Of a stretch of DNA of 64,000 nt, positions 1 through 64,000 are shown piece by piece. Below the pieces are notes generated by a model that saw only the letters and a list, made by a program, of their open reading frames with translations, did not search any database and was not told the DNA's origin. The position numbers and the translations under genes were made by a program. Origin of the DNA: Alphaproteobacteria bacterium (GTDB lineage Bacteria > Pseudomonadota > Alphaproteobacteria > UBA2966). The stretch spans positions 1 to 64,000 of the forward strand of contig JABILA010000136.1 in NCBI GenBank assembly GCA_018654745.1, in the 5' to 3' direction. Every line of letters begins with the position of its first letter. Positions within the stretch are counted from its first letter, which is position 1.

Positions 1-30
1 ACTGATGATCTTTTCGCTATTCTGTAACAT
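1..30 (-). CDS. possible 5' end of a gene running off the left edge
   Basis: An ATG at 30-28 on the minus strand opens a reading frame (MLQNSEKIIS) that leaves the window after ten codons. A weak AAAGG lies about eight bases upstream. It is in the same frame as the 159-codon gene that ends at 121, and no stop other than that TGA separates them. It could be a separate downstream gene or the continuation of that sensor protein. Too short to assign a function. Confidence 0.25.
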   Translation of the reverse strand, partial: MLQNSEKIIS

Positions 31-95
31 GAGGGTTACCTTTCGATTGTGTTTCGATAATTTTATTTGCACCGTTATCAAAACCGGTAACCCTC
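31..95 (-). promoter_or_regulatory. 10-bp inverted repeat over the ribosome-binding region of the left-edge gene
   Basis: GAGGGTTACC (31-40) and GGTAACCCTC (86-95) are perfect reverse complements separated by 45 bases. On the minus-strand transcript the second arm covers the bases directly before the ATG at 30, including part of the weak Shine-Dalgarno. A small hairpin, CTCCTT/AAGGAG (95-110), sits beside it, just after the stop of the upstream gene. The pairing could mask the start site; this is inferred from base pairing only. Confidence 0.35.
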
Positions 96-120
96 TCCTT
101 TTGCAAGGAGCGGTGTCAGA

Positions 121-600
121 TCAGGTCGAAACTACTTCAAGTGATCGTTCATTCACTGTTCTGTTAGTTGGTTCCGCTTCGCTTTGGTGTCGTGAGTACA
201 GAAAACTGAGGAGCATCAGCACAGAGAGATATTGCCGTGATGCAATCCAGCTCCAGGGGCTGAGCGACGGCAGGTCCGATGGCATAAGCGGCGCAAAATA
301 TTCTGATGTAACGAAGGTATGGTAGCCATCGAGAAAAGCAGTACCCAGAAATCCGAGACCGATAAACAGGATCGCCAGCTCTTTCTGGCTGTAATACCGA
401 AAGAGTGCGAGGCAGCCAACAATCAAGGCCACGAGTGTGGCCATGGTTTCCATAATTGTATGAAGCTGGCTACCGCTGCGCCAGCCTGAGGTGGTGTCTG
501 ATGCCTGTACAGTGACAAATATCGCTGTCAGTCCAATGCCAACGAACCAGTATATTGTCTGCCGCCGAATAACCCTGGATTTCACGGGGAAATCAGTCAT
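121..600 (-). CDS. small membrane protein resembling a truncated MASE3-type sensor domain
   Basis: The 159-residue product has about four hydrophobic segments (roughly 17-32, 52-67, 72-88 and 122-136) and a conserved-looking stretch LGTAFLDGYHTF. This resembles the first half of the MASE3-like membrane sensor domain found at the N-terminus of bacterial histidine kinases and GGDEF proteins. No kinase or other output domain follows before the TGA stop. It lies downstream of the SulP gene on the same strand, 187 bases away. The resemblance is from memory of the family. Either a stand-alone sensor fragment or the remnant of a longer protein. Confidence 0.55.
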   Translation of the reverse strand: MTDFPVKSRVIRRQTIYWFVGIGLTAIFVTVQASDTTSGWRSGSQLHTIMETMATLVALIVGCLALFRYYSQKELAILFIGLGFLGTAFLDGYHTFVTSEYFAPLMPSDLPSLSPWSWIASRQYLSVLMLLSFLYSRHQSEAEPTNRTVNERSLEVVST

Positions 601-627
601 TTAAAAAAAGTCCTACCAACCACCGAT

Positions 628-658
628 ATTTGGTCGCAAGGAGCTTCCTTCGCCAAAT
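628..658. promoter_or_regulatory. 31-bp imperfect palindrome upstream of the small sensor gene
   Basis: ATTTGG...AAGGA-GCT-TCCTT...CCAAAT forms an inverted repeat with a two-base difference between arms. It lies 28 bases upstream of the minus-strand start at 600 and downstream of the SulP stop. It could be an operator for the small membrane gene or a hairpin ending the SulP transcript, but no T-run follows it directly. The rest of 601-787 shows nothing I can name. Confidence 0.35.
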
Positions 659-787
659 ACTGGTATCAATTTATATGGCATTCTACCAACTTCAAAGAGC
701 TTTATGATCAAAAGACCAAAATGTGCCGTTTGGGAATTTCATTGATTTGGTGGCATTTCCCACCCTGCCGAATAAACCGGCGTCCCC

Positions 788-2452
788 TTAGCTCGCGATG
801 GTGCGCACGGCTCGTTGAATAGCTTCCAGACGGGTAGGTACAATGTTGTCCAGGGAGATATTTTCAAGCACACCAAGAGATTCCAGTGTTTCCTTGGCGA
901 TGCCAGTCATGCCGACAAGGTAGCAATCAGTGGTTTTGCTCGCTGCTATGACTAATAATTCCTGGATCGCAAGTGCGGCACTTGTGTCGATATGGACAGT
1001 ATTGGTCAGATCGAAAATCACAGCTTTGTGGCCAAAATCAATGGCATTGGCTTGCTGCACCATTTCCCGGGCGGATGCATAGGAAAAACGGCCCCGCAAA
1101 CTGACAATTGCGATCTTGCGGTCGTGGCCGATCAGGGCTTCTTTTTCCTCAGCGTTCAGGAAATTATCATCCTGGGGCAGAGCGAGGGCGGAAATGCCCT
1201 TCAATTCTTCTTTTTCCATCCACTTGGCGGTGACAAATCCCGCCAGGATCAAGCCCACAGCGACTGCCGTTATCAAGTCTACAAAAACTGTCAAACCAAG
1301 GGTTACAAACATGACCAGGACCTTGTCCCGGGGGGCACGACGGACGTGTTTCAGGTAACTCCAATCGACAATGTCCCAACCGACTTTCATCAGGATTCCT
1401 GCAAGCACTGCAAGAGGGATGTTCTCAGCCAGCGGCCCCAGACCCAACACCAGACCAAGCAAAACGAGAGCATGTAGCGCACCTGAGATCGGTGTGCGGC
1501 CACCAGCCCTGACGTTGACGACTGTACGCATGGTGGCACCGGCCCCTGGTAAACCACCAATCAAGCCCGAAACCATATTGCCAATACCTTGTCCAATCAG
1601 CTCCTTGTTGGAATCATGGCGGCTGCGGGTGATGGAATCTGCGACCAGAGACGTCAGTAAACTATCGATGGAACCAAGCAGGGCCAGGATCAAGGCTGGC
1701 TGCACGATTGCAGGCAAGTCTGAAAGTAATGCTATCGGAATATAAAGTTCCGGCAGACCTGTCGGGACATGGCCAATTGTCGGCGCACCCGTCAAAACAA
1801 ACAATCCAAGCAAAGTGCCAATAATCAGCGTTGCCAGGGCCGGGGGCAGTATCTTGTGCAGTCTTGCAGGCCAGGCAATGACCAACGCCAGCGAAAACAC
1901 TCCGATTGTCATGGCACTGACATTGATATTCCCCAACAGATCAGGCCAGGCCTGGATAGCGCCCAAAGGTCCACCGGGGACGGGCGACAAACCAAAAAAG
2001 GGCAATGTCTGGACAATAATGATAATGACGCCAATACCTGACATGAAACCGGATACGACCGATGAGGGCGTGTAGGAAACGTATTTTCCAATTTTCAGCA
2101 AGCCAAACAGGATCTGGAAGGCACCGCCAAGAAATACAATGGCAAAGGCTTCCGAAAGGTTTCCGGCATGTTCCGCAACAATTGCACCCATAACAACGGT
2201 CATCGGGCCGGTAGGGCCTGAAACCTGCGAGTTTGTGCCACCAAATATGGCTGCAAAGAAACCCACCGCGATAGCCCCATAAAGTCCCGCCACGGCGCCT
2301 ATACCGGAGGTCACGCCAAATGCGAGGGCGAGGGGGAGGGCGACCACGGCGGCAGTAATGCCGCCAAAAATGTCTCCGCGAATATTGCCGCGTAAGCTTT
2401 GCAAAATCTTATCCTGCTGATCTAAAAACAAATAATGCCATTCTTTTTGCAT
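788..2452 (-). CDS. SulP-family anion permease with C-terminal STAS domain
   Basis: At 554 residues this has the normal length and order of a SulP (SLC26-type) transporter: a multi-span membrane domain over about residues 25-425 and a cytoplasmic STAS domain over about 445-550. The STAS part contains the VHIDTSAALAI region where this domain is classically phosphorylated or binds partners. SulP proteins carry sulfate, bicarbonate or other anions by proton or sodium coupling; the substrate cannot be read from sequence. A beta-carbonic anhydrase lies 2 kb away beyond hfq-hflX, which makes bicarbonate a reasonable guess but not a strong one. It is divergent from hfq. Confidence 0.88.
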   Translation of the reverse strand: MQKEWHYLFLDQQDKILQSLRGNIRGDIFGGITAAVVALPLALAFGVTSGIGAVAGLYGAIAVGFFAAIFGGTNSQVSGPTGPMTVVMGAIVAEHAGNLSEAFAIVFLGGAFQILFGLLKIGKYVSYTPSSVVSGFMSGIGVIIIIVQTLPFFGLSPVPGGPLGAIQAWPDLLGNINVSAMTIGVFSLALVIAWPARLHKILPPALATLIIGTLLGLFVLTGAPTIGHVPTGLPELYIPIALLSDLPAIVQPALILALLGSIDSLLTSLVADSITRSRHDSNKELIGQGIGNMVSGLIGGLPGAGATMRTVVNVRAGGRTPISGALHALVLLGLVLGLGPLAENIPLAVLAGILMKVGWDIVDWSYLKHVRRAPRDKVLVMFVTLGLTVFVDLITAVAVGLILAGFVTAKWMEKEELKGISALALPQDDNFLNAEEKEALIGHDRKIAIVSLRGRFSYASAREMVQQANAIDFGHKAVIFDLTNTVHIDTSAALAIQELLVIAASKTTDCYLVGMTGIAKETLESLGVLENISLDNIVPTRLEAIQRAVRTIAS

Positions 2453-2805
2453 CTTAGGCAGGATGGTGTTCGATACAACTGCTTAACAAAGGCAAATCCT
2501 CTTGCTTGCAGAACAATTTTCAAAAAATCAATTCAACAGGTTGAATACACCTTTCAGTGAGCCGTCTCACGAGTGTATAGCCAGGGATCAATATCAGGAT
2601 TAGAATGAAGTCGATGTTTCGGTCAGGCTTGACGCCAGTCGCATTGAACCCGTAAACCTTTTTCAATTGCTGTGGCTCTATATCAGGTCTGAAACAGGGG
2701 AGTTCGCCAGTTCGGCAAGTGACACATCCCGGGTTGACGAAGAAACAACAGTGATTTGGCCAGGAGCCAGATCAACACAAACAATAAGAATGGAGAGGGA
2801 AAGCA
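2453..2805. other. 353-base divergent intergenic region between SulP and hfq
   Basis: No gene is supported here. The region must hold the SulP promoter (minus) and the hfq promoter (plus). It contains a perfect palindrome at 2531-2546. A TTGACG at 2629-2634 followed after 18 bases by TAAACC is a weak candidate promoter for hfq. The hfq ribosome-binding site is a GGAGAGGGA about ten bases before its ATG. A short open frame inside the region has no recognisable coding character. Confidence 0.6.
2531..2546. promoter_or_regulatory. perfect palindrome, probable operator
   Basis: ATTCAAC-AG-GTTGAAT is a 7+7 bp perfect inverted repeat with a two-base centre, about 80 bases upstream of the SulP start. 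Its size and symmetry fit a dimeric helix-turn-helix regulator. Its position favours control of the SulP gene rather than hfq. The regulator is not identified. Confidence 0.45.
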
Positions 2806-3063
2806 ATGTCCTCCGACAAAAATCAGAACCTGCAAGACAAATTTCTGAACCATGTTCGCAAAAGTAAAATGCCTGTCACAGTCTTTTTGGTAAATGGGGT
2901 CAAGTTGCAGGGGGTCATAAGCTGGTTTGACAATTTCTGTGTGCTTTTGCGCCGTGACGGCCATGTTCAACTGGTGTACAAGCACGCGATATCGACGGTC
3001 ATGCCGTCCGCACCCATACAATTATTTGAGCCTGAAGAAATTCAGACTTCAGATGCAGGTTGA
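2806..3063 (+). CDS. hfq: RNA chaperone Hfq
   Basis: This 85-residue protein is a full Hfq: a short N-terminal helix (residues 8-19), the Sm1 region with [13 protein letters not shown], and the Sm2 motif YKHAIST. It forms a hexameric ring that pairs small RNAs with mRNAs. The C-terminal tail is short, as in other alphaproteobacteria. The start ATG is preceded by a strong GGAGAGGGA. hflX follows after 12 bases, the usual hfq-hflX pair. In many relatives ntrBCYX and trkA lie just upstream; here a SulP gene does. Confidence 0.97.
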
Positions 3064-3075
3064 TGTAACTACCGA

Positions 3076-4425
3076 ATGAAGCCAGCCGAGTTTTCGAGTA
3101 CACCAGACTCCTTATCAGAGGAACCGGTATCCAGAGCCCTGGTGCTTCACCCGGATTTGCAAAAGCGCCGTAGTGCGCGTGCAGACGTGCGCGATGCAGA
3201 TGCACGTCTCGAAGAAATTGTTGGTCTGACTCTGGCAATTGATCTTGAAATTGCGGAAAAGCTTGTAGTGAAGGTCTCCAGACCAAATCCAGCGTTGCTT
3301 TTGGGCAAGGGCAAGGTCGAAGAAATGACCGGGCTGATCGCTGTTCTGAACGTCGATGTTGTTGTGGTTGACGGTCAACTCTCACCAGTTCAGCAACGAA
3401 ATCTGGAAAGAATCTGGGAATGCAAGGTTATTGACAGGACCGGTTTGATCCTCGAAATATTTGGCGAAAGGGCCAGAACCCGTGAGGGAACGCTGCAAGT
3501 AGAACTTGCCGCCCTTGAATATGCCCGCAGCCGTCTGGTCCGGTCCTGGACCCACCTTGAACGCCAGAGAGGCGGACTGGGCTTTGTTGGTGGGCCGGGT
3601 GAGACCCAAATCGAATCTGATCGACGCATGATCGGCGAACGCGTGGCCAAAATTCGGCGCGAATTGGATCAGGTCACTAAAACCCGCAAATTGCATAGGG
3701 CAAGTCGACAGAAAGTTCCTTATCCCATCGTCGCTCTTGTTGGTTACACCAATGCTGGAAAGTCAACTCTTTTCAACAAGTTAACCGACGCCGATGTAAT
3801 GGCTGAGGACATGTTGTTTGCCACGCTCGACCCGACAATGCGTTCGATTGATCTGCCCAGTGGTCGCAAGATAATACTGTCGGATACAGTCGGATTCATT
3901 TCCGATCTGCCCACAACTCTGATCGCTGCCTTCCGTGCCACACTGGAAGAAGTTCTGGAAGCAGATATAATTGTGCATGTGCGTGACGCTGTGCACCCGG
4001 ATACGGCAGCCCAGAAAACGGATGTTCTTGCCGTGCTCAAAGACCTTGGGCTGGGAGACGATGTCGAAGAGGCCATGATTGAAGCCAGCAACAAGATTGA
4101 TCTGCTGGATGACGAAGCCAGGGCCGCCAGAGTACAGCAACTTGCTTTGGATGAGAATACACTCGGACTATCTGCCATTAGCGGTCAAGGGTGCGAATCG
4201 CTGATAGAGCTGCTGGATGAGCGGCTATCGGAGTCCCGCGAAATTCTCGAACTTTCGATCCCGCATAGCAATGGCGCTGCGTCCGCTTGGCTTTATGCTC
4301 AGGGAGAAATTATGTCCCGTAAAGATGAAGAATATGACGCTGAAATACGTGTAGCGTTGGATCCGGCAGATGCCGCACGCTTTCGGGCCAAGTTTCCAGA
4401 CATATTATCGCCCGAACAAAGTTAA
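3076..4425 (+). CDS. hflX: ribosome-associated GTPase HflX
   Basis: This 449-residue protein has the HflX N-terminal domain, the family signature GGLGFVGGPGETQIE (166-180), and the GTPase motifs: G1 GYTNAGKST (223-231), G3 DTVG (270-273) and G4 NKID (339-342). HflX binds and splits stalled or heat-damaged 70S ribosomes. It starts 12 bases after the hfq stop and is almost certainly co-transcribed with it. The Shine-Dalgarno is weak, which fits translational coupling to hfq. Confidence 0.97.
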   Translation: MKPAEFSSTPDSLSEEPVSRALVLHPDLQKRRSARADVRDADARLEEIVGLTLAIDLEIAEKLVVKVSRPNPALLLGKGKVEEMTGLIAVLNVDVVVVDGQLSPVQQRNLERIWECKVIDRTGLILEIFGERARTREGTLQVELAALEYARSRLVRSWTHLERQRGGLGFVGGPGETQIESDRRMIGERVAKIRRELDQVTKTRKLHRASRQKVPYPIVALVGYTNAGKSTLFNKLTDADVMAEDMLFATLDPTMRSIDLPSGRKIILSDTVGFISDLPTTLIAAFRATLEEVLEADIIVHVRDAVHPDTAAQKTDVLAVLKDLGLGDDVEEAMIEASNKIDLLDDEARAARVQQLALDENTLGLSAISGQGCESLIELLDERLSESREILELSIPHSNGAASAWLYAQGEIMSRKDEEYDAEIRVALDPADAARFRAKFPDILSPEQS

Positions 4426-4449
4426 CCAGGAGACCACAGGCACAAGATC

Positions 4450-5109
4450 ATGAGTATATTTCCATCTGATTTGCTGGCTGGATATGCGTCCTTTCGCCAG
4501 GATGATTTTACATCTCAACAAGCGCGGTATCAGGACCTGGCCGACAAGGGGCAAGAACCTGAAACCATGATTATTGCCTGCTGCGATTCACGTGCAGCCC
4601 CGGAAACGATTTTCAACGCACGGCCAGGTGAGATATTTGTAACCCGGAACGTGGCAAATATGGTTCCGCCGTATGTACCGGATGGTCAGCTTCATGCCAC
4701 GTCTGCTGCGCTGGAATATGCGGTCCAGGTCCTCAAAGTTAAAAACATCGTCGTGCTGGGGCACGGTCGTTGCGGTGGTATCAAGGCAGCGCTGGACCCG
4801 GCCGCAGAACCTTTGTCACCAGGCGATTTTATCGGGAAGTGGATGGAATTGCTGGCACCGGCTGCGGCTTCTATTGCCGACAATGAATGGATGACAGGTG
4901 CCGAGCGTCAAACGGCGCTCGAGCGTATTTCTGTGCGTCATGCAATCGCAAATCTTCGCACCTTTCCATGCGTCTCGATTCTTGAGGGAAAAGGGCGATT
5001 GGGACTATATGGCGCCTGGTTCGATATTTCGACAGGAGAGTTGTGGGTACTTGACGATGAAACCGGAGATTTCAAGCGTCCAGAGACCACAAACCTCCCA
5101 GGGGTTTGA
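4450..5109 (+). CDS. can: beta-class carbonic anhydrase
   Basis: This 219-residue protein interconverts CO2 and bicarbonate in the cytoplasm. The zinc ligands are visible: Cys44 with the Asp46/Arg48 dyad in CCDSR (44-48), then His105 and Cys108 in HGRCGG (105-110). Length is normal for the family. It begins 24 bases after hflX, so it may be the last gene of the hfq-hflX transcript. A plant-type/bacterial beta-CA identity is secure. The SulP permease upstream of hfq could be its bicarbonate partner, which is an inference. Confidence 0.95.
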   Translation: MSIFPSDLLAGYASFRQDDFTSQQARYQDLADKGQEPETMIIACCDSRAAPETIFNARPGEIFVTRNVANMVPPYVPDGQLHATSAALEYAVQVLKVKNIVVLGHGRCGGIKAALDPAAEPLSPGDFIGKWMELLAPAAASIADNEWMTGAERQTALERISVRHAIANLRTFPCVSILEGKGRLGLYGAWFDISTGELWVLDDETGDFKRPETTNLPGV

Positions 5110-5193
5110 AAGCAAAATAACTGAATTTAGATTAATAATGAAATTATTCATTTAAAACAGAGAGATATAAGCAATAAATTTCGCAATATTTTG

Positions 5194-5209
5194 ATATCGA
5201 AAACGATAT
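5194..5209 (+). terminator. AT-rich hairpin after the carbonic anhydrase gene
   Basis: ATATCG-AAAA-CGATAT is a perfect 6-bp stem followed by TTTTCC. It lies 85 bases past the carbonic anhydrase stop. Low GC content makes it a weak intrinsic terminator at best. Confidence 0.35.
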
Positions 5210-5235
5210 TTTCCAGATAGACTTTTCCCCTTCCT

Positions 5236-5267
5236 GCCTGACGCCCGGTTGTTAATCGGGAGCAGGC
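5236..5267 (+). terminator. two-tier hairpin in front of the pdh operon
   Basis: GCCTG (5236-5240) pairs with CAGGC (5263-5267) and, inside it, CCCG (5244-5247) pairs with CGGG (5257-5260). TTGCTTTCATTTATTT follows. It is positioned either to end the hfq-hflX-carbonic anhydrase transcript or to act as a leader hairpin of the pdh operon. The GGAGGGG ribosome-binding site of pdhA lies shortly after. Confidence 0.45.
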
Positions 5268-5295
5268 TTGCTTTCATTTATTTGGAGGGGTCCTG

Positions 5296-6387
5296 ATGGC
5301 CAAAGCTTCTGGCAAAGCCTCAGCTGCGAAAAAATCAACTGCGACAGGTGCAGGTACGTCGAAATCAGCCGGAAAGGCTGGACGTCCGCCAAAGTCTGCA
5401 GCAAAAAGCCGCAAGGCTTCAGCACCTGATGGTGAAGAACTACTTAAATATTATCGGGATATGCTCCTGATTCGCCGTTTTGAAGAAAAAGCCGGCCAAC
5501 TTTACGGCATGGGTTTAATTGGCGGATTTTGTCACCTTTATATCGGTCAGGAAGCGGTTGTTACCGGACTTATGGCCGCAGCATCGAACGATGATTCAGT
5601 TGTCACGACCTATCGCGATCATGGACATATGCTTGCCTGCGGTATGGAAGCGAAAGGCGTCATGGCCGAGCTGACAGGCCGCAGCGGCGGTTATTCCAGG
5701 GGCAAAGGTGGCTCCATGCACATGTTCAGCGTGGAAAAGAGGTTTTATGGCGGTCACGGTATCGTGGGTGCCAATGTACCTATAGGCACCGGTCTTGCCT
5801 TTGCCGAAGCGTATCGCGGGACCAGCAATGCGGTTATGGCCTTCTTTGGTGATGGTGCTTCGAACCAGGGCCAGGTCTATGAAGCCTTCAACATGGCCGA
5901 GCTCTGGAAACTGCCGATCATCTATGTGATCGAAAACAATCAATATGCCATGGGCACAGCCCTTAATCGCTCCTCAGCCCAGCCTGACTTGCATCGTCGG
6001 GGCGAGAGTTTTGCCATTCCGGGTATGCAGGTGGATGGCATGGATGTCCTGGCAGTCAAGGAAGCCGGGGAAAAAGCCATTGCTCACTGCCGTGACGGCA
6101 AGGGGCCGATCATCCTTGAAATGATGACATATCGCTATCGGGGCCATTCCATGTCGGATCCGGCTAAATACCGGACCAAGGAGGAGGTCGCCAAGGTAAG
6201 AAAAGAGCGTGATCCAATAGATCATGTCCGGGATATGCTGCTGGACCTGAAACTGAGTGACGAAGCGGCTCTGAAAGAGATCGACCGTGAGGTCAAGGGC
6301 GTGGTGACAGAAGCTGCTGAATTTGCCCAGCACAGTCCTGAGCCCGATCCATCCGAGCTTTATACTGACGTGTTAGTCGAGGGTTAG
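5296..6387 (+). CDS. pdhA: pyruvate dehydrogenase E1 component, alpha subunit
   Basis: This 363-residue subunit, with PdhB, decarboxylates pyruvate on thiamine diphosphate. The ThDP motif starts at GDGASNQG (185-192) and ends at ENN (213-215). The loop RYRGHSMSDP typical of E1-alpha is present. The first 45 residues are an unusual tail rich in Ala, Lys, Ser and Gly, ahead of the conserved core at about residue 46. A strong GGAGGGG precedes the ATG. It is the first gene of pdhA-pdhB-pdhC-lpd-lipA. Confidence 0.97.
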   Translation: MAKASGKASAAKKSTATGAGTSKSAGKAGRPPKSAAKSRKASAPDGEELLKYYRDMLLIRRFEEKAGQLYGMGLIGGFCHLYIGQEAVVTGLMAAASNDDSVVTTYRDHGHMLACGMEAKGVMAELTGRSGGYSRGKGGSMHMFSVEKRFYGGHGIVGANVPIGTGLAFAEAYRGTSNAVMAFFGDGASNQGQVYEAFNMAELWKLPIIYVIENNQYAMGTALNRSSAQPDLHRRGESFAIPGMQVDGMDVLAVKEAGEKAIAHCRDGKGPIILEMMTYRYRGHSMSDPAKYRTKEEVAKVRKERDPIDHVRDMLLDLKLSDEAALKEIDREVKGVVTEAAEFAQHSPEPDPSELYTDVLVEG

Positions 6388-6393
6388 AACATC

Positions 6394-7782
6394 ATGACTG
6401 TACAGGTACTTATGCCGGCTTTGTCGCCGACGATGACCGAAGGCACTGTGGCACGCTGGCTTATGGCTGAAGGTGATGCAGTAAAATCGGGTGACATTAT
6501 TGCCGAGATCGAAACCGACAAGGCGACCATGGAACTGGAAGTCATCGATGACGGTGTTTTGGGGAAAATTTTGATACCGAGTGGCACTGAAGGTGTCGCG
6601 GTAAACACGCCGATAGCAGTCATTCTCGAAGAGGGTGATGATGCGTCAGCTGCTGATGCAGCAGTTACTGCAGCCACTCCAACGCCTGCAGCTGTCGTCG
6701 CAGAACCGGTTGCACAAGCTGCGGCGGAAGCGTTGCCCTCGGTTCCCGCTGTCCCTGTAACAGTGGCCCCGGCTGCAGAAAATATTCCGACAGGGACTGA
6801 AATGGTGTCGCAAACCGTTCGGGAAGCATTGCGGGATGCCATGGCCGAGGAGATGCGACGCGATGGTGACGTTTTCCTGATGGGTGAGGAAGTTGCCCAG
6901 TATCAGGGTGCCTACAAGGTCAGCCAGGGATTGCTGGACGAATTTGGTGCCCGCCGTGTTATTGATACGCCGATTACTGAACATGGATTTGCAGGTGTTG
7001 GCGTTGGTGCTGCCTATGGCGGCCTAAAACCAATTGTTGAGTTTATGACCTTCAACTTTGCCATGCAGGCAATTGATCACATTATCAATTCGGCGGCCAA
7101 AACCCTTTATATGTCGGGTGGTCAGATGGCCAGCCCCATCGTGTTCCGGGGTGCAAATGGTGCTGCGTCACGTGTTGCAGCCCAGCATTCTCAATGTTTT
7201 GCAGCCTGGTATTCGCAAATCCCTGGTCTCAAGGTTGTATCGCCATATTCTGCTGCAGATGCCAAAGGTCTTCTGAAATCGGCTATTCGCGATCCCAACC
7301 CGGTCGTATTTCTGGAAAATGAACTTCTTTACGGGCGCTCCTTTGATGTTCCGGTGCTGGATGATTTTACCGTGCCGATTGGCAAGGCGCGGGTGCTTCG
7401 CGAAGGTACTGACGTAACGCTGACGGCATTTTCGATTTCCGTTGATTATGCCTTGCAAGCTGCGGATGCCCTGGCAGCTGATGGTGTTTCAGCTGAAGTC
7501 ATTGATCTTCGTAGCTTGCGCCCGCTTGATACCGAAACCGTGGTGAATTCTGTCCGTAAAACCAATCGCCTCGTCAATATCGAAGAGGGTTGGCCACAAA
7601 ACGGAATTGGCGCGGAAATCGCAGCTCAGATGATGGAACTTGCCTTCGATGATCTTGATGCGCCTGTGTTACGGGTAACTGGCAAGGACGTGCCAATGCC
7701 TTATGCCGCCAATCTTGAAAAACTGGCCTTGCCGACGGTTGAGGATGTCATCGCGGCAGCCAAATCCGTTTGTTACCGGTAG
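6394..7782 (+). CDS. pdhB: pyruvate dehydrogenase E1 beta subunit with N-terminal lipoyl domain
   Basis: This 462-residue protein starts with a lipoyl domain (about 1-80, lipoylated Lys43 in ETDKATME), then an Ala/Pro/Val-rich linker. The E1-beta transketolase-like domain runs from about residue 138 to the end. A lipoyl domain on E1-beta is characteristic of alphaproteobacteria. It starts six bases after pdhA. The lipoyl domain closely resembles that of PdhC, as expected from an old duplication. With PdhA it forms the heterotetrameric E1. Confidence 0.97.
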
Positions 7783-7794
7783 AGGGAGGGGATC

Positions 7795-9063
7795 ATGCCA
7801 ATAACCATTACCATGCCCGCCCTGTCGCCAACCATGACAGAGGGTCGTATTGCCCGCTGGTTCAAGGCTGAAGGAGAGGAAGTCATCGCCGGTGATGTGC
7901 TGGCGGAAATTGAAACAGACAAGGCAACAATGGAAATCGAGGCTATCGACGACGGTATTCTCGGAAAAATCCTGATTCCTGGTGAGACTGATGGCGTTGC
8001 TGTTAACACACCCATCGCCCTAATATTGGAGGAAGGTGAGGACGTCTCTTCCATGGACGGCTTTACGGCAAACGCACCGGTTGTTGCTGTTGCGGGAACT
8101 GCGGCTGAATCATCTCCGGCACCGACGGCATCAGCGCCAGTCGCGGCGGACCCTGCACCAGTTGCCACTCCTGTACCGACCTCCGGTCAGCGTATAATCG
8201 CGAGCCCATTGGCACGCCGGATCGCGGCAGACAGCGGACTTGATCTGGCCCTGGTAAAAGGGTCAGGCCCACGTGGACGGATCGTCAAGGCAGATGTGTT
8301 GGGGGCACAGGGAACAGCGAAGTCAGCGCCCGCGATTCCTGCGGCACCCGCCACACCTGTTGTCATCCCACCGACTTCCGTTGAGCCAACGGAAATTCCA
8401 CTGACCAACATGCGAAAAACCATCGCCAAACGTCTGGTCGCGGCCAAGCAGGATATTCCACATATTTATCTAACGATTGAATGTGAACTGGATGCCTTGC
8501 TGGCGTTGCGCAAACAGGTCAACGAACGCAGACCGGATACCAAGGTTTCGGTGAATGATTTCATCGTCAAGGCGTCGGCGCTTGCCTTGAAGCAGGTCCC
8601 TGCCGTGAACGCGAGTTGGACGGATACAGCTGTGATCCAGTACAACACGGTTGATATTTCCATCGCAGTTGCGATTGAGGGTGGTCTGATTACCCCGATC
8701 GTGCGCAATGCTGACTTGAAAGGTCTGGCAGCGATTTCTGCCGAAGTGAAGGAACTTGCAGGCCGGGCGAAGGAAAGCAAACTGATGCCTGAAGAATACC
8801 AGGGTGGAGGATTTTCGATCTCAAATCTTGGCATGTTTGGCATCAAGGAATTCAGCGCCATAATAAATCCACCACAATCTGCAATTCTGGCCGTTGGAGC
8901 AGGGGAGCAACGACCTGTCGTCAAGAATGGTGCGCTTTCAATCGCGACCGTCATGTCGTGCACAATGAGCTGCGATCACCGTGTCGTTGATGGTGCACTC
9001 GGGGCGCAGTGGCTGGCCGCTTTCAAGGGGTATATCGAAGACCCGTTGGGCATGTTGTTGTAG
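7795..9063 (+). CDS. pdhC: dihydrolipoamide acetyltransferase (pyruvate dehydrogenase E2)
   Basis: The 422-residue core subunit has one lipoyl domain (1-80, Lys43 in ETDKATME), an Ala/Pro linker, a peripheral subunit-binding domain (about 132-168, IIASPLARRIA) and the acetyltransferase domain from about 195. The catalytic motif is DHRVVDG near the end (His395, Asp399). It transfers acetyl groups to CoA and forms the core of the complex. It starts 12 bases after pdhB with GAGGGAGGGG as ribosome-binding site. Confidence 0.97.
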   Translation: MPITITMPALSPTMTEGRIARWFKAEGEEVIAGDVLAEIETDKATMEIEAIDDGILGKILIPGETDGVAVNTPIALILEEGEDVSSMDGFTANAPVVAVAGTAAESSPAPTASAPVAADPAPVATPVPTSGQRIIASPLARRIAADSGLDLALVKGSGPRGRIVKADVLGAQGTAKSAPAIPAAPATPVVIPPTSVEPTEIPLTNMRKTIAKRLVAAKQDIPHIYLTIECELDALLALRKQVNERRPDTKVSVNDFIVKASALALKQVPAVNASWTDTAVIQYNTVDISIAVAIEGGLITPIVRNADLKGLAAISAEVKELAGRAKESKLMPEEYQGGGFSISNLGMFGIKEFSAIINPPQSAILAVGAGEQRPVVKNGALSIATVMSCTMSCDHRVVDGALGAQWLAAFKGYIEDPLGMLL

Positions 9064-9092
9064 TTGGCACAGGAAGTACGTTAGGAAACAAA

Positions 9093-10496
9093 ATGGCTGA
9101 CACAGCTTATGATCTCATCGTTGTTGGTGGCGGACCAGGCGGATATGTTTCTGCCATCCGGGCATCACAACTCGGTTTGAAGACGGCCCTGGTTGAAGCT
9201 CAGCATCTTGGTGGCATTTGCTTGAACTGGGGCTGTATTCCCACCAAGGCCCTGCTGAAATCTGCTGAAATGTGGCATTCACTTCAGCGCCTTGATGAAT
9301 TTGGTTTGGCTGCCGACAATATCCGGTTTGATCTCGACAAGATCGTCAAGCGGTCTCGCGGTGTATCTGCCCAGATGATGGGCGGCGTGAAGCATCTGTT
9401 GAAGAAAAACAAGGTTACAGTGATCGACGGCTGGGCCAAACTGAACGGTCCCGGCAAACTGAATGTCGAAAAAGATGGCAAGGCTGTTGGCAGTTTTACG
9501 GCCAAACATATCATTCTGGCTACCGGTGCCCGCGCACGCGAATTACCTGGCCTGGAAGCAGACGGCAAACTGATCTGGACCTATCGTGAGGCATTGGTCC
9601 CGGATGTTATGCCAAAATCATTGCTGGTGGTTGGCTCGGGTGCCATTGGCATTGAATTCGCCAGCTTCTTCAACACGCTGGGTGCTGATGTCACTGTTGT
9701 TGAAGTCATGGACCGCGTATTGCCGGTTGAAGACGCCGAGATTTCGGCCCTGGCGCACAAATCCTTCACAAAACATGGCATGAAAATTCATGTTAAAACG
9801 ACAGTTACGAAGCTTGAGCGTGGCAAGGACAGTGTGACGGCAACGCTGGATCATGGTGATGGCAAGACCAGTCAGATTACGACGGACCGGGTTATCATGG
9901 CCGTGGGCATTACAGGTAATGTCGAAGATATTGGCCTTGAAACCACAGGAATCAAAGCCGACCGTGGACACATTGCTGTTGATGGCTATGCACAAACCGG
10001 CGTTCCCGGTCTTTATGCAATTGGCGATGTTGCGGGACCACCGTGGCTTGCGCACAAGGCCAGTCACGAAGGGATTGTCTGTGTTGAAAAGATTGCAGGT
10101 GTCAAAGATGTACACCCGTTTGCGACCACAAACATACCGGGCTGCACCTATTGTTCGCCCCAGGTTGCCAGCGTTGGCATGACTGAAGCTGTGGCGGTGG
10201 ACAAGGGTTACAAGGTCCGCGTGGGACGTTTCCCGTTACTGGCAAATGGCAAGGCGATTGCTCTGGGTGAACCGGACGGTTTGATAAAAACCGTATTCGA
10301 TGATAAGACCGGTGAATTATTGGGTGCACACATGATCGGTGCCGAAGTTACAGAGATGATCCAGGGCTACACCATTGCCCGGTCGCTGGAAACCACGGAA
10401 GCCGAACTGATACATACTGTATTCCCGCATCCGACAGTTTCAGAATCAATGCACGAATCTGTTCTTGATTCTCTCAACAGAGCGATACATTTTTAG
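9093..10496 (+). CDS. lpd: dihydrolipoamide dehydrogenase (E3)
   Basis: This flavoprotein reoxidises dihydrolipoyl groups with NAD+. The chosen start, ATG at 9093, gives 467 residues beginning [17 protein letters not shown]; the frame is open further upstream to 9009 but that part overlaps pdhC and is not conserved. AGGA lies seven bases before the ATG. The FAD-binding GGGPGG (12-17), the redox disulfide Cys43/Cys48 in GGICLNWGC, and the C-terminal HPTVSE motif (His446, Glu451) are all present. Confidence 0.97.
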
Positions 10497-10498
10497 TC

Positions 10499-11416
10499 AT
10501 GTCCAACATCGAGCCCATCAAGAACAAAGTCCAGAGGCAGCGCAAGCCGGATTGGATTCGCGTCAAGGCTCCTACATCGAAAGAGTTCATGGCGACGCAC
10601 AAGCTGATGCGGTCCCAGAAACTGAACACCGTATGTGAGGAAGCGGCCTGCCCCAATATCGGTGAATGCTGGTCACATGGTCATGCGACAGTAATGATCC
10701 TGGGTGAAATCTGCACCCGGGCCTGTGCTTTTTGCAACATTGCCACCGGCAAACCAAATGCCGTTGATCCGGACGAGCCGCAAAACCTGGCGGACGCTGT
10801 TGTTGAACTTGGCCTCAAACATGTTGTGATTACATCGGTAGACCGCGATGACCTGGCTGATGGTGGTGCCTCACAATTTGTCTCCTGCATCGAAAAAATC
10901 AGAGCGCAATCCGATACGATGACAATCGAGGTTTTGACACCCGATTTCATGCGCAAGGAGGGCGCATTGCGGGCTGTCGTGGAAGCAGGTCCCGATGTTC
11001 TGAACCACAACCTGGAAACAGTTCCACGCCTGTATCAGTCCATTCGCCCGGGTGCCCGTTATTTTCATAGTCTGAAAATTCTGGATCAGGCCAAGGAAGT
11101 CAATCCTGCCCAATTTACCAAGTCCGGTATTATGGTTGGGCTGGGCGAAGAAAAAGCAGAAGTGCTGCAGGTCATGGACGACATGCGCGCTGCCGGTGTT
11201 GATTTCATAACCATTGGCCAGTATTTGCAGCCAACCCCACGCCATGCGGCAATTGACCGTTTTGTGACACCGGATGAATTCGCTGAATATGCGACTGCTG
11301 CACGGGCCAAGGGTTTCCTGATGGTCTCAGCCACACCGTTGACCAGGTCATCTTATTTTGCCGGTGATGATTTCGAACAACTGCGCAATAATCGTGACAA
11401 AAAACTGAATGGGTAA
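10499..11416 (+). CDS. lipA: lipoyl synthase
   Basis: This 305-residue radical-SAM enzyme inserts two sulfurs into octanoyl groups on lipoyl domains. Both iron-sulfur sets are visible: the auxiliary cluster Cys46, Cys51, Cys57 and the radical-SAM cluster Cys72, Cys76, Cys79 (CTRACAFC). The C-terminal RSSY motif that binds the auxiliary cluster is present. It starts two bases after the lpd stop, so it serves the lipoyl domains of PdhB and PdhC encoded just upstream. Confidence 0.97.
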
Positions 11417-11427
11417 ACGCCGGACGA

Positions 11428-11859
11428 ATGTCTACCCACGCTGAAAAACGGCCTTTACCCTATACGCCGGAACAACTGTTCGATCTCGTCGCAGATGTTG
11501 AAAAGTATCCTGAATTTTTGCCCTGGTGTGTCGGGGCCAGAGTGCGCAGCAATGATGGAACCCTGATCGTTGCTGATCTGGTTATTGGCTACAAGGTTTT
11601 TCGCGAACGCTTTACCTCAAAGGTCAAACTGGATCATCCGGATCGAATTGACGTTGAATATAGTGACGGACCATTTCGCTATCTCAACAATCACTGGAAG
11701 TTTGAGCGCAACGAAGACGGCACCACGACAATCGATTTTTATGTCGACTTCGAATTCAAGTCCCGGTTAATGCAAAAGATGATCGGGGTTGTCTTTAACG
11801 AAGCAGTCCGACGCATGGTCCAGGCTTTCGAAGATCGGGCCCACCAGCTTTATCGTTGA
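11428..11859 (+). CDS. ratA: RatA/Coq10-type START-domain protein
   Basis: This 143-residue SRPBCC (START-like) protein begins with the family pattern LPYTPEQLFDLVADVEKYPEFLPW. Members bind ubiquinone or isoprenoid lipids in a hydrophobic pocket (Coq10); the E. coli RatA has also been described as a ribosome-association toxin. In alphaproteobacteria the gene commonly follows lipA, which suggests a housekeeping role in quinone handling. Its last ten bases overlap the convergent CPBP gene. Confidence 0.88.
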   Translation: MSTHAEKRPLPYTPEQLFDLVADVEKYPEFLPWCVGARVRSNDGTLIVADLVIGYKVFRERFTSKVKLDHPDRIDVEYSDGPFRYLNNHWKFERNEDGTTTIDFYVDFEFKSRLMQKMIGVVFNEAVRRMVQAFEDRAHQLYR

Positions 11860-12572
11860 AAATACAGCGTCGCATAAACCGCGATGACAACAGCGCTGTT
11901 TTGACCAATGTGCAGCACAATCGGCACCCAGAGAGACCCGGTGCGCTCGAAACTCCAGGCAAACACGGCACCCATCAAAGCCACCAGTGCCATCAAGGGC
12001 AGTGGGTAGCCAAAATGGATTAAACCAAACAGGCCGGCATTGAGAAAAATCGCCAGAGGAATATTGAAACGACTTCGAAACCAGCTGTACAAAACGCCTC
12101 TGAAAATCATTTCCTCGGCAATTGGTGCGATGACGCCGACCGTTATCAGAACGGCAACGAAATGGGGCCAGACAAATCCTTGTGGTGCAATCAGTTCAGG
12201 AACAAGGTCACCGGGCTTGATACCCAGTTGTCGCTCAATTCCTTCAATGGTACCGGCAAGCACGAATCCAGCAATTGCTACCATGACCAACAGGCCAATA
12301 CCTGTTTGCTGAAATCCGATATCCCTGAAAGATAGCTCTTTCCGTCGACGCCAGCCAAATTCAATTGAGACAACGATAATCAGAGTTTGCACGAGGGAGC
12401 CGACGACCAGCGGCCACGGTGTTTCTTCAAGATCAAGAAACCTGCCAGACGTTTGCCAGTAAACGATCGAGCCAGCAATGATAACCAGGCCGATCAGACC
12501 GGCAATTGTCAGCAGCACATGGAAAACTGTGCGGCCGTCGATCTGCGGCAGGGGTATTTTATCTGCGATCAA
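11850..12572 (-). CDS. CPBP-family intramembrane protease
   Basis: This 240-residue membrane protein has about seven hydrophobic segments. It carries the ABI/CPBP motifs EEMIFRG (153-159, Glu153-Glu154), His186 in GLIHFGYP, and His221 with Asn225. The family includes type II CAAX prenyl endopeptidases and bacteriocin-immunity proteins. In bacteria the substrate is usually unknown. It follows the pncC/cinA gene with a 4-base overlap, so it joins that minus-strand operon, and it is probably an accessory gene placed between ratA and cinA. Confidence 0.88.
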   Translation of the reverse strand: MIADKIPLPQIDGRTVFHVLLTIAGLIGLVIIAGSIVYWQTSGRFLDLEETPWPLVVGSLVQTLIIVVSIEFGWRRRKELSFRDIGFQQTGIGLLVMVAIAGFVLAGTIEGIERQLGIKPGDLVPELIAPQGFVWPHFVAVLITVGVIAPIAEEMIFRGVLYSWFRSRFNIPLAIFLNAGLFGLIHFGYPLPLMALVALMGAVFAWSFERTGSLWVPIVLHIGQNSAVVIAVYATLYFQR

Positions 12573-13066
12573 CGGGCGCGAACGATCTGGTTGAGCAGCT
12601 TGAGTGCTGTCAGAACTGTTTCTTCCCGGACACGACTGCGGCCAAGGTCACCGAAGTTGCATTTTTTGTGACGGGTTTTGTGGCCGGTTCTGGCGGCAGC
12701 AATATGAACACGACCAACTGGTTTGTCAGGTGAGCCACCACCGGGACCTGCAATACCTGTGACCGCCACGGTGGCGTTGATGCCGCGGGTCTTCAAGGCA
12801 CCTTCTGCCATTTCACGAGCGGTCTTTTCACTGACCGCACCTTCGCTTTTCAACGTGAGTTTATCGACGCCCAACATATCCACTTTGGCACGATTGGAAT
12901 AGGTCACAAAGCCGCGGTCAACGACGCTGGAGGAGCCGGGGATATCGATCAGGGCAGCTGTTATCAGACCGCCGGTGCAGGATTCTGCCAGTGCCAGTTT
13001 GATACCTTTTTTGCTGCAATGGCTGATAATGCGGTTGGCGAGTTCTATTATTTCTTCTGAAAACAT
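12569..13066 (-). CDS. pncC: CinA C-terminal-type nicotinamide-nucleotide amidase
   Basis: This 165-residue stand-alone CinA C-terminal domain contains LAESCTGGLI and the ITGIAGPGGGSPDKPVG region typical of PncC. The enzyme deamidates nicotinamide mononucleotide to nicotinate mononucleotide in NAD recycling. No N-terminal MoCF-like half of full CinA is encoded. It sits six bases after pgpA in the usual pgpA-cinA order. Confidence 0.93.
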   Translation of the reverse strand: MFSEEIIELANRIISHCSKKGIKLALAESCTGGLITAALIDIPGSSSVVDRGFVTYSNRAKVDMLGVDKLTLKSEGAVSEKTAREMAEGALKTRGINATVAVTGIAGPGGGSPDKPVGRVHIAAARTGHKTRHKKCNFGDLGRSRVREETVLTALKLLNQIVRAR

Positions 13067-13072
13067 CTCGGG

Positions 13073-13576
13073 TTATCCCTGCAGTAAAGGTGTGTATGTG
13101 ACTATTAAACTGTAAACAACGATGGCAACAACGGCTGCAGCGATGTCGTCGACCATGACGCCCAGGGCACCTGGTACACTGCGCTCGATTGTCCTGATTG
13201 GCCAGGGCTTGAGCATGTCAAAGAAGCGAAACAAGAAAAATGCCGCGAGGTAACCTTCAAAATTCAGACTGACAAATGCAAGCGTCAGCCAGATACCTGC
13301 AACTTCATCAACGACGACCATGCCAGGATCGCCACGGCCATCGGCAGCGATATATCCAACCGTGGACCACCACCCGAGAGCGAAAATAAAGGCAGTCGCT
13401 ACCAGCAATCCTTCGCTACCATAGTGAGTATGGATCAACCAGCCGAAGGGCAGAGCGGCGAGGGTGCCCCAGGTGCCTGGAATTTTTGGCAACAAGCCGG
13501 ACCCGAACCAGGTCGAAATCCAGGCAGCAGGCTGATACCACCGTAAACTGTCGGGCAGGGGGGTAAAAATATTCAT
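13073..13576 (-). CDS. pgpA: phosphatidylglycerophosphatase A
   Basis: This 167-residue membrane enzyme removes phosphate from phosphatidylglycerophosphate to make phosphatidylglycerol. Visible features are the N-terminal GSGLLPKIPGTWGTLAALP segment, the metal-binding VVVDEVAGIWLT motif and the C-terminal RSVPGALGVMVDDIAA motif. It is first in the pgpA-pncC-CPBP operon and divergent from the TauD-type gene 43 bases away. Confidence 0.95.
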   Translation of the reverse strand: MNIFTPLPDSLRWYQPAAWISTWFGSGLLPKIPGTWGTLAALPFGWLIHTHYGSEGLLVATAFIFALGWWSTVGYIAADGRGDPGMVVVDEVAGIWLTLAFVSLNFEGYLAAFFLFRFFDMLKPWPIRTIERSVPGALGVMVDDIAAAVVAIVVYSLIVTYTPLLQG

Positions 13577-13619
13577 GGGGTTAACAGGTACATAGAGCTT
13601 GTGCCATCATTCCGGAGCT

Positions 13620-14474
13620 ATGGTTCATTCATACCAACATATTAGCGTTGAGCCCATCGCACCTGCAATCGGTGCCGAGGTGACAGGTGTTGATTTATCG
13701 CAACCTTTGACTGACGAAGTGTTTGGTGAAATCCACCAGGCCTTTCTTGACCATATCGCTCTCTTTTTTCGCGATCAGAGTCTGACCCCGGATCAGCAGG
13801 TCGCATTTGCGGCGCGGTTTGGTCCTATTGGTCGCTATCCCTTTGCCGAACCTGTCGATGGAAATCCTGATGTCATCGCAATCATCAAGGAAGCACACCA
13901 GACCAGCAATTTTGGCGGGATTTGGCATACGGACACGACCTATCTGGAGGAACCCTCCATGGGGTCGATGCTTTATGCCCGTCAGGTGCCAGCTGTTGGC
14001 GGCGATACCATGTGGTCAAACATGTATGCCGCCTACGATGCCTTGTCTGATGGCATGAAGGAGCTGCTCTCCCGGTTACGCGGTATCAACAGCGCCGCCA
14101 AAAACAAAGATACCTTGCGCATGGATCATCTGGAAGACGGTGCCATGACGGGCAAGGATGCGGAAAAAATGGATGTGAAGATGGCGTCACATCCTGTTGT
14201 CCGCACCCACCCTGAAACCGGTCGCAAGTCGTTGTTCATCAGCGAAGCACATACAATTGGGTTTGAGGGTATGACGGAAGCGGAGAGCAGACCCATTCTC
14301 GATTTTCTGTTTGTGCACGCTATCAATGAAGAATTTACCTGCCGTTTTCGCTGGAGTACCAATACCCTTGCCGTCTGGGATAACCGATGCGGATTGCATT
14401 ATCCCTTGAATGATTATCACGGTCATCGCCGAGAGATGCACCGCATTACCCTTCAGGGTGATATTCCAGTCTAG
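13620..14474 (+). CDS. TauD/TfdA-family 2-oxoglutarate dioxygenase
   Basis: From ATG 13620 the product has 284 residues. The frame opens earlier at a TTG (13599), but the conserved start pattern SVEPIAPAIGAEVTGVDL fits 13620. The iron ligands are His103 and Asp105 (HTD) and His260 in LHYPLNDY; the HRREMHR segment binds 2-oxoglutarate. The family hydroxylates taurine, 2,4-D, alkyl sulfates and similar small acids; substrate unknown here. No sulfonate transporter is adjacent. It interrupts the pgpA-ispDF order common in relatives. Confidence 0.9.
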   Translation: MVHSYQHISVEPIAPAIGAEVTGVDLSQPLTDEVFGEIHQAFLDHIALFFRDQSLTPDQQVAFAARFGPIGRYPFAEPVDGNPDVIAIIKEAHQTSNFGGIWHTDTTYLEEPSMGSMLYARQVPAVGGDTMWSNMYAAYDALSDGMKELLSRLRGINSAAKNKDTLRMDHLEDGAMTGKDAEKMDVKMASHPVVRTHPETGRKSLFISEAHTIGFEGMTEAESRPILDFLFVHAINEEFTCRFRWSTNTLAVWDNRCGLHYPLNDYHGHRREMHRITLQGDIPV

Positions 14475-14497
14475 AAACCAATTTCAAAATTAAACCA

Positions 14498-14525
14498 TTG
14501 ACATGAAACCATAAGGTATTATATT
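14498..14525 (+). promoter_or_regulatory. sigma-70-type promoter of the ArsR-AHSA1 operon
   Basis: TTGACA (14498-14503) is a perfect -35 box; TATATT (14520-14525) follows after 16 bases as a -10 box. It lies 36 bases upstream of the ArsR ATG at 14562, with AAGGA seven bases before that ATG. The left operator arm falls in the spacer between the two boxes. Confidence 0.7.
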
Positions 14526-14543
14526 GAAATGATACCAAATGGT
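14508..14543. promoter_or_regulatory. ArsR-type operator, inverted repeat over the promoter
   Basis: ACCATAAGGTAT (14508-14519) and ATACCAAATGGT (14532-14543) pair at 10 of 12 positions: ACCAT/ATGGT and GGTAT/ATACC match exactly with two-base gaps at the same place. The arms flank the -10 box. This arrangement fits autorepression by the ArsR-family protein encoded immediately downstream. Confidence 0.65.
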
Positions 14544-14561
14544 ACTACGAAGGAATGTTTC

Positions 14562-14921
14562 ATGTCATCCAACGGCCAATCAGACGCAATGTCACAAGGC
14601 GCATTCAGGGCTTTGGCAGACCCGACACGTCGCCGGATATTAATGCATCTCAGCAAAGGCGAAATGCCTATCGGTGACCTGGTCGACCAGTTTGCCATCA
14701 CCAGGGCTGCAGTCAAAAAACACCTCGTCATACTTGAAGAAGGCGAATTGATATCCGTCCACCAAAGAGGACGCGAGCGTATCAACAGGCTTGAGCCAAA
14801 AGGGCTGAAGTCCGTGTCTGAATGGCTCAATTACTTCAGCAGATTCTGGGATGACCGTTTGTCAGACCTGAAAGCTGCCATCGAAACCGAAACTGAAAAC
14901 CAAATTCAAAGGAAAAAATAG
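14562..14921 (+). CDS. ArsR-family winged-helix transcriptional regulator
   Basis: From ATG 14562 (chosen over ATG 14529 because AAGGA lies seven bases before it) the product has 119 residues. The pattern FRALADPTRRRILMHLSKGEMPIGDLV followed by AITRAAVKKHLVILEEGELI is the ArsR helix-turn-helix of the subgroup paired with AHSA1 proteins. No metal-binding CxC motif is seen, so it does not look like a classical metal sensor. It is one base from the AHSA1 gene and probably represses its own promoter. Confidence 0.92.
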   Translation: MSSNGQSDAMSQGAFRALADPTRRRILMHLSKGEMPIGDLVDQFAITRAAVKKHLVILEEGELISVHQRGRERINRLEPKGLKSVSEWLNYFSRFWDDRLSDLKAAIETETENQIQRKK

Positions 14922-14922
14922 A

Positions 14923-15348
14923 ATGTCAAATTCCACAATCAATAAATCTGCCTTCTTTGCAGCTTCGCGCGAAACGGTTTGGTCATTCCTGACGGACAAG
15001 GGCAAATTGGCAACCTGGTTTTATCAGGGAGAAGCTGACCTGGTGGAAGGTCAGGACTATTCCCTGGTCGAAATCGCCGATGACGGTTCAGTTGAGAAAA
15101 AGTGCTGGGGAACGGTTCAGAAGATGGATCCACCCTCAACACTGGTCTACACATTTACCTTTGCGCCACTGGGTGGGTCTTTGACGACAGTGACCTGGAC
15201 CCTTGAGGAAGCGCATGGCGGTACCAGGCTTTCGCTCACCCATGAAGGCATAGATGCAGCTGCAGGAGAGGCAGCTATGGGCATGCTCATGGCATTGGAT
15301 GCCGGTTGGGACAAGCATATTGCAGGTATGCGCGCTGCAATGGCGTAA
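14923..15348 (+). CDS. SRPBCC/AHSA1-domain protein
   Basis: This 141-residue protein has the AHSA1-like SRPBCC fold: the start SAFFAASRETVWSFLTDKGKLATWF and the end GWDKHIAGMRAA are characteristic. Such proteins hold small hydrophobic ligands in a deep pocket and are commonly encoded beside ArsR regulators, as here. The ligand is unknown. AAAGGA precedes the ATG. It stands tail to tail with ispDF, two bases apart. Confidence 0.9.
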   Translation: MSNSTINKSAFFAASRETVWSFLTDKGKLATWFYQGEADLVEGQDYSLVEIADDGSVEKKCWGTVQKMDPPSTLVYTFTFAPLGGSLTTVTWTLEEAHGGTRLSLTHEGIDAAAGEAAMGMLMALDAGWDKHIAGMRAAMA

Positions 15349-15350
15349 AT

Positions 15351-16511
15351 CTACAGCCGAACCGTTGCCGTGGCCTGGGCAGCAATGCCTTCGCCACGGC
15401 CGGTGAACCCCATTTTTTCCGTCGTGGTAGCTTTTACGCTGACCCGGTCCAGGGAAATTTCCAATATTTCGGCGATCTTGTTTCGCATAGCGTCCCGGTA
15501 TGGCCCGACTTTTGGCCGCTCACAGATCACGGTCAGATCAACATGCGCAATTAGTCCGCCCCGGGCAGTAACCCTGTCTCGGGCAAATGCCAGAAAGATG
15601 TCGGAAGAGGCACCCTTCCATTTTTCGTCACCCGGCGGGAAGTGGTGTCCAATATCACTTTCTGCAAGGGCGCCAAATATTGCATCTGTCAGTGAATGCA
15701 AAGCGGCGTCTGCATCTGAATGTCCTTCCAGTGCCCTGTCGCTTGGGACGGGCACGCCTGCAAGCATGATATTGCCATCTGTTGGTGCCTGATCACTGAA
15801 TTTGTGAGCATCCGTACCTTGCCCAATGCGGATATCATTCAGGCTTTGTTGCACCATGATTTCAGCCCGATCCATATCTTGATTTGTGGTGATCTTGAAA
15901 TTGTCTGTGCTACCCTCGACCAGTTTCACGCTGATACCAACTGCCTCGGCCACAGCGGCATCGTCCGTCAGGTTTTGACCTGCCAGCGATTTGTGCGCTG
16001 CCAAAATAGCTTCAAATCTGAAACCTTGCGGTGTTAATGCGCGCCAAAGTCCTTCGCGATCAACCGTTATCGATACGTTGCCTCGATCATCTGCGCGCTT
16101 GACCGTATCGACAACGGGCAGGGCGGAGAGTGCTCCATCATTATTGCTCAACGCTTCAATCACAGCAGAAATCTCGCTTTGCGTGACAAAGGGCCTTGCG
16201 GCATCGTGGATCAGCACCTTGTCGGGGTTTGAAGTGGCGAGAGCTTCCAGCCCCAAGCGGACTGAATCCTGCCGCGTTTCCCCCCCATGTACCGGTGACG
16301 GCAGGGAAAGCCCCGCCAAAGCAGACTGATACAGGACTTCGTCGTCCGGATGGTAAACAACCTGCACACCGGATATGTCCGGATGCCCCAGAAATGCCTG
16401 CACGGTACGACGCAAAATCGCGACACCTCCCAGTTTCAGATACTGTTTGGGCGTTTCCGTGCGCATACGCGCGCCGCGACCGGCGGCAACAATAAGAGCA
16501 ATGGCTGACAT
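15351..16511 (-). CDS. ispDF: bifunctional IspD/IspF enzyme of the MEP isoprenoid pathway
   Basis: This 386-residue fusion has an IspD cytidylyltransferase half (about 1-225, LIVAAGRGARM nucleotide-binding start and PKQYLKLGG) and an IspF half (about 230-386, starting RIGQGTDAHKF with zinc ligands Asp/His). The first makes CDP-methylerythritol, the second the 2,4-cyclodiphosphate. Fused IspDF is typical of alphaproteobacteria and some epsilonproteobacteria. In relatives dusB-ntrBC follows directly; here a 5.7-kb accessory cluster lies between. Confidence 0.96.
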   Translation of the reverse strand: MSAIALIVAAGRGARMRTETPKQYLKLGGVAILRRTVQAFLGHPDISGVQVVYHPDDEVLYQSALAGLSLPSPVHGGETRQDSVRLGLEALATSNPDKVLIHDAARPFVTQSEISAVIEALSNNDGALSALPVVDTVKRADDRGNVSITVDREGLWRALTPQGFRFEAILAAHKSLAGQNLTDDAAVAEAVGISVKLVEGSTDNFKITTNQDMDRAEIMVQQSLNDIRIGQGTDAHKFSDQAPTDGNIMLAGVPVPSDRALEGHSDADAALHSLTDAIFGALAESDIGHHFPPGDEKWKGASSDIFLAFARDRVTARGGLIAHVDLTVICERPKVGPYRDAMRNKIAEILEISLDRVSVKATTTEKMGFTGRGEGIAAQATATVRL

Positions 16512-16627
16512 ATCGGCAACCTAAGGCCCCGTTTCGACTCACGCAAGCGTGACGACACTTGAATGGTTCTGCAGGCCTGGCTTACCCACATTTATTTTAG
16601 TGGCAACGAATTATCAGGAGGTCGGGG

Positions 16628-17329
16628 ATGTCCGGTTTGGCAGCAATCGAAATTACGCGCGCACTTCGCAATACTGCTTCAGTATCGGTCATTGCGATCA
16701 CAACTGTGCTTTTTGCGACTTCGCTAGTGAGTGCCGCATCAAAAAACCCATGCGCACCAAAAAAACCGGCCGCGAGCAATCCTCTGAACCCGTGCGCGCC
16801 CGGACATATCAAGGCGCCGGATGCCGCACACAAACTAAACCCGAAAGCCGCCCAGAAAGCCTACGCAAGCCTGCAAAAGGACATGGTGGTGGCTTTTGCC
16901 CTGAGTGGTGACGCGTCCGCCGGCAAGTACCAGACCTGGAAGCGGTACAATTCAGCGCCTTACGAATCGACCGAACATGGAGATCGGTATTTGAACAATT
17001 ACGCGAATAAAAAGGCACAAGCCTATATAAAATATGAAAAATCTGGCGTCATGACTCTTGGATCAGTGTTGGCCAAGGATAGTTTTACGGTTCTGAAAAA
17101 TGGCCAAATCTATGCAGGTCCCCTGTTCTTGATGGAGAAGATGAAGAAGGGGTTCAAGCCGGAGTTTGGAGACTGGAAATATGTCATGTATCTGCCGGAC
17201 GGCAGTTTTATTGGCGAAACGAACGGTGAAGGCGACGAAAATGTTGAATATTGCGGTGCCTGCCATGCAAGGGTTGGCAAAAGCCAGGATCATATGTTCT
17301 TTTTGCCGAAAAACTACCGCGTAAAATAA
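16628..17329 (+). CDS. cytochrome P460-domain secreted protein
   Basis: This 233-residue protein has a signal peptide (hydrophobic about 17-37) and a mature N-terminus with two NPCAP repeats around KKPAASNPL. The cytochrome P460 domain follows, with a single c-type heme motif CGACH (Cys209, Cys212, His213) near the end. P460 proteins oxidise hydroxylamine or detoxify NO-related compounds in the periplasm, but many members are uncharacterised. An AGGAGG precedes the ATG. It heads the cluster with an unknown protein and an ABC exporter. Confidence 0.85.
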   Translation: MSGLAAIEITRALRNTASVSVIAITTVLFATSLVSAASKNPCAPKKPAASNPLNPCAPGHIKAPDAAHKLNPKAAQKAYASLQKDMVVAFALSGDASAGKYQTWKRYNSAPYESTEHGDRYLNNYANKKAQAYIKYEKSGVMTLGSVLAKDSFTVLKNGQIYAGPLFLMEKMKKGFKPEFGDWKYVMYLPDGSFIGETNGEGDENVEYCGACHARVGKSQDHMFFLPKNYRVK

Positions 17330-17341
17330 CCCCCATGCGAC

Positions 17342-17364
17342 ACCTGGTCGCTTTGAAACCAGGT
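17342..17364 (+). terminator. hairpin between the P460 gene and the next gene
   Basis: ACCTGGT (17342-17348) pairs perfectly with ACCAGGT (17358-17364) across nine bases. No T-run follows, so it is a partial terminator or mRNA-stability hairpin at most. Confidence 0.3.
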
Positions 17365-17378
17365 CAGGTTAAGCCAAT

Positions 17379-17954
17379 ATGCAAGTCTTGCCTGTGCAGG
17401 TTCCGGAGACCTTCCGGACGCCAATTGTGCAGGGTTCCGGGAGTTGCTGCGTGCATAGAAGATTAATCGAACCCACCCTCAAGCAACTTGGCGAAAAAGA
17501 TGCGGTCTATTTCTATGATCTTGTCCGCAGGCTGGAGTTCGACCCGAGAACGGAGCGTTATGCAAATCTGGTATATCTGGTGCTGCGCGACGCAATCCCG
17601 CTGCTGCCGACCATACTGGATGCAAAAGTTCTGATCGACGATCTGTTTCAGTTTGTTGAAGAACACCGCGTCGCGATCGAGCACCGCATTCACAGTCCAC
17701 GCTTCATTGTCGATCCGGGCTCACTGCGCCCCATGGTGCTTTTGTATGTAAAAACCATCAGTGATCGCTGCTGGGAACGGGTTGAGCTGGGGGAGGTTAC
17801 GCCGGACGGAAGCGATATCTGGCGCATGAACTGGCCTTATGAAGAGGGAGAAGAGGAATTTCCTTACGAGGACGAGGAAGACGACGTTGAATTGGGCACA
17901 GGGCAACAAAAATCCTCTCAGACCCCTGACAAAATTGATGGTGACAAGCCATGA
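17379..17954 (+). CDS. unknown protein with acidic C-terminal tail
   Basis: I do not recognise this 191-residue protein. The central part (about 30-150) looks helical and ordinary; residues about 150-170 are strongly acidic ([15 protein letters not shown]), then a polar tail. No signal peptide or membrane span is seen. The ATG at 17379 has no good Shine-Dalgarno. A GTG at 17451 has GGGAG seven bases upstream and would give 167 residues, possibly the real start. Its stop overlaps the ABC ATPase start by four bases, so it belongs to the exporter operon. Confidence 0.7.
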
Positions 17955-18685
17955 CCAGTCAGCCCGCAGAGAATTTGCATTCCGGAACAACCTTCAATAT
18001 CTCCGGTCTGACCAAGGTATATCCAAGTGGAGACACCGAGATTCATGCCTTGCGTGGCATCGATCTGGAATTTCATGAAGGTGAACTGATCGTGCTGTTG
18101 GGACCATCCGGCAGTGGCAAATCAACCTTTCTCAACATAATCGGCGGCCTCGACAAACCGACAGCCGGACATGTGCGCTTTCACGATACTGATCTGATTG
18201 CGCTGGATGACAGCGACCTGACGACCTATCGGCGGGAACATATCGGCTTTGTTTTTCAGTTCTATAATCTGATACCCAGTCTCACAGCACGAGAGAATGT
18301 GGCCCTGGTCACCGAAATTGCCCAAAACCCCATGTCTCCAGCTGAAGCCCTGGAAATGGTTGGCCTCGCCCAGCGTCTGGATCATTTCCCCGCGCAATTG
18401 TCGGGCGGGGAACAGCAGCGGGTTGCCGTTGCCCGAGCCATAGCCAAGCGACCGCAAGTATTGCTGTGCGACGAGCCAACAGGTGCATTGGATAGTAAGA
18501 CCGGCACCGGTGTTCTGGAAGCCATCGAGCGGGTGAACCGTGAGCTGGGGACGACGACTGCTGTTATTACGCACAACGCTGCAATTGCCGATATGGCTGA
18601 CAGGGTTGTTGTGTTCGGTGATGGACGAGTGACCGACGACCGGACCAATGCCGTTCGCACTTCTGTTAACGACATTCACTGGTAA
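17951..18685 (+). CDS. ABC exporter ATP-binding protein, MacB/LolD type
   Basis: This 244-residue ATPase has Walker [10 protein letters not shown] (51-59), signature LSGGEQQ (149-155) and Walker [12 protein letters not shown] (170-180). This is the pattern of MacB/LolD/DevA-type ATPases that power FtsX-fold permeases. It is followed after three bases by the permease and then by the adaptor, giving an ATPase-permease-adaptor operon. Confidence 0.93.
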
Positions 18686-18688
18686 ATC

Positions 18689-21055
18689 GTGATGAAAGCC
18701 CTGGACAAAAAACTGTTTCGGGATTTGTGGCACATTCGCGGTCAGGCGATAGCCATTGCGGTTGTCATAGCCTGTGGCGTGTCCACGGTTGTAATGTCCT
18801 TTGGCACTCTGACTTCATTGTATGTGACGCAAAGCTCCTATTATGAACGACAGTCATTTGCCAATATTTTTGCAACTCTGAAACGGGCACCGGAACCGGT
18901 TCTGGATCATATTCGTGACATTCCAGGCGTGAAACGGGCAGAAAGCAGAGTCGTTGCCGGTGCGACACTTGATATTGCTGGCATGAATGAACCCGTTTTG
19001 GGCCGCCTTATTTCGCTGCCACCCACGGGCGGAGCTGCCCTGAATAATTTCGTGCTCAGAGAAGGTCGGCGACCGGAGCCTGATCGCAAGGCAGAAGTCA
19101 TAATGTCAGAGGCCTTCGCTGATGCCCACAATCTGAGGCCTGGCCAACACGTGACGGCTGTCATTAACGGCCACCGACAGAAATTAAATATCGTCGGCAT
19201 TGGCCTGTCGCCGGAATATATCTATGCCATTGGTCCTGGCGCGTTGATGCCGGACGACAAACGTTTCGGGATCTTATGGTTGAACAGACAGGCGCTTGCA
19301 GCGGCTTTCGATCTGGAGGATTCCTTTAACGATGTTATCCTGACACTGTTCCCGTCAGCGAGATCGGAAGATGTCATATCCCGTCTGGATCGCATTCTTG
19401 AGCCCTATGGCGGGGCAGGCGCAATCGCGCGTGAAGATCAGACATCCCACGCTTTTGTTGCGAACGAAATTCAGCAACTGGATGCCATGGGCCGGATTGT
19501 ACCGCCTATTTTTCTGGCGGTTGCAGCCTTCTTGCTGAATGTCGTGATTTCCCGAATTATCGCTACAGAACGCGAGCAAATCGGCTTGTTCAAGGCCTTT
19601 GGATATTCAAACGCTGCCATTGGCTGGCATTACCTCAAACTGGTTCTGATGATTGCCGTCATGGGTATCATCGTCGGTTTCGGTGCTGGAGCATGGTTTG
19701 GCCGGGCGGTCACTATCCTCTATGGCGAATTCTTCCGCTTTCCAGTGCTCTATTTTCATCTCGATTACCAGGTATTTGCGCTTGCTGCGCTCGTTTCGCT
19801 GGGGGCTGCTACTGGCGGAGCTCTGACAGCTATTCGCAAAGCTGTTATTTTACCGCCAGCTGTCGCCATGCAGCCTTCACCGCCGACAGTCTATGGACGG
19901 GGTGTTCTGGCGGCTCTTGGCCTGACACGGATACTTAGCCAGCCAACCCTGATGATATTCCGCCACATCGGGCGCTGGCCGCTGCGCACGGGCCTGACCA
20001 TGATGGGTATATCCATGTCAGTCGCAATTATGGTGGTGTCTCTGTTCTTCTACGACGCTGTGGAACACATGATCGATGCCTATTTCCATAACGGACAGCG
20101 GCAGGACGCCACGGTCGTCTTTAGCGAGGCAACGACGCCGCGCAGTATCGAAGAAGTCCGCTCCATGCCGGGTGTCCTTTATGCCGAGCCTTGGCGCGCC
20201 GTCGCTGCCAAACTGCATAAGGGAGCCAAAACCGAACTGTCGGCGATCATCGGCCTTGAGACCCACACTGTCCTGCACCGTGTTCTGGACATGGATTTGA
20301 AGCCCGTTGCTTTGCCCGAATATGGTCTGGTGCTTTCGACTGTGTTGGCAGAAAAGCTTGGTGTGGTCCGTGGAGACACCATTCGTATCGAAGCCTTGCA
20401 AGGACGTCGCTATACGCGCGAAGTCCCTGTAACTGCCCTGGTCGAGGAATATATCGGCGCACCTGCCTATATGCAGATGTCAGCCCTCAATCATTTGATG
20501 GGCGAAGGGGATCTACGCTCGGGTGCCTATTTGCAGGTTGATTCTGCCAAAGCCGATGAACTCTATCGAAAGCTCAAGGATACGCCCGGTGTCGCAGGTG
20601 TAACATTACAAACGGCTGCGTTAATGACGTTTCGTAGCACAATGGCAGAAACCCTTGATATTATGACAGCATTTTACATATTGTTTGGCGGATTAATCGC
20701 CCTTGGTGTTGTATATAACAGCGCTCGTATCTCCCTGTCGGAACGGGGGCGGGAGCTGGCTTCGCTTCGGGTTCTGGGCTTCACTCGAGGCGAGGTGTCC
20801 TACATTTTACTGGGCGAACTCAGCATCGTTACGCTGGCGGCGCTATTGCCGGGCTGTCTGTTTGGCCTGGGTCTTGCCTATTTGATGACATCAAGCATGA
20901 ATACCGACCTGTTTCGAATTCCTATGTATGTAGAAACATCAACCTATGCGACAGCGGTGCTGACAGTTATTGTCGCATCACTGTTGTCAGGTCTGATTGT
21001 GCGTCGTCGCATAGATAATTTTGATTTGATCGCCGTGCTCAAGACGAGGGAATAA
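18689..21055 (+). CDS. ABC exporter permease with two FtsX domains
   Basis: The 788-residue protein has an N-terminal membrane anchor (about 20-40), a periplasmic domain, an FtsX-type four-helix block (about 270-420), a second anchor and periplasmic domain, and a second FtsX block at the end (about 665-788). Such duplicated FtsX permeases use mechanical movement to move lipids, peptides or proteins out of the inner membrane. It works with the ATPase encoded upstream. The substrate is unknown. Confidence 0.9.
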
Positions 21056-21057
21056 AC

Positions 21058-22278
21058 ATGCAAAATCAGCAACGATCCTTGTGGCCTCGAAGATTGGTAT
21101 ATCTGACCATAATCGCAGCTGTTGGCGGCGGACTGTTTATCGCCTTTCAGCCAAAACCTGTGTCTGTCGACATCGTGGCCGTTCAAAAAGGCCCGATGCA
21201 GGTCACAATCGATGCCGAGGGTCAGACAAGGGTTAAAAATGTCTATGTCGTATCCTCGCCTGTTTCAGGTCGAAAGTTGCGCATTCCGGCGAAAATCGGT
21301 GACCCTGTCCTGGCCGGCAAAACCATACTGGCCGCAATTGAACCCAGCGATCCCGCTTTCCTGGATGTAAGGTCCCATGCAGAAGCCGAGGCTGCTGTAA
21401 AAGCTGCACAGGCCGGGCGTTCGCTGGCCAAGGCCGAACTGGCCAGGATTGAAGCTGAACTGGAATTCGCCCGTGCTGATCTTGCCCGTGCTGATGCATT
21501 GGTCAAGCGCGGAACAATCTCGAAAAGAGCTCTTGAACGTAATCAACTGACCGTAAAAACCACGGAAGCCGCTGTTTCCACAGCCAGAGCCGGTTTGCGC
21601 GTACGGGAGTTCGAGTTGCAAAGCGCTCGGGCCAGACTGATCGATCCGGGCAGTACAGCCAGCAGATCCGCTAATTGCTGTGTTCAGGTGAAAGCGCCCG
21701 TTGATGGCCAGGTGCTGCATATCATACACAAAAGCGAAAGTGTGGTTGCTGCCGGTGCGCCTTTGCTGGAAATTGGCGACCCCCGAAACCTCGAAATTGT
21801 GGTCGATCTTTTGTCCTCGGACGCCGTTCAGGTCACGGTGGGGGACACAGTGTTGATCGAAGGATGGGGCGGTGGAAATGCCTTGAATGGCAAGGTTAGG
21901 CAAATAGAACCAACCGGTTTTACCAAGGTTTCCGCACTCGGTATTGAGGAACAACGCGTCAATGTATTGATTGATTTTGACGATGCACCCGAAAGCTGGC
22001 AACGCCTGGGGCACGGATTTCGCGTTGAATCCCGTATCGTTATCTGGCATCAGGCAGATGTTATCAAAGTTCCCATGAGCTCCTTGTTCAGGGAGGGTGA
22101 CGACTGGGCTGTCTATTATATATCCGGCAACATTGTGAACCTCAGACGCATCAAGGTTGATCATATCAATGGCCGTTGGGCGGAAGTAACAGAGGGATTG
22201 AATGCCGACGACAAACTGGTTGCCCACCCCAGTGACCTCATAAAAACCGGCGTCGAGGTCACCGCCAGGTCAAAATAG
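21058..22278 (+). CDS. HlyD-family periplasmic adaptor of the exporter
   Basis: This 406-residue membrane-fusion protein has an N-terminal membrane anchor (about 12-30), a split lipoyl domain, an alpha-helical hairpin (about 100-195, rich in Ala, Arg and Glu) and beta-barrel domains. It would link the FtsX-type permease to an outer-membrane channel. It begins two bases after the permease gene. No TolC-like gene is in the window. The set resembles DevBCA but with gene order ATPase-permease-adaptor. Confidence 0.9.
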   Translation: MQNQQRSLWPRRLVYLTIIAAVGGGLFIAFQPKPVSVDIVAVQKGPMQVTIDAEGQTRVKNVYVVSSPVSGRKLRIPAKIGDPVLAGKTILAAIEPSDPAFLDVRSHAEAEAAVKAAQAGRSLAKAELARIEAELEFARADLARADALVKRGTISKRALERNQLTVKTTEAAVSTARAGLRVREFELQSARARLIDPGSTASRSANCCVQVKAPVDGQVLHIIHKSESVVAAGAPLLEIGDPRNLEIVVDLLSSDAVQVTVGDTVLIEGWGGGNALNGKVRQIEPTGFTKVSALGIEEQRVNVLIDFDDAPESWQRLGHGFRVESRIVIWHQADVIKVPMSSLFREGDDWAVYYISGNIVNLRRIKVDHINGRWAEVTEGLNADDKLVAHPSDLIKTGVEVTARSK

Positions 22279-22296
22279 GAAATCGTCTCGACCATC

Positions 22297-22325
22297 TTGC
22301 CTGTAACCTTTCTATTGCCTAATAT
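22297..22325 (+). promoter_or_regulatory. promoter of dusB-ntrB-ntrC
   Basis: TTGCCT (22297-22302), 17 bases, then TAATAT (22320-22325) forms a good sigma-70-like promoter 45 bases upstream of the dusB start. It implies that dusB-ntrBC is transcribed separately from the exporter cluster. Confidence 0.6.
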
Positions 22326-22370
22326 CTGCCCAAATTTTCAGCAGTTATCTGATTTGCAAAAAGAATAAGC

Positions 22371-23405
22371 ATGTCTATGTCCGACACATCACCTGTTTTA
22401 GACGCTCGCAGTCGCCTGACGCCCATTCAAATTGGCCCGGTTCAAATTGATGAACCGGTGTTGCTGGCCCCAATGTCTGGCGTGTCTGACTTGCCGTTTC
22501 GAAAACTGGTATCCGGCTACGGGGCTGGATTGGTGATGTCGGAGATGATTGCCAGTCAGGCGATGATTTATCAAAACAAGCGCACCATGAAGATGGCCAC
22601 TACCAGTGAGGATGAATATCCCATGGCGGTGCAGCTTGCAGGGACCCAGCCAGAGCTTATGGCGGAAGCCGCACGTCTGAATGCGGACCGGGGTGCGACA
22701 ATTATTGATATCAACATGGGCTGCCCGGCACGAAAAGTCGTGAATGGCTACGCCGGTTCTGCCCTGATGAAAGATTTGAAGCTGGCCGGGTCGATTCTGG
22801 AGGCTGTGGTTGCGGCCGTTGATCTGCCGGTAACCCTGAAAATGCGTACAGGCTGGGATGATGACAATCGTAACGCGCCAGAACTTGCGCGGATTGCAGA
22901 AAATTCAGGCATCAAGATGCTGACGGTGCATGGGCGCACCCGCAACCAGATGTATCGCGGACACGCAGACTGGCGGTTTATCCGCACGGTGAAAGAAGCA
23001 ACGTCACTGCCTTTGATTGCCAATGGCGATATTGTTGTGGAAGAAGATGCAGATGAATGCCTCAGACAATCTGGTGCAGATGGTGTGATGATCGGACGTG
23101 GGACCTATGGCAGGCCATGGTTTCCTAATCAGGTCAGACATTATCTGAGAACTGGTGAACATCTTCCAGGCCCTGGCTTACAGGAAATGTACGACACCGT
23201 TTCCAGCCACTATGAGGATATGTTGGAGCATTACGGACTGGTGATTGGCAATCGGGTGTCGCGCAAGCATGTCGGCTGGTACACAAAGGGCCTGCCGGAT
23301 TCGGCCGTTTTTCGAAACGGTGTGAACAATGCCGACGACCCGAAGGAAGTCCGCAGGTTGTTTGACGAATATTTTCAGGGTCTTTTGGAACTGGAAGCCG
23401 CCTGA
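22371..23405 (+). CDS. dusB: tRNA-dihydrouridine synthase B
   Basis: This 344-residue FMN enzyme reduces uridines in the tRNA D-loop. The start [16 protein letters not shown], the catalytic Cys118 in [10 protein letters not shown] and the [11 protein letters not shown] segment are typical (the nifR3 family). ntrB follows with a one-base overlap (TGATG), the classic alphaproteobacterial nifR3-ntrB-ntrC order. Confidence 0.96.
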
Positions 23406-24547
23406 TGTCATCAAATGTGACGCCCATCCCTGTGACCGATGACGAAGACCTGGGAACAGAAGCAATCCTTTTCGCCTTGCCTGATCCGGTGATGGTGCTG
23501 GACGACAAGGGATATGTCCGTTTTGTTAATCCCGCTACCGAGCAGTTTTTTGGCGCTGGCCGCGCTTATATCTGTAGCAGAACTCTCAGCGAACTGGTGC
23601 ATTTCGACAGCCCGTTGAACGCTCTGGCCAATCAGGTTCGTGAACAACAGATCAGCGTGTCCGAGCACGGAGTTGAGCTGTCCACACCAAGGACCGGCTC
23701 ACAGCATGTCGATATGCAAGGTGTGCCCCTGAGTGAGCGTCCTGGCTGGGTGCTGATCAACCTGCAGCGCCGGAGCATGGCTGAAACCATGGACAGGCAG
23801 CTCAATCATCAAGGTGCGGCCCGGTCTGTCACAGGTATGGCCGCAGTCCTGGCCCATGAAATCAAGAACCCACTGTCCGGTATCCGGGGTGCGGCACAAC
23901 TGATTGAGCAAAATGTCCGTTCCGATGATCGAGACCTGACGCGTCTGATCTGTGATGAAACAGATCGAATTTGCGCAATTGTCGATGAAATGGACAAGTT
24001 CTCGGACGAACGTGCCCTTGAACGCGGTGCGGTAAACATTCACGAAGTCCTTGATCATATTCGCAGGCTTGGCGAAAACGGTTTTGCGAAAAATATGCGT
24101 TTTGTGGCCAGATATGATCCCTCTCTGCCGCCAGTGTTGGGAAACCGGGACAAGTTGTTGCAGGCTTTGCTCAATCTGGTCAAAAATGCCGCCGAAGCGA
24201 TTGGAAACGAGGGTGGCGGTGAAATCACCCTGGGAACAGCCTATCGTCAGGGCGTGCGCGTTGCCGTACCGGGTAGCCGTGATCGGGTGAACCTGCCACT
24301 TGAGGTTTCCATCCAGGACAACGGCAAGGGCATTTCCGAAGAACTGCGCCAGCATCTTTTTGAAGCCTTTGTGACAAACAAGCCGGGTGGCACGGGTCTT
24401 GGGTTACCGCTGGTTGCTAAAACAGTGCGGGATCACGGCGGTATCATTGAATTTGAAACCCAACCGAAAAAAACGGTTTTTCGAATACGTCTGCCCATGT
24501 GTCCACCCGGCACACCCTTTGATGCGGTTGACGAGGAATTAACATGA
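23405..24547 (+). CDS. ntrB: nitrogen-regulation histidine kinase NtrB
   Basis: This 380-residue cytosolic kinase has an N-terminal PAS domain (about 18-125), the phosphorylated His151 in [12 protein letters not shown], and an ATPase domain with DNGKGI and GTGLGLPLV boxes. It phosphorylates or dephosphorylates NtrC depending on PII signals. It overlaps dusB and ntrC by one and four bases, so the three are translationally linked. Confidence 0.96.
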
Positions 24548-25980
24548 CCGAACATGTAATTCTGATTGCCGATGATGACAGGGCCATCCGCACCGTGCTG
24601 GAGCAGGCTTTGGGGCGTGCCGGCTATGATGTGCGCTCCACGGACAATGCCTCAACGCTTTGGCGTTGGGTGTCCGAGGGAGAAGGGGACCTGGTCATTA
24701 CCGATGTCGTCATGCCAGACGGCAATGGTCTCGATCTGTTGCCTCAAATGCGCCAGACCCGTCCGGAATTACCAATTCTGGTGATGAGCGCTCAGAACAA
24801 TATGATGACGGCCATCAAGGCAGCTGAACGCGGCGCCTATGAATACCTCCCCAAGCCATTTGATCTGATTGAACTGGCCGGCGTCGTTGAACGCGCCCTC
24901 AGCACGCCAAAAAGTGCGGTTCAAAAGAGCGATGACGCTGACGAGGAAATGCCTCTGATCGGTCGCTCTGCTGCCATGCAGGAGATTTATCGGCTTCTGG
25001 CCCGTCTGATGAGTACGGATCTGACGGTGTTGATTAGTGGTGAATCGGGAACGGGCAAGGAACTTGTCGCGCTCGCCTTGCATGATTATGGCAAACGCAA
25101 ACGTGGGCCTTTTGTGGCTGTAAATATGGCGGCAATTCCGCGTGAACTGATCGAAAGTGAACTGTTTGGCCACGAGAAAGGTGCTTTTACAGGTGCCAAT
25201 AACCGGGGCGTCGGTCGTTTTGAGCAAGCTGAATCCGGCACTTTGTTTCTGGACGAAATCGGCGATATGCCCATCGAAGCCCAAACTCGTTTGCTGCGTG
25301 TGTTGCAACAGGGTGAATATACGACAGTTGGTGGCCGGGTGCCGATCCGCACGGATGTACGCATCGTAGCCGCGACAAATCGTAATTTACGCCAGCTCGT
25401 GCGCCAGGGCCTGTTCCGGGAGGATCTGTTTTACCGGTTGAACGTGGTGCCTTTGCGCCTGCCGCCGTTACGTGACAGGGCAGAAGATATCGCGGACCTG
25501 GCCCGTCATTTCCTGGGGTTGGCCGCTGAGGAAGGCTTGCCGCTGAAAAGTCTGACACCAGAGGCGTTCAATGAACTCGGTCAGTATCCATGGCCTGGCA
25601 ATGTGCGCGAACTGGAAAACCTGATCCGCAGACTGGCAGCTCTATACGCAGAAGATACCATCGATGCCGGTGTCATTCGATCTGAACTGGCCGAAGCCAA
25701 TGCAACTTCTGGCGATTTCGGAGGACTGGATAATGAAAGCCTGGGCGAGGCGGTTGAGCGCCATCTGAACAAGTATTTTGCGGCCCACACGGACGGTCTG
25801 CCGCCTGATGGCCTTTATGATCGCATCCTGCATGAAATAGAGCGCCCACTGATATCTATCAGCCTGGAGGCAACCCGTGGCAACCAGATCAAGGCAGCCG
25901 GTCTGCTGGGTCTGAACCGCAATACCTTGCGCAAAAAAATCCGCGAACTGGATATTCCGGTCATACGTTCGGGGAAATAG
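24544..25980 (+). CDS. ntrC: nitrogen-regulation response regulator NtrC
   Basis: This 478-residue sigma-54 activator has a receiver domain with phospho-acceptor Asp54, an AAA+ domain with Walker A GESGTGKE (166-173) and the sigma-54 contact loop GAFTGA (213-218). A Fis-type DNA-binding helix-turn-helix lies at the end ([20 protein letters not shown]). In many relatives ntrY-ntrX follow; here the next gene is a convergent acetyltransferase. Confidence 0.97.
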
Positions 25981-26011
25981 ATCGTTTCTGCACAAGACTT
26001 GAAATGATTTC

Positions 26012-26476
26012 TTATTCGGACAATCGTTTTTCCATGAAGACGCTGACCGGGTCGGGCAAATAATCACCATATGGCGGTATATCGATATAGCCAGCACGAT
26101 GATAAAGCCCAATGGCTTCCGGCTGGTGAATACCTGTTTCCAGACGAATCCAATCGAGTTTGGCGTTGCGGGCATGATTTTCAAGTGCGGTCAGCAACTG
26201 CTTGCCGAGGCTCTGGCCGCGTGCCGTATCATCAACATACATACGTTTGATTTCACCCCAATCAGAGCCTGCGCGAAACAGGGCGACGCAACCACATATC
26301 TTGCCATCCAGCCGGGCCACTAAAAAATCGACATCCGGCGTCATCAGGGTACTCAATTCTGCCATGTGATTGCTTTCAGCTGGATAGAGCGCCGCAGCAT
26401 AGGCGTCACTGGCTTCCAGCAAGGCAATCACTTCCGGCTGATCCGGTGATTCAACGGCGATGGTGATTTTTGGCAT
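26012..26476 (-). CDS. GNAT-family N-acetyltransferase
   Basis: This 154-residue protein has the GNAT acetyl-CoA site ARGQSLGKQLLTALENHA (the R/Q-x-x-G-x-G/A motif) and the C-terminal GLYHRAGYIDIPPYGDY pattern. The acceptor substrate is unknown. It starts three bases after the recG stop and is co-directional with it. It ends 31 bases from the convergent ntrC. Confidence 0.9.
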   Translation of the reverse strand: MPKITIAVESPDQPEVIALLEASDAYAAALYPAESNHMAELSTLMTPDVDFLVARLDGKICGCVALFRAGSDWGEIKRMYVDDTARGQSLGKQLLTALENHARNAKLDWIRLETGIHQPEAIGLYHRAGYIDIPPYGDYLPDPVSVFMEKRLSE

Positions 26477-26479
26477 GAT

Positions 26480-28567
26480 CTATCCTGATCGCAAGTACGA
26501 TACCGCCGCATCGCGTTCAAACAAATAAAGCAAAATTCGCAACGCCGGACCACGTTTGCCGTCAAGTTCAGGCTCCAAATCCAGAATCAGTTTGGCATCA
26601 TCACGGGCGGCGGCCAGCAAATCGGCATGAACGGAAAGATCGGCCAGATGGAACGCGGGCAGGCCGCTTTGTTTCGTGCCCAACACCTCACCGGCACCAC
26701 GCAGTTCCAGGTCCTTTTCGGCAATGACAAATCCGTCTTCGGTTTCCCGCATAATTTCGATGCGGGCCTTTGCTGTTTCACCCATGGGATTATTGTAGAG
26801 CAATAAACACGTGCCGGGGCGATTGCCGCGTCCGATGCGACCGCGCAGCTGGTGCAACTGGGCAAGGCCAAAGCGTTCGGCATGTTCAATGACCATAACT
26901 GTAGCTTCGGGAACGTCGACTCCGACTTCAATAACAGTTGTTGCCACCAGCACATCCAGTTTGCCCTCCGAAAAATCTGCCATGACGGCGTCTTTTTGTG
27001 GACCTTTCAGGCGGCCATGGATCAAACCAACACGGTCGCCAAACATGCCGGACAGGTGAGCGTAGCGTTCTTCTGCTGCAGCCAGGTCAACCAGATCACT
27101 TTCCTCAACCAGAGGGCAGACCCAATAAACCCTTGCGCCATCACTCACGGCACGCCGGATACTGTCGGCAACCTGATCAAGGCGCTCAAGGGGCAGGGCA
27201 CGCGTGTCGACAGGTGCCCGTCCCGGCGGTTTTTCGTCCAGCCTTGAAACTTCCATATCGCCGTACGCTGTCAGGGTCAGGGTGCGGGGAATAGGTGTTG
27301 CGGTCATGACCAGCAAATCGGGAGGGGCTTCTGTCGCCTTGGCAGACAGGGCCAGACGTTGATGGACGCCAAAACGGTGTTGTTCGTCGATTACGGCGAA
27401 GGCCAGGTCCTTGAAGGTAACCGTTTCCTGAAAAACCGCGTGTGTGCCAACCAGAATATCGACTTCACCGCTTTCCAGGTCAGCCAGCAGGGCCTCACGC
27501 GGTTTACCCTTGTCGCGTCCCGTCAATACTTCCATACGGATACCTGCGGCTTCAGCAAGCGGACCGAGGGACTGAAAATGCTGGCGCGCGAGGATTTCTG
27601 TCGGGGCCATCAAAACGGCCTGGCGACCTTCCTCAACCGCGTTCAACATGGCAAGCATGGCGACAATGGTCTTTCCGCTGCCCACATCGCCTTGTAATAA
27701 CCTGAGCATGCGGTGCGGTGCGGCCATGTCCTGAGCAACTTCTTCCAGACTTCGGTCCTGTGCACCCGTTAGGGGCCAGGGCAAGCTTTCGCGGACCAGC
27801 TGTTGCATGCGGCCATCACCACGGGTGACACGCCCTGGTTTGCGGCGCATGGACTTCCGCACCAGGGCCAACGCCAACTGGTTCGCCAGTAATTCGTCAT
27901 AGGCGAGGCGGCTGCGGGCAATTGTCTGCGGTTCCAGATCGAGCAGGCTTTCGGGTTGATGCGCTGTCAATAACGATGGTTTCCAGGCCTCCCAGCCTCG
28001 TGCCTTGAGATAGGGGCCGTTGATCCACTCCGGCAGGTCCGGGACTTGATCCAGGGCACCGTTCACAGCCTTGCCCACGGTTCTAAGTGTTAATCCTGCG
28101 GTCAGGGGAAACACGGCTTCGACGGGCTTGATACTTTCGGCCTCTGCCATCGGGACAATATGATCCGGATGGTTCATTTGCGCTGTGTTGTTAAAGAATT
28201 CTACTTTGCCGCTGATAACTCGAACCTCGCCCTCAGGCAGGGTTTTTTGTAGATAATCTGTGTGGGCGTGAAAAAACACCAGTGAGATTTCGCCGCTTTC
28301 GTCAAAACAGGTCACTCGATAGGGCTGGCGACGATTATGCGGTTTGCTGTGACTGCCAACTGTGACTGTCAGGGTAACGATCTGACCATCCATGGCCTCG
28401 GCAATCGAAGGGATGACACGGCGGTCGATAAGGCCAGTTGGAAGGTGCCAGATCAGATCAAGAAGCCGCCCACCTGCAACTTTTTCAATCAATTTGGCAA
28501 TGCGGGGCCCGACCCCCGTAAGAGTGGTGACGGGGGTGAAGAGGCTAAATAGGATTTCCGGTCGCAT
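26480..28567 (-). CDS. recG: ATP-dependent DNA helicase RecG
   Basis: This 695-residue helicase remodels stalled replication forks. It has the N-terminal wedge (OB) domain (about 50-160), Walker A in GDVGSGKT, the DEQH box (VIDEQHRFGVHQR) and the C-terminal helicase domain with the QLRGRIGRG motif. It is divergent from sdhE-mfd, an arrangement frequent in alphaproteobacteria. Confidence 0.97.
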   Translation of the reverse strand: MRPEILFSLFTPVTTLTGVGPRIAKLIEKVAGGRLLDLIWHLPTGLIDRRVIPSIAEAMDGQIVTLTVTVGSHSKPHNRRQPYRVTCFDESGEISLVFFHAHTDYLQKTLPEGEVRVISGKVEFFNNTAQMNHPDHIVPMAEAESIKPVEAVFPLTAGLTLRTVGKAVNGALDQVPDLPEWINGPYLKARGWEAWKPSLLTAHQPESLLDLEPQTIARSRLAYDELLANQLALALVRKSMRRKPGRVTRGDGRMQQLVRESLPWPLTGAQDRSLEEVAQDMAAPHRMLRLLQGDVGSGKTIVAMLAMLNAVEEGRQAVLMAPTEILARQHFQSLGPLAEAAGIRMEVLTGRDKGKPREALLADLESGEVDILVGTHAVFQETVTFKDLAFAVIDEQHRFGVHQRLALSAKATEAPPDLLVMTATPIPRTLTLTAYGDMEVSRLDEKPPGRAPVDTRALPLERLDQVADSIRRAVSDGARVYWVCPLVEESDLVDLAAAEERYAHLSGMFGDRVGLIHGRLKGPQKDAVMADFSEGKLDVLVATTVIEVGVDVPEATVMVIEHAERFGLAQLHQLRGRIGRGNRPGTCLLLYNNPMGETAKARIEIMRETEDGFVIAEKDLELRGAGEVLGTKQSGLPAFHLADLSVHADLLAAARDDAKLILDLEPELDGKRGPALRILLYLFERDAAVSYLRSG

Positions 28568-28698
28568 AATGCTGAGAGATTAACTTAAGCCCGGCCCAGG
28601 TTCCATGAGTGACAATTGTATTCCGTTAAAAAGATGGCCATATTATTCCTTCCCACAGGCTGACAATCACTGCCGGGCGAGCTATATCCATTGCAGAC

Positions 28699-28721
28699 CC
28701 CGCCCCGGAATCCGTGGCGGG
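28699..28721 (+). promoter_or_regulatory. GC-rich hairpin in the sdhE leader
   Basis: CCCGCC (28699-28704) pairs with GGCGGG (28716-28721) and inner CGG pairs with CCG around AAT, leaving single unpaired bases C and T. It ends 11 bases before the GGAGAG ribosome-binding site of sdhE. No T-run follows, so it looks like a 5' leader structure and not a terminator. Confidence 0.4.
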
Positions 28722-28742
28722 CTGTTGCCGTTGGAGAGAAGC

Positions 28743-29024
28743 ATGAATACAGCCCATTCAGAAGATGTTGAAAGTCGCCGCAAACGCCTGCGATTTCGCA
28801 GTCATTACCGGGGAATGAAGGAAATGGATTTACTGATGGGCAGTTTTGCCGTCAGTCATATCGATGAATTCGGCCATGAGCAGTTGGATTTCTATGAGGC
28901 GTTGCTTGATGCGGATGATCTCGACGTCTGGAGCTGGATCACCGGTAAGCCTGCGCCCAACGATTTTGATACGCCGGTCCTGCAAATGATCCGCGACTTC
29001 AAGTTCTACGAGCACAATAATTGA
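28743..29024 (+). CDS. sdhE: succinate dehydrogenase assembly factor SdhE
   Basis: From ATG 28743, preceded by GGAGAG, the product has 93 residues. The frame opens earlier (28605) but the extra part is not conserved. The motif RFRSHYRGMKEMDLLMGSF contains the RGxxE region that binds FAD-loaded SdhA (SdhE/Sdh5 family). It helps attach FAD to succinate dehydrogenase. Its stop overlaps the mfd start. Confidence 0.94.
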   Translation: MNTAHSEDVESRRKRLRFRSHYRGMKEMDLLMGSFAVSHIDEFGHEQLDFYEALLDADDLDVWSWITGKPAPNDFDTPVLQMIRDFKFYEHNN

Positions 29025-32000
29025 AAAACCTTGCCAAGCTGCTATCGGGCCCAAAACGGGTCAGGACCGGTTCTGCGCCAGAAGGGCTCGATGCCCTGTT
29101 GCTGGCTGAGGCTGCGACCCGAACCGGTGGAATTTTGCACATCGCCCGTGACGACGCACGCATGGCACAATTGGCGACGGCCCTGGCCTTTTTCAGCCCT
29201 AAAACAGAAGTCATTGAATTTCCGGCCTGGGATTGTTTGCCCTATGACCGCGTGTCACCCAATCCGACGCTGGCCGGCAAGCGCATGGATGCTCTTTGGC
29301 GATTGGCAACAGCAGAAAAGATTCCCAAAGCCGGACGAATTGTTCTGACAACTGTAAATGGTGCCCTGCAACGTGTTCCAGCCCGCGACGTGGTTGCATC
29401 TGCCAGTTTCAAGTCTGCAGCGGGTGACGAGATTGATGTGGATGCCTTGCTGGCCTATCTGGCGCGTGATGGTTTTGCCCGCACCAGCACTGTACGTGAA
29501 CCAGGAGAATACGCCGTTCGTGGTGGTATCATCGATATCTATCCACCTGGTGATGAAAACCCGCTACGTCTGGACCTGTTTGGTGATCAGCTTGAAAGTG
29601 TTCGTCGCTTCGATCCCCTGACCCAGCTGACGTCTTCAAATGAGAACATGTTTTCGCTTGAGCCGGTCAGCGAAATCTTCCTCGATGCGGACAGCGTCGC
29701 GCGTTTTCGGGCCGGTTATGGCCAACGATTTGGCGCAACTGCTGGATCAGATGACCCGATGTATGAAGCTGTCTCCGCGGGGCGCAAACATATGGGTATG
29801 GAACACTGGCTACCCTTGTTCCATGAACGCCTTGAGACGCTGTTTGACTATGTGCCTGATGCCGCCGTCACCATGGACCACCATGATGATGAAGCGCGCG
29901 ATTCCCGGCTTGAAGCCATTCAGGATTACTACGAAGCTCGTAAGATCGGTGAAGCAGCGGGTGAGGGCGAGGTTCTCGGCGGCGGTGCTGTCTATCGTGC
30001 CCTGGCACCAGAAGAAATGCAGATGTCCGCAGCGGAATGGGATGGTGTTCTGGGCCTGCGACCTGTGGCAACGTTTTCACCCTTTGCCGTTCCTGAAGGT
30101 GAAGCCGAGAACAGAATTCAGATAATCGATGCTGGCGGACGCCTGGGGCGGGACTTTGCCCCGGAACGAGCCCAACCCAACCTCAATGTCTTTGATGCCG
30201 TAGCAACTCATGTCGCTGAACTGAAGAAAGCTGGCAAACGAGCCATCATAGCAGGTTATTCCGAAGGTTCGGCTGAGCGCCTGGGTGGGGTGCTGAAAGA
30301 TCATGACATCGCCGGACTGGTCCATGTCGAAAGCTGGGGCCAGGCACAGGCGCTGGAAAAAGGTTCTGTGGCACTTGTTGTGGTCGGTCTTGAGCACGGC
30401 TTTGAAACCGAAGAGTTCGCCATTATTGGTGAGCAGGATATTTTGGGTGATCGTCTGGTCAGGGCACCCAAGCGTTCACGAAAATCAGAGAACTTTATCG
30501 CCGAAGCCTCTACATTGTCGCCGGGTGATTTTGTTGTTCATCTTGATCACGGCATTGGTCGTTTCGAAAGCCTCGAGACCGTCGACGTTGGCGGCGTCCG
30601 CCATGATTGTGTGCTGTTGATCTATGCAGGCAATGACAAACTGTATTTGCCTGTCGAAAATATCGAAGTGATTTCCCGCTATGGCTCCGAAGACAGCGAA
30701 GCGGTGCTGGACAAGCTGGGTGGCTCTGGCTGGCAGGCAAGGAAGTCACGTGCCACCAAACGCATCAAGGACATGGCAGATCAGCTGATCAAGATTGCGG
30801 CTGAACGGGAATTGAAAGAAGGTGAAAAGATGTCGCCGCCGACAGGGCTCTATGATGAGTTCTGTGCGCGTTTTCCTTTTCACGAAACAGAAGATCAGCA
30901 AAGTACCATTGCAGATGTGCTCGAAGACATGGCGTCCGGGCGTCCCATGGATCGTCTGGTGTGTGGTGATGTTGGTTTTGGCAAAACCGAAGTTGCCCTG
31001 CGGACGGCCTTCGTTGCTGTGATGTCAGGTCGTCAGGTTGCCATGATCGCGCCAACAACCTTGCTGGCACGTCAGCACTTCAAGACTTTCAGTGAACGTT
31101 TTGCCGGATGGCCCGTAAACATTGCCCAGCTGTCGCGATTTGTGAATACGAAGGATGCGAAGGAAAACAAACGTCTTCTCGAGACCGGAGACGTTGATAT
31201 CATCATCGGCACCCATGCCTTGCTGGCCAAGGATGTGAAGTTCAGCAATCTCGGCATGGTGCTGGTGGACGAAGAACAACACTTTGGTGTTGCCCACAAG
31301 GAACGTCTGAAAAGCTTGCGCAGTGATGTGCATGTATTGACCCTGACAGCAACGCCGATCCCCCGAACCTTGCAAATGGCCTTTACCGGTGTGCGGGAAC
31401 TCAGCCTGATTGCGACCCCACCGGTGGATCGACTTGCTGTTCGTACCTTCATCCTGCCGTTTGATCCGGTTGTCGTGCGCGAAGCCATCTTGCGAGAACA
31501 CTATCGCGGTGGCCAGACGTTCTACGTTTGTCCAAGACTGGCCGATATCGACGAAGTCAGCAAATACATCAGGGAAAATATCCCGGAGGTCAAAACAGCC
31601 GTTGCGCATGGTCGGATGACGCCAGCGGATCTGGACCGGGTGATGAACGCTTTTTATGACGGTGGCATTGATGTTCTGATTTCCACTAACATTATTGAAT
31701 CCGGTCTGGATATTCCGACGGCGAACACCCTGATCATTCATCGGTCAGACATGTTTGGACTGGCGCAACTTTATCAGTTGCGGGGCAGGGTCGGGCGTTC
31801 AAAAATCCGGGGCTATGCTTATCTGACGATACCGGCGAAACGTATTCCGACTGAGGCTGCCGACAAACGCCTGAAGGTCATGCAGTCCCTGGACGGCCTG
31901 GGTGCCGGGTTCAGTCTGGCCAGCCACGATCTGGATATCCGCGGTGCCGGAAACCTGCTGGGTGAAGAACAGTCTGGTCATATCCGCGAGGTCGGTGTCG

Positions 32001-32539
32001 AACTTTACCAGCAAATGTTGGAAGAAGCGGTCGCCACAGCCCGAAGCACAGCAGACGGCACGGGCGACCAGATGGACGTAAATGACTGGACACCACAATT
32101 GAATATTGGCGCATCCGTTTTGATCCCGGAAAACTATGTGGCCGATCTGGATGTGCGTATGGGACTTTATCGACGTTTGTCCAAACTGGATGGGCGCGCC
32201 GAAATTGATGGCTTTGCAGCGGAATTAATTGACCGTTTCGGGAAACTGCCAGAAGAAGTCGAAAGCCTGCTGGCGATTGTTACGATAAAACAATTGTGTA
32301 AACCGGCAGCAGTTTCGAAACTGGATGCGGGTGCCAAGGGCTGTACCGTCACCTTCCGGGACGGCGCTGTTTTGAACCCGGCCGGGTTGGTTGAATTCAT
32401 TTCAAAGCAGGCCGGTACAGCAAAACTACGGCCGGATCAAAAACTGGTTTATCGTCGTGACTGGGAAAAACCTGAAACACGTGTCTCCGGCGTCAAGCAT
32501 TTGCTGACACGCCTGGCGGAGATAAACGGGCAGGGTTGA
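29021..32539 (+). CDS. mfd: transcription-repair coupling factor Mfd
   Basis: This 1172-residue translocase removes stalled RNA polymerase at lesions and recruits UvrA. It has the UvrB-like N-terminus (domains about 1-340), the RNA-polymerase-interacting domain (about 490-560), Walker A GDVGFGKTE, the DEEQHFGV box and the TRG/C-terminal regulatory domain. The start is a TTG whose last two bases belong to the sdhE stop (TTGA), a tight coupling of the two genes. Confidence 0.97.
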   Translation: MKNLAKLLSGPKRVRTGSAPEGLDALLLAEAATRTGGILHIARDDARMAQLATALAFFSPKTEVIEFPAWDCLPYDRVSPNPTLAGKRMDALWRLATAEKIPKAGRIVLTTVNGALQRVPARDVVASASFKSAAGDEIDVDALLAYLARDGFARTSTVREPGEYAVRGGIIDIYPPGDENPLRLDLFGDQLESVRRFDPLTQLTSSNENMFSLEPVSEIFLDADSVARFRAGYGQRFGATAGSDDPMYEAVSAGRKHMGMEHWLPLFHERLETLFDYVPDAAVTMDHHDDEARDSRLEAIQDYYEARKIGEAAGEGEVLGGGAVYRALAPEEMQMSAAEWDGVLGLRPVATFSPFAVPEGEAENRIQIIDAGGRLGRDFAPERAQPNLNVFDAVATHVAELKKAGKRAIIAGYSEGSAERLGGVLKDHDIAGLVHVESWGQAQALEKGSVALVVVGLEHGFETEEFAIIGEQDILGDRLVRAPKRSRKSENFIAEASTLSPGDFVVHLDHGIGRFESLETVDVGGVRHDCVLLIYAGNDKLYLPVENIEVISRYGSEDSEAVLDKLGGSGWQARKSRATKRIKDMADQLIKIAAERELKEGEKMSPPTGLYDEFCARFPFHETEDQQSTIADVLEDMASGRPMDRLVCGDVGFGKTEVALRTAFVAVMSGRQVAMIAPTTLLARQHFKTFSERFAGWPVNIAQLSRFVNTKDAKENKRLLETGDVDIIIGTHALLAKDVKFSNLGMVLVDEEQHFGVAHKERLKSLRSDVHVLTLTATPIPRTLQMAFTGVRELSLIATPPVDRLAVRTFILPFDPVVVREAILREHYRGGQTFYVCPRLADIDEVSKYIRENIPEVKTAVAHGRMTPADLDRVMNAFYDGGIDVLISTNIIESGLDIPTANTLIIHRSDMFGLAQLYQLRGRVGRSKIRGYAYLTIPAKRIPTEAADKRLKVMQSLDGLGAGFSLASHDLDIRGAGNLLGEEQSGHIREVGVELYQQMLEEAVATARSTADGTGDQMDVNDWTPQLNIGASVLIPENYVADLDVRMGLYRRLSKLDGRAEIDGFAAELIDRFGKLPEEVESLLAIVTIKQLCKPAAVSKLDAGAKGCTVTFRDGAVLNPAGLVEFISKQAGTAKLRPDQKLVYRRDWEKPETRVSGVKHLLTRLAEINGQG

Positions 32540-32544
32540 TTCAA

Positions 32545-33783
32545 TCAGGTTTTGAGAAAGCCCTTGTTGAACGTCACATCGCACAGACCAACGAACCTGG
32601 CTTGTCTGTTTAATTCGGATGTCAATTTTTTCTCCCGGCCTTTGGTGAATTTGATGCCGGGTTCCAGCCATAGCCCTGTGACGTGCAGTCGATCATCCTG
32701 ACGTTGGGCCTTCATATCGATGCGACCAATGAGTCTGTCCTTTTCGAGGATCGGAAAAACATAGTAGCCATATTTGCGCTTCGCTTCGGGCACAAATATT
32801 TCGATGCGGTAGTCAAAATCGAACAAGCGTTGAAGGCGTTTGCGGTCGCGTATCAAGGGATCAAACGGGCTGATAACCCGTAACCGGTCTGAAGGATCGG
32901 GAAGGTCGTGCAGGGCGTCCATAATCGCCGGGCGTGCATAGACGGTTTTGGGTGTGCTGCCATCCGCGCTGCCAACCGAGATCTCAATCAGGTCCGGACC
33001 TACATTCGCGAGACACCAGGCTTTTGCTTCGCCTGCATTGATCGATCCCCAATAGGCGGCCAGTTCCCCCGATGCGGCAAAGCCCAGCCGGTCCAGTGCT
33101 TCGTTGCAGGCCCAGGTTACAAATGCAGCGTGATCATTTTGCGAATCTGACCTGACTGTTTCTGGTATGACGCGGGTAGAGAGGTCATAGACTTTTTGAA
33201 AACCGTCCCGGCGGGTAATGGACAGATCACCGGTGCGCCAAAGGAACTCCAGGGCTGTTTTTGATGGATGCCATTCCCACCAGCCGTTTTTTGCTTTCTT
33301 GCGACCCTCATCCTTTGGTTTCAGGTCACGTGACATGGTGGGACCGTTTTCATGGACGTGGTGTTTCACCTGTTCCATCATGTCTTCAAAACTGATCTGT
33401 TTGCCGCCGGACTTCACTTTTGGACGATGCTTGCGCCAGCGTTCCCTCAGTCGATCTTCGGCGCGAACGAACCGTTGCTGCCAGTGCGGATAAAATTCTG
33501 TTGGAATAAGCGATGCATCGTGGGTCCAGTGCTCGAACAGATGTCGATCATCTTCCAGTAACTGACGTAGTTGTTCCGGTTTGTAATTCTGGTTGCGCGC
33601 AAACAGGATCATGTGGTGCGCCCGCTCCACTGTGCGGATGCTGTCGATCTGCACAAACCCGAGTTGATGGATCAGTTGACGCAAATCGTCTTTGGCAAAC
33701 GGAGAGGAGGGAGCCGCACACAGTCCCTGGCGCACCATGAAAATGCGACGGGCCTGTACATTGGATATGTGAGGGAGAGTAAT
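32545..33783 (-). CDS. ycaQ: YcaQ/AlkX-family winged-helix DNA glycosylase-like protein
   Basis: The protein belongs to the HTH_42/YcaQ family that unhooks DNA interstrand crosslinks. The blocks SGWWEW-like GWWEWHPSKTALEFL, YDLSTRVIPE, SPFDPLIRDRKRLQRLFDF and YGYYVFPIL are characteristic. The first ATG (33738) would give 397 residues, but the frame upstream encodes TLPHISNVQARRIF, matching the conserved N-terminus of E. coli YcaQ (SLPHLSLADARNLHL). The codon at the exact YcaQ start position is ATT (33783-33781), five bases after the stop of the upstream gene. I annotate from it, giving 412 residues. It is convergent with mfd. Confidence 0.88.
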   Translation of the reverse strand: MTLPHISNVQARRIFMVRQGLCAAPSSPFAKDDLRQLIHQLGFVQIDSIRTVERAHHMILFARNQNYKPEQLRQLLEDDRHLFEHWTHDASLIPTEFYPHWQQRFVRAEDRLRERWRKHRPKVKSGGKQISFEDMMEQVKHHVHENGPTMSRDLKPKDEGRKKAKNGWWEWHPSKTALEFLWRTGDLSITRRDGFQKVYDLSTRVIPETVRSDSQNDHAAFVTWACNEALDRLGFAASGELAAYWGSINAGEAKAWCLANVGPDLIEISVGSADGSTPKTVYARPAIMDALHDLPDPSDRLRVISPFDPLIRDRKRLQRLFDFDYRIEIFVPEAKRKYGYYVFPILEKDRLIGRIDMKAQRQDDRLHVTGLWLEPGIKFTKGREKKLTSELNRQARFVGLCDVTFNKGFLKT

Positions 33784-33788
33784 TTCCC

Positions 33789-34610
33789 TTATTCCACGAC
33801 ACCAACACCAATTCTTACCTTGGTGCGGACTTCATAATCGTTCACATACATCATGTGTGTAATCAGGCCGGTATCCTCCTGCCACATATGCAAATGGAAT
33901 GCGGGAGGCTCCATCACAATATTTACAGGCGTATCCGGTACGGGATTGAGAGCAATTTGGTGGGCGGCACTCGGGCAGACGCTGAGCGTGGTCCCACCCC
34001 AGTTAACGACGACAGGCCGATGCAAATGGCCGCCGGCAACGCGCATGACCTGGGGGTGTTTGCGAACGACAGCTTCGATTCCTGCCTTGTCTTCGTATCC
34101 ATATTTATCCATGGGTGCGAGACCACTGGCAAAGGGCGGGTGATGCAGGAAGACAACTGTTGGCCTGTCTGGTTCGGCACCAAGCGTTTCATCCAGCCAC
34201 GCAAGACGTTCAGCACACATGGTGCCGATAATCTGTTTGGCGATGCGCGTATCACCGCAAACAATGCGGATCGGAAAGTCTTCAAGGGCGTATTGCAGGA
34301 ATCCGTCCTGCGGCAAATAGGTGTGATCGGGGAAAACAGGAACCAGATTCTCCCGCGAATCGTGGTTACCGCATAACAGATAATATGGCATCTCCAGCTT
34401 ATCGAGAATGTCACGCAATCGATGATATTCTGATGCCTTCGCCTGGTCGACAAGATCACCTGTTGCGACAACGATATCAGGGCGTGGATCGATGGTGTTC
34501 AAACGAGCGACACACCGTTCCAGGTGCTCAGCGGTCTGGTAATGCAAGTCAGTACCGACACCAGGGTCGGAAATGTGCAGATCGCTTATCTGGGCGATAA
34601 CAAAAGCCAT
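33789..34610 (-). CDS. cpdA: CpdA-type cyclic-nucleotide phosphodiesterase
   Basis: This 273-residue metallophosphoesterase has the two-metal motifs in order: ISDLHIS, TGDLVD, GNHD, LHHPPF and GGHLHRP. This set and spacing match CpdA (3',5'-cAMP phosphodiesterase, class III). Other small phosphodiesters remain possible. Its TAA stop lies five bases before the proposed ATT start of the ycaQ-like gene, so the two are probably translated together. Confidence 0.85.
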   Translation of the reverse strand: MAFVIAQISDLHISDPGVGTDLHYQTAEHLERCVARLNTIDPRPDIVVATGDLVDQAKASEYHRLRDILDKLEMPYYLLCGNHDSRENLVPVFPDHTYLPQDGFLQYALEDFPIRIVCGDTRIAKQIIGTMCAERLAWLDETLGAEPDRPTVVFLHHPPFASGLAPMDKYGYEDKAGIEAVVRKHPQVMRVAGGHLHRPVVVNWGGTTLSVCPSAAHQIALNPVPDTPVNIVMEPPAFHLHMWQEDTGLITHMMYVNDYEVRTKVRIGVGVVE

Positions 34611-34645
34611 GTTCAGCCAGGTCCTCGTTCCGTTGGTTCAAGCGC

Positions 34646-34675
34646 TTCGCGCCAGCCCGTACAGGCTGGCGCGAA
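34646..34675. repeat. 12-bp perfect hairpin between thiolase and phosphodiesterase genes
   Basis: TTCGCGCCAGCC and GGCTGGCGCGAA are perfect reverse complements around a six-base loop (CGTACA). It lies 26 bases past the thiolase stop and 35 bases before the cpdA start. It is strong enough to end or protect a transcript but has no T-run on either strand. It could be a member of a dispersed palindromic repeat family. Confidence 0.6.
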
Positions 34676-34701
34676 TGCCTTGTTTAGATATGGGGACGGT
34701 T

Positions 34702-35904
34702 TTAGACGCGTTCAATAACAGCAGCAATTCCTTGACCGACGCCGATGCACATGGTGGCCAAAGCACGTTTTCCACCGGTATGCTCCAGCTGATACATGGC
34801 TGTGGTCGCCAGGCGCGCACCAGACATGCCCAAAGGATGACCCAGAGCAATGGCGCCGCCCAAAGGATTGACCCGGGCATCGTCATCTTCCAGACCCCAG
34901 TCGCGGGTAACGGCCAAGCCCTGTGCGGCAAAAGCTTCGTTCAGTTCGATAATGTCCAGATCATCGAACTTCAGTCCCAGGCGCGCCAATAGCTTGTGTG
35001 ACGCCGGTGCGGGCCCAAAGCCCATAATGCGTGGCGCGACACCTGCGTGACCCATGCCCAGAACTCTGGCGCGCGGCGTCAAGCCGTGTCTTTTCGCTGC
35101 TTCTTCCGAAGCGATAATCAGGGCACAGGCACCGTCATTAACACCAGAGGCGTTTCCTGCGGTTACGGTCCCACCTTCGCGAAAAGGTGTGCCCAGCTTT
35201 GCAAGGGCTTCCAGTGAGGTCTCACGAGGATGTTCGTCGGATGAGACAATGACGTCATCACCTTTGCGTTTGGGAATAACAACCGGCACAATCTCCTGCT
35301 CCAGTCGACCGTTTTTCTGGGCCTCGGCCGCTTTGTGTTGGCTGCGGAAAGCAAAGGCATCCTGGGATTCGCGTGTGACCTGGAATTCTTCGGCGACATT
35401 CTCGGCGGTTTCCGGCATGGAATCGACGCCATATTGTTTTTTCATCAGTGGGTTAATGAAGCGCCAGCCGATGGTCGTATCAAACACTTCGGCCCGTCGC
35501 GAAAAAGCGCTGTCCGCTTTTGGCAGGATCATCGGTGCGCGGCTCATGCTTTCAGAACCACCGGCAATACAAATATCCGCTTCACCTGTTTTAATGGCGC
35601 GGGCTGCCTGACCAACGGCTTCAAGTCCGGATCCACACAAACGGTTTACAGTTACCCCGGGAACTTCAACGGGCAGTCCTGCCAATAAGGAAGCCATACG
35701 AGCGATATTGCGGTTATCTTCGCCTGCCTGGTTGGCGGCACCAAAGAATACATCGTCAATTTCTGTCCACTGCACATTCTCATTGCGACGCATCAGTTCC
35801 TTGATGGGCAAGGAAGCCAGATCGTCGGCACGCACACTGGAAAGTGCGCCACCATAGCGGCCAATAGGTGTTCGAACGGCGTCACAGATAAAAGCTTCGG
35901 TCAT
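34702..35904 (-). CDS. paaJ: 3-oxoadipyl-CoA thiolase (PaaJ/PcaF type)
   Basis: This 400-residue thiolase matches the PaaJ/PcaF subgroup: EAFICDAVRTPIGRYGGALS at the start and NRLCGSGL with nucleophile Cys90. The second half has GGAIALGHPLG and the proton-shuttling Cys386 in CIGVGQG. It cleaves 3-oxoadipyl-CoA, and in phenylacetate breakdown also the dehydrosuberyl-CoA intermediate, to succinyl-CoA and acetyl-CoA. It is divergent from paaY, which supports the phenylacetate role over protocatechuate. Confidence 0.9.
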   Translation of the reverse strand: MTEAFICDAVRTPIGRYGGALSSVRADDLASLPIKELMRRNENVQWTEIDDVFFGAANQAGEDNRNIARMASLLAGLPVEVPGVTVNRLCGSGLEAVGQAARAIKTGEADICIAGGSESMSRAPMILPKADSAFSRRAEVFDTTIGWRFINPLMKKQYGVDSMPETAENVAEEFQVTRESQDAFAFRSQHKAAEAQKNGRLEQEIVPVVIPKRKGDDVIVSSDEHPRETSLEALAKLGTPFREGGTVTAGNASGVNDGACALIIASEEAAKRHGLTPRARVLGMGHAGVAPRIMGFGPAPASHKLLARLGLKFDDLDIIELNEAFAAQGLAVTRDWGLEDDDARVNPLGGAIALGHPLGMSGARLATTAMYQLEHTGGKRALATMCIGVGQGIAAVIERV

Positions 35905-35968
35905 CGGCAGGTCCTCAGGAGGGGATTTAAGGTTATTGGATTTCTATCTCTGGACATAATTGGTGGCC

Positions 35969-35990
35969 AGGTCAACAATAGGTCAACAAT
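35969..35990. promoter_or_regulatory. exact 11-bp tandem repeat in the paaJ-paaY divergent promoter region
   Basis: AGGTCAACAAT occurs twice in a row (35969-35979 and 35980-35990). Eleven base pairs is about one helical turn, so both copies face the same side of the DNA, as expected for cooperative binding of a regulator. The site is 65 bases from the paaJ start and 78 bases from the paaY start. Confidence 0.55.
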
Positions 35991-36067
35991 ATTAGGAATA
36001 ATACTGTCCCCCAGCCTTTGCGGCAATGTTGTCTATTCACAAGATTTTTCAAACCTACAGGCCCCCC

Positions 36068-36673
36068 ATGACAAAAGTTTATTCATTCGAAGGACTGGTT
36101 CCGGTGATCATGCCCGGCGCATTCGTCCACCCTGACGCCGTATTAATTGGCGACGTTGTCATATCCTCACGCTGCTTTATCGGCCCTTGTGCGGTGCTTA
36201 GAGGCGATTTTGGCCGTATCGAAATACATGAAGGGGCTAACGTGCAGGATAACTGTGTTGTACATTCTTTCCCCGGTCGATCCGTAATAGTCGAAGAAGA
36301 CGGACATATTGGTCACGCCGCCGTTCTGCATGCCTGCACAATAAGGCGCAACGCCCTGGTCGGGATGAATTCGACAGTTATGGACAACGCGGTCGTCGGT
36401 GAATCCGCATTTGTGGCTGCCAATTCCTTTGTCAAAGCCGGATTTGAAGTGCCAGACCATACTTTGGTTGCTGGCGTTCCTGCCAAAATCATCAAGGAAA
36501 TGGGGGCGGCCGAAATAAAATGGAAATCCATGGCGACCAAAGAGTATCAAAACCTGGCCCAACGTAGTCTCGCGACCATGAAATCAGTTGAAGCCCTGAC
36601 GGAAGAAGAACCCGATCGCCCCAAGGCCGCCGAAAAAGAGCACGTGAAGCCATTGAGTGAGCTGAAGGGCTAA
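36068..36673 (+). CDS. paaY: PaaY-type hexapeptide thioesterase / gamma-carbonic anhydrase-fold protein
   Basis: From ATG 36068 the product has 201 residues and its start TKVYSFEGLVPVI aligns with E. coli PaaY; an earlier in-frame ATG (36026) adds a non-conserved stretch. The left-handed beta-helix repeats include LRGDFGRIEIHEGANVQDN, GHIGHAAVLHACTI and NALVGMNSTVMD. PaaY is a CoA thioesterase that rescues the phenylacetate pathway from dead-end CoA products. The divergent PaaJ gene supports this. The rest of the paa genes are not in the window. Confidence 0.9.
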   Translation: MTKVYSFEGLVPVIMPGAFVHPDAVLIGDVVISSRCFIGPCAVLRGDFGRIEIHEGANVQDNCVVHSFPGRSVIVEEDGHIGHAAVLHACTIRRNALVGMNSTVMDNAVVGESAFVAANSFVKAGFEVPDHTLVAGVPAKIIKEMGAAEIKWKSMATKEYQNLAQRSLATMKSVEALTEEEPDRPKAAEKEHVKPLSELKG

Positions 36674-37263
36674 ACCAAGAATGCCATGGCGACTGACGCC
36701 AACAGCAAGATCGCAAAGCTGACATTGATGATGCGGCTGGTGCGTTCGTCCTGGAAGAAGCGTTGTAGCACGTTGCCAATGGTCATCCATGCCATGTTGA
36801 TGCCGCCGATCAAAACGAACAAAATCAAAAGTTCGAGAGCGGCCGACAAGACGACGTTGTCTGGCAGTAATTCAAATCCGGCAAAAACTGCTGTGAAGGA
36901 GGCGTAAGCCTTGGGGTTTGTCAGATTGACGATCACGCCAGAGTAAAAGCCTGGTGCACTGGACCCGGCGTCGGCAACCCGAACAGGCGGCGCGTTGGCG
37001 ATCTTCCAGGCTAGCCATATCATGTAGCAAATGGCGACGGTGATCAGGACTTCAGCGGCCATAGGAATGGTGGTGACAGCAGCAATAATCCCGGAGGCGA
37101 CCAGAGTGAGCACTATAGTGACACCGGCTTGTAAACCGAAATAATAGGGCAGGGCAGCACGTAATCCGAATGCAGCCCCTGTTGCTGCTGAGCTCAGGGT
37201 TGCAGGGCCCGGACTACCACATAGTGCGAGTGCCGCCAGCAGATATCCTGCCAGATCACCCAA
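36670..37263 (-). CDS. LysE-family exporter
   Basis: The 197-residue protein (from TTG 37263; the frame is open to 37326 but that overlaps sufU) has the LysE/RhtB pattern: CGSPGPATLSSAATGA at the N-terminus, about six membrane segments and NLTNPKAYASF in the middle. Family members export amino acids or related small molecules. It is the last gene of the coxD-to-sufU operon, starting just after the sufU stop. Its last four bases overlap the convergent paaY end. Substrate unknown. Confidence 0.85.
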   Translation of the reverse strand: MGDLAGYLLAALALCGSPGPATLSSAATGAAFGLRAALPYYFGLQAGVTIVLTLVASGIIAAVTTIPMAAEVLITVAICYMIWLAWKIANAPPVRVADAGSSAPGFYSGVIVNLTNPKAYASFTAVFAGFELLPDNVVLSAALELLILFVLIGGINMAWMTIGNVLQRFFQDERTSRIINVSFAILLLASVAMAFLV

Positions 37264-37264
37264 T

Positions 37265-37702
37265 TCAAATTTTGCTCTCTGCCTCTTCGATGGCTTTTCC
37301 CAAAGCCTCGAAGGGCAGCAAGACACATTCGTGTCGGCTTTTGAATTCGGCGACAGGTCCGAACGCAGATACGGTCGACCAGGCGTCGTCTTCGGAAGGG
37401 AGCGTGCCGCTTTTCAATAGAGCTTCCAGTTTGTCCCGCCCGCCGCTGACGGCACTTGTATCTGTGCCGATGGCGTCACGCGCGACCAGGGCTGACGCTG
37501 CTTCACATAACATGCATCCGCGAACACGATGTCCGACAGCAGTAATCTTGCCGCCAGAAACTGTGACATCCAATGTTACACGATCACCGCACAGGGGATT
37601 GTCCAATGTTACGGTGGCGTCGGGGTTTTCCAGACGTTCAGCACCGGTTTTCGATTTAGCCAGGGCAACTATTTCATCCTGGTACATATCATTGCTATTC
37701 AT
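37265..37702 (-). CDS. sufU: SufU/IscU-type sulfur-transfer scaffold protein
   Basis: This 145-residue protein has the SufU arrangement: Cys38 and Asp40 in NPLCGD, Cys63 in RGCMLC, and Cys126 in RHECVLLPFEAL. These match the zinc site through which SufU accepts persulfide from SufS. An extra Cys66 lies next to Cys63. It follows sufS by 21 bases. No sufBCD genes are nearby. Its place inside the cox accessory operon suggests sulfur delivery to the molybdenum cofactor, which is an inference. Confidence 0.92.
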   Translation of the reverse strand: MNSNDMYQDEIVALAKSKTGAERLENPDATVTLDNPLCGDRVTLDVTVSGGKITAVGHRVRGCMLCEAASALVARDAIGTDTSAVSGGRDKLEALLKSGTLPSEDDAWSTVSAFGPVAEFKSRHECVLLPFEALGKAIEEAESKI

Positions 37703-37723
37703 GTTGGTAATCCGTCGGGGGGG

Positions 37724-38953
37724 TCAGGTCAATTTTTTTATGGCTGCGGCCAGGCCTTCAAGAAGGGCGTCGACATCGGCCTGGTTGTTGTAAAAAGTTA
37801 AACTCGCCCGTGTTGTACCAGTGACATCGAAAAAGTCCATAAGCGGTTGTGCACAATGATGTCCCCCGCGCAGGGCAACGCCATATGAATCCAGTATCTG
37901 GCAAACATCATGAGGATGTATGCCATCGACGGTAAACGAAATTACCGGCAAGCGGGATTGAGTCCCCTGCGGGCCGATAATCCGGATGCGACCGTCTGCA
38001 ATTTCTGCCAATCCCGACAGGGTTCTTTCCGCCAGTTTTGCCACATGCAATATGGCTTCCGGCGTATCGGTTTCCGACAACCAACGGGTAGCAGCCGCGA
38101 GGCCTACTGCCTGGGCAATGGGAGGTGTTCCAGCCTCAAATTTGTGGGGAGGTTCCGCGAATATTGTGTCTTCCATGGTGACAGTGCGAATCATTTCGCC
38201 GCCACCCATAAAGGGCGGCAAATCATCCAGCAACTCACGCCGGGCCCAAAGCACACCAATGCCGTTCGGGGCGTACATCTTGTGACCAGAAAAGGTATAG
38301 AAATCGACACCAAGATTTTGCACATCAACGGGGCCATGAGGCACGCGTTGTGCGCCATCGATCAACACCTTGGCATCGACCGCTCTGGCTGCTTCGACGA
38401 TCCTGTGAATATCCGTATCCGCGCCGGTAACATTGGAGACATGGGTAACGGCAATCATCCGGCATTTTTCTGTGACGATGTCAGGCAGTTTGTCGAGGTC
38501 CATGCGCCCGTCGTCGGTCGCCGGGATCACCTTCAAGACGATGCCGGAGCGCTGACGCAGTAACTGCCAGGGCACGATGTTGCTATGGTGCTCCAGCATG
38601 GAAATAACGATTTCGTCACCTGGCTTCAGGCCTTGACCAAAACTGTGAGCGACCAGATTGATGGCACTTGTGGTGCCTGAGGTGAAAACAACTTCAGATG
38701 AATCCGCAGCGTTGATGAACAAGGCGACGTCCTTGCGGGCATTTTCATAGGCCTCTGTTGCAGCCTCAGCCAGATAATGTATCCCGCGCAAGACATTGGC
38801 CCGATGCGCAATTTCATGTCGTTCAACTGCATCAAGGACAGTATTGGGAATCTGCGATGTCGCCGAGTTGTCGAGATAGTGCAGGGGTTTGCCATGCACC
38901 GTCCGGTCCAGAATTGGAAACTGTCTTCTCAGCGCCTCAACGTCAAAACTCAT
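37724..38953 (-). CDS. sufS: SufS-type cysteine desulfurase
   Basis: This 409-residue class V aminotransferase-fold enzyme takes sulfur from cysteine. The PLP lysine is Lys225 in FSGHKMYAPNGIG, with upstream EHHSNIVPW and ASP in LIDGAQ. The persulfide cysteine sits in LRGGHHCAQPLM, the group II (SufS) loop. Its start overlaps the stop of the MoeA/MocA fusion by four bases, so it is firmly part of the cox accessory operon, with its partner SufU downstream. Confidence 0.95.
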   Translation of the reverse strand: MSFDVEALRRQFPILDRTVHGKPLHYLDNSATSQIPNTVLDAVERHEIAHRANVLRGIHYLAEAATEAYENARKDVALFINAADSSEVVFTSGTTSAINLVAHSFGQGLKPGDEIVISMLEHHSNIVPWQLLRQRSGIVLKVIPATDDGRMDLDKLPDIVTEKCRMIAVTHVSNVTGADTDIHRIVEAARAVDAKVLIDGAQRVPHGPVDVQNLGVDFYTFSGHKMYAPNGIGVLWARRELLDDLPPFMGGGEMIRTVTMEDTIFAEPPHKFEAGTPPIAQAVGLAAATRWLSETDTPEAILHVAKLAERTLSGLAEIADGRIRIIGPQGTQSRLPVISFTVDGIHPHDVCQILDSYGVALRGGHHCAQPLMDFFDVTGTTRASLTFYNNQADVDALLEGLAAAIKKLT

Positions 38954-40590
38954 GAATTCTCTTCCCGTTGTTCGTAAGCCCGCAGAGCCTCAGGCGTATC
39001 AAGATCAAGCAACACAGCATTGTCTTCCATCGATACTTCACAGGTATCGAATGCATGTTCACCGATCAGATGGCGCGCACCAACATCGCCGGCAATGTTT
39101 CGCATTTCACCAAACAGGGACGATGACCACAATACAGGATTGCCACGTTTCCCTTGAAATGTCGGGACACAGATTAGCCGTCCTTCTTCTTCATCGAAAG
39201 CAGCGATCAGTTTATCGATATGACGGGCTGATACAGCAGGCATATCCCCAAGACAAACTACAACACCGTCAATATCGTCGGGCAGGGCATCCAGACCGGT
39301 TTTCAGGGATGTGCTCATCCCCTCCGCAAAGTGTTCATTGTGGATAAAGCTGACGTCGCACCCGGCCAGGACTTCATGCACACCTTCCGGCTCGTGTCCC
39401 GTCACTACAACCACAAGACCGACAGCAGAGGCGATTGTTGCGTCAACAGAATGACGCACCAGGGCAACACCTTGCGACTGCGCCAGCATTTTGTTTTGCA
39501 CACCCATCCTGCGCGATTGCCCAGCGGCCAGAACCAGTGCTGCAATTCTTGGCATCCTTGGCATGGCGCTGTCTTCCCGTAACGGGCCACCATCACGCGG
39601 CTGTGGGCGCGTCGAGATTTCTTTCAGCAGACCACCTGTGCCCATATACATTAACTCTGCCTTGCTTACCCGCAAACCGGCACAGAGACGTTGCAGCACC
39701 CAGTCGAAGCCGTTGAGTTTTGGTGATCTGGCACATCCTGGCAAACCAATAACAGGAACGGGACCCTTGTTCCCCAGAAGCAACAAATTGCCAGGATCAA
39801 CGGGCATGCCAAAATGTTCGATTTCTCCTCCGGCAGCGATCAAGCCAGCCGGTATGACATCACGGCGGTCGACAATGGCCGAGGCACCAAAGACCAATAC
39901 AGAATCTACGCCCAGATCGAGCATATCAAGGATCGCAACGGATACAGCATCGGCGTTGTGGTCACACTGGATCTGGTGAACAAGTGAGCTGCCGAGGGCT
40001 TCCAGACGAGCCCTGGTTACTGCAATTGTTTTATCCAGAACCTTGTCTTTGGTATCAGAAAGACGTGTCAGGATCATGCCGACATTTTGTGGCTGAAGGG
40101 CGGCCACACGAACCAGAGCTCCGTCTCCCTCGGCGATTGCAACTCCGGCATCGACGGCGGCCTGGGGGGCAGAGAAGGGGATGATCTTGACAGTCGCCAA
40201 CATTTGACCTTCCCGGACCATGGTGTACGGCGGCAAGGTTGCAATGGTCAGGGATTCGTCCATGCGGTTGAGAATATCGACACGATCCCGGTCGATAACA
40301 ACGACGCCGTCCGTATCGGCATAAAGATTACAACGACCGGTGAACGGGGCCGTAATCCGGACGCCGTCACCGCAGGCAGCATTGGCCACCTGTTCACAGG
40401 CTGTGTCTTCATCGACATCACCAATTTCAAGCTGGACACCCGTAACTGTTTCCATATCCACTGACTTAAGAGCTGCAACGTCTTCAGCACTAAGCGTGCG
40501 TCCCTTTTTGAAGGAGACATCACCTGACCTTACCGAATGGGCAAGAATGCACCCTTCGGCTTCGTCCAATGGGATATCGCCAAAAAACAT
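38950..40590 (-). CDS. fusion of MoeA-like molybdopterin-binding domain and MocA-like cytidylyltransferase
   Basis: The 546-residue protein has an N-terminal MoeA/MogA-like molybdopterin-binding region (about 1-340, with a FGASAIVDRRDVIPAG segment). A C-terminal MobA/MocA nucleotidyltransferase follows from about 348, starting ALVLAAGQSRRMG with LGDMPAV as the metal motif. MocA joins CMP to molybdopterin to make the molybdenum cytosine dinucleotide (MCD) used by xanthine-oxidase-family enzymes such as the CoxL encoded upstream. The fusion combines cofactor capture with its activation. It starts six bases after xdhC. Confidence 0.9.
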   Translation of the reverse strand: MFFGDIPLDEAEGCILAHSVRSGDVSFKKGRTLSAEDVAALKSVDMETVTGVQLEIGDVDEDTACEQVANAACGDGVRITAPFTGRCNLYADTDGVVVIDRDRVDILNRMDESLTIATLPPYTMVREGQMLATVKIIPFSAPQAAVDAGVAIAEGDGALVRVAALQPQNVGMILTRLSDTKDKVLDKTIAVTRARLEALGSSLVHQIQCDHNADAVSVAILDMLDLGVDSVLVFGASAIVDRRDVIPAGLIAAGGEIEHFGMPVDPGNLLLLGNKGPVPVIGLPGCARSPKLNGFDWVLQRLCAGLRVSKAELMYMGTGGLLKEISTRPQPRDGGPLREDSAMPRMPRIAALVLAAGQSRRMGVQNKMLAQSQGVALVRHSVDATIASAVGLVVVVTGHEPEGVHEVLAGCDVSFIHNEHFAEGMSTSLKTGLDALPDDIDGVVVCLGDMPAVSARHIDKLIAAFDEEEGRLICVPTFQGKRGNPVLWSSSLFGEMRNIAGDVGARHLIGEHAFDTCEVSMEDNAVLLDLDTPEALRAYEQREENS

Positions 40591-40596
40591 GGCCTG

Positions 40597-41292
40597 TCAG
40601 CTTGCTTTGCGCAGGGCTTCGGTAACTTGCCCAAGGATAGACACCGCAATCTCGGCAGGGGATTTGGCACCGATATTCAAGCCAACGGGTCCGTGGATCC
40701 GGGCCATGGTCTGATCATCAAACCCTGATTCCGACAGCCGTTCCAGGCGTGAGGCATGGGTGCGATTACTGCCCAGCGAACCGATGTAAAAGGCATCCGA
40801 CTTCAAGGCCACTTCCAGGGCCGGGTCGTCAAGTTTTGGATCGTGGGTCAGGGTAACAACGGCCGTTCTGGCATCAAGGCCAAAATCAGCAAGCGCATCG
40901 TCGGGCCATTCCGAACTCAGAGACACGCCTGGAAAACGTTCAACGCTGGCAAAGGAACGTCGCGGGTCGACAACCGTCACGGCATAGCCTGCCAGATCAG
41001 CCATACGGGCAAGGGGCTGGGCAATGTGAACCGCACCGACAATAATCATGCGCAATGCCGGATTAAAGACGTTCAGAAATACCGGGCCATCATCTGTTTC
41101 GAGGGTTCTGGATTTATCAGAGCGCAATGCGGACGCTATCTGTTCCGCGAGATCGGCATCGGTTGCCTGCAAAGACGCCAGATCAGCGGCTTCGATCAGA
41201 CGTTCATCGCCGCTCAGCATATTCGTCAGAAGTACAGCTGCGCGTTTTTCCGCCCTGACTTTCAGGACAGCTTCGAGTGTTTCGCTTTTCAT
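40597..41292 (-). CDS. XdhC/CoxF-type Rossmann-domain protein
   Basis: This 231-residue protein is the C-terminal (Rossmann) half of XdhC, with IIVGAVHIAQPLARMADLAGY as the dinucleotide fold and VTLTHDPKLDDPALEVAL as a family block. XdhC binds the molybdenum cofactor, presents it for sulfuration and hands it to the apoenzyme. Its ATG follows immediately after the TAG of the small CoxI-type gene, which encodes the other XdhC half. The end GLNIGAKSPAEIAVSILGQV is also typical. Confidence 0.92.
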   Translation of the reverse strand: MKSETLEAVLKVRAEKRAAVLLTNMLSGDERLIEAADLASLQATDADLAEQIASALRSDKSRTLETDDGPVFLNVFNPALRMIIVGAVHIAQPLARMADLAGYAVTVVDPRRSFASVERFPGVSLSSEWPDDALADFGLDARTAVVTLTHDPKLDDPALEVALKSDAFYIGSLGSNRTHASRLERLSESGFDDQTMARIHGPVGLNIGAKSPAEIAVSILGQVTEALRKAS

Positions 41293-41637
41293 CTAGTCCA
41301 GCCGTTCCACATAGACCTGGACCTTGCCACCACAAGCCAGCCCCACTTCCCAGGCCTGGTCATTGCTGACACCAAAGTCGAGAACGCGGGCAGGGGCACC
41401 GGCAATTACTTCCATGGCTTCCTTGACGACCGCACCTTCGATACAGCCGCCAGAGACAGAGCCAACCATAGCACCTGCGCCATCCACGATCAGCTGGCTA
41501 CCAACCGGACGAGGGCTCGACCCCCAGGTGTGGACCACTGTTGCGATGGCAACTTCGCGCCCATCATTTTTCCAGGAGGCTGCGGTCTCAAGTACATCGT
41601 CGGGCCAGGCAGCCAGATCGGTTTGCTGTTCGCTCAT
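41293..41637 (-). CDS. XdhC N-terminal (CoxI) domain protein
   Basis: This 114-residue protein is the N-terminal XdhC/CoxI domain: VATVVHTWGSSPRPVGSQL-like TVVHTWGSSPRPVG, then GSVSGGCIEGAVV and GLACGGKVQVYVE. The conserved cysteine in GGCIEG probably contacts the cofactor. In many bacteria this domain is fused to the Rossmann half; here they are separate genes with no gap. Its start overlaps the coxE stop by four bases. Confidence 0.92.
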   Translation of the reverse strand: MSEQQTDLAAWPDDVLETAASWKNDGREVAIATVVHTWGSSPRPVGSQLIVDGAGAMVGSVSGGCIEGAVVKEAMEVIAGAPARVLDFGVSNDQAWEVGLACGGKVQVYVERLD

Positions 41638-42866
41638 GCCACGCTCCTTTGCATCGTCGAGAGGCTTTCTTCCTTGCGGGGTTGTTCTTTCCCCAAAACA
41701 TCCGCCAGATCAGCCAGTGAATTCAGATTATGGACAGTCCGGAAATCGTCTACATGGGGAAGTATAGCCTTGATCCCTCTTGATTTGGGTTCGAACCCGT
41801 CAAAACGCAACAAGGGATTGAGCCAGATCAGACGTCGACAGGATTTATGCAGCCGTTCCATCTCCGCATCAAGGTCTACACCAGCGTCCCGGTCCAGACC
41901 ATCTGATATGAATAGCACAACAGCACCCTGACCCAGAACCCGCCTGGACCAGATGGCGTTGAATTCCTTCAGGGTCACACCAATACGCGTGCCACCGGAC
42001 CAATCCTCGACCTGTTCGGTTATCTGCTCAACTGCAATATCGACGTCTCGTTGCCGTAAAAAGCGGGTGATATTTGTCAGGCGGGTGCCAAAGACAAAGG
42101 AATGTACCCTGTCGCGATCATTGGTAATGGCATGAACAAAGTGCAGCAGCATGCGGGAATAGCGGCTCATGGAGCCCGAAATATCACAAAGAATAACAAG
42201 CGGCGGGTGTCGGCGGGCGCGTTTGCGAAATTTCAGCGGGATGACTGCACCGCCTGAACGTAAACCGGCCCTTAAAGTCGCACGCATGTCGACCCTTCTG
42301 CCCCGGCTATCAGGTTTGAAGCGACGGGTCGGCACGTCCATGATCGGCAAGCGCATATTGGCAACAACTTTACGAGCTTCAGCCAGTTCCTCGACACTCA
42401 TGGTTTCAAAATCCATGCCTTGCAGAATTTCACGGGCGGAAGCCGAGCCCCGGGAATCCAGTTCTATTTCGCCCGGATTCATGTCGCGCTCGCGTTCGTC
42501 TTCATTCTCCTGGAACAATGCATCGCGAAGTCTCTGGCTGGGTGCAGGGGCATCGAACTCGCCGCCGCCAGCGCCCATGGAGGGCAACATTAGGGACATC
42601 ATCTTGTTCAGCATATCGGGATTGCGCCAAAAGATATGAAACGCCTGATCAAACATCTCACGCTGATCACGCCTGTTAACAAAGACACTGTGAAGCGCCC
42701 AGTAAAAATCGGACCTGTTGGTAATGCCGGCGATTTCGACGGCCTTGATCGCGTCTATGACCTTGCCTGGACCAATAGGCAGCCCGGCCACACGCAATGC
42801 CCGGCCAAAATACATAATATTGTCCGCCAGCTTGCCGCCAATAGGTTCGTTATCAAAATCCGTCAT
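41634..42866 (-). CDS. coxE: CoxE-type von Willebrand factor A protein
   Basis: This 410-residue protein has a C-terminal VWA domain with the metal-ion site DISGSMSRYS and later FISDGLDRD. CoxE works with the AAA+ ATPase CoxD to assemble the metal centre of the Cox hydroxylase. It begins 15 bases after coxD. The order coxD-coxE is standard. Confidence 0.93.
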   Translation of the reverse strand: MTDFDNEPIGGKLADNIMYFGRALRVAGLPIGPGKVIDAIKAVEIAGITNRSDFYWALHSVFVNRRDQREMFDQAFHIFWRNPDMLNKMMSLMLPSMGAGGGEFDAPAPSQRLRDALFQENEDERERDMNPGEIELDSRGSASAREILQGMDFETMSVEELAEARKVVANMRLPIMDVPTRRFKPDSRGRRVDMRATLRAGLRSGGAVIPLKFRKRARRHPPLVILCDISGSMSRYSRMLLHFVHAITNDRDRVHSFVFGTRLTNITRFLRQRDVDIAVEQITEQVEDWSGGTRIGVTLKEFNAIWSRRVLGQGAVVLFISDGLDRDAGVDLDAEMERLHKSCRRLIWLNPLLRFDGFEPKSRGIKAILPHVDDFRTVHNLNSLADLADVLGKEQPRKEESLSTMQRSVA

Positions 42867-42881
42867 ATCGACCCAATCGTA

Positions 42882-43796
42882 TCAACCACCCGCCTGGGCG
42901 ATTTCGAGATTGACCTGTTCGAGAATACGCGCGGCTTCCGAACCCTGGATTTTTGAAATGTCGTCCTGGTATTTCAACAAGACACCCAGGGTATCGTTGA
43001 TCGTTGCCGGGTCCAGGGCCAGTTTGTCGAGCTGGATCAGGGCGGTTGACCAGTCGATTGTTTCGGCAATGCCGGGCAGTTTGAAAAGGTCGTGCTTGCG
43101 TATCTCTTGCACAAAGGCGACGACTTGTCTGGCAAGTTTCTCACCGGCGTTGGGTACTTTCAGAGCGAGGATTTCGAGCTCACGGTCTGCATCAGGGTAA
43201 TCGACCCAGTAATAAAGACAGCGCCGTTTAAGCGCATCATGGATTTCACGGGTACGGTTTGAAGTAATAATGACCAGAGGCGGTTCAGGCGCTTTTATAG
43301 TACCGATTTCGGGGATAGTGATTTGAAAATCTGACAGCACCTCCAGAAGATACGCTTCAAAGGGCTCATCCGTGCGATCCAGTTCGTCGATCAAAAGTAC
43401 GGGTGGTCCGGCCTCGTCAGGTTGCAGGGCCTGCAACAGTGGGCGTTCAATCAGGAATTTCTCGGAAAAGACGTCCTTGCCAAGATCATCACGTTTGGTG
43501 GCACCTTCTGCTTCTGCCATGCGAATTTCGATCATTTGACCGGCGTAATTCCACTCGTAAACGGCGGAGGCCACATCGAGGCCTTCGTAACATTGCAGGC
43601 GGACAAGTTTGCGACCCAGGGTTTCGGACAGGACTTTTGCGATCTCGGTTTTACCGACACCGGCTTCCCCTTCAAGAAAAAGCGGGCGGCCCATACTCAG
43701 GCTGAGATAGAGCGTTGTCGCCAGACTACGGTCGGCAACATAATTGCCGTCGCGCAAAAGTTTCTCGGTATCATCAATAGAAGCAGGCAAGGTCAT
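42882..43796 (-). CDS. coxD: CoxD-type MoxR AAA+ ATPase
   Basis: From ATG 43796 the product has 304 residues starting MTLPASIDDTEKLL; a TTG at 43838 would add 14 residues but reaches the terminator. It has Walker A GEAGVGKTE, Walker B LLIDELDRTDE and the sensor TSNRTREIHDAL. In Oligotropha CoxD is a chaperone needed for sulfuration and copper insertion at the molybdenum site. It heads the eight-gene accessory operon. Neither start has a clear Shine-Dalgarno. Confidence 0.93.
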   Translation of the reverse strand: MTLPASIDDTEKLLRDGNYVADRSLATTLYLSLSMGRPLFLEGEAGVGKTEIAKVLSETLGRKLVRLQCYEGLDVASAVYEWNYAGQMIEIRMAEAEGATKRDDLGKDVFSEKFLIERPLLQALQPDEAGPPVLLIDELDRTDEPFEAYLLEVLSDFQITIPEIGTIKAPEPPLVIITSNRTREIHDALKRRCLYYWVDYPDADRELEILALKVPNAGEKLARQVVAFVQEIRKHDLFKLPGIAETIDWSTALIQLDKLALDPATINDTLGVLLKYQDDISKIQGSEAARILEQVNLEIAQAGG

Positions 43797-43841
43797 GGCA
43801 ATGAAAGTTATTTCAGTTGTTGAATTCGTCAGGAACAAAAA

Positions 43842-43863
43842 GGGGGGAGGCGAACCTCCCCCC
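43842..43863 (-). terminator. intrinsic terminator after coxM
   Basis: On the minus strand GGGGGGAGG-TTCG-CCTCCCCCC is a perfect 9-bp stem with a stable TTCG tetraloop, followed by TTTTTG. It starts 20 bases after the coxM stop. It should end the coxSLM transcript, so the coxD operon depends on read-through or its own promoter. Confidence 0.9.
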
Positions 43864-43883
43864 GATCTTGAGTTGAAGAAACC

Positions 43884-44678
43884 TTATCCGCAGGCTTCAA
43901 CAGCGCGTTTGGCCATAACCTTGACCAGATTGGCGCGGTATTCAGCACCGGCGTGGATGTCCACATTCATGTGGTCTACCGGAATTTCAACACCGTCAAC
44001 AGCACTGGCTGAGAAGTTCTCATTCAGGGCTGCTTCCAGTCGTGGTCCACGATGGGCATGGGATGTAGCGCCAGTTACGGCAACCCTTACACCATCAGCA
44101 GTTTTGGCCACATACACCCCGACCAGCGCAAAGCGCGAAGCGGGTTGCTTGAACTTCATGTAAGCACCTGAGGTCGGTGCCGGGAATGAAACCGAGGTAA
44201 TAATCTCGTCTTCTTCCAATGCCGTCTCGAACAGGCCCTTGATGAAGTCATCTGCAGCGATTTCACGCTTATTGGTGGTAACCGTCGCACCCAGAGCCAA
44301 AATGGCAGCTGGATAGTCTGCTGCCGGGTCATTGTTGGCGAGCGAGCCACCAATTGTTCCTGCATTACGGACCTGGCGATCGCCAATATCCCCAGCCAGT
44401 GCTGCAAGGGACGGGATGGCCCCCTGAACATCGGCTGAAGCCGCGACTTCTGCGTGAGTTGTTGTGGCACCAATAGTGACAGTGCCACCACTGACTGAAA
44501 TGCCTTTGAGATCGGCAATGCCACCAAGGTCAACGAGGTCTGACGGTGCTGCCAGCCGTTGTTTCATGGTTGCAAGCAAGGTCTGGCCGCCAGCCAGATA
44601 TTTGCCATCGTCTGCCCCGCCGAGTGCAGAGGTCGCATCGGCAACGCTGCCAGGACGGTGATAATCAAAACCGTACAT
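43884..44678 (-). CDS. coxM: CO dehydrogenase-like hydroxylase, FAD-binding medium subunit
   Basis: This 264-residue subunit has the FAD contacts AGGQTLLATMK-like GGQTLLATMKQRLA and TIGGSLANNDPAADYP (the second FAD loop). It passes electrons from the iron-sulfur subunit to the quinone or another acceptor. AAGGAGGA precedes the ATG. It is the last gene of coxS-coxL-coxM and is followed by a strong terminator. Confidence 0.93.
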   Translation of the reverse strand: MYGFDYHRPGSVADATSALGGADDGKYLAGGQTLLATMKQRLAAPSDLVDLGGIADLKGISVSGGTVTIGATTTHAEVAASADVQGAIPSLAALAGDIGDRQVRNAGTIGGSLANNDPAADYPAAILALGATVTTNKREIAADDFIKGLFETALEEDEIITSVSFPAPTSGAYMKFKQPASRFALVGVYVAKTADGVRVAVTGATSHAHRGPRLEAALNENFSASAVDGVEIPVDHMNVDIHAGAEYRANLVKVMAKRAVEACG

Positions 44679-44691
44679 ATTGAGGTCCTCC

Positions 44692-47043
44692 TTATTCAGC
44701 AGCCTGGCAAGCGAGCCAGACTTTTTCTTGAGTTGCAGGCATATCGATCATGGCACCGCCACAGGCATCTGTGATCGCGTTGATCACCGCAGGTGGTGAG
44801 GCAATGGCTCCGGCTTCACCGGCACCCTTGACCCCGAGAGGGTTCAAGGGGGACGGTGTCGATGTGGTGCCGACGTTAAAGTTCGGCAGGTTGTCGGCCC
44901 GTGGCATGGTGTAATCCATGTAGGAACCGGTCACCAGCTGACCATTGTCGTCATAGTTCGCACCTTCGAGCATGGCCTGACCAACGCCCTGGCCAATACC
45001 GCCGTGAACCTGACCTTCCACAATCATCGGATTAATGATGGTGCCAAAGTCATCGACAGCTGTGTAGTTGACGATTTCAGTTTCACCGGTTGTTGGATCC
45101 ACCTCGACTTCACAGATGTGCACACCGGCCGGAAACGAGAAGTTCAGCGGATCGTAGAAGGCTTGCTCATGCAAACCAGGCTCTACGCCCTCCGGATAGT
45201 TGTGCGGCACATAGGCCGTAAAGGCAATTTCAGCGATATTCATCACCTTGTCGGTTCCAGCCACAGTGAAGTTACCACCATCATATTCGATGTCATCTTC
45301 TGCAGCTTCGAGACAATGGGCGGCAATCTTTTTGCCCTTCTCGATGATCTTGTCTGCGGCTTTGACGATAGCAGAACCACCAACGGCGATTGAACGTGAG
45401 CCATAAGTGCCCATGCCAAACGGTCCCTTGTCGGTATCACCTTCGACAACTTCAATGTTCTCGATCGGCACACCAAGTTTGTCAGAAACCACTTGGGCAA
45501 AGGCCGTCTCGTGACCCTGGCCGTGGTTGTGGGTTCCTGTCATCACCGTGACGCTGCCGGTTGCGTTAAAGCGGATATCCGCTGATTCCCACAGGCCAAC
45601 ACCACCACCAAGCGCACCCACCGCCGCTGACGGTGCGATACCACAAGCTTCGATGTAGGACGAATAGCCAAGACCGCGACGCTTGCCGCGACTTTCACTA
45701 TCGCTACGACGGGCAGCAAAACCACCGACATCGGCCATTTCACAGGCTTTCTCGAGGCTCGCACCGTAGTCACCAATGTCGTACTGGTGCACAACAGGGG
45801 TTTGATACGGGAAGGCGTCAGGCTGAATAAAGTTCCGGCGACGAATTTCCGCCGGATCAATGTTCATCTCACGCGCTGCCGTTTCAACCGTACGTTCCAG
45901 AAGATAAGTTGCTTCCGGACGTCCAGCCCCTCGATAGGCATCTACAGGTGCTGTGTTGGTGAATACGCCTTGTACGTCACAATAAATAGCTGGTGTTGTA
46001 TAAGTACCAGCCAGCAATGTTGCGTACATATAAGTCGGCACTGCCGAGGCGAAAGTGGACAGGTACGCACCAAGATTGGCCTTGGTGTTGACCCGAAGTG
46101 CCAGGAACTTGCCATCTGCATCCAGAGCCAGTTCAGCCTTTGAGACGTGATCACGTCCGTGGGCATCTGACAGGAAGCTCTCCGAACGTTTTGCTGTCCA
46201 TTTGATCGGACGACCTACCTTGCGGGTGGCCCATGTGCAAACGACTTCTTCAGCGTAGATAAAGATCTTTGAGCCAAAGCCGCCGCCAACATCCGGTGCG
46301 ATGACCCGAAGCTTGTGCTCAGGTGCGACACCGTTAAAGGCTGACATCACCAGACGATGTACATGCGGGTTTTGCGACGTGACATGAAGTGTCCAGTCGC
46401 CTGTGCCCTGATTGTACTGTGCGAGGCAGGCCCTTGGCTCCATGGCGTTCGGGATCAGGCGGTTATTAACGACCTCAACCGTTGTGACATGGGCCGCACT
46501 GGCAAAAGCTGCATCAGTTGCAGCAGAATCACCAATTTCCCAATCATAACACATGTTTGCCGGAGCTTCTTCATGTATTGTTGTAGTATGATTCAAGGCG
46601 CTTCCGGTGCCAACAACAGCAGGCAACTCTTCGTAATCGACTTCAACCATTTCAGCAGCTGAGTCTGCCTGACCTTGTGTTTCGGCAACAACCAGGGCGA
46701 CGTGGTCACCTACATAGTTGACCTTGCCCATGGCGAGGGCATGGTGAACAGGCGAGTTATGTGCCTCAACACCGTTTTTGCCGGCAATGTTCCAGCCGCA
46801 AATCAGGGGACCAACACCATCTGCTGCCAGTTCTTCGCCCGTCAGCACCGCAACGACACCGTCTGCAGCCGCAGCAGCAGAAGTGTTAATGCCGTTGATT
46901 TTGGCGTGAGCATGAGGTGAACGAACAAAGGCCGCGTATGTTTGGCCAAAGACGTTGATGTCGTCCGTGTAATTTCCGTTTCCGGTCAGGAAACGTTGGT
47001 CTTCCTTGCGCCGTACGGCAGCGCCAATTCCTGTTTCACTCAT
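44692..47043 (-). CDS. coxL: form II CO dehydrogenase-like molybdenum hydroxylase, large subunit
   Basis: From ATG 47043 (783 residues; the earlier 47115 start overlaps coxS) this is the MCD-binding catalytic subunit. It has GGGFGSK (253-259), the active-site loop AYRGAGR (369-375) and the [11 protein letters not shown] segment with the catalytic Glu. AYRGAGR marks form II; true aerobic CO dehydrogenases (form I) have AYxCSFR with a copper-binding Cys, absent here. So CO oxidation is not supported; an aldehyde, purine or other hydroxylation is more likely. Confidence 0.93.
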
Positions 47044-47045
47044 AA

Positions 47046-47513
47046 TCAGCCTCCCATCCGTTCTGCGCCATCCTTGATCGATTTGACGATATTGTGGTAG
47101 CCGGTACAGCGACAAATGTTACCGTCAAGCTGTTCACGGATCGTCGCCTCGTCCAGATTTTTCATGTTATTGGCCAGATCAACGGCGCTCATGACCATGC
47201 CCGGCGTACAGAAACCGCACTGTAGACCATGGTTTTCCTTGAAAGCTGCCTGCATCGGATGCAGTTCCTCACCATTTGCAAGGCCTTCAATGGTAGCCAC
47301 ATCTGCGCCTTCGGCCTGGACTGCCAGGGTCGAGCAGGATTTGACGGATTTGCCATTAACGTGCACCACACAGGCGCCACACTGGCTGGTATCACAGCCA
47401 ACATGCGTGCCGGTCAGTCCGATATGATCGCGGATATAGTGAACCAGCAAGGTCCGTGCTTCAACGTCTGCTGAAACAGCCTTGCCGTTCACCGTCATGG
47501 AAACGGTGGGCAT
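47046..47513 (-). CDS. coxS: CO dehydrogenase-like hydroxylase, [2Fe-2S] small subunit
   Basis: From ATG 47513, preceded by GGGGAGA, the product has 155 residues; the open frame to 47648 is not conserved. The plant-type [2Fe-2S] site uses Cys40, Cys45, Cys48 and Cys60. The second uses Cys99, Cys102, Cys134 and Cys136 (CGFC and CRC). It carries electrons from the molybdenum site to FAD. Order coxS-coxL-coxM is that of form II operons (form I is M-S-L). Confidence 0.95.
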
Positions 47514-47690
47514 TGAATTTCTCCCCATTCTGCCAAGGCTTTTCCGGATTGGAACGATCCCCACCCGGCGCAGTTCTTTTGACTGCCTGCCTATCGTTAT
47601 ACAAACAGTTTCACGGGCATTACCTGTCCCGTCAAGACGGAAACGCATAAGAGAACGAATTGTTGATCGGCTATCGGTTCAAGGAAACAA

Positions 47691-49460
47691 TTAAGGCAGA
47701 AGCCCCTGTTTGCCGTGTAGTTGAACGGTGACCGAAGTGCCCACACCAACTTCGCTTTCGATATGAACAGAGCCGTCGTGTAATTCGACAAGCGATTTCA
47801 CGATTGCCAGACCCAGTCCGCTGCCTTCCTGGGCAACCAGAGGATCTGTTTCACCTCTGACAAACGGGTCCATTAGTGTCGCGAGTTTTTCTGCAGGAAC
47901 ACCCATGCCGGTATCACGAACCACAAGGTTGCAGCCGGAATCAGTTGGCGACGCCTGAAGCACAATCTCACCATCCGGCGAGGTATATTTCACGGCGTTT
48001 GATAACAGATTGTACAAAACCTGCTTGATGGCGCGTCTGTCAGCAAACAGAAGAGGGACATCATCCGAAATTTCAATTTTGAAATCTATGTTCTTTTCTT
48101 TGGCAGCAGCGATAATGATCGGCGTACAGTCGGATACGATTTCATCAATTGCCAGTACTTCGCGACGCAGGGGTTGTTTACCGGCTTCTATTGCGGATAA
48201 ATCAAGAATATCGTTTACCAGTTCAAGCAGGTGTTTGCTGCTGCTGTTAATGTCGTGCGCATATTCCTCGTATTTGCTCGAACCCAGATTTCCAAAATAC
48301 TGGCCTTCAATCATGTCGGAAAAACCGATAATGGCATTCAATGGTGTGCGCAATTCATGGCTCATCGTCGCCAGAAAATCGGATTTCGCCTGATTGGCCT
48401 GTTCCGCATCAACAAGGGCCCGACGGCGGTCTTCTTCTGCCTTTCTGCGGACAGTTATATCGACCAAAGCAAGGTGAGCAGCAGGTTGACCTTTCCATTC
48501 CACAGGGCCAGCCTGAATGCTCAGCCAGATGAACTCACCATCCTTGCGGACACCTTCAAATTCATAAGCCACGCCCTCTCGTTTCGGCTCTTTTTCAAAA
48601 GGCTCCCGGATTGCATTCAGGCGTTCCAGTTCCCTGGGAGCGATCAAAGGTATTGTGTTTTCCAGCTGCATCAATTCCGCAGCTGAATCGTACCCGAATA
48701 TGGCCGCACATTTTTCGTTGGCAAACAGGGGTTTTCTGTCGGCTGATGTAATAAGGACGCCCTGGATTGATCCTTCCGTCAAATTTCGATAATCGGTCTG
48801 GCTTTGACGAAGCGCTAATTCGGTCGCTTTTTGATCCGAAATGTCGGTCTGCACCAACGCTGTACCACCGGATGAGGTTTGGTATTCAGATACCAGCATC
48901 CATTTGCCGTCTTTAAGTCGATGTTCGCGACGATTTGGCGTGTTCCGGTGGTCTGCAAGCCGCGCCGCGATGAAATCTTCCTTTTCTTCTTCGCTCTCCA
49001 ATATATAGGCGCCACCGGCGATCCAGTATCGTAACATTTGTTCAAATGTTCGACCGACTTCCAGCGTACCCTTAATGTTGTTTTCCACCATATCTTTGTA
49101 ATGCGAGTTAAAAAGTATGAGACGGTCGTCTTCGTCAAACAGAGCAAACCCACCCCCAATGGATTCGATTGAGTCTTTCAGAAGCCGAAGATAGCGCTGA
49201 TCGTTGGATTGCGGTTGTTCGTGAATAGTTCTTACCAGCGGAAATAAAAGCAAAGAAAGACTGGCCATAGTTATCACGCCTGTGATCAGTAGCAGCCATA
49301 AATTCCCAGGGTCAAATAGGAATTGCACAGCAGCCAACAGGGTAATCACGACAGCCGCTGTTACCACGGTCAGTAAAACGACACTCAATGGGACACCGTT
49401 CCGGCGAACAAGCCTTTGCACGGGTTTAATCCAAGGGGAAGTCTCTGGGGGCAAAATCAC
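47691..49460 (-). CDS. PAS-domain sensor histidine kinase
   Basis: The 589-residue protein starts at a GTG without a clear ribosome-binding site. It has two membrane spans (about 26-47 and 54-75), two PAS domains (about 93-212 and 220-340), the phospho-acceptor His368 in FLATMSHELRTPLN, and the ATPase domain with a NLLSNAVKYT N-box. No periplasmic loop of any size, so it senses internally or in the membrane. There is no response regulator beside it. It lies just upstream of coxS on the same strand. Confidence 0.93.
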   Translation of the reverse strand: MILPPETSPWIKPVQRLVRRNGVPLSVVLLTVVTAAVVITLLAAVQFLFDPGNLWLLLITGVITMASLSLLLFPLVRTIHEQPQSNDQRYLRLLKDSIESIGGGFALFDEDDRLILFNSHYKDMVENNIKGTLEVGRTFEQMLRYWIAGGAYILESEEEKEDFIAARLADHRNTPNRREHRLKDGKWMLVSEYQTSSGGTALVQTDISDQKATELALRQSQTDYRNLTEGSIQGVLITSADRKPLFANEKCAAIFGYDSAAELMQLENTIPLIAPRELERLNAIREPFEKEPKREGVAYEFEGVRKDGEFIWLSIQAGPVEWKGQPAAHLALVDITVRRKAEEDRRRALVDAEQANQAKSDFLATMSHELRTPLNAIIGFSDMIEGQYFGNLGSSKYEEYAHDINSSSKHLLELVNDILDLSAIEAGKQPLRREVLAIDEIVSDCTPIIIAAAKEKNIDFKIEISDDVPLLFADRRAIKQVLYNLLSNAVKYTSPDGEIVLQASPTDSGCNLVVRDTGMGVPAEKLATLMDPFVRGETDPLVAQEGSGLGLAIVKSLVELHDGSVHIESEVGVGTSVTVQLHGKQGLLP

Positions 49461-49580
49461 AACAATCCGGTTTACAAAATCACAAGTACAATAATTGGCA
49501 TATTTTTGCGCTTCTGTCGTGCAAACTCATCCCGGTTTTCCTGGAATGAATACTAGTCGACTATGTCGTCAGATTTTTCC

Positions 49581-49632
49581 TTGAAATATTATGATTATGA
49601 TCATATATAAATTTTAATATTATGAGGATCAT
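49581..49632 (+). promoter_or_regulatory. TetR gene promoter with two operator-like palindromes
   Basis: TTGAAA (49581-49586), 17 bases, then TATATA (49604-49609) forms a promoter. A perfect palindrome TATGATCATA (49596-49605) overlaps the -10 box. A second, ATGA-GGA-TCAT (49622-49632), covers the start of transcription and the ribosome-binding region. Both sit in near-direct repeats beginning ATTATGA. This fits autorepression by the TetR protein. Confidence 0.6.
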
Positions 49633-49637
49633 ATAAA

Positions 49638-50261
49638 ATGCCCTACAGCGCCGAACACAAAGCAGACACGCGTAGCCGGATTGTGGGCGCGGCAGCAGAT
49701 TTACTGCGTTCACAGGGAATACCGGGAACGGGTGTGGCGAAAGTAATGAAGCATGCCGGTCTGACCCATGGTGGCTTTTATGCGCATTTTAAGTCCAAGG
49801 ATGATCTTGTGGCTGCAGCTTTCGAAGAAGCTGTCATTGACGCTGGAAAAAAACTGACTGAAGGCCTGCAAGAAATTGAAGGGCAGGAGCGATTAGCCCA
49901 CTATATCGGCCGTTATCTCAGCCGAATTCATCGTGATAACCCTGAACTTGGCTGCCCCCTGGCATCATTGGGGGCCGAATTGTCCCGTGGAGGCCCAGGT
50001 GCCAAGGAAGGGTTCGAGAAGGGACTACGACGGTTGATCCTTGGACTGGATAAGGTTTTGCCGCCGGAAGTCACAGCAACATTGAACGAGAATATGGCTG
50101 AAGACGAAAATGTACTCGCCGTCATGGCGATGATGGTAGGTGGGTTGATGCTCTCGAGAGCCGTCGCCGACGAAGACTATTCGGATCACATATTGCGGAC
50201 CACCAGAAGGGCGGCGAAAAAACTCGCTGAACGTGGCGGCCTTGCAGGAGAAAAACGATGA
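49638..50261 (+). CDS. TetR/AcrR-family transcriptional regulator
   Basis: This 207-residue repressor has the N-terminal helix-turn-helix VAKVMKHAGLTHGGFYAHFKSKDDL and an all-helical ligand-binding C-terminus. Its stop overlaps the thioesterase start by four bases, so the pair is one operon and the ligand may be an acyl-CoA or a thioesterase product. The region upstream shows palindromes suited to self-control. Confidence 0.93.
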   Translation: MPYSAEHKADTRSRIVGAAADLLRSQGIPGTGVAKVMKHAGLTHGGFYAHFKSKDDLVAAAFEEAVIDAGKKLTEGLQEIEGQERLAHYIGRYLSRIHRDNPELGCPLASLGAELSRGGPGAKEGFEKGLRRLILGLDKVLPPEVTATLNENMAEDENVLAVMAMMVGGLMLSRAVADEDYSDHILRTTRRAAKKLAERGGLAGEKR

Positions 50262-50782
50262 GCTTGTTGGGTAGACTACTGCTGAATCTGATCGCTGCAA
50301 TATGGCGTCCCGCCGTTGGCATGATGGAGCGCACATCGATCCCGATCCGGATCTGGCCACATGATCTTGATCTGAACCTGCACGCCAACAACGGACGGAT
50401 TTTGACCATTTCGGATGTTGGAAGGCTGGATATGGCGTTTCGCGCCGGGTTGATGGTCAAATGCATCAAACGTGGCTGGAAACCTGTGGTCGCTTCTACG
50501 ACCGTCCGGTACCGGAAATCGTTAATGCCTTTTCGTCGTTACGATTTGCAAAGCCGGGTTCTCACCTGGGATGAAAAGTGGGTGTATTTTGAACACAGGT
50601 TCGTTCGCAAAGGTGAAGTTGCCGTCGTTATATACGTCCGGGGCGGATTTGTTGGCCGCAATGGTGTAGTGCCACCAGCAAAAATAAATGATTTGATGGG
50701 ATTAAATCTCGAGGCACCCGAGCACCCTGAATGGCTGCGCCAATGGCAATTGGCAGAAAATGGAATGAGAGAAGCAATTTAA
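50258..50782 (+). CDS. hotdog-fold acyl-CoA thioesterase
   Basis: This 174-residue protein has the hotdog (4HBT) pattern: IRIWPHDLDLNLHANNGRILT, near the start of the central helix, and KSLMPFRRYDLQSRVLTWDEKWVYFEH in the sheet. These match the FcbC/YbgC and THEM6-like group. It hydrolyses acyl-CoA; chain length unknown. It is controlled together with the TetR regulator. Confidence 0.82.
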   Translation: MSLLGRLLLNLIAAIWRPAVGMMERTSIPIRIWPHDLDLNLHANNGRILTISDVGRLDMAFRAGLMVKCIKRGWKPVVASTTVRYRKSLMPFRRYDLQSRVLTWDEKWVYFEHRFVRKGEVAVVIYVRGGFVGRNGVVPPAKINDLMGLNLEAPEHPEWLRQWQLAENGMREAI

Positions 50783-50809
50783 CAACTGTAAGGCTACCTT
50801 TACTGAATG

Positions 50810-50873
50810 TATTGAATTGCATACTTTATGAATTCAATATTTGTTCCAACTGATATAGTGCTTTGAATGGAAC
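50810..50873. promoter_or_regulatory. stacked inverted repeats upstream of an unknown gene
   Basis: TATTGAATT (50810-50818) and AATTCAATA (50831-50839) are perfect arms 12 bases apart. GTTCCA (50843-50848) and TGGAAC (50868-50873) form a second pair. The AT-rich stretch to 50905 (TATACAATAATAATATATATT) provides -10-like sequence. Probably operators of the 50928 gene or a weak end for the thioesterase transcript. Confidence 0.45.
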
Positions 50874-50927
50874 TACTGTAAGTATACAATAATAATATAT
50901 ATTGATGTGTTGAGGGGCGCGTTATTT

Positions 50928-51479
50928 ATGGTTTTTGGACTATTTGGAGGCAAGAGCGACGAAGAGCTGGCCTTGAGGTCATCTCTTTCCAGTGAAGTCT
51001 TCATGGATGAATTTGAGAAGACCCTGGCGACTTTCGGCATCGTATCTACCGACCCGTCCGGCAAAAATGATCCGTACGGAAAAATTGAAGCATCAGCGCA
51101 ATTTCTGTTCGAGCAGGCAATGAAAGTTGCTGTCTCAGCCAAAACGATCAACTCAAAAAAAGATATTGAAGCGGCAGCGATGCTGGGTGTGGTGGTGATA
51201 CATTGCCTCGGTCGCAACGGTGGCATGAGCAAGACACAGCTTCAGTTTTTGCTGGGTAAAGTTCCCGCCTTTGTATTTGCGCGTACCTTGAGTGAAGAAC
51301 AATTGGCCAAGGTCGGTGATTCTATTACCAAGGCGATCATCAGCTATGCCCACAAAATCAGGCGAAAAAGTTTCCGCCACAATGCCGAAGCAGTGGAAGG
51401 CAATGTCACCAAATTCCTGACCGAACGGAAAACGGATTATTATACCAACCTGGCCGGCGATATGGCCCGGTTTCACTGA
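50928..51479 (+). CDS. unknown soluble protein
   Basis: From ATG 50928, with GAGGGG ten bases upstream, this gives 183 residues; the frame could begin at GTG 50907. I do not recognise a family. It starts MVFGLFGGKSDEEL, is mostly helical, and has basic patches (KIRRKSFRHN) in the C-terminal third. No signal peptide or membrane span. It stands alone: stacked inverted repeats upstream and tandem repeats after its stop. Confidence 0.7.
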   Translation: MVFGLFGGKSDEELALRSSLSSEVFMDEFEKTLATFGIVSTDPSGKNDPYGKIEASAQFLFEQAMKVAVSAKTINSKKDIEAAAMLGVVVIHCLGRNGGMSKTQLQFLLGKVPAFVFARTLSEEQLAKVGDSITKAIISYAHKIRRKSFRHNAEAVEGNVTKFLTERKTDYYTNLAGDMARFH

Positions 51480-51498
51480 TCCGGTTATTCAATCCTTA

Positions 51499-51552
51499 CT
51501 ATCTGAATCCAGACTATCTAAATCCAGCCTACCTAAATCGAGACGACCTAAC
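51499..51552. repeat. 15-bp imperfect tandem repeat
   Basis: Three full units follow one another: CTATCTGAATCCAGA (51499-51513), CTATCTAAATCCAGC (51514-51528) and CTACCTAAATCGAGA (51529-51543). A partial fourth follows, and a decayed copy may precede at 51484. The array fills the gap between two convergent genes and reaches the stop codon of the PhyH gene. Confidence 0.75.
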
Positions 51553-52432
51553 TGTCTTCGCCTGCCTGGGCCGCGTAGATAGACGTGTAGCCGCCTGACC
51601 AGTCAGGTGGAATTTGGCATGGGCGTGGATCATGTTCCGCCCATTTGACGGATTCACCGCGCACCACATTAAAGGCATGAGACGACGGGTCCGGGTGCGG
51701 TGTATAGGGCTTGGCGTCCGCTGAAGAATAACAATTCAGCAGCAACGGACGCGGCTTTGCCGATTTACTTGATGGTGAATAGTGTAACGTGCGGCAATTA
51801 TGGATGGTGATCGAACCGGCAGATCCGGTCAGGTATTCTGCTTTTGACATATCTACCGAAGCGGCATCCTTGTCGCTCAGGCAGCCTGTCCAGTCTCCGT
51901 TTTCTGCATATTGGTCATAGAGTTTCTGGTTGTGGCTGCCTGGCAAAACTGCCAATGGGCCGTTTTCCATTGTTGTGTCTTCAAGGTAACAGCCGATCGT
52001 GAATACGTTGTAATTCGTATGTGGGAAAAACTGGATATCCTGGTGCCATTTGACAGTATCGGATTCGTCAAACCATTTAAAATTAAGCTTGGAATGGTGA
52101 TAGACGACATTTGGACCGGCGATATCTGCGGCGACGTCGGCTAAAAAGCCAGCTGCAAAGCGCCAGTAGGCGTCATGTTGGTCATCCGGTTGCTTGAGAC
52201 GCCTGAGGACCGGAGCATCTTTTGAGTGTCCGGGCCCAATGTCGAAAACTCTTCCAGAACCTGTTTCAGTCCGACTGGCATCCAAAAATTCATTGGTAAC
52301 AGCGACCAGTTCCGCAAGCATATCCGCCGGGACGAGGCTTTGAACACCAATGAAGCCTTGTTCAAAGTAGTGTTCCCGCTGTTCCTGGGTTAAAATTCGA
52401 GGGGCGTGGGAAAGAATTTCTTCCGGTGACAT
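51548..52432 (-). CDS. phytanoyl-CoA dioxygenase (PhyH) family protein
   Basis: This 294-residue Fe(II)/2-oxoglutarate dioxygenase has the iron motif HQD in VKWHQDIQFFPH, the middle GPLAVLPGSHNQKLY and the C-terminal HNCRTLHYSPSSKS with the distal His and 2-oxoglutarate-binding region. Members hydroxylate phytanoyl-CoA, ectoine, mitomycin or other metabolites; substrate unknown here. It is a single gene, convergent with the unknown gene. Confidence 0.88.
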   Translation of the reverse strand: MSPEEILSHAPRILTQEQREHYFEQGFIGVQSLVPADMLAELVAVTNEFLDASRTETGSGRVFDIGPGHSKDAPVLRRLKQPDDQHDAYWRFAAGFLADVAADIAGPNVVYHHSKLNFKWFDESDTVKWHQDIQFFPHTNYNVFTIGCYLEDTTMENGPLAVLPGSHNQKLYDQYAENGDWTGCLSDKDAASVDMSKAEYLTGSAGSITIHNCRTLHYSPSSKSAKPRPLLLNCYSSADAKPYTPHPDPSSHAFNVVRGESVKWAEHDPRPCQIPPDWSGGYTSIYAAQAGEDS

Positions 52433-52539
52433 GCTTTGTCCCTTTGGCTGATTTTATGTCACCAGCCTTGATGACAAATGCCAAAGCGTCAAGCCTCGAA
52501 TTAGAACAGGAATATAGTCAGGTTATCCGGTGGGGTAAT

Positions 52540-54438
52540 TCAGACCTGGGCCTGTTCCAGTTTTTCTTCTGCATCCAGCCAGAGCGCTTCGGCCTCTTCC
52601 TTGAGCTTGTCGGTCTTGCCTTTTTTAACCGTGAGTTGATGCAGACGGGTGTTGTCATCATCATAAAGCGCCGGATCGGCCAGCGCATTTTCAAGCTTCT
52701 GACTTTCCTTCAGCAGATCCTGCACGCGCTTCTCTGCTTTTTGTACGTCCTTGCGCAAGCCAGACAGGGCCTGGCGAGCCGCAGCAGCTTCTCGCCGCGC
52801 ATCTTTCCGCGAACCCCTGTGGTGTTTCTCAACAGAACGTTCTTCCCGGGCCTCTTGTTTCGCGCGTCCGGCACCACGGGCAGAGAGGGCTGCCTTGCGG
52901 TAATCCTCAACGTCGCCATCCCAGGTTTTGACCGTTCCATCTTCAACCAGCCAGAGCCGATCTACGCAGGTCTCGATCAGGTGACGGTCGTGACTGATCA
53001 GCAATACCGCACCGTCGTAGGCATTGATGGCCTGGATAAGGGCTTCCCGGCTATCGACATCCAGATGGTTGGTTGGCTCATCAAGGATCAATATGTGAGG
53101 CGCCTTGAAACTGGCCAGTGCCAGCAGCAAGCGCGCTTTTTCACCTCCAGACAGTTTTTCAACAGGGGTGTCTGCTTTTTCGAAACCAAAGCCAAATGAT
53201 CCCAGACGTGCCCGGACTTTTGACTCGGGCTGGCCCTCCATCATGTCCATCAGGTGACCAAGGGCAGATTGTCCGGGTGTCAGTTCTTCCAGCTGGTGCT
53301 GGGCGAAAAAACCTACTTCAAGCTTGCGGTGTGCGCGACGACTGCCTGTTTCCAGCTTCAGACGTCCGGCCAGAATACGGGCAAGCGTCGACTTGCCGTT
53401 ACCATTGGCACCCAGCAGGGCAATGCGGTCGTCGGGGTCCATGCGTAAATTAAGGTTCGACAGAACAGGCACGCCGGGCTCGTATCCAGCCGAGGCATCC
53501 TCGATCTGGATCAAGGGTGGTGAAGCACCTTCCGGGTTCGGAAAATTGATCTCGGTGACGTTGTCTTCCATCACTGCTGCGATAGGCTGCATCTTTTCCA
53601 GAGCCTTGAGCCTGCTTTGGGCCTGACGGGCCTTGCTGGCTTTGTAGCGAAAACGCTCAACAAAGGCTTCCATGTGCCGCATCTGGGCTTGTTGGCGGGC
53701 ATGCATCTTGGACTGGATGTTCAGTTGCTCGCGTCTCAGACGCTCAAACTCGTCATAGCCGCCGGTATATAAAGTCAATCTGCCATCATGCAGATGCAAA
53801 ATGCGATTAACTGATCCATTTAACAAATCACGGTCGTGGCTAACAATCAGGACCGTGTGTTCATATGACTTCAGATAGTTTTCCAGCCACAAAGCGGCTT
53901 CCAGATCCAGATGGTTGGTCGGCTCATCCAAAAGCAACAGGTCAGGTTCGGAAAACAGAATGGCAGCAAGGGCAACGCGCATTCGCCAACCACCCGAGAA
54001 TTCCGACAAGCTGTTCAGTTGGGTTGCAGCATCAAAACCGAGACCGGACAGAATAGCGCCAGCCCTGGCGGGCGCAGAATGTGCGCCAATGTCTGATAAA
54101 CGCTCATGCACATAGGCAATGCGTCCGGGATCGGTTGCTGTTTCAGCTTCCTCCAGCAATTTTGCACGTTCAACATCAGCCGCAAGGACAAAATCCAGCA
54201 GGGACTGTTTACCTGACGGGGCTTCCTGCGAAACAGCAGCAACCTTGGCGGTGCTGCGGACTGATACTGAACCACTCTCAGGTTCAGCATCCTGCAGGAT
54301 CAGCCGTAGCAACGTTGTTTTGCCGGTACCATTGCGCCCGACCAGACCGACCCGTGAGCCAGCCGGAATATGCGCGGTGGCATTTTCCAGCAGCAAGCGG
54401 CCAGCAATTCGGTGATAAAGATTGTTGATATGTAACAT
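52540..54438 (-). CDS. ABC-F family ATPase
   Basis: This 632-residue protein has two ABC domains without membrane spans: Walker A GRNGTGKTT and GANGNGKST, signatures LSEFSGGWRMR and LSGGEKARLL. A 75-residue linker between them contains RHMEAFVERFRYKASKARQAQSR, the P-site tRNA-interacting motif region. A charged coiled-coil tail (about 515-632) resembles Uup/YheS types. ABC-F proteins act on ribosomes to relieve stalling or antibiotic inhibition. Confidence 0.93.
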   Translation of the reverse strand: MLHINNLYHRIAGRLLLENATAHIPAGSRVGLVGRNGTGKTTLLRLILQDAEPESGSVSVRSTAKVAAVSQEAPSGKQSLLDFVLAADVERAKLLEEAETATDPGRIAYVHERLSDIGAHSAPARAGAILSGLGFDAATQLNSLSEFSGGWRMRVALAAILFSEPDLLLLDEPTNHLDLEAALWLENYLKSYEHTVLIVSHDRDLLNGSVNRILHLHDGRLTLYTGGYDEFERLRREQLNIQSKMHARQQAQMRHMEAFVERFRYKASKARQAQSRLKALEKMQPIAAVMEDNVTEINFPNPEGASPPLIQIEDASAGYEPGVPVLSNLNLRMDPDDRIALLGANGNGKSTLARILAGRLKLETGSRRAHRKLEVGFFAQHQLEELTPGQSALGHLMDMMEGQPESKVRARLGSFGFGFEKADTPVEKLSGGEKARLLLALASFKAPHILILDEPTNHLDVDSREALIQAINAYDGAVLLISHDRHLIETCVDRLWLVEDGTVKTWDGDVEDYRKAALSARGAGRAKQEAREERSVEKHHRGSRKDARREAAAARQALSGLRKDVQKAEKRVQDLLKESQKLENALADPALYDDDNTRLHQLTVKKGKTDKLKEEAEALWLDAEEKLEQAQV

Positions 54439-54645
54439 GATCGCGGGGTCTTAACATGGTGTCGGGTCAAGGGGAAGGGGACGGCGTTACAACCAGGGAA
54501 TACAGGTTAAAAGATTCGATATCTGACACGAAGAAATGACGCTAAAGGATTGGACCAGTACAATAAATATAAATTTACAGGATTGAACTTAACTTGGGTC
54601 ACATGGCATTGTGCCGACGCAAACAGCAATCAACGGAGGGGCAGA

Positions 54646-55248
54646 ATGCGTTTACATGATTTCACCGGTTCAGGAAACGGCCACAAGGTCAGACTTTTGT
54701 TGTCCAACCTCGGTCAGGAATATGAGCTGATAGAGCATAATATTCTCAACGGTGAAACGCATACGGCCGACTTCCTCGCCCGCAATCCAGGTGGCAAAAT
54801 CCCCGTGTTGGAGACAGATGACGGCAAACACCTGCCTGAATCGAACGCAATACTGTGGTATCTGGCCGAAGACACAGCCTTTATGCCGAAAGACGCCTGG
54901 GGGCGAGCTCAGGCATTGCGCTGGATGTTTTTTGAACAATATAGCCACGAGCCCTATATCGCCGTTGCGCGGTTCTGGCTCCACTTTGTTGATATGACTC
55001 CGGAACAAAAAATACAGCTGTCAGAAAAACAGGACCGCGGCAATCAGGCACTGGAGATCATGGAACAGCATCTGGCAGCTCACGACTGGTTTGCCGGAGA
55101 CAACTATTCGATCGCAGATATTGCCCTGTATGGCTATACCCATGTGGCTGGTGAAGGCGGTTTTGATCTGGGAAAGTATCCATCCATAAAGTCCTGGCTT
55201 CTTCGTATTGAGAGCCAAAAAGGCCATATCGCCATGGAACCGCACTGA
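54646..55248 (+). CDS. glutathione S-transferase family protein
   Basis: From ATG 54646, with GGAGG six bases upstream, the product has 200 residues; the frame opens at 54550 but is not conserved there. The thioredoxin-like N-terminus has [20 protein letters not shown] and [22 protein letters not shown], the glutathione-binding Val-Pro and Glu-Ser. The all-helical C-terminus follows with the [17 protein letters not shown]-capping motif. Substrate unknown. It is upstream of ndk on the same strand. Confidence 0.92.
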
Positions 55249-55285
55249 TAGCTGGCTCTGGAACCCGAATTCATCTCCCGGTCGC

Positions 55286-55314
55286 TTGCCTTACGGTTCA
55301 GTGGGGGCTATAAC
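55286..55314 (+). promoter_or_regulatory. candidate ndk promoter
   Basis: TTGCCT (55286-55291), 17 bases, then TATAAC (55309-55314), ending 55 bases before the ndk start. The -35 box matches that of the dusB promoter in this window. Confidence 0.5.
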
Positions 55315-55369
55315 CCGCGCAAATTCAACGAATTATCCCTCAACCATCCCAACAAGCGAGTATCTTCAA

Positions 55370-55792
55370 ATGGCTCTCGAACGCACATTTTCTATCGTCA
55401 AACCTGACGCCACCCGCCGCAACCTTACAGGTGCAGTCGTTGCCAAACTGGAAGAAGGCGGATTGCGCGTTGTTGCTTCCAAGCGCATCCAGATGACCCA
55501 GGCCCAGGCTGAAGGTTTCTACGCTGTCCACAAGGAACGCCCGTTCTATGGTGAACTGGTTGCTTTCATGACATCCGGTCCAGTTGTTGTTCAGGTTCTC
55601 GAAGGCGAAAACGCCATTGCACGCAACCGTGAAATCATGGGTGCCACAAACCCGGAAGAAGCTGCCGACGGTACTATCCGCAAGCTCTATGCCGAGAATA
55701 TCGAAGCTAATTCGGTTCACGGTTCAGACGCACCGGAAACAGCTGCCGAAGAAATCAAATTCTTCTTCAGCGACGACGAAATTGTCGGCTAA
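55370..55792 (+). CDS. ndk: nucleoside diphosphate kinase
   Basis: From ATG 55370 ([18 protein letters not shown]) the product has exactly the normal 140 residues; the open frame back to 55208 is not conserved. The phospho-histidine is in [10 protein letters not shown]. The enzyme equilibrates nucleoside triphosphates. A strong terminator follows and it is convergent with purN. Confidence 0.98.
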
Positions 55793-55812
55793 GGCAGACC
55801 AGATGTTTGGTG

Positions 55813-55837
55813 AAAGGCCGGGCTTGTCCCGGCCTTT
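55813..55837. terminator. bidirectional terminator between ndk and purN
   Basis: AAAGGCCGGG (55813-55822) and CCCGGCCTTT (55828-55837) are perfect 10-bp arms with a five-base loop; T-rich sequence follows on the plus strand (TGCTATTTT). It lies between the ends of convergent ndk and purN. Confidence 0.88.
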
Positions 55838-55855
55838 TGCTATTTTGGTGTTCGT

Positions 55856-56470
55856 TTAAGCGAGAGCAGTTTGAATGACTGTTTTGTTGCCGGTTACCAC
55901 GACCCGCCCTTCAGCTATGAGCCGCAAGGCTTCGGGATAACATCTGTGTTCTGCTTCAAGGATACGTGCAGCCAGTGCATCAGCATCGTCATCCTGCAGG
56001 ACCGGCACTGTTTCCTGGGCGATAATAGGGCCGGAATCCAGATCAGGTACGACAAAGTGAACTGTACAGCCAGAAACCTTCACACCGGCTTCCAGCGCTT
56101 GTTCATGCACATGTACACCCTTGAACGAAGGCAGCAGCGATGGATGAATATTAACCAGGCGATCTCGCCACTGATTGACAAAACCGTCGGTCAAAATCCG
56201 CATAAATCCTGCAAGGCACACAAGTTCAGCACCTGAATCCCCAATAGCGACCTGAAGTTCTGTCTCAAAGGATTGACGATCGGGATAATTCTTGTGGTTC
56301 ACGACACTGGTGGCAATACCGGCCTTCGCCGCCCGTTCGAGGGCAAAAACGTCAGGCACATTGGATATGACGGTCACGATCTCGGCCGGGAAGTCATCCT
56401 TTGCGCAAACATCGATCAATGCCTGTAAGTTGGACCCGCGCCCAGATACCAGCACTGCCACTTTCAGCAT
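55856..56470 (-). CDS. purN: phosphoribosylglycinamide formyltransferase
   Basis: This 204-residue enzyme adds a formyl group from 10-formyl-THF in step three of purine synthesis. The start AVLVSGRGSNLQALID, the catalytic region LVNIHPSLLPSFKG and HFVVPDLDSGPIIAQ are typical. Its start overlaps the purM stop by one base. Confidence 0.97.
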   Translation of the reverse strand: MLKVAVLVSGRGSNLQALIDVCAKDDFPAEIVTVISNVPDVFALERAAKAGIATSVVNHKNYPDRQSFETELQVAIGDSGAELVCLAGFMRILTDGFVNQWRDRLVNIHPSLLPSFKGVHVHEQALEAGVKVSGCTVHFVVPDLDSGPIIAQETVPVLQDDDADALAARILEAEHRCYPEALRLIAEGRVVVTGNKTVIQTALA

Positions 56471-57597
56471 CAGAGAACGATCCCGGAGACTATGGTTGCC
56501 GGTTCATCGCCGGATGTCGGGCGAATGTCGCCGATCCGGAACACAGTTTCCCCAGCATCTTCAAGAATCTTCGTCGCAGCTTCTTCGTCTTCTGCTGACA
56601 CGACAGCAATCATGCCAATGCCGAGATTGAAGGTGCGAGCCAGTTCCTGATTCTCGATTCCGCCGCGTAAGGCGAGCCAACCGAACTGGTTGGGAATTGT
56701 CCATGATTTGCCGTCGATATGCGCTGTCAGACCGTCTGGCAGTACACGCGGGATATTTTCCAGCAAGCCACCACCCGTGATGTGGGCAAAAGCATGAACC
56801 TTACCGGCCTTGACCAGATCGAGGCAGCTTTTGACATAAATCCGTGTCGGCGTGAGCAAGGCTTCACCGAGGCTTTGGCTATCATCCCATGGGGCTGGGG
56901 ATGCGTAGTCGAGACCGGATATCTCCACAACCTGGCGGACAAGTGAAAAACCATTTGAGTGCAAGCCACTGGAGGCTAGCCCCAGAATGACGTCACCTGC
57001 CTGAACCTGATCACCGGTCAGGGCATGTCCACGCTCAACGGCGCCAACGGAAAATCCAGCCAGATCATATTCACCCGGCTGATATAAACCGGGCATTTCA
57101 GCCGTTTCGCCACCAATCAAGGCACATCCGGCCATCAGGCAACCATCAGCAATGCCTTTGACGACATCGGTTGCAGCATCGACGCTCAGTTTGCCGGTGG
57201 CAAAATAGTCGAGGAAGAACAAAGGTTCAGCCCCCTGGACCACCAGATCGTTTACGCACATGGCGACCAGATCAATGCCCACGGTGTCGTGGCGACCCAC
57301 AGCGTTGGCAACCAGAAGTTTGGTGCCAACACCATCATTTGCTGCAACCAGGACCGGATCCTGATATCCGGCGGCTTTCAAATCAAAAAAACCGCCAAAA
57401 CCGCCTAATCCTGCATCCGCACCGGGACGACTTGTTGATTTGGCCAAGGGTGCGATCTGACGCACCAGTTCGTTGCCTGCTTCAATATCCACACCGGCAT
57501 CCTGGTAGGAAAGCCCGGAGGTTTCTGGTGAAGATCCTGTATTTACCCTGGTTTCACTGTCCTTTTCGGACGACCAGGGTCCTTTTTCCGCTGCCAT
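56470..57597 (-). CDS. purM: phosphoribosylaminoimidazole (AIR) synthetase
   Basis: This 375-residue enzyme closes the imidazole ring in step five of purine synthesis. Recognisable parts are [42 protein letters not shown]-like [28 protein letters not shown] and [17 protein letters not shown]. The first 30 residues are extra and polar. It is divergent from the DUF2066 gene and forms purM-purN, the usual order. Confidence 0.96.
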
Positions 57598-57725
57598 GTT
57601 GTTGCTGCCGTCCTTGACGATAAGTTATGCTGCATTCCTGCGGCAACATGACCGAATAGCCGCCGCAAATCAATCCTGTGCTCGCGTGGATCAGTACCCT
57701 CGCAGTAAAAACAAGAAACTGATAT

Positions 57726-58865
57726 ATGACCGAGCGTCGCACATTACCGCGTAAAACAACTTTGAAGCTGCTCTGCATGTACTGCTATGTACTGTTGATC
57801 AGCATATTCCTGCCAATTGAACCAGCCCTTGCGCAGTCTGGCAGTCAGATCAAAACGGTCTATTCCGTTGGCGGCGTAAAAGTCGATGCCAGCGCCGACA
57901 CGGCGGCTGCAGCGCAAAAAATTGCCCTTGCAGAAGGACAAAATATCGCTGCAGAAAGACTTTTGAAGCGGATTACCCCCCTGAACAGGCATGGTGATTT
58001 GCCGAGTGCAAACAATTCCTATGTCTCGAACCTGGTCCAGAGTATGGAAGTTTCGAGCGAGAAACGTTCGTCGACACGCTATCTGGCTGAACTGGTGTTT
58101 AATTTCCGGCGCGGTGCCGTGCGCCGTTTGTTGCGTGATCTGGGCATTCCCTTTTCCGAAACCATGAGCAAGCCGGTTTTGGTGTTGCCAATATACGAAC
58201 GGGCAGGGGCGGCGAATTTGTGGGATGACCCCAATCCGTGGCGAGAGGCCTGGCGCGGGATCGATAACAGCAACAGGTTTGTCCCCCTCATCATTCCCGA
58301 AGGCGGCTTACATGATATGGGCGCCATCAGCGTCGATCAGGCAGTAAACGCCGACGCGAGCCGCCTGACGGCCATAGCGGCCAGGTACAAAGCTGAAACG
58401 GTTATTATTGTGCATGCAGTTCAGCGGCGAAATCTGGCGGGTGGGACAGATTTGCTGGATGTTGCAATCCAGCGTTTCAGTGCCACAGAAGACAGTACGG
58501 TGATTGAAAGTTTCGAAAGCACCGTTGGAGAGCCCCTGGCCAATTTGCTGGGAAAAGCTGCAACAGGGGTGGCCAGCCTGATTGAGGAAAACTGGAAGCT
58601 GGCGACCCGATTGGGTTTTTCCGAACGTGGGCCGCTCAGTGTCCGCTTGAAACTGCAAACTCTGGCTGACTGGATCACGCTTAAACGTCGACTGGAAGCC
58701 ATTCCTGCAGTTGATCAGGTTGAATTGAGGGAGCTTACACGTCAATCTGCTCAGGTATTTCTGCATCACCTGGGCGATGAAAGTGCTTTGAGGGTGGCCT
58801 TGACGCAAAGTGACCTGTCTCTGAAAAAAGAAGACGGGTTTTGGGTGTTGCGGGCTTCAAAATAG
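57726..58865 (+). CDS. DUF2066 secreted protein
   Basis: This 379-residue protein has a signal peptide ending PALAQSG (about residue 37) and the DUF2066 pattern: VYSVGGVKVDASADTAAAAQKIAL, then AAERLLKRITP and VLPIYERAGAANLWDDPNPWREAW. Function of the family is unknown. It commonly sits between purM and the PerM/hdaA genes in alphaproteobacteria, as it does here. Confidence 0.85.
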   Translation: MTERRTLPRKTTLKLLCMYCYVLLISIFLPIEPALAQSGSQIKTVYSVGGVKVDASADTAAAAQKIALAEGQNIAAERLLKRITPLNRHGDLPSANNSYVSNLVQSMEVSSEKRSSTRYLAELVFNFRRGAVRRLLRDLGIPFSETMSKPVLVLPIYERAGAANLWDDPNPWREAWRGIDNSNRFVPLIIPEGGLHDMGAISVDQAVNADASRLTAIAARYKAETVIIVHAVQRRNLAGGTDLLDVAIQRFSATEDSTVIESFESTVGEPLANLLGKAATGVASLIEENWKLATRLGFSERGPLSVRLKLQTLADWITLKRRLEAIPAVDQVELRELTRQSAQVFLHHLGDESALRVALTQSDLSLKKEDGFWVLRASK

Positions 58866-59001
58866 CGTTTGTCGGATAATATTTCCGAAATCTAACAAGT
58901 GCACAGAACCTTTAATGCTAATGGTTGAATGTATATATGCTGTTGTATCGCATATTTGAGCCCGGAAGAGTTTGCTTGCGGGAAATTGGGGAAGAGAAAT
59001 A

Positions 59002-60105
59002 ATGGTTGAAGCAGGGCGTACACGGTTCTGGCTAATTGGCGGTGGTATTATCGCTTTGTTGCTCTATTTACTTCGGGCAATTTTGCTCCCCTTTGTGGCA
59101 GGCATGGCCGTCGCCTACTTCCTGGACCCAGCTGTCGACAAGCTGGAAGAGAGGGGCCTTAACCGAACCCTCGCCACTTTTATCGTTACTGCAGTGTTTT
59201 TTACGGTCTTGATTACGGTCGTAATTCTGTTGTTTCCGATCCTTCAGGCACAGGTGGTTGGATTTGCCAATAATGTTCCGGCTTATGTTGAACGACTCCG
59301 CGTGGTTATATGGCCTTTATTCGAAGAAGCTGGTGCGGCACTGAGTGTCGCCGGTATTGCCGTGCCGGATGCTGCTGAAGTCCGTGACGCTGCCGTCGGA
59401 TTTGCAGGAGAGGCCGCTAACTGGATTGGCGGTATCCTGCGTCGATTCTGGAGCGGTGGCCTGGCCCTGTTCAATGTCATCTCATTGCTTTTCATCACCC
59501 CGATTGTGGCTTTCTATCTGCTGCGTGACTGGGACAATATGATTGCCCGGATTGATGGTCTGTTGCCTCAGGGCAATGCAGATGTAATTCGCGAGCAACT
59601 TATCCTGGTGGATCAGGCGATTGCCGGATTTGTACGTGGCCAGGCGACCGTTGCCATGACCTTGGGCATTATCTATGGACTGGGCTGGTCTTTGGCTGGT
59701 CTGGAATTTGGTCTGGTGCTGGGACTGGGAACAGGTGTTCTTGCTTTTGTTCCCTATGTTGGTGCGGCCCTTGGATTTGTGATTGCCCTGATCGTTGCCT
59801 TCGCCCAGTTCGGGCCTGAATTTACACCCCTGGCCATGATTATTGGCACATTTGCCTTTGGCCAAACCCTGGACGCAAGTTTCCTGACACCGAAGCTGGT
59901 AGGTGGTCGGGTCGGATTGCATCCTGTCTGGGTGATCTTCGCCCTGATGGCAGGTGGTACGCTCTTCGGCTTCCTTGGTGTACTGATCGCAGTGCCGACC
60001 GGTGCGGCCATTGGCGTATTGGTCAGGTACGCGGCGTCGCAATATCGCATCAGTAAATACTTCGTCAATGGTGACGGATCATCTCCTGAGGATACGGCTT
60101 CGTGA
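59002..60105 (+). CDS. AI-2E/PerM-family membrane protein
   Basis: From ATG 59002 (with GGGGAAGAGAA upstream) it has 367 residues and about eight membrane segments. It has the family patterns PFVAGMAVAYFLDPAVDKLE, TPIVAFYLLRDWD and FAFGQTLDASFLTPKLVG. The family includes E. coli PerM and TqsA; transport substrates are mostly unproven. Its stop overlaps the hdaA start. Confidence 0.92.
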   Translation: MVEAGRTRFWLIGGGIIALLLYLLRAILLPFVAGMAVAYFLDPAVDKLEERGLNRTLATFIVTAVFFTVLITVVILLFPILQAQVVGFANNVPAYVERLRVVIWPLFEEAGAALSVAGIAVPDAAEVRDAAVGFAGEAANWIGGILRRFWSGGLALFNVISLLFITPIVAFYLLRDWDNMIARIDGLLPQGNADVIREQLILVDQAIAGFVRGQATVAMTLGIIYGLGWSLAGLEFGLVLGLGTGVLAFVPYVGAALGFVIALIVAFAQFGPEFTPLAMIIGTFAFGQTLDASFLTPKLVGGRVGLHPVWVIFALMAGGTLFGFLGVLIAVPTGAAIGVLVRYAASQYRISKYFVNGDGSSPEDTAS

Positions 60106-60797
60106 ATCTGGCTCGCCAACTGCCGTTCGATTTTGCGCCGCGTCCCGCCCTCGGTCTGGATGACTTTATGGTCGTACCTGAAAACGCAGATGCCATAGCC
60201 TGGCTGGAGCGAGAGACCGACTGGCCAAATGGCATGTTAGCAATCTATGGCCCAGCCGGTTGTGGCAAGACCCATCTGGCCCATGTTTGGCAGTCGATGA
60301 CGGGAGCACAAATTCACAAAGCCAGTGATCTGACAGAAGTTACTGCCTATGACTGGATCAAGCAGCAAGCCCGGAATCCCAAAATCATTATTGAAGATGC
60401 AGACCTTGGCGTTGATGAAGCAGCCCTGTTTCATTTCTATAATATGATGATCGAGGCAAAGGGTGCATTGTTGCTGACGGGACTACAGTCTCCGGCAAAC
60501 TGGTCCGTAAGTCTTCCTGATCTGGCGTCAAGGCTGGGGTCGATAACGACCGTCGAACTTTCGCCACCAAATGATGACCTTTTTTCTGCTTTATTGATCA
60601 AACAATTTTCCGACCGTCAGCTCCTTGTCGGTGCAGACGTCGTCAGCTACCTGGTCGCCAGACTTGAACGATCCTTTGAAATGGCCCGGCGGGTTGTCAG
60701 GGAACTTGATCAGGCCGCTTTGGCCGGGCAACGAAATATAACAAAACCACTGGCACGCAAAGTGCTGGAACAACTTGAAACCGAACAAGGGGGATAA
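60102..60797 (+). CDS. hdaA: DnaA-related regulator of replication initiation HdaA
   Basis: This 231-residue AAA+ protein has the DnaA/Hda ATPase core with Walker A GPAGCGKTH, IIIEDADLGVDE as Walker B, and the DLASRLGS sensor region, but no C-terminal DNA-binding domain. The start QLPFDFAPRPALGLDDF contains the clamp-binding QLPF. It switches off DnaA by stimulating ATP hydrolysis at the replisome. GTG start overlaps the PerM stop (GTGA). Confidence 0.93.
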   Translation: MNLARQLPFDFAPRPALGLDDFMVVPENADAIAWLERETDWPNGMLAIYGPAGCGKTHLAHVWQSMTGAQIHKASDLTEVTAYDWIKQQARNPKIIIEDADLGVDEAALFHFYNMMIEAKGALLLTGLQSPANWSVSLPDLASRLGSITTVELSPPNDDLFSALLIKQFSDRQLLVGADVVSYLVARLERSFEMARRVVRELDQAALAGQRNITKPLARKVLEQLETEQGG

Positions 60798-60802
60798 CAT
60801 CG

Positions 60803-61582
60803 ATGGATCTTGGTATCAGGGGAAAGAAAGCGCTGGTTTGTGCTGCGAGCAAGGGGTTGGGTCGCGGCTGTGCCATGTCTCTTGCAAAAGATGGTGTGGA
60901 CGTGACGATTACAGCGCGGACATTGGGACCACTGGAAGAAACGGCGGACGAAATTCGCCAGGCAACCGGCGTTAATGTAACCGCTGTTGCCGGTGACATT
61001 ACAACGGAAGAAGGCCGCGCTGCCGCATTGGCTGCCGCCGGCGATATCGACATCCTGGTAAACAATGCGGGTGGACCACCGCCCGGTAACTTCAGGGACT
61101 GGACACGGGACGACTGGATCAAGGCTCTGGATGCGAACATGCTGACAGGCATTGAGCTGATCAAGGCTACGGTTGATCCAATGATCGAACGCAAATTCGG
61201 ACGCATCGTCAATATAACATCCAGTGCTGTGAAGGCACCGATTGATATTCTGGGTTTATCCAATGGTGCCCGTACAGGTCTGACCGGTTTTGTCGCAGGC
61301 ATTGCAAGGACGACAGCGCAACATAATGTCACCATGAACAACCTTTTGCCGGGCCGGTTTGACACCGACCGATTACGTAATACGGAAACGGCTGCGGCCA
61401 AAAACCGGGGCATCACGCTGGAGGAACAAATGGCGGAGCGAGCCGCCAGCATTCCTGCCGGTCGCTTTGGAACACCGTCGGAGTTTGGCGATGCCTGTGC
61501 CTATTTGTGCAGCGCCCAGGCCGGCTTTGTCACGGGCCAGAATTTTCTGATTGATGGTGGGCTCTATCCAGGCACCTTCTAG
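60803..61582 (+). CDS. SDR-family oxidoreductase lacking the usual Tyr-Lys pair
   Basis: This 259-residue Rossmann protein has the cofactor motif ASKGLGRG (15-22) and NNAG (87-90), so NAD(P) binding is intact. At the catalytic position, where YxxxK is expected, the sequence is SNGAR (Ser153, Arg157); Ser140-Ser141 upstream remain. A known SDR subgroup shows the same replacement, so it is probably a distinct activity and not a dead gene. It follows hdaA by five bases. Confidence 0.85.
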   Translation: MDLGIRGKKALVCAASKGLGRGCAMSLAKDGVDVTITARTLGPLEETADEIRQATGVNVTAVAGDITTEEGRAAALAAAGDIDILVNNAGGPPPGNFRDWTRDDWIKALDANMLTGIELIKATVDPMIERKFGRIVNITSSAVKAPIDILGLSNGARTGLTGFVAGIARTTAQHNVTMNNLLPGRFDTDRLRNTETAAAKNRGITLEEQMAERAASIPAGRFGTPSEFGDACAYLCSAQAGFVTGQNFLIDGGLYPGTF

Positions 61583-61610
61583 CTTTGACCAATTTGCGAA
61601 AGGACGCGAG

Positions 61611-62066
61611 ATGAAAATACTGAATTTGATGTTGATGGGTGCGGTCGTCATGATCGTTTCCGGTTTTGTCCAGACGGCGCAAGCTGAACATGGTGGCGTC
61701 TTTCATAGCTGGTATACGTTGGACAATAAATCCAAGGTCCAGATCTATAAATGCGGTGACAAGGTTTGCGGTAAATTTGTCTGGCTGAAAGAACCATTGA
61801 CTGACGAAGGCAAACCCAAAGCAGATATCAACAACGAAAATGAAGAGATGCGCGGCAAGCCGATTATTGGCCTGGTCATGCTGAATGATTTTGTTGAAGA
61901 TTCCCAAACTGCGCATGCCTGGACGGCGGGTACGATCTATGACCCCGAAAACGGCAAAACCTATTCTTCAAAAATGACGCTGAATGACGACGGCACTTTA
62001 ACGGTTCGCGGTTACGTGGGCCTGCCTATTTTCGGACGCAGCCAGGAATGGGTAAAGGCGGAGTAG
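61611..62066 (+). CDS. DUF2147 secreted protein
   Basis: From ATG 61611, with AAAGGA six bases upstream, the 151-residue product has a signal peptide ending at AQAE (about 24). The DUF2147 domain follows with IYKCGDKVCGKFVWL and the end GRSQEWVKAE. The two cysteines in the KCGDKVCGK loop are probably disulfide bonded. Function is unknown; in other bacteria a member binds membrane-related structures or haem-uptake partners, unproven. Confidence 0.85.
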   Translation: MKILNLMLMGAVVMIVSGFVQTAQAEHGGVFHSWYTLDNKSKVQIYKCGDKVCGKFVWLKEPLTDEGKPKADINNENEEMRGKPIIGLVMLNDFVEDSQTAHAWTAGTIYDPENGKTYSSKMTLNDDGTLTVRGYVGLPIFGRSQEWVKAE

Positions 62067-62069
62067 GGC

Positions 62070-62681
62070 ATGGCAAAAGTAGATAGCGTTGAACGCTTGC
62101 GAGAGATTTACGCAGACGCTTCACCAAGGGCTGTTGCAAAACAGATTACGCGTATTGACCCGCATGCCGAACGCTTTATCAACGCCTCACCCTTTCTGGT
62201 GATGTCGACTTTTGGTGTTGATGGTCTTTGCGATATTTCGCCAAAGGGAGATGCGCCAGGATTTGTTGGTGTCATTGATGAAAAGACTCTGGCCATTCCT
62301 GACCGACGCGGCAACAACCGCCTGGATGGCCTGACCAACCTGATCGACAATCCGGCCATTGGATTGATCTTCTTTTTACCAGGTATGAACGAAACCCTGC
62401 GGGTCCAGGGCACCGCCGAAATCCGTGACGATGCCGATCTGCTGGAGCGCTTTGCTGAAAACGGCAAGACACCGGCATCCGTCACTATGATCAGCGTCAG
62501 TGAACTTTATTTTCACTGTGCCAAGGCCTTGATGCGCTCAAACCTCTGGGACCCGGCCCACAATTTTGACCGTTCGACCTGGCCCAGCATTGGCCAGATC
62601 ATCAAGGACCAGGCCGAGCTGGATATCGTGGCAGAAAGCCAGGAAGAAATGATCGAGCATTACAAGAATACGATGGATTAG
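62070..62681 (+). CDS. pyridoxamine 5'-phosphate oxidase-fold FMN protein
   Basis: This 203-residue protein has the split-barrel fold of PPOX proteins: ASPFLVMSTFGVDGLCDISPKGDAPGF, IPDRRGNNRLDGLTNLIDNP and LYFHCAKALMRSNLWDP. These match the MSMEG_1061-like PPOX group and not true PdxH. It probably binds FMN or F420-like flavin; substrate unknown. It starts three bases after the DUF2147 gene. Confidence 0.9.
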   Translation: MAKVDSVERLREIYADASPRAVAKQITRIDPHAERFINASPFLVMSTFGVDGLCDISPKGDAPGFVGVIDEKTLAIPDRRGNNRLDGLTNLIDNPAIGLIFFLPGMNETLRVQGTAEIRDDADLLERFAENGKTPASVTMISVSELYFHCAKALMRSNLWDPAHNFDRSTWPSIGQIIKDQAELDIVAESQEEMIEHYKNTMD

Positions 62682-62695
62682 GCTGAGTCCAATAT

Positions 62696-63322
62696 ATGTC
62701 ATTTGAAATCTGGTTCTCATTTGTGTTGGCTACCTCAGCCCTGCTTGCAGTGCCGGGCCCAACGGTCATGCTGGTCGTCAGCTATGCACTTGGTTCGGGG
62801 CGTTCGGCGGGATGGGCAACTGTTCCCGGCGTGACACTTGGTGATTTTACCGCGATGACAGTTTCCCTGCTGGGCGCAGGGGCCATTCTTGCGACATCTG
62901 CAACCCTGTTTACGATCCTGAAATTCGTCGGTGCCGCCTATCTGATCTGGCTCGGGGTTAAACTGTGGCGAAGTAACATGCACCTGGATGACGTACCGAA
63001 AGCTAACGACGGCCTGTCCAGGAAGTCGATGTTCTGGAACGCCTGGATGGTGACAACCCTGAACCCCAAGGGGATTGTATTTTTTGTCGCCTTCGTTCCG
63101 CAATTTGTGAATGTATCACAGGAAACCTTGCCCCAATTTGTCATTCTCGAAGTCACCTTTCTGGTCTTGGCTTTTATCAATATTTTGCTCTGGGCCATGC
63201 TCGCATCGAAACTGCGTGATCGCTTCAAGCAACCCCGGACACTGCAAATAGCCAATCGAACAGGGGCGGCGTTTTTGATCGGTGCCGGATTGTTGACAGC
63301 AACGGTCCGTCGGGGGACCTGA
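62696..63322 (+). CDS. LysE-family exporter
   Basis: This 208-residue protein has the LysE/RhtB N-terminus VPGPTVMLVVSYALGSGRSAGW, about six membrane segments and the central TTLNPKGIVFFVAFVPQF motif. It would export amino acids or similar metabolites. It is a different subgroup from the exporter at 36670-37263, with limited similarity beyond the family motifs. Confidence 0.93.
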   Translation: MSFEIWFSFVLATSALLAVPGPTVMLVVSYALGSGRSAGWATVPGVTLGDFTAMTVSLLGAGAILATSATLFTILKFVGAAYLIWLGVKLWRSNMHLDDVPKANDGLSRKSMFWNAWMVTTLNPKGIVFFVAFVPQFVNVSQETLPQFVILEVTFLVLAFINILLWAMLASKLRDRFKQPRTLQIANRTGAAFLIGAGLLTATVRRGT

Positions 63323-63385
63323 AACTTCAGCTTTACCCGTTCCACCTTTTGGTGCTCAATAGCGGCAATCACAAGGAGAGTTATC

Positions 63386-64000
63386 ATGTCATCCCAGCTC
63401 AACGTCGCCTGTCTGCAAAACTGTGCCGGAACGGATGTGTCGCAAAATCTTCAGGATTTGCGTGTCATGATCGATGGTGCCAGGGCAGACGGTGCTGACC
63501 TTGTCTGCCTGCCGGAATACGGCACTTGCCTGGGTGTGGACGGAGTGGAATTTGTTGTTGGTGCTAACCCGGAGGATAGCCATCCAGCCCTGGCTTTCCT
63601 CTCGGATGTGGCAAAGGACGCCGGCGTCTGGATACTGATCGGCTCTATGGCGGTCAATGCCGCCGGTGGCAAAATCGTTAACCGTTCCCTGTTGCTGAAT
63701 GACCTTGGCGAAGTGGTCTCACGCTATGACAAGATCCATCTCTTTGATGTTGATCTGGCCAACGGTGAAACATATCGCGAAAGTGCCACCATACAGTCCG
63801 GTGACCGGGCCGTTGTTGCAGATACACCTTGGGGCGGCATTGGCCTGACTATTTGTTATGACGTGCGCTTCCCCCAGCTTTATCGTTCACTGGCCCATGG
63901 AGGCGCCGGGATTATAACCGTGCCCGCAGCCTTTGCCCGCACCACCGGTGAAGCGCATTGGCATGTTCTGTTGCGCAGCCGCGCCATTGAAACCGGCTGC
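63386..64000 (+). CDS. nitrilase-superfamily amidohydrolase, cut by the window edge
   Basis: An ATG at 63386, with AAGGAGAG five bases upstream, opens a frame of 205 codons with no stop before the edge. It has the three catalytic residues in order: Glu in CLPEYGT, Lys in SRYDKIHLFD, and Cys in LTICYDVRFPQLYR. The pattern matches the Nit2/deaminated-glutathione or omega-amidase branch. About 70-80 residues of the usual 280 are missing at the C-terminus. Confidence 0.93.
   Translation, partial: MSSQLNVACLQNCAGTDVSQNLQDLRVMIDGARADGADLVCLPEYGTCLGVDGVEFVVGANPEDSHPALAFLSDVAKDAGVWILIGSMAVNAAGGKIVNRSLLLNDLGEVVSRYDKIHLFDVDLANGETYRESATIQSGDRAVVADTPWGGIGLTICYDVRFPQLYRSLAHGGAGIITVPAAFARTTGEAHWHVLLRSRAIETGC

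Follow-up and report, generated by a model that had tools for sequence, protein, structure and literature searches.

We propose that the cysteine desulfurase SufS and the small protein SufU, encoded in a minus-strand operon of an alphaproteobacterial contig, act as a relay devoted to supplying sulfur to the molybdenum cofactor of a form II (CoxSLM) hydroxylase, a reading that we put at about three chances in four. The evidence, taken from sequence, comprises a conserved operon, separation from Fe-S assembly, a single SufS lineage, intact active residues of SufU, and fusions of SufU to MocA. A role of the pair in molybdenum sulfuration is well supported by these comparisons; we further infer which way and in what order the sulfur moves, and that XdhC rather than CoxD would be its acceptor.

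In the proposed relay, SufS would draw sulfur from L-cysteine, forming a persulfide, and hand it to SufU. SufU would pass it on to MCD, the cofactor that MocA makes, while this is held on a split XdhC (a CoxI domain and a Rossmann domain), the outcome at XdhC-bound MCD being a terminal Mo=S ligand; CoxD and CoxE may then help with installation or activation of the cofactor in CoxL. On balance we also lean toward a broader view, less firmly held, of a proteobacterial molybdenum branch of SufS-SufU: a SufS lineage together with a SufU lineage marked by CxxC, which would form a relay specific to MCD sulfuration and separate from the assembly of Fe-S clusters, in places fused to MocA and there coupling cytidylylation to sulfuration in one protein.

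The operon and its enzyme

Every gene of the operon lies on the minus strand of the window (the whole stretch of 64,000 nucleotides that was analysed). At its upstream start are the subunit genes of the hydroxylase: coxS-like (47046..47648, an ORF with CoxS-type 2Fe-2S motifs), coxL-like for the molybdenum subunit (44692..47115, Pfam MoCoBD_1/2 and Ald_Xan_dh_C) and coxM-like for the FAD subunit (43884..44678, Pfam FAD_binding_5). The start of coxS is uncertain, and as called the gene overlaps coxL by 70 bases. Form I CO dehydrogenase is recognized by an AYRCSFR motif together with coxMSL order; here CoxL has AYRGAGR, AYRCSFR is absent from it, and the order is coxSLM, so that by its sequence the enzyme is classed as a form II molybdenum hydroxylase and not as a proven CO dehydrogenase. 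The function of form II hydroxylases is still debated; in enzymes of the xanthine oxidase family a terminal sulfur on the molybdenum is essential. An earlier note on this DNA, which had SufS and SufU feeding the molybdenum of CoxL, was supported as to that role.

The same operon continues with coxD (42882..43796, Pfam AAA_5, NCBIfam MadB-like), for an AAA+ ATPase of molybdenum hydroxylase maturation, and coxE (41634..42866, Pfam VWA_CoxE), for its VWA-domain partner. Two adjacent genes, matching residues 2-100 and 110-340 of NF045664, then supply between them the CoxI domain (41293..41637, Pfam XdhC_CoxI) and the Rossmann domain (40597..41292, Pfam XdhC_C) of an XdhC-type Moco chaperone. They are followed by a MoeA-like/MocA fusion (38950..40590), by sufS for a type II cysteine desulfurase (37724..38953) and by sufU for the sulfur-carrier protein (37265..37702, Pfam NifU_N). 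The order from coxD to sufU, with gaps of at most 21 bases and some four-base overlaps, was confirmed as first described: the spacings are 15 bases for coxD-coxE, -4 (an overlap) for coxE-CoxI domain, 0 between the XdhC halves, 6 to the MoeA-like/MocA gene, -4 from there to sufS, and 21 for sufS-sufU. The fusion itself stood in one half, residues 351-535 being MocA (molybdenum cofactor cytidylyltransferase) by TIGR03310; its MoeA-like half gave weak matches (MoCF_biosynth, E = 0.021; MoeA 1uz5, E = 0.2).

Linkage of SufU to cofactor genes

Neighborhood comparison found the cox-linked SufU arrangement, with or without sufS, in Alpha-, Beta- and Gammaproteobacteria, so that it is not peculiar to one strain; it is seen again in dozens of genera and goes beyond chance. 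MoeA-like/MocA lay upstream of this SufU subfamily in 97 of the 103 loci with enough flank, while other partners near SufU were XdhC_C (83/95 loci), CoxE (66/95), CoxD (61/91) and CoxL (22/54). SufU tracks the cofactor genes (MocA/XdhC) more closely than genes of the Fe-S-bearing enzyme. In a class survey, 50 of the 61 SufU matches that scored 100 bits or more had MocA no farther than 4 kb away; about 94 of its 150 MocA-type loci were without SufU within 4 kb, and the relay is therefore not universal. Among relatives there were also exceptions: L061 is a real SUF operon, and L046, L049 and L102 have SufS-SufU pairs that lack cox genes.

At one locus (L120), MocA and SufU are fused in one frame directly after a whole XdhC gene, unsplit and of 334 aa. 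A second MocA-SufU fusion, with 51% identity, was found in another genome (G449/L230), and Pfam confirmed both domains in these proteins.

Linkage and fusions bear on the alternative that SufU or SufS gives sulfur straight to enzyme-bound molybdenum with CoxD/CoxE, rather than to the XdhC-bound cofactor. CoxD is required for sulfuration of Moco already inserted, from a sulfur source stated to be unknown (PMC4240915), in-situ sulfuration has been proposed for the CO dehydrogenase of O. carboxidovorans, and most SufU operons include CoxD/E. The association of SufU with CoxE and CoxD is nevertheless looser than that with MocA, to which SufU is moreover fused in a position adjoining XdhC; we regard transfer to the enzyme-bound metal as possible but unlikely.

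Separation from Fe-S assembly

A second alternative, which we consider improbable, is that SufS and SufU make or deliver the two [2Fe-2S] clusters that CoxS needs, SufU being the Fe-S scaffold. B. subtilis SufU was formerly given that name, going by a reference in PMC8300815, and M. tuberculosis SufU is able to hold a [2Fe-2S] cluster (PDB 9dcl); given that structure, the SufU fold allows chemistry besides that of a carrier. The gene content of the host genome argues the other way. SUFBD_core had no match anywhere in it (positive control, 14/14), and SufB/SufD, already missed near the operon by the earlier note, are thus absent from the genome as a whole. Elsewhere the genome has a complete ISC operon (iscR-iscS2-iscS-iscU-iscA-hscB-hscA), whose iscS2 and iscS remove the possibility that sufS is the only cysteine desulfurase present. 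The operon SufS and SufU therefore have no SUF scaffold to serve, either beside them or elsewhere. That SufU follows MocA/XdhC and not coxS/L, and is fused to MocA, also speaks against the scaffold reading.

Other genomes lacked SUF too (SufB/D were absent from 46 of the 80 tested). Among 127 alphaproteobacterial genomes without SUF, 38 had both SufS and a SufU-like gene, 2 SufS only, 3 a SufU-like gene only and 84 neither. Where a cox operon had SufU without SufS, a SufS was encoded elsewhere in all 30 genomes; in the 26 of these that bear SUF, this other SufS lay beside sufBD genes. By genome counts, sufS in the cox operon went with SUF absence (42 with and 4 without it among SUF-less genomes, 8 and 26 among SUF-bearing ones; Fisher P = 5e-10), but we rejected this as evidence because the independent changes behind it are few (7 and 9) and significance is lost once the tree is taken into account (3-7 independent pairs).

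The SufS of the operon scored 537 bits against TIGR01979 (cut-off 475), and its catalytic Cys can be read in GHHCAQP. Cox-linked SufS proteins formed one clade (SH-aLRT 100) apart from the 25 SUF-operon SufS in the tree; R51, D181 and D296 are among the residues that distinguish the two groups with few or no exceptions. HPHD/HAHD, which we took to be a marker of SufU-dependent SufS (His342 of B. subtilis SufS), was dropped, as it also occurs in 25/25 SUF-operon SufS of the surveyed genomes and hence does not discriminate.

In a profile search SufU reached 72.7 bits against the TIGR01994 equivalog, below its cut-off of 92.5; it is SufU-like on that score and belongs to a divergent subfamily. 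C38, D40, C63, R123 and C126 are invariant among 36 cox-SufU sequences and line up with B. subtilis SufU; the metal and persulfide residues of SufU (three Cys and one Asp) are thereby C38, D40, C63 and C126. An extra, subfamily-specific C66 forms CxxC with C63. The residue preceding the last Cys is variable, with no conserved IscU-type His there (the host's own IscU has HC), a further point against the scaffold role. The AlphaFold2 model of SufU (pLDDT 95.6) is predicted to share the IscU-like fold of solved SufU structures, with TM of about 0.79-0.88 to the B. subtilis and M. tuberculosis crystal structures. The suggestion that the pair does not primarily serve Fe-S clusters thus gained ground from the separate SufS clade, the finding of SufS and SufU together in genomes without SUF, and the MocA fusions.

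It is very doubtful that the pair feeds the molybdopterin dithiolene (MoaD/MoeB step) or general cellular sulfur trafficking: E. coli MoaD is indeed fed by cysteine desulfurases (PMC8300815), but the linkage here is to the late steps (MocA, XdhC), and the 84 SUF-less genomes with neither gene do without the pair. Delivery of selenium to a selenium-dependent molybdenum hydroxylase by SufS as a selenocysteine lyase merits hardly any credence, for although SufS-type enzymes also cleave selenocysteine (PDB molecule names) and a lyase-like gene occurs near selenium-dependent molybdenum hydroxylases (PMC2276186), no selD-, yqeB- or yqeC-like gene was recognized among the ORFs of the operon.

Comparison with known systems

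A dedicated SufS-SufU relay is a new form of a known process, Moco sulfuration. In the systems described to our knowledge, the desulfurase acts directly on XdhC-bound cofactor. Thus in R. capsulatus the cysteine desulfurase NifS4 acts on XdhC-bound Moco for xanthine dehydrogenase (PMC2997495, PMC10609526), so bringing desulfurase sulfur to Moco on an XdhC-type chaperone, as the relay proposed here would; no SufU-type carrier is described there, whereas our operon has a dedicated SufS and SufU, and nifS4 resisted disruption and is apparently essential. In E. coli, IscS sulfur is carried by FdhD to Moco before insertion into formate dehydrogenase (PMC10609526), likewise with a carrier between desulfurase and Moco, but FdhD is of another family and itself binds the bis-PGD cofactor, whereas the small SufU would pass sulfur to a separate cofactor holder. 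The SufS-SufU of B. subtilis and M. tuberculosis belong to the same two families and share the SufU metal and persulfide residues; in contrast, the operon here has no SufBCD partner, its SufU falls below the family cut-off and has the extra Cys, and its SufS sits in its own clade. The form I coxBCMSLDEFGHIK cluster of O. carboxidovorans shares the CoxD AAA+ ATPase, CoxE VWA and CoxI-type maturation genes, and differs in that ours is form II, of coxSLM order, and includes both sufSU and the MocA fusion.

Open-access full text held no paper on SufU with XdhC, SufU with molybdenum hydroxylase, or NifU-like with CoxE and CODH; of papers found for SufU with carbon monoxide dehydrogenase or NifU with coxL, none treats the pairing in its title or abstract. 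The relay bears on the sulfur source of CODH-like enzymes, stated as unknown in form I work of 2014 (PMC4240915). If SufU is dedicated to molybdenum sulfuration, an Fe-S assembly protein doubles as a molybdenum sulfurtransferase, sufS/sufU would be unsafe in genome annotation as a sign of the SUF pathway, and the operon offers a testable gene set for making active form II hydroxylases.

Neighboring and related genes

The LysE-family exporter gene (36670..37263, Pfam LysE), which had been counted into the unit, was rejected as a member of the system: its linkage to sufU is confined to the same genus, marking it as a genus-level passenger. Its start is given as a TTG at 37263, in frame and immediately past the sufU stop; read from an alternative GTG at 37326, the gene would extend 62 bases into sufU.

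SufU-like proteins with CGS for CGD and no last Cys (PDB 5uft type) were first assumed to be SUF-linked SufU and proved to be a separate type that has lost the active residues. One such gene adjoins folE and hisI.

Operon organization and proposed sulfur route

On re-reading of the sequence, the minus-strand genes at 36670-43796 of the window fell within the order coxS-coxL-coxM-coxD-coxE-CoxI domain-XdhC Rossmann-MoeA-like/MocA-sufS-sufU-lysE, reproducing the gene run and spacing of the earlier note, the successive gaps between coxD and sufU being 15, -4, 0, 6, -4 and 21 bases. Pfam and NCBIfam bore out the domain assignments, including the MocA part of the MoeA-like/MocA fusion, although its MoeA-like half was weakly recognised. 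XdhC is split over two genes in this operon, each matching one half of a single XdhC-type maturation factor. CoxL should not be named a CO dehydrogenase on sequence alone, because it carries AYRGAGR, the motif of form II, and the gene order is coxSLM. A gene for a gamma-carbonic-anhydrase/PaaY-like hexapeptide protein (36026-36673, plus strand) is convergent with lysE and overlaps it by 4 bases; past the hexapeptide gene lies a thiolase gene (34702-35904, minus strand).

XdhC binds Moco, which is sulfurated there by a cysteine desulfurase and then inserted by XdhC (PMC2997495, PMC10609526); CODH sulfuration requires CoxD, the sulfur source having been unknown (PMC4240915). In the route that we propose, SufS would pass sulfur to SufU, and SufU to the MCD cofactor on the split XdhC, from which sulfurated MCD would reach CoxL with the aid of CoxD/CoxE. 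A search of open-access full text found no paper containing SufU together with XdhC or a molybdenum hydroxylase, and none of the few in which carbon monoxide dehydrogenase occurs alongside SufU, or coxL alongside NifU, takes up the pairing in its title or abstract.

Linkage of SufU to cofactor genes

In a class survey comparing by position a SufU search over 385 genomes with a MocA-domain search, 50 of the 61 SufU matches of at least 100 bits had a MocA match within 4 kb, and SufU was present at 56 of 150 MocA loci among the matches listed; many MocA loci lack SufU, and other routes therefore exist. A SufU-subfamily profile yielded 80 named loci, nearly all with SufU immediately downstream of MoeA/MocA and with XdhC, CoxI, CoxE and CoxD upstream, though as best matches to a cox-derived query these are a biased set, and the class survey gives the fairer figure. 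Far from being peculiar to one strain, the arrangement recurred, by the profile search and the 60 neighbourhoods read, in Alphaproteobacteria (Reyranella, Inquilinus, Nisaea, Dongia, Kiloniella, Sneathiella, Telmatospirillum, Geminicoccaceae), Betaproteobacteria (Rhodocyclales, Sulfuritalea) and Gammaproteobacteria (Thiothrix, Thiotrichales, Immundisolibacterales).

With both sets taken together, at loci with enough flank, SufU was linked to MocA at 97 of 103, XdhC_C at 83 of 95, SufS at 70 of 105, CoxE at 66 of 95, CoxD at 61 of 91 and CoxL at 22 of 54. The chief competing reading, for the same function, is a direct hand-over of sulfur to Mo bound in the enzyme, with CoxD; linkage to CoxD/E is weaker, which favours the XdhC route, as does the fusion of SufU to MocA. 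One such fusion, in a Rhodospirillales MAG (L120:1244-2314, plus strand), is a single 357-residue open frame that starts at the end of a full-length XdhC gene and has no Met where SufU formerly started; the same fusion, at 51% identity and with no stop, occurs in genome G449 (L230:1501-2529, plus strand). Both domains were detected in the fusion proteins by Pfam and NCBIfam, and one assembly error does not account for two cases.

Exceptions to the linkage include a true SUF operon that ends in sufU, a type rare in Alphaproteobacteria (L061:4492-10234, plus strand; iscR-sufB-sufC-sufD-sufS-sufU), and SufS-SufU pairs with cox genes absent at loci L046, L049 and L102. Genome G035, of the same family group as L061, lacks SUF and has a cox-linked SufU instead; the cox-type pair at L049:8579-14971 (minus strand) lies near apparent sulfate assimilation genes, sulfite reductase among them. 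In genome G182 SufS directly adjoins MocA (C1:1558887-1560694), and a search of that genome found no SufU of the cox-linked subfamily, only a CGS type elsewhere (L048).

SufS lineage and SUF-less genomes

Less likely is an Fe-S role of SufS-SufU for CoxS. M. tuberculosis SufU can bind a [2Fe-2S] cluster (9dcl), but linkage to MocA and XdhC_C so exceeds that to CoxL that SufU tracks cofactor genes over those of the Fe-S-requiring enzyme. The host genome (5.07 Mb, 94.7% complete) also speaks against it: SufB/SufD had no match anywhere, by a search positive in 14 of 14 control genomes, and a separate contig carries a complete ISC operon (cysE, iscR, a second NifS/IscS-type desulfurase, iscS, iscU, iscA, hscB, hscA). 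The operon's own SufS was the only SufS-grade protein in a PF00266 search, the two ISC-type desulfurases scoring lower, and the single copy in the class-survey SufS search. The earlier note had called for such a genome-wide search, and its view, that the pair is not primarily for Fe-S clusters, is strengthened by the separate SufS lineage, the SufS-SufU co-occurrence in SUF-less genomes and the MocA-SufU fusions; the operon's SufS-SufU probably do not serve iron-sulfur assembly.

Cox-linked SufS formed one clade (SH-aLRT 100) against 25 SUF-operon SufS, with 10 positions fixed or nearly fixed differently; the clade comprises 50 tree-set sequences, two further cox loci, a contig-edge copy (L194), an orphan (L213) and three non-cox SufS-SufU pairs. 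Where the cox operon has SufU without sufS, SufS adjoins sufBD genes in 26 SUF-bearing genomes and lies elsewhere in four SUF-less ones (three Dongia-group, one Telmatospirillum), so that a type II desulfurase is available to SufU in 30 of 30, in line with SufS being known to depend on a specific partner protein (PMC8300815).

SUF was absent from 127 of the 385 genomes, 40 with SufS and 87 without. A SufU-like match occurred in 38 of the 40 vs. three of the 87 (Fisher P = 2e-26, kinship ignored), the 38 being spread over 19 family groups and including G182, whose sole match is the degenerate CGS type. SUF-less genomes thus retain SufS almost only together with SufU. By coordinates, SufS adjoins cox-linked SufU or MocA in about 34 of the 40. 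SufS and SufU are often a single unit, and their co-occurrence is therefore not independent evidence twice over. A correlation of cox-operon sufS with SUF absence failed a tree-aware test and is not claimed.

SufU residues and related proteins

Residues C38, G39, D40, C63, R123 and C126 were invariant in 36 SufU sequences and align with the residues established for metal binding and persulfide in SufU of B. subtilis. An AlphaFold2 model of the operon's SufU (mean pLDDT 95.6) matches M. tuberculosis and B. subtilis SufU, including the persulfurated form 6jzw. An extra Cys three residues past C63 was found in 32 of the 36 (Thr in the other four) and is missing from B. subtilis SufU, host IscU and the 5uft type; the resulting CxxC is special to the cox-linked subfamily.

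The CGS type, a second SufU-like form to which Brucella PDB 5uft belongs, is widespread in Alphaproteobacteria (L058:9872-10330, minus strand, adjoining folE and hisI; also L047, L050, L056, L059, L104 and others). Here CGD has become CGS and the last Cys Ser, Ala or Asn, and the metal site is therefore lost.
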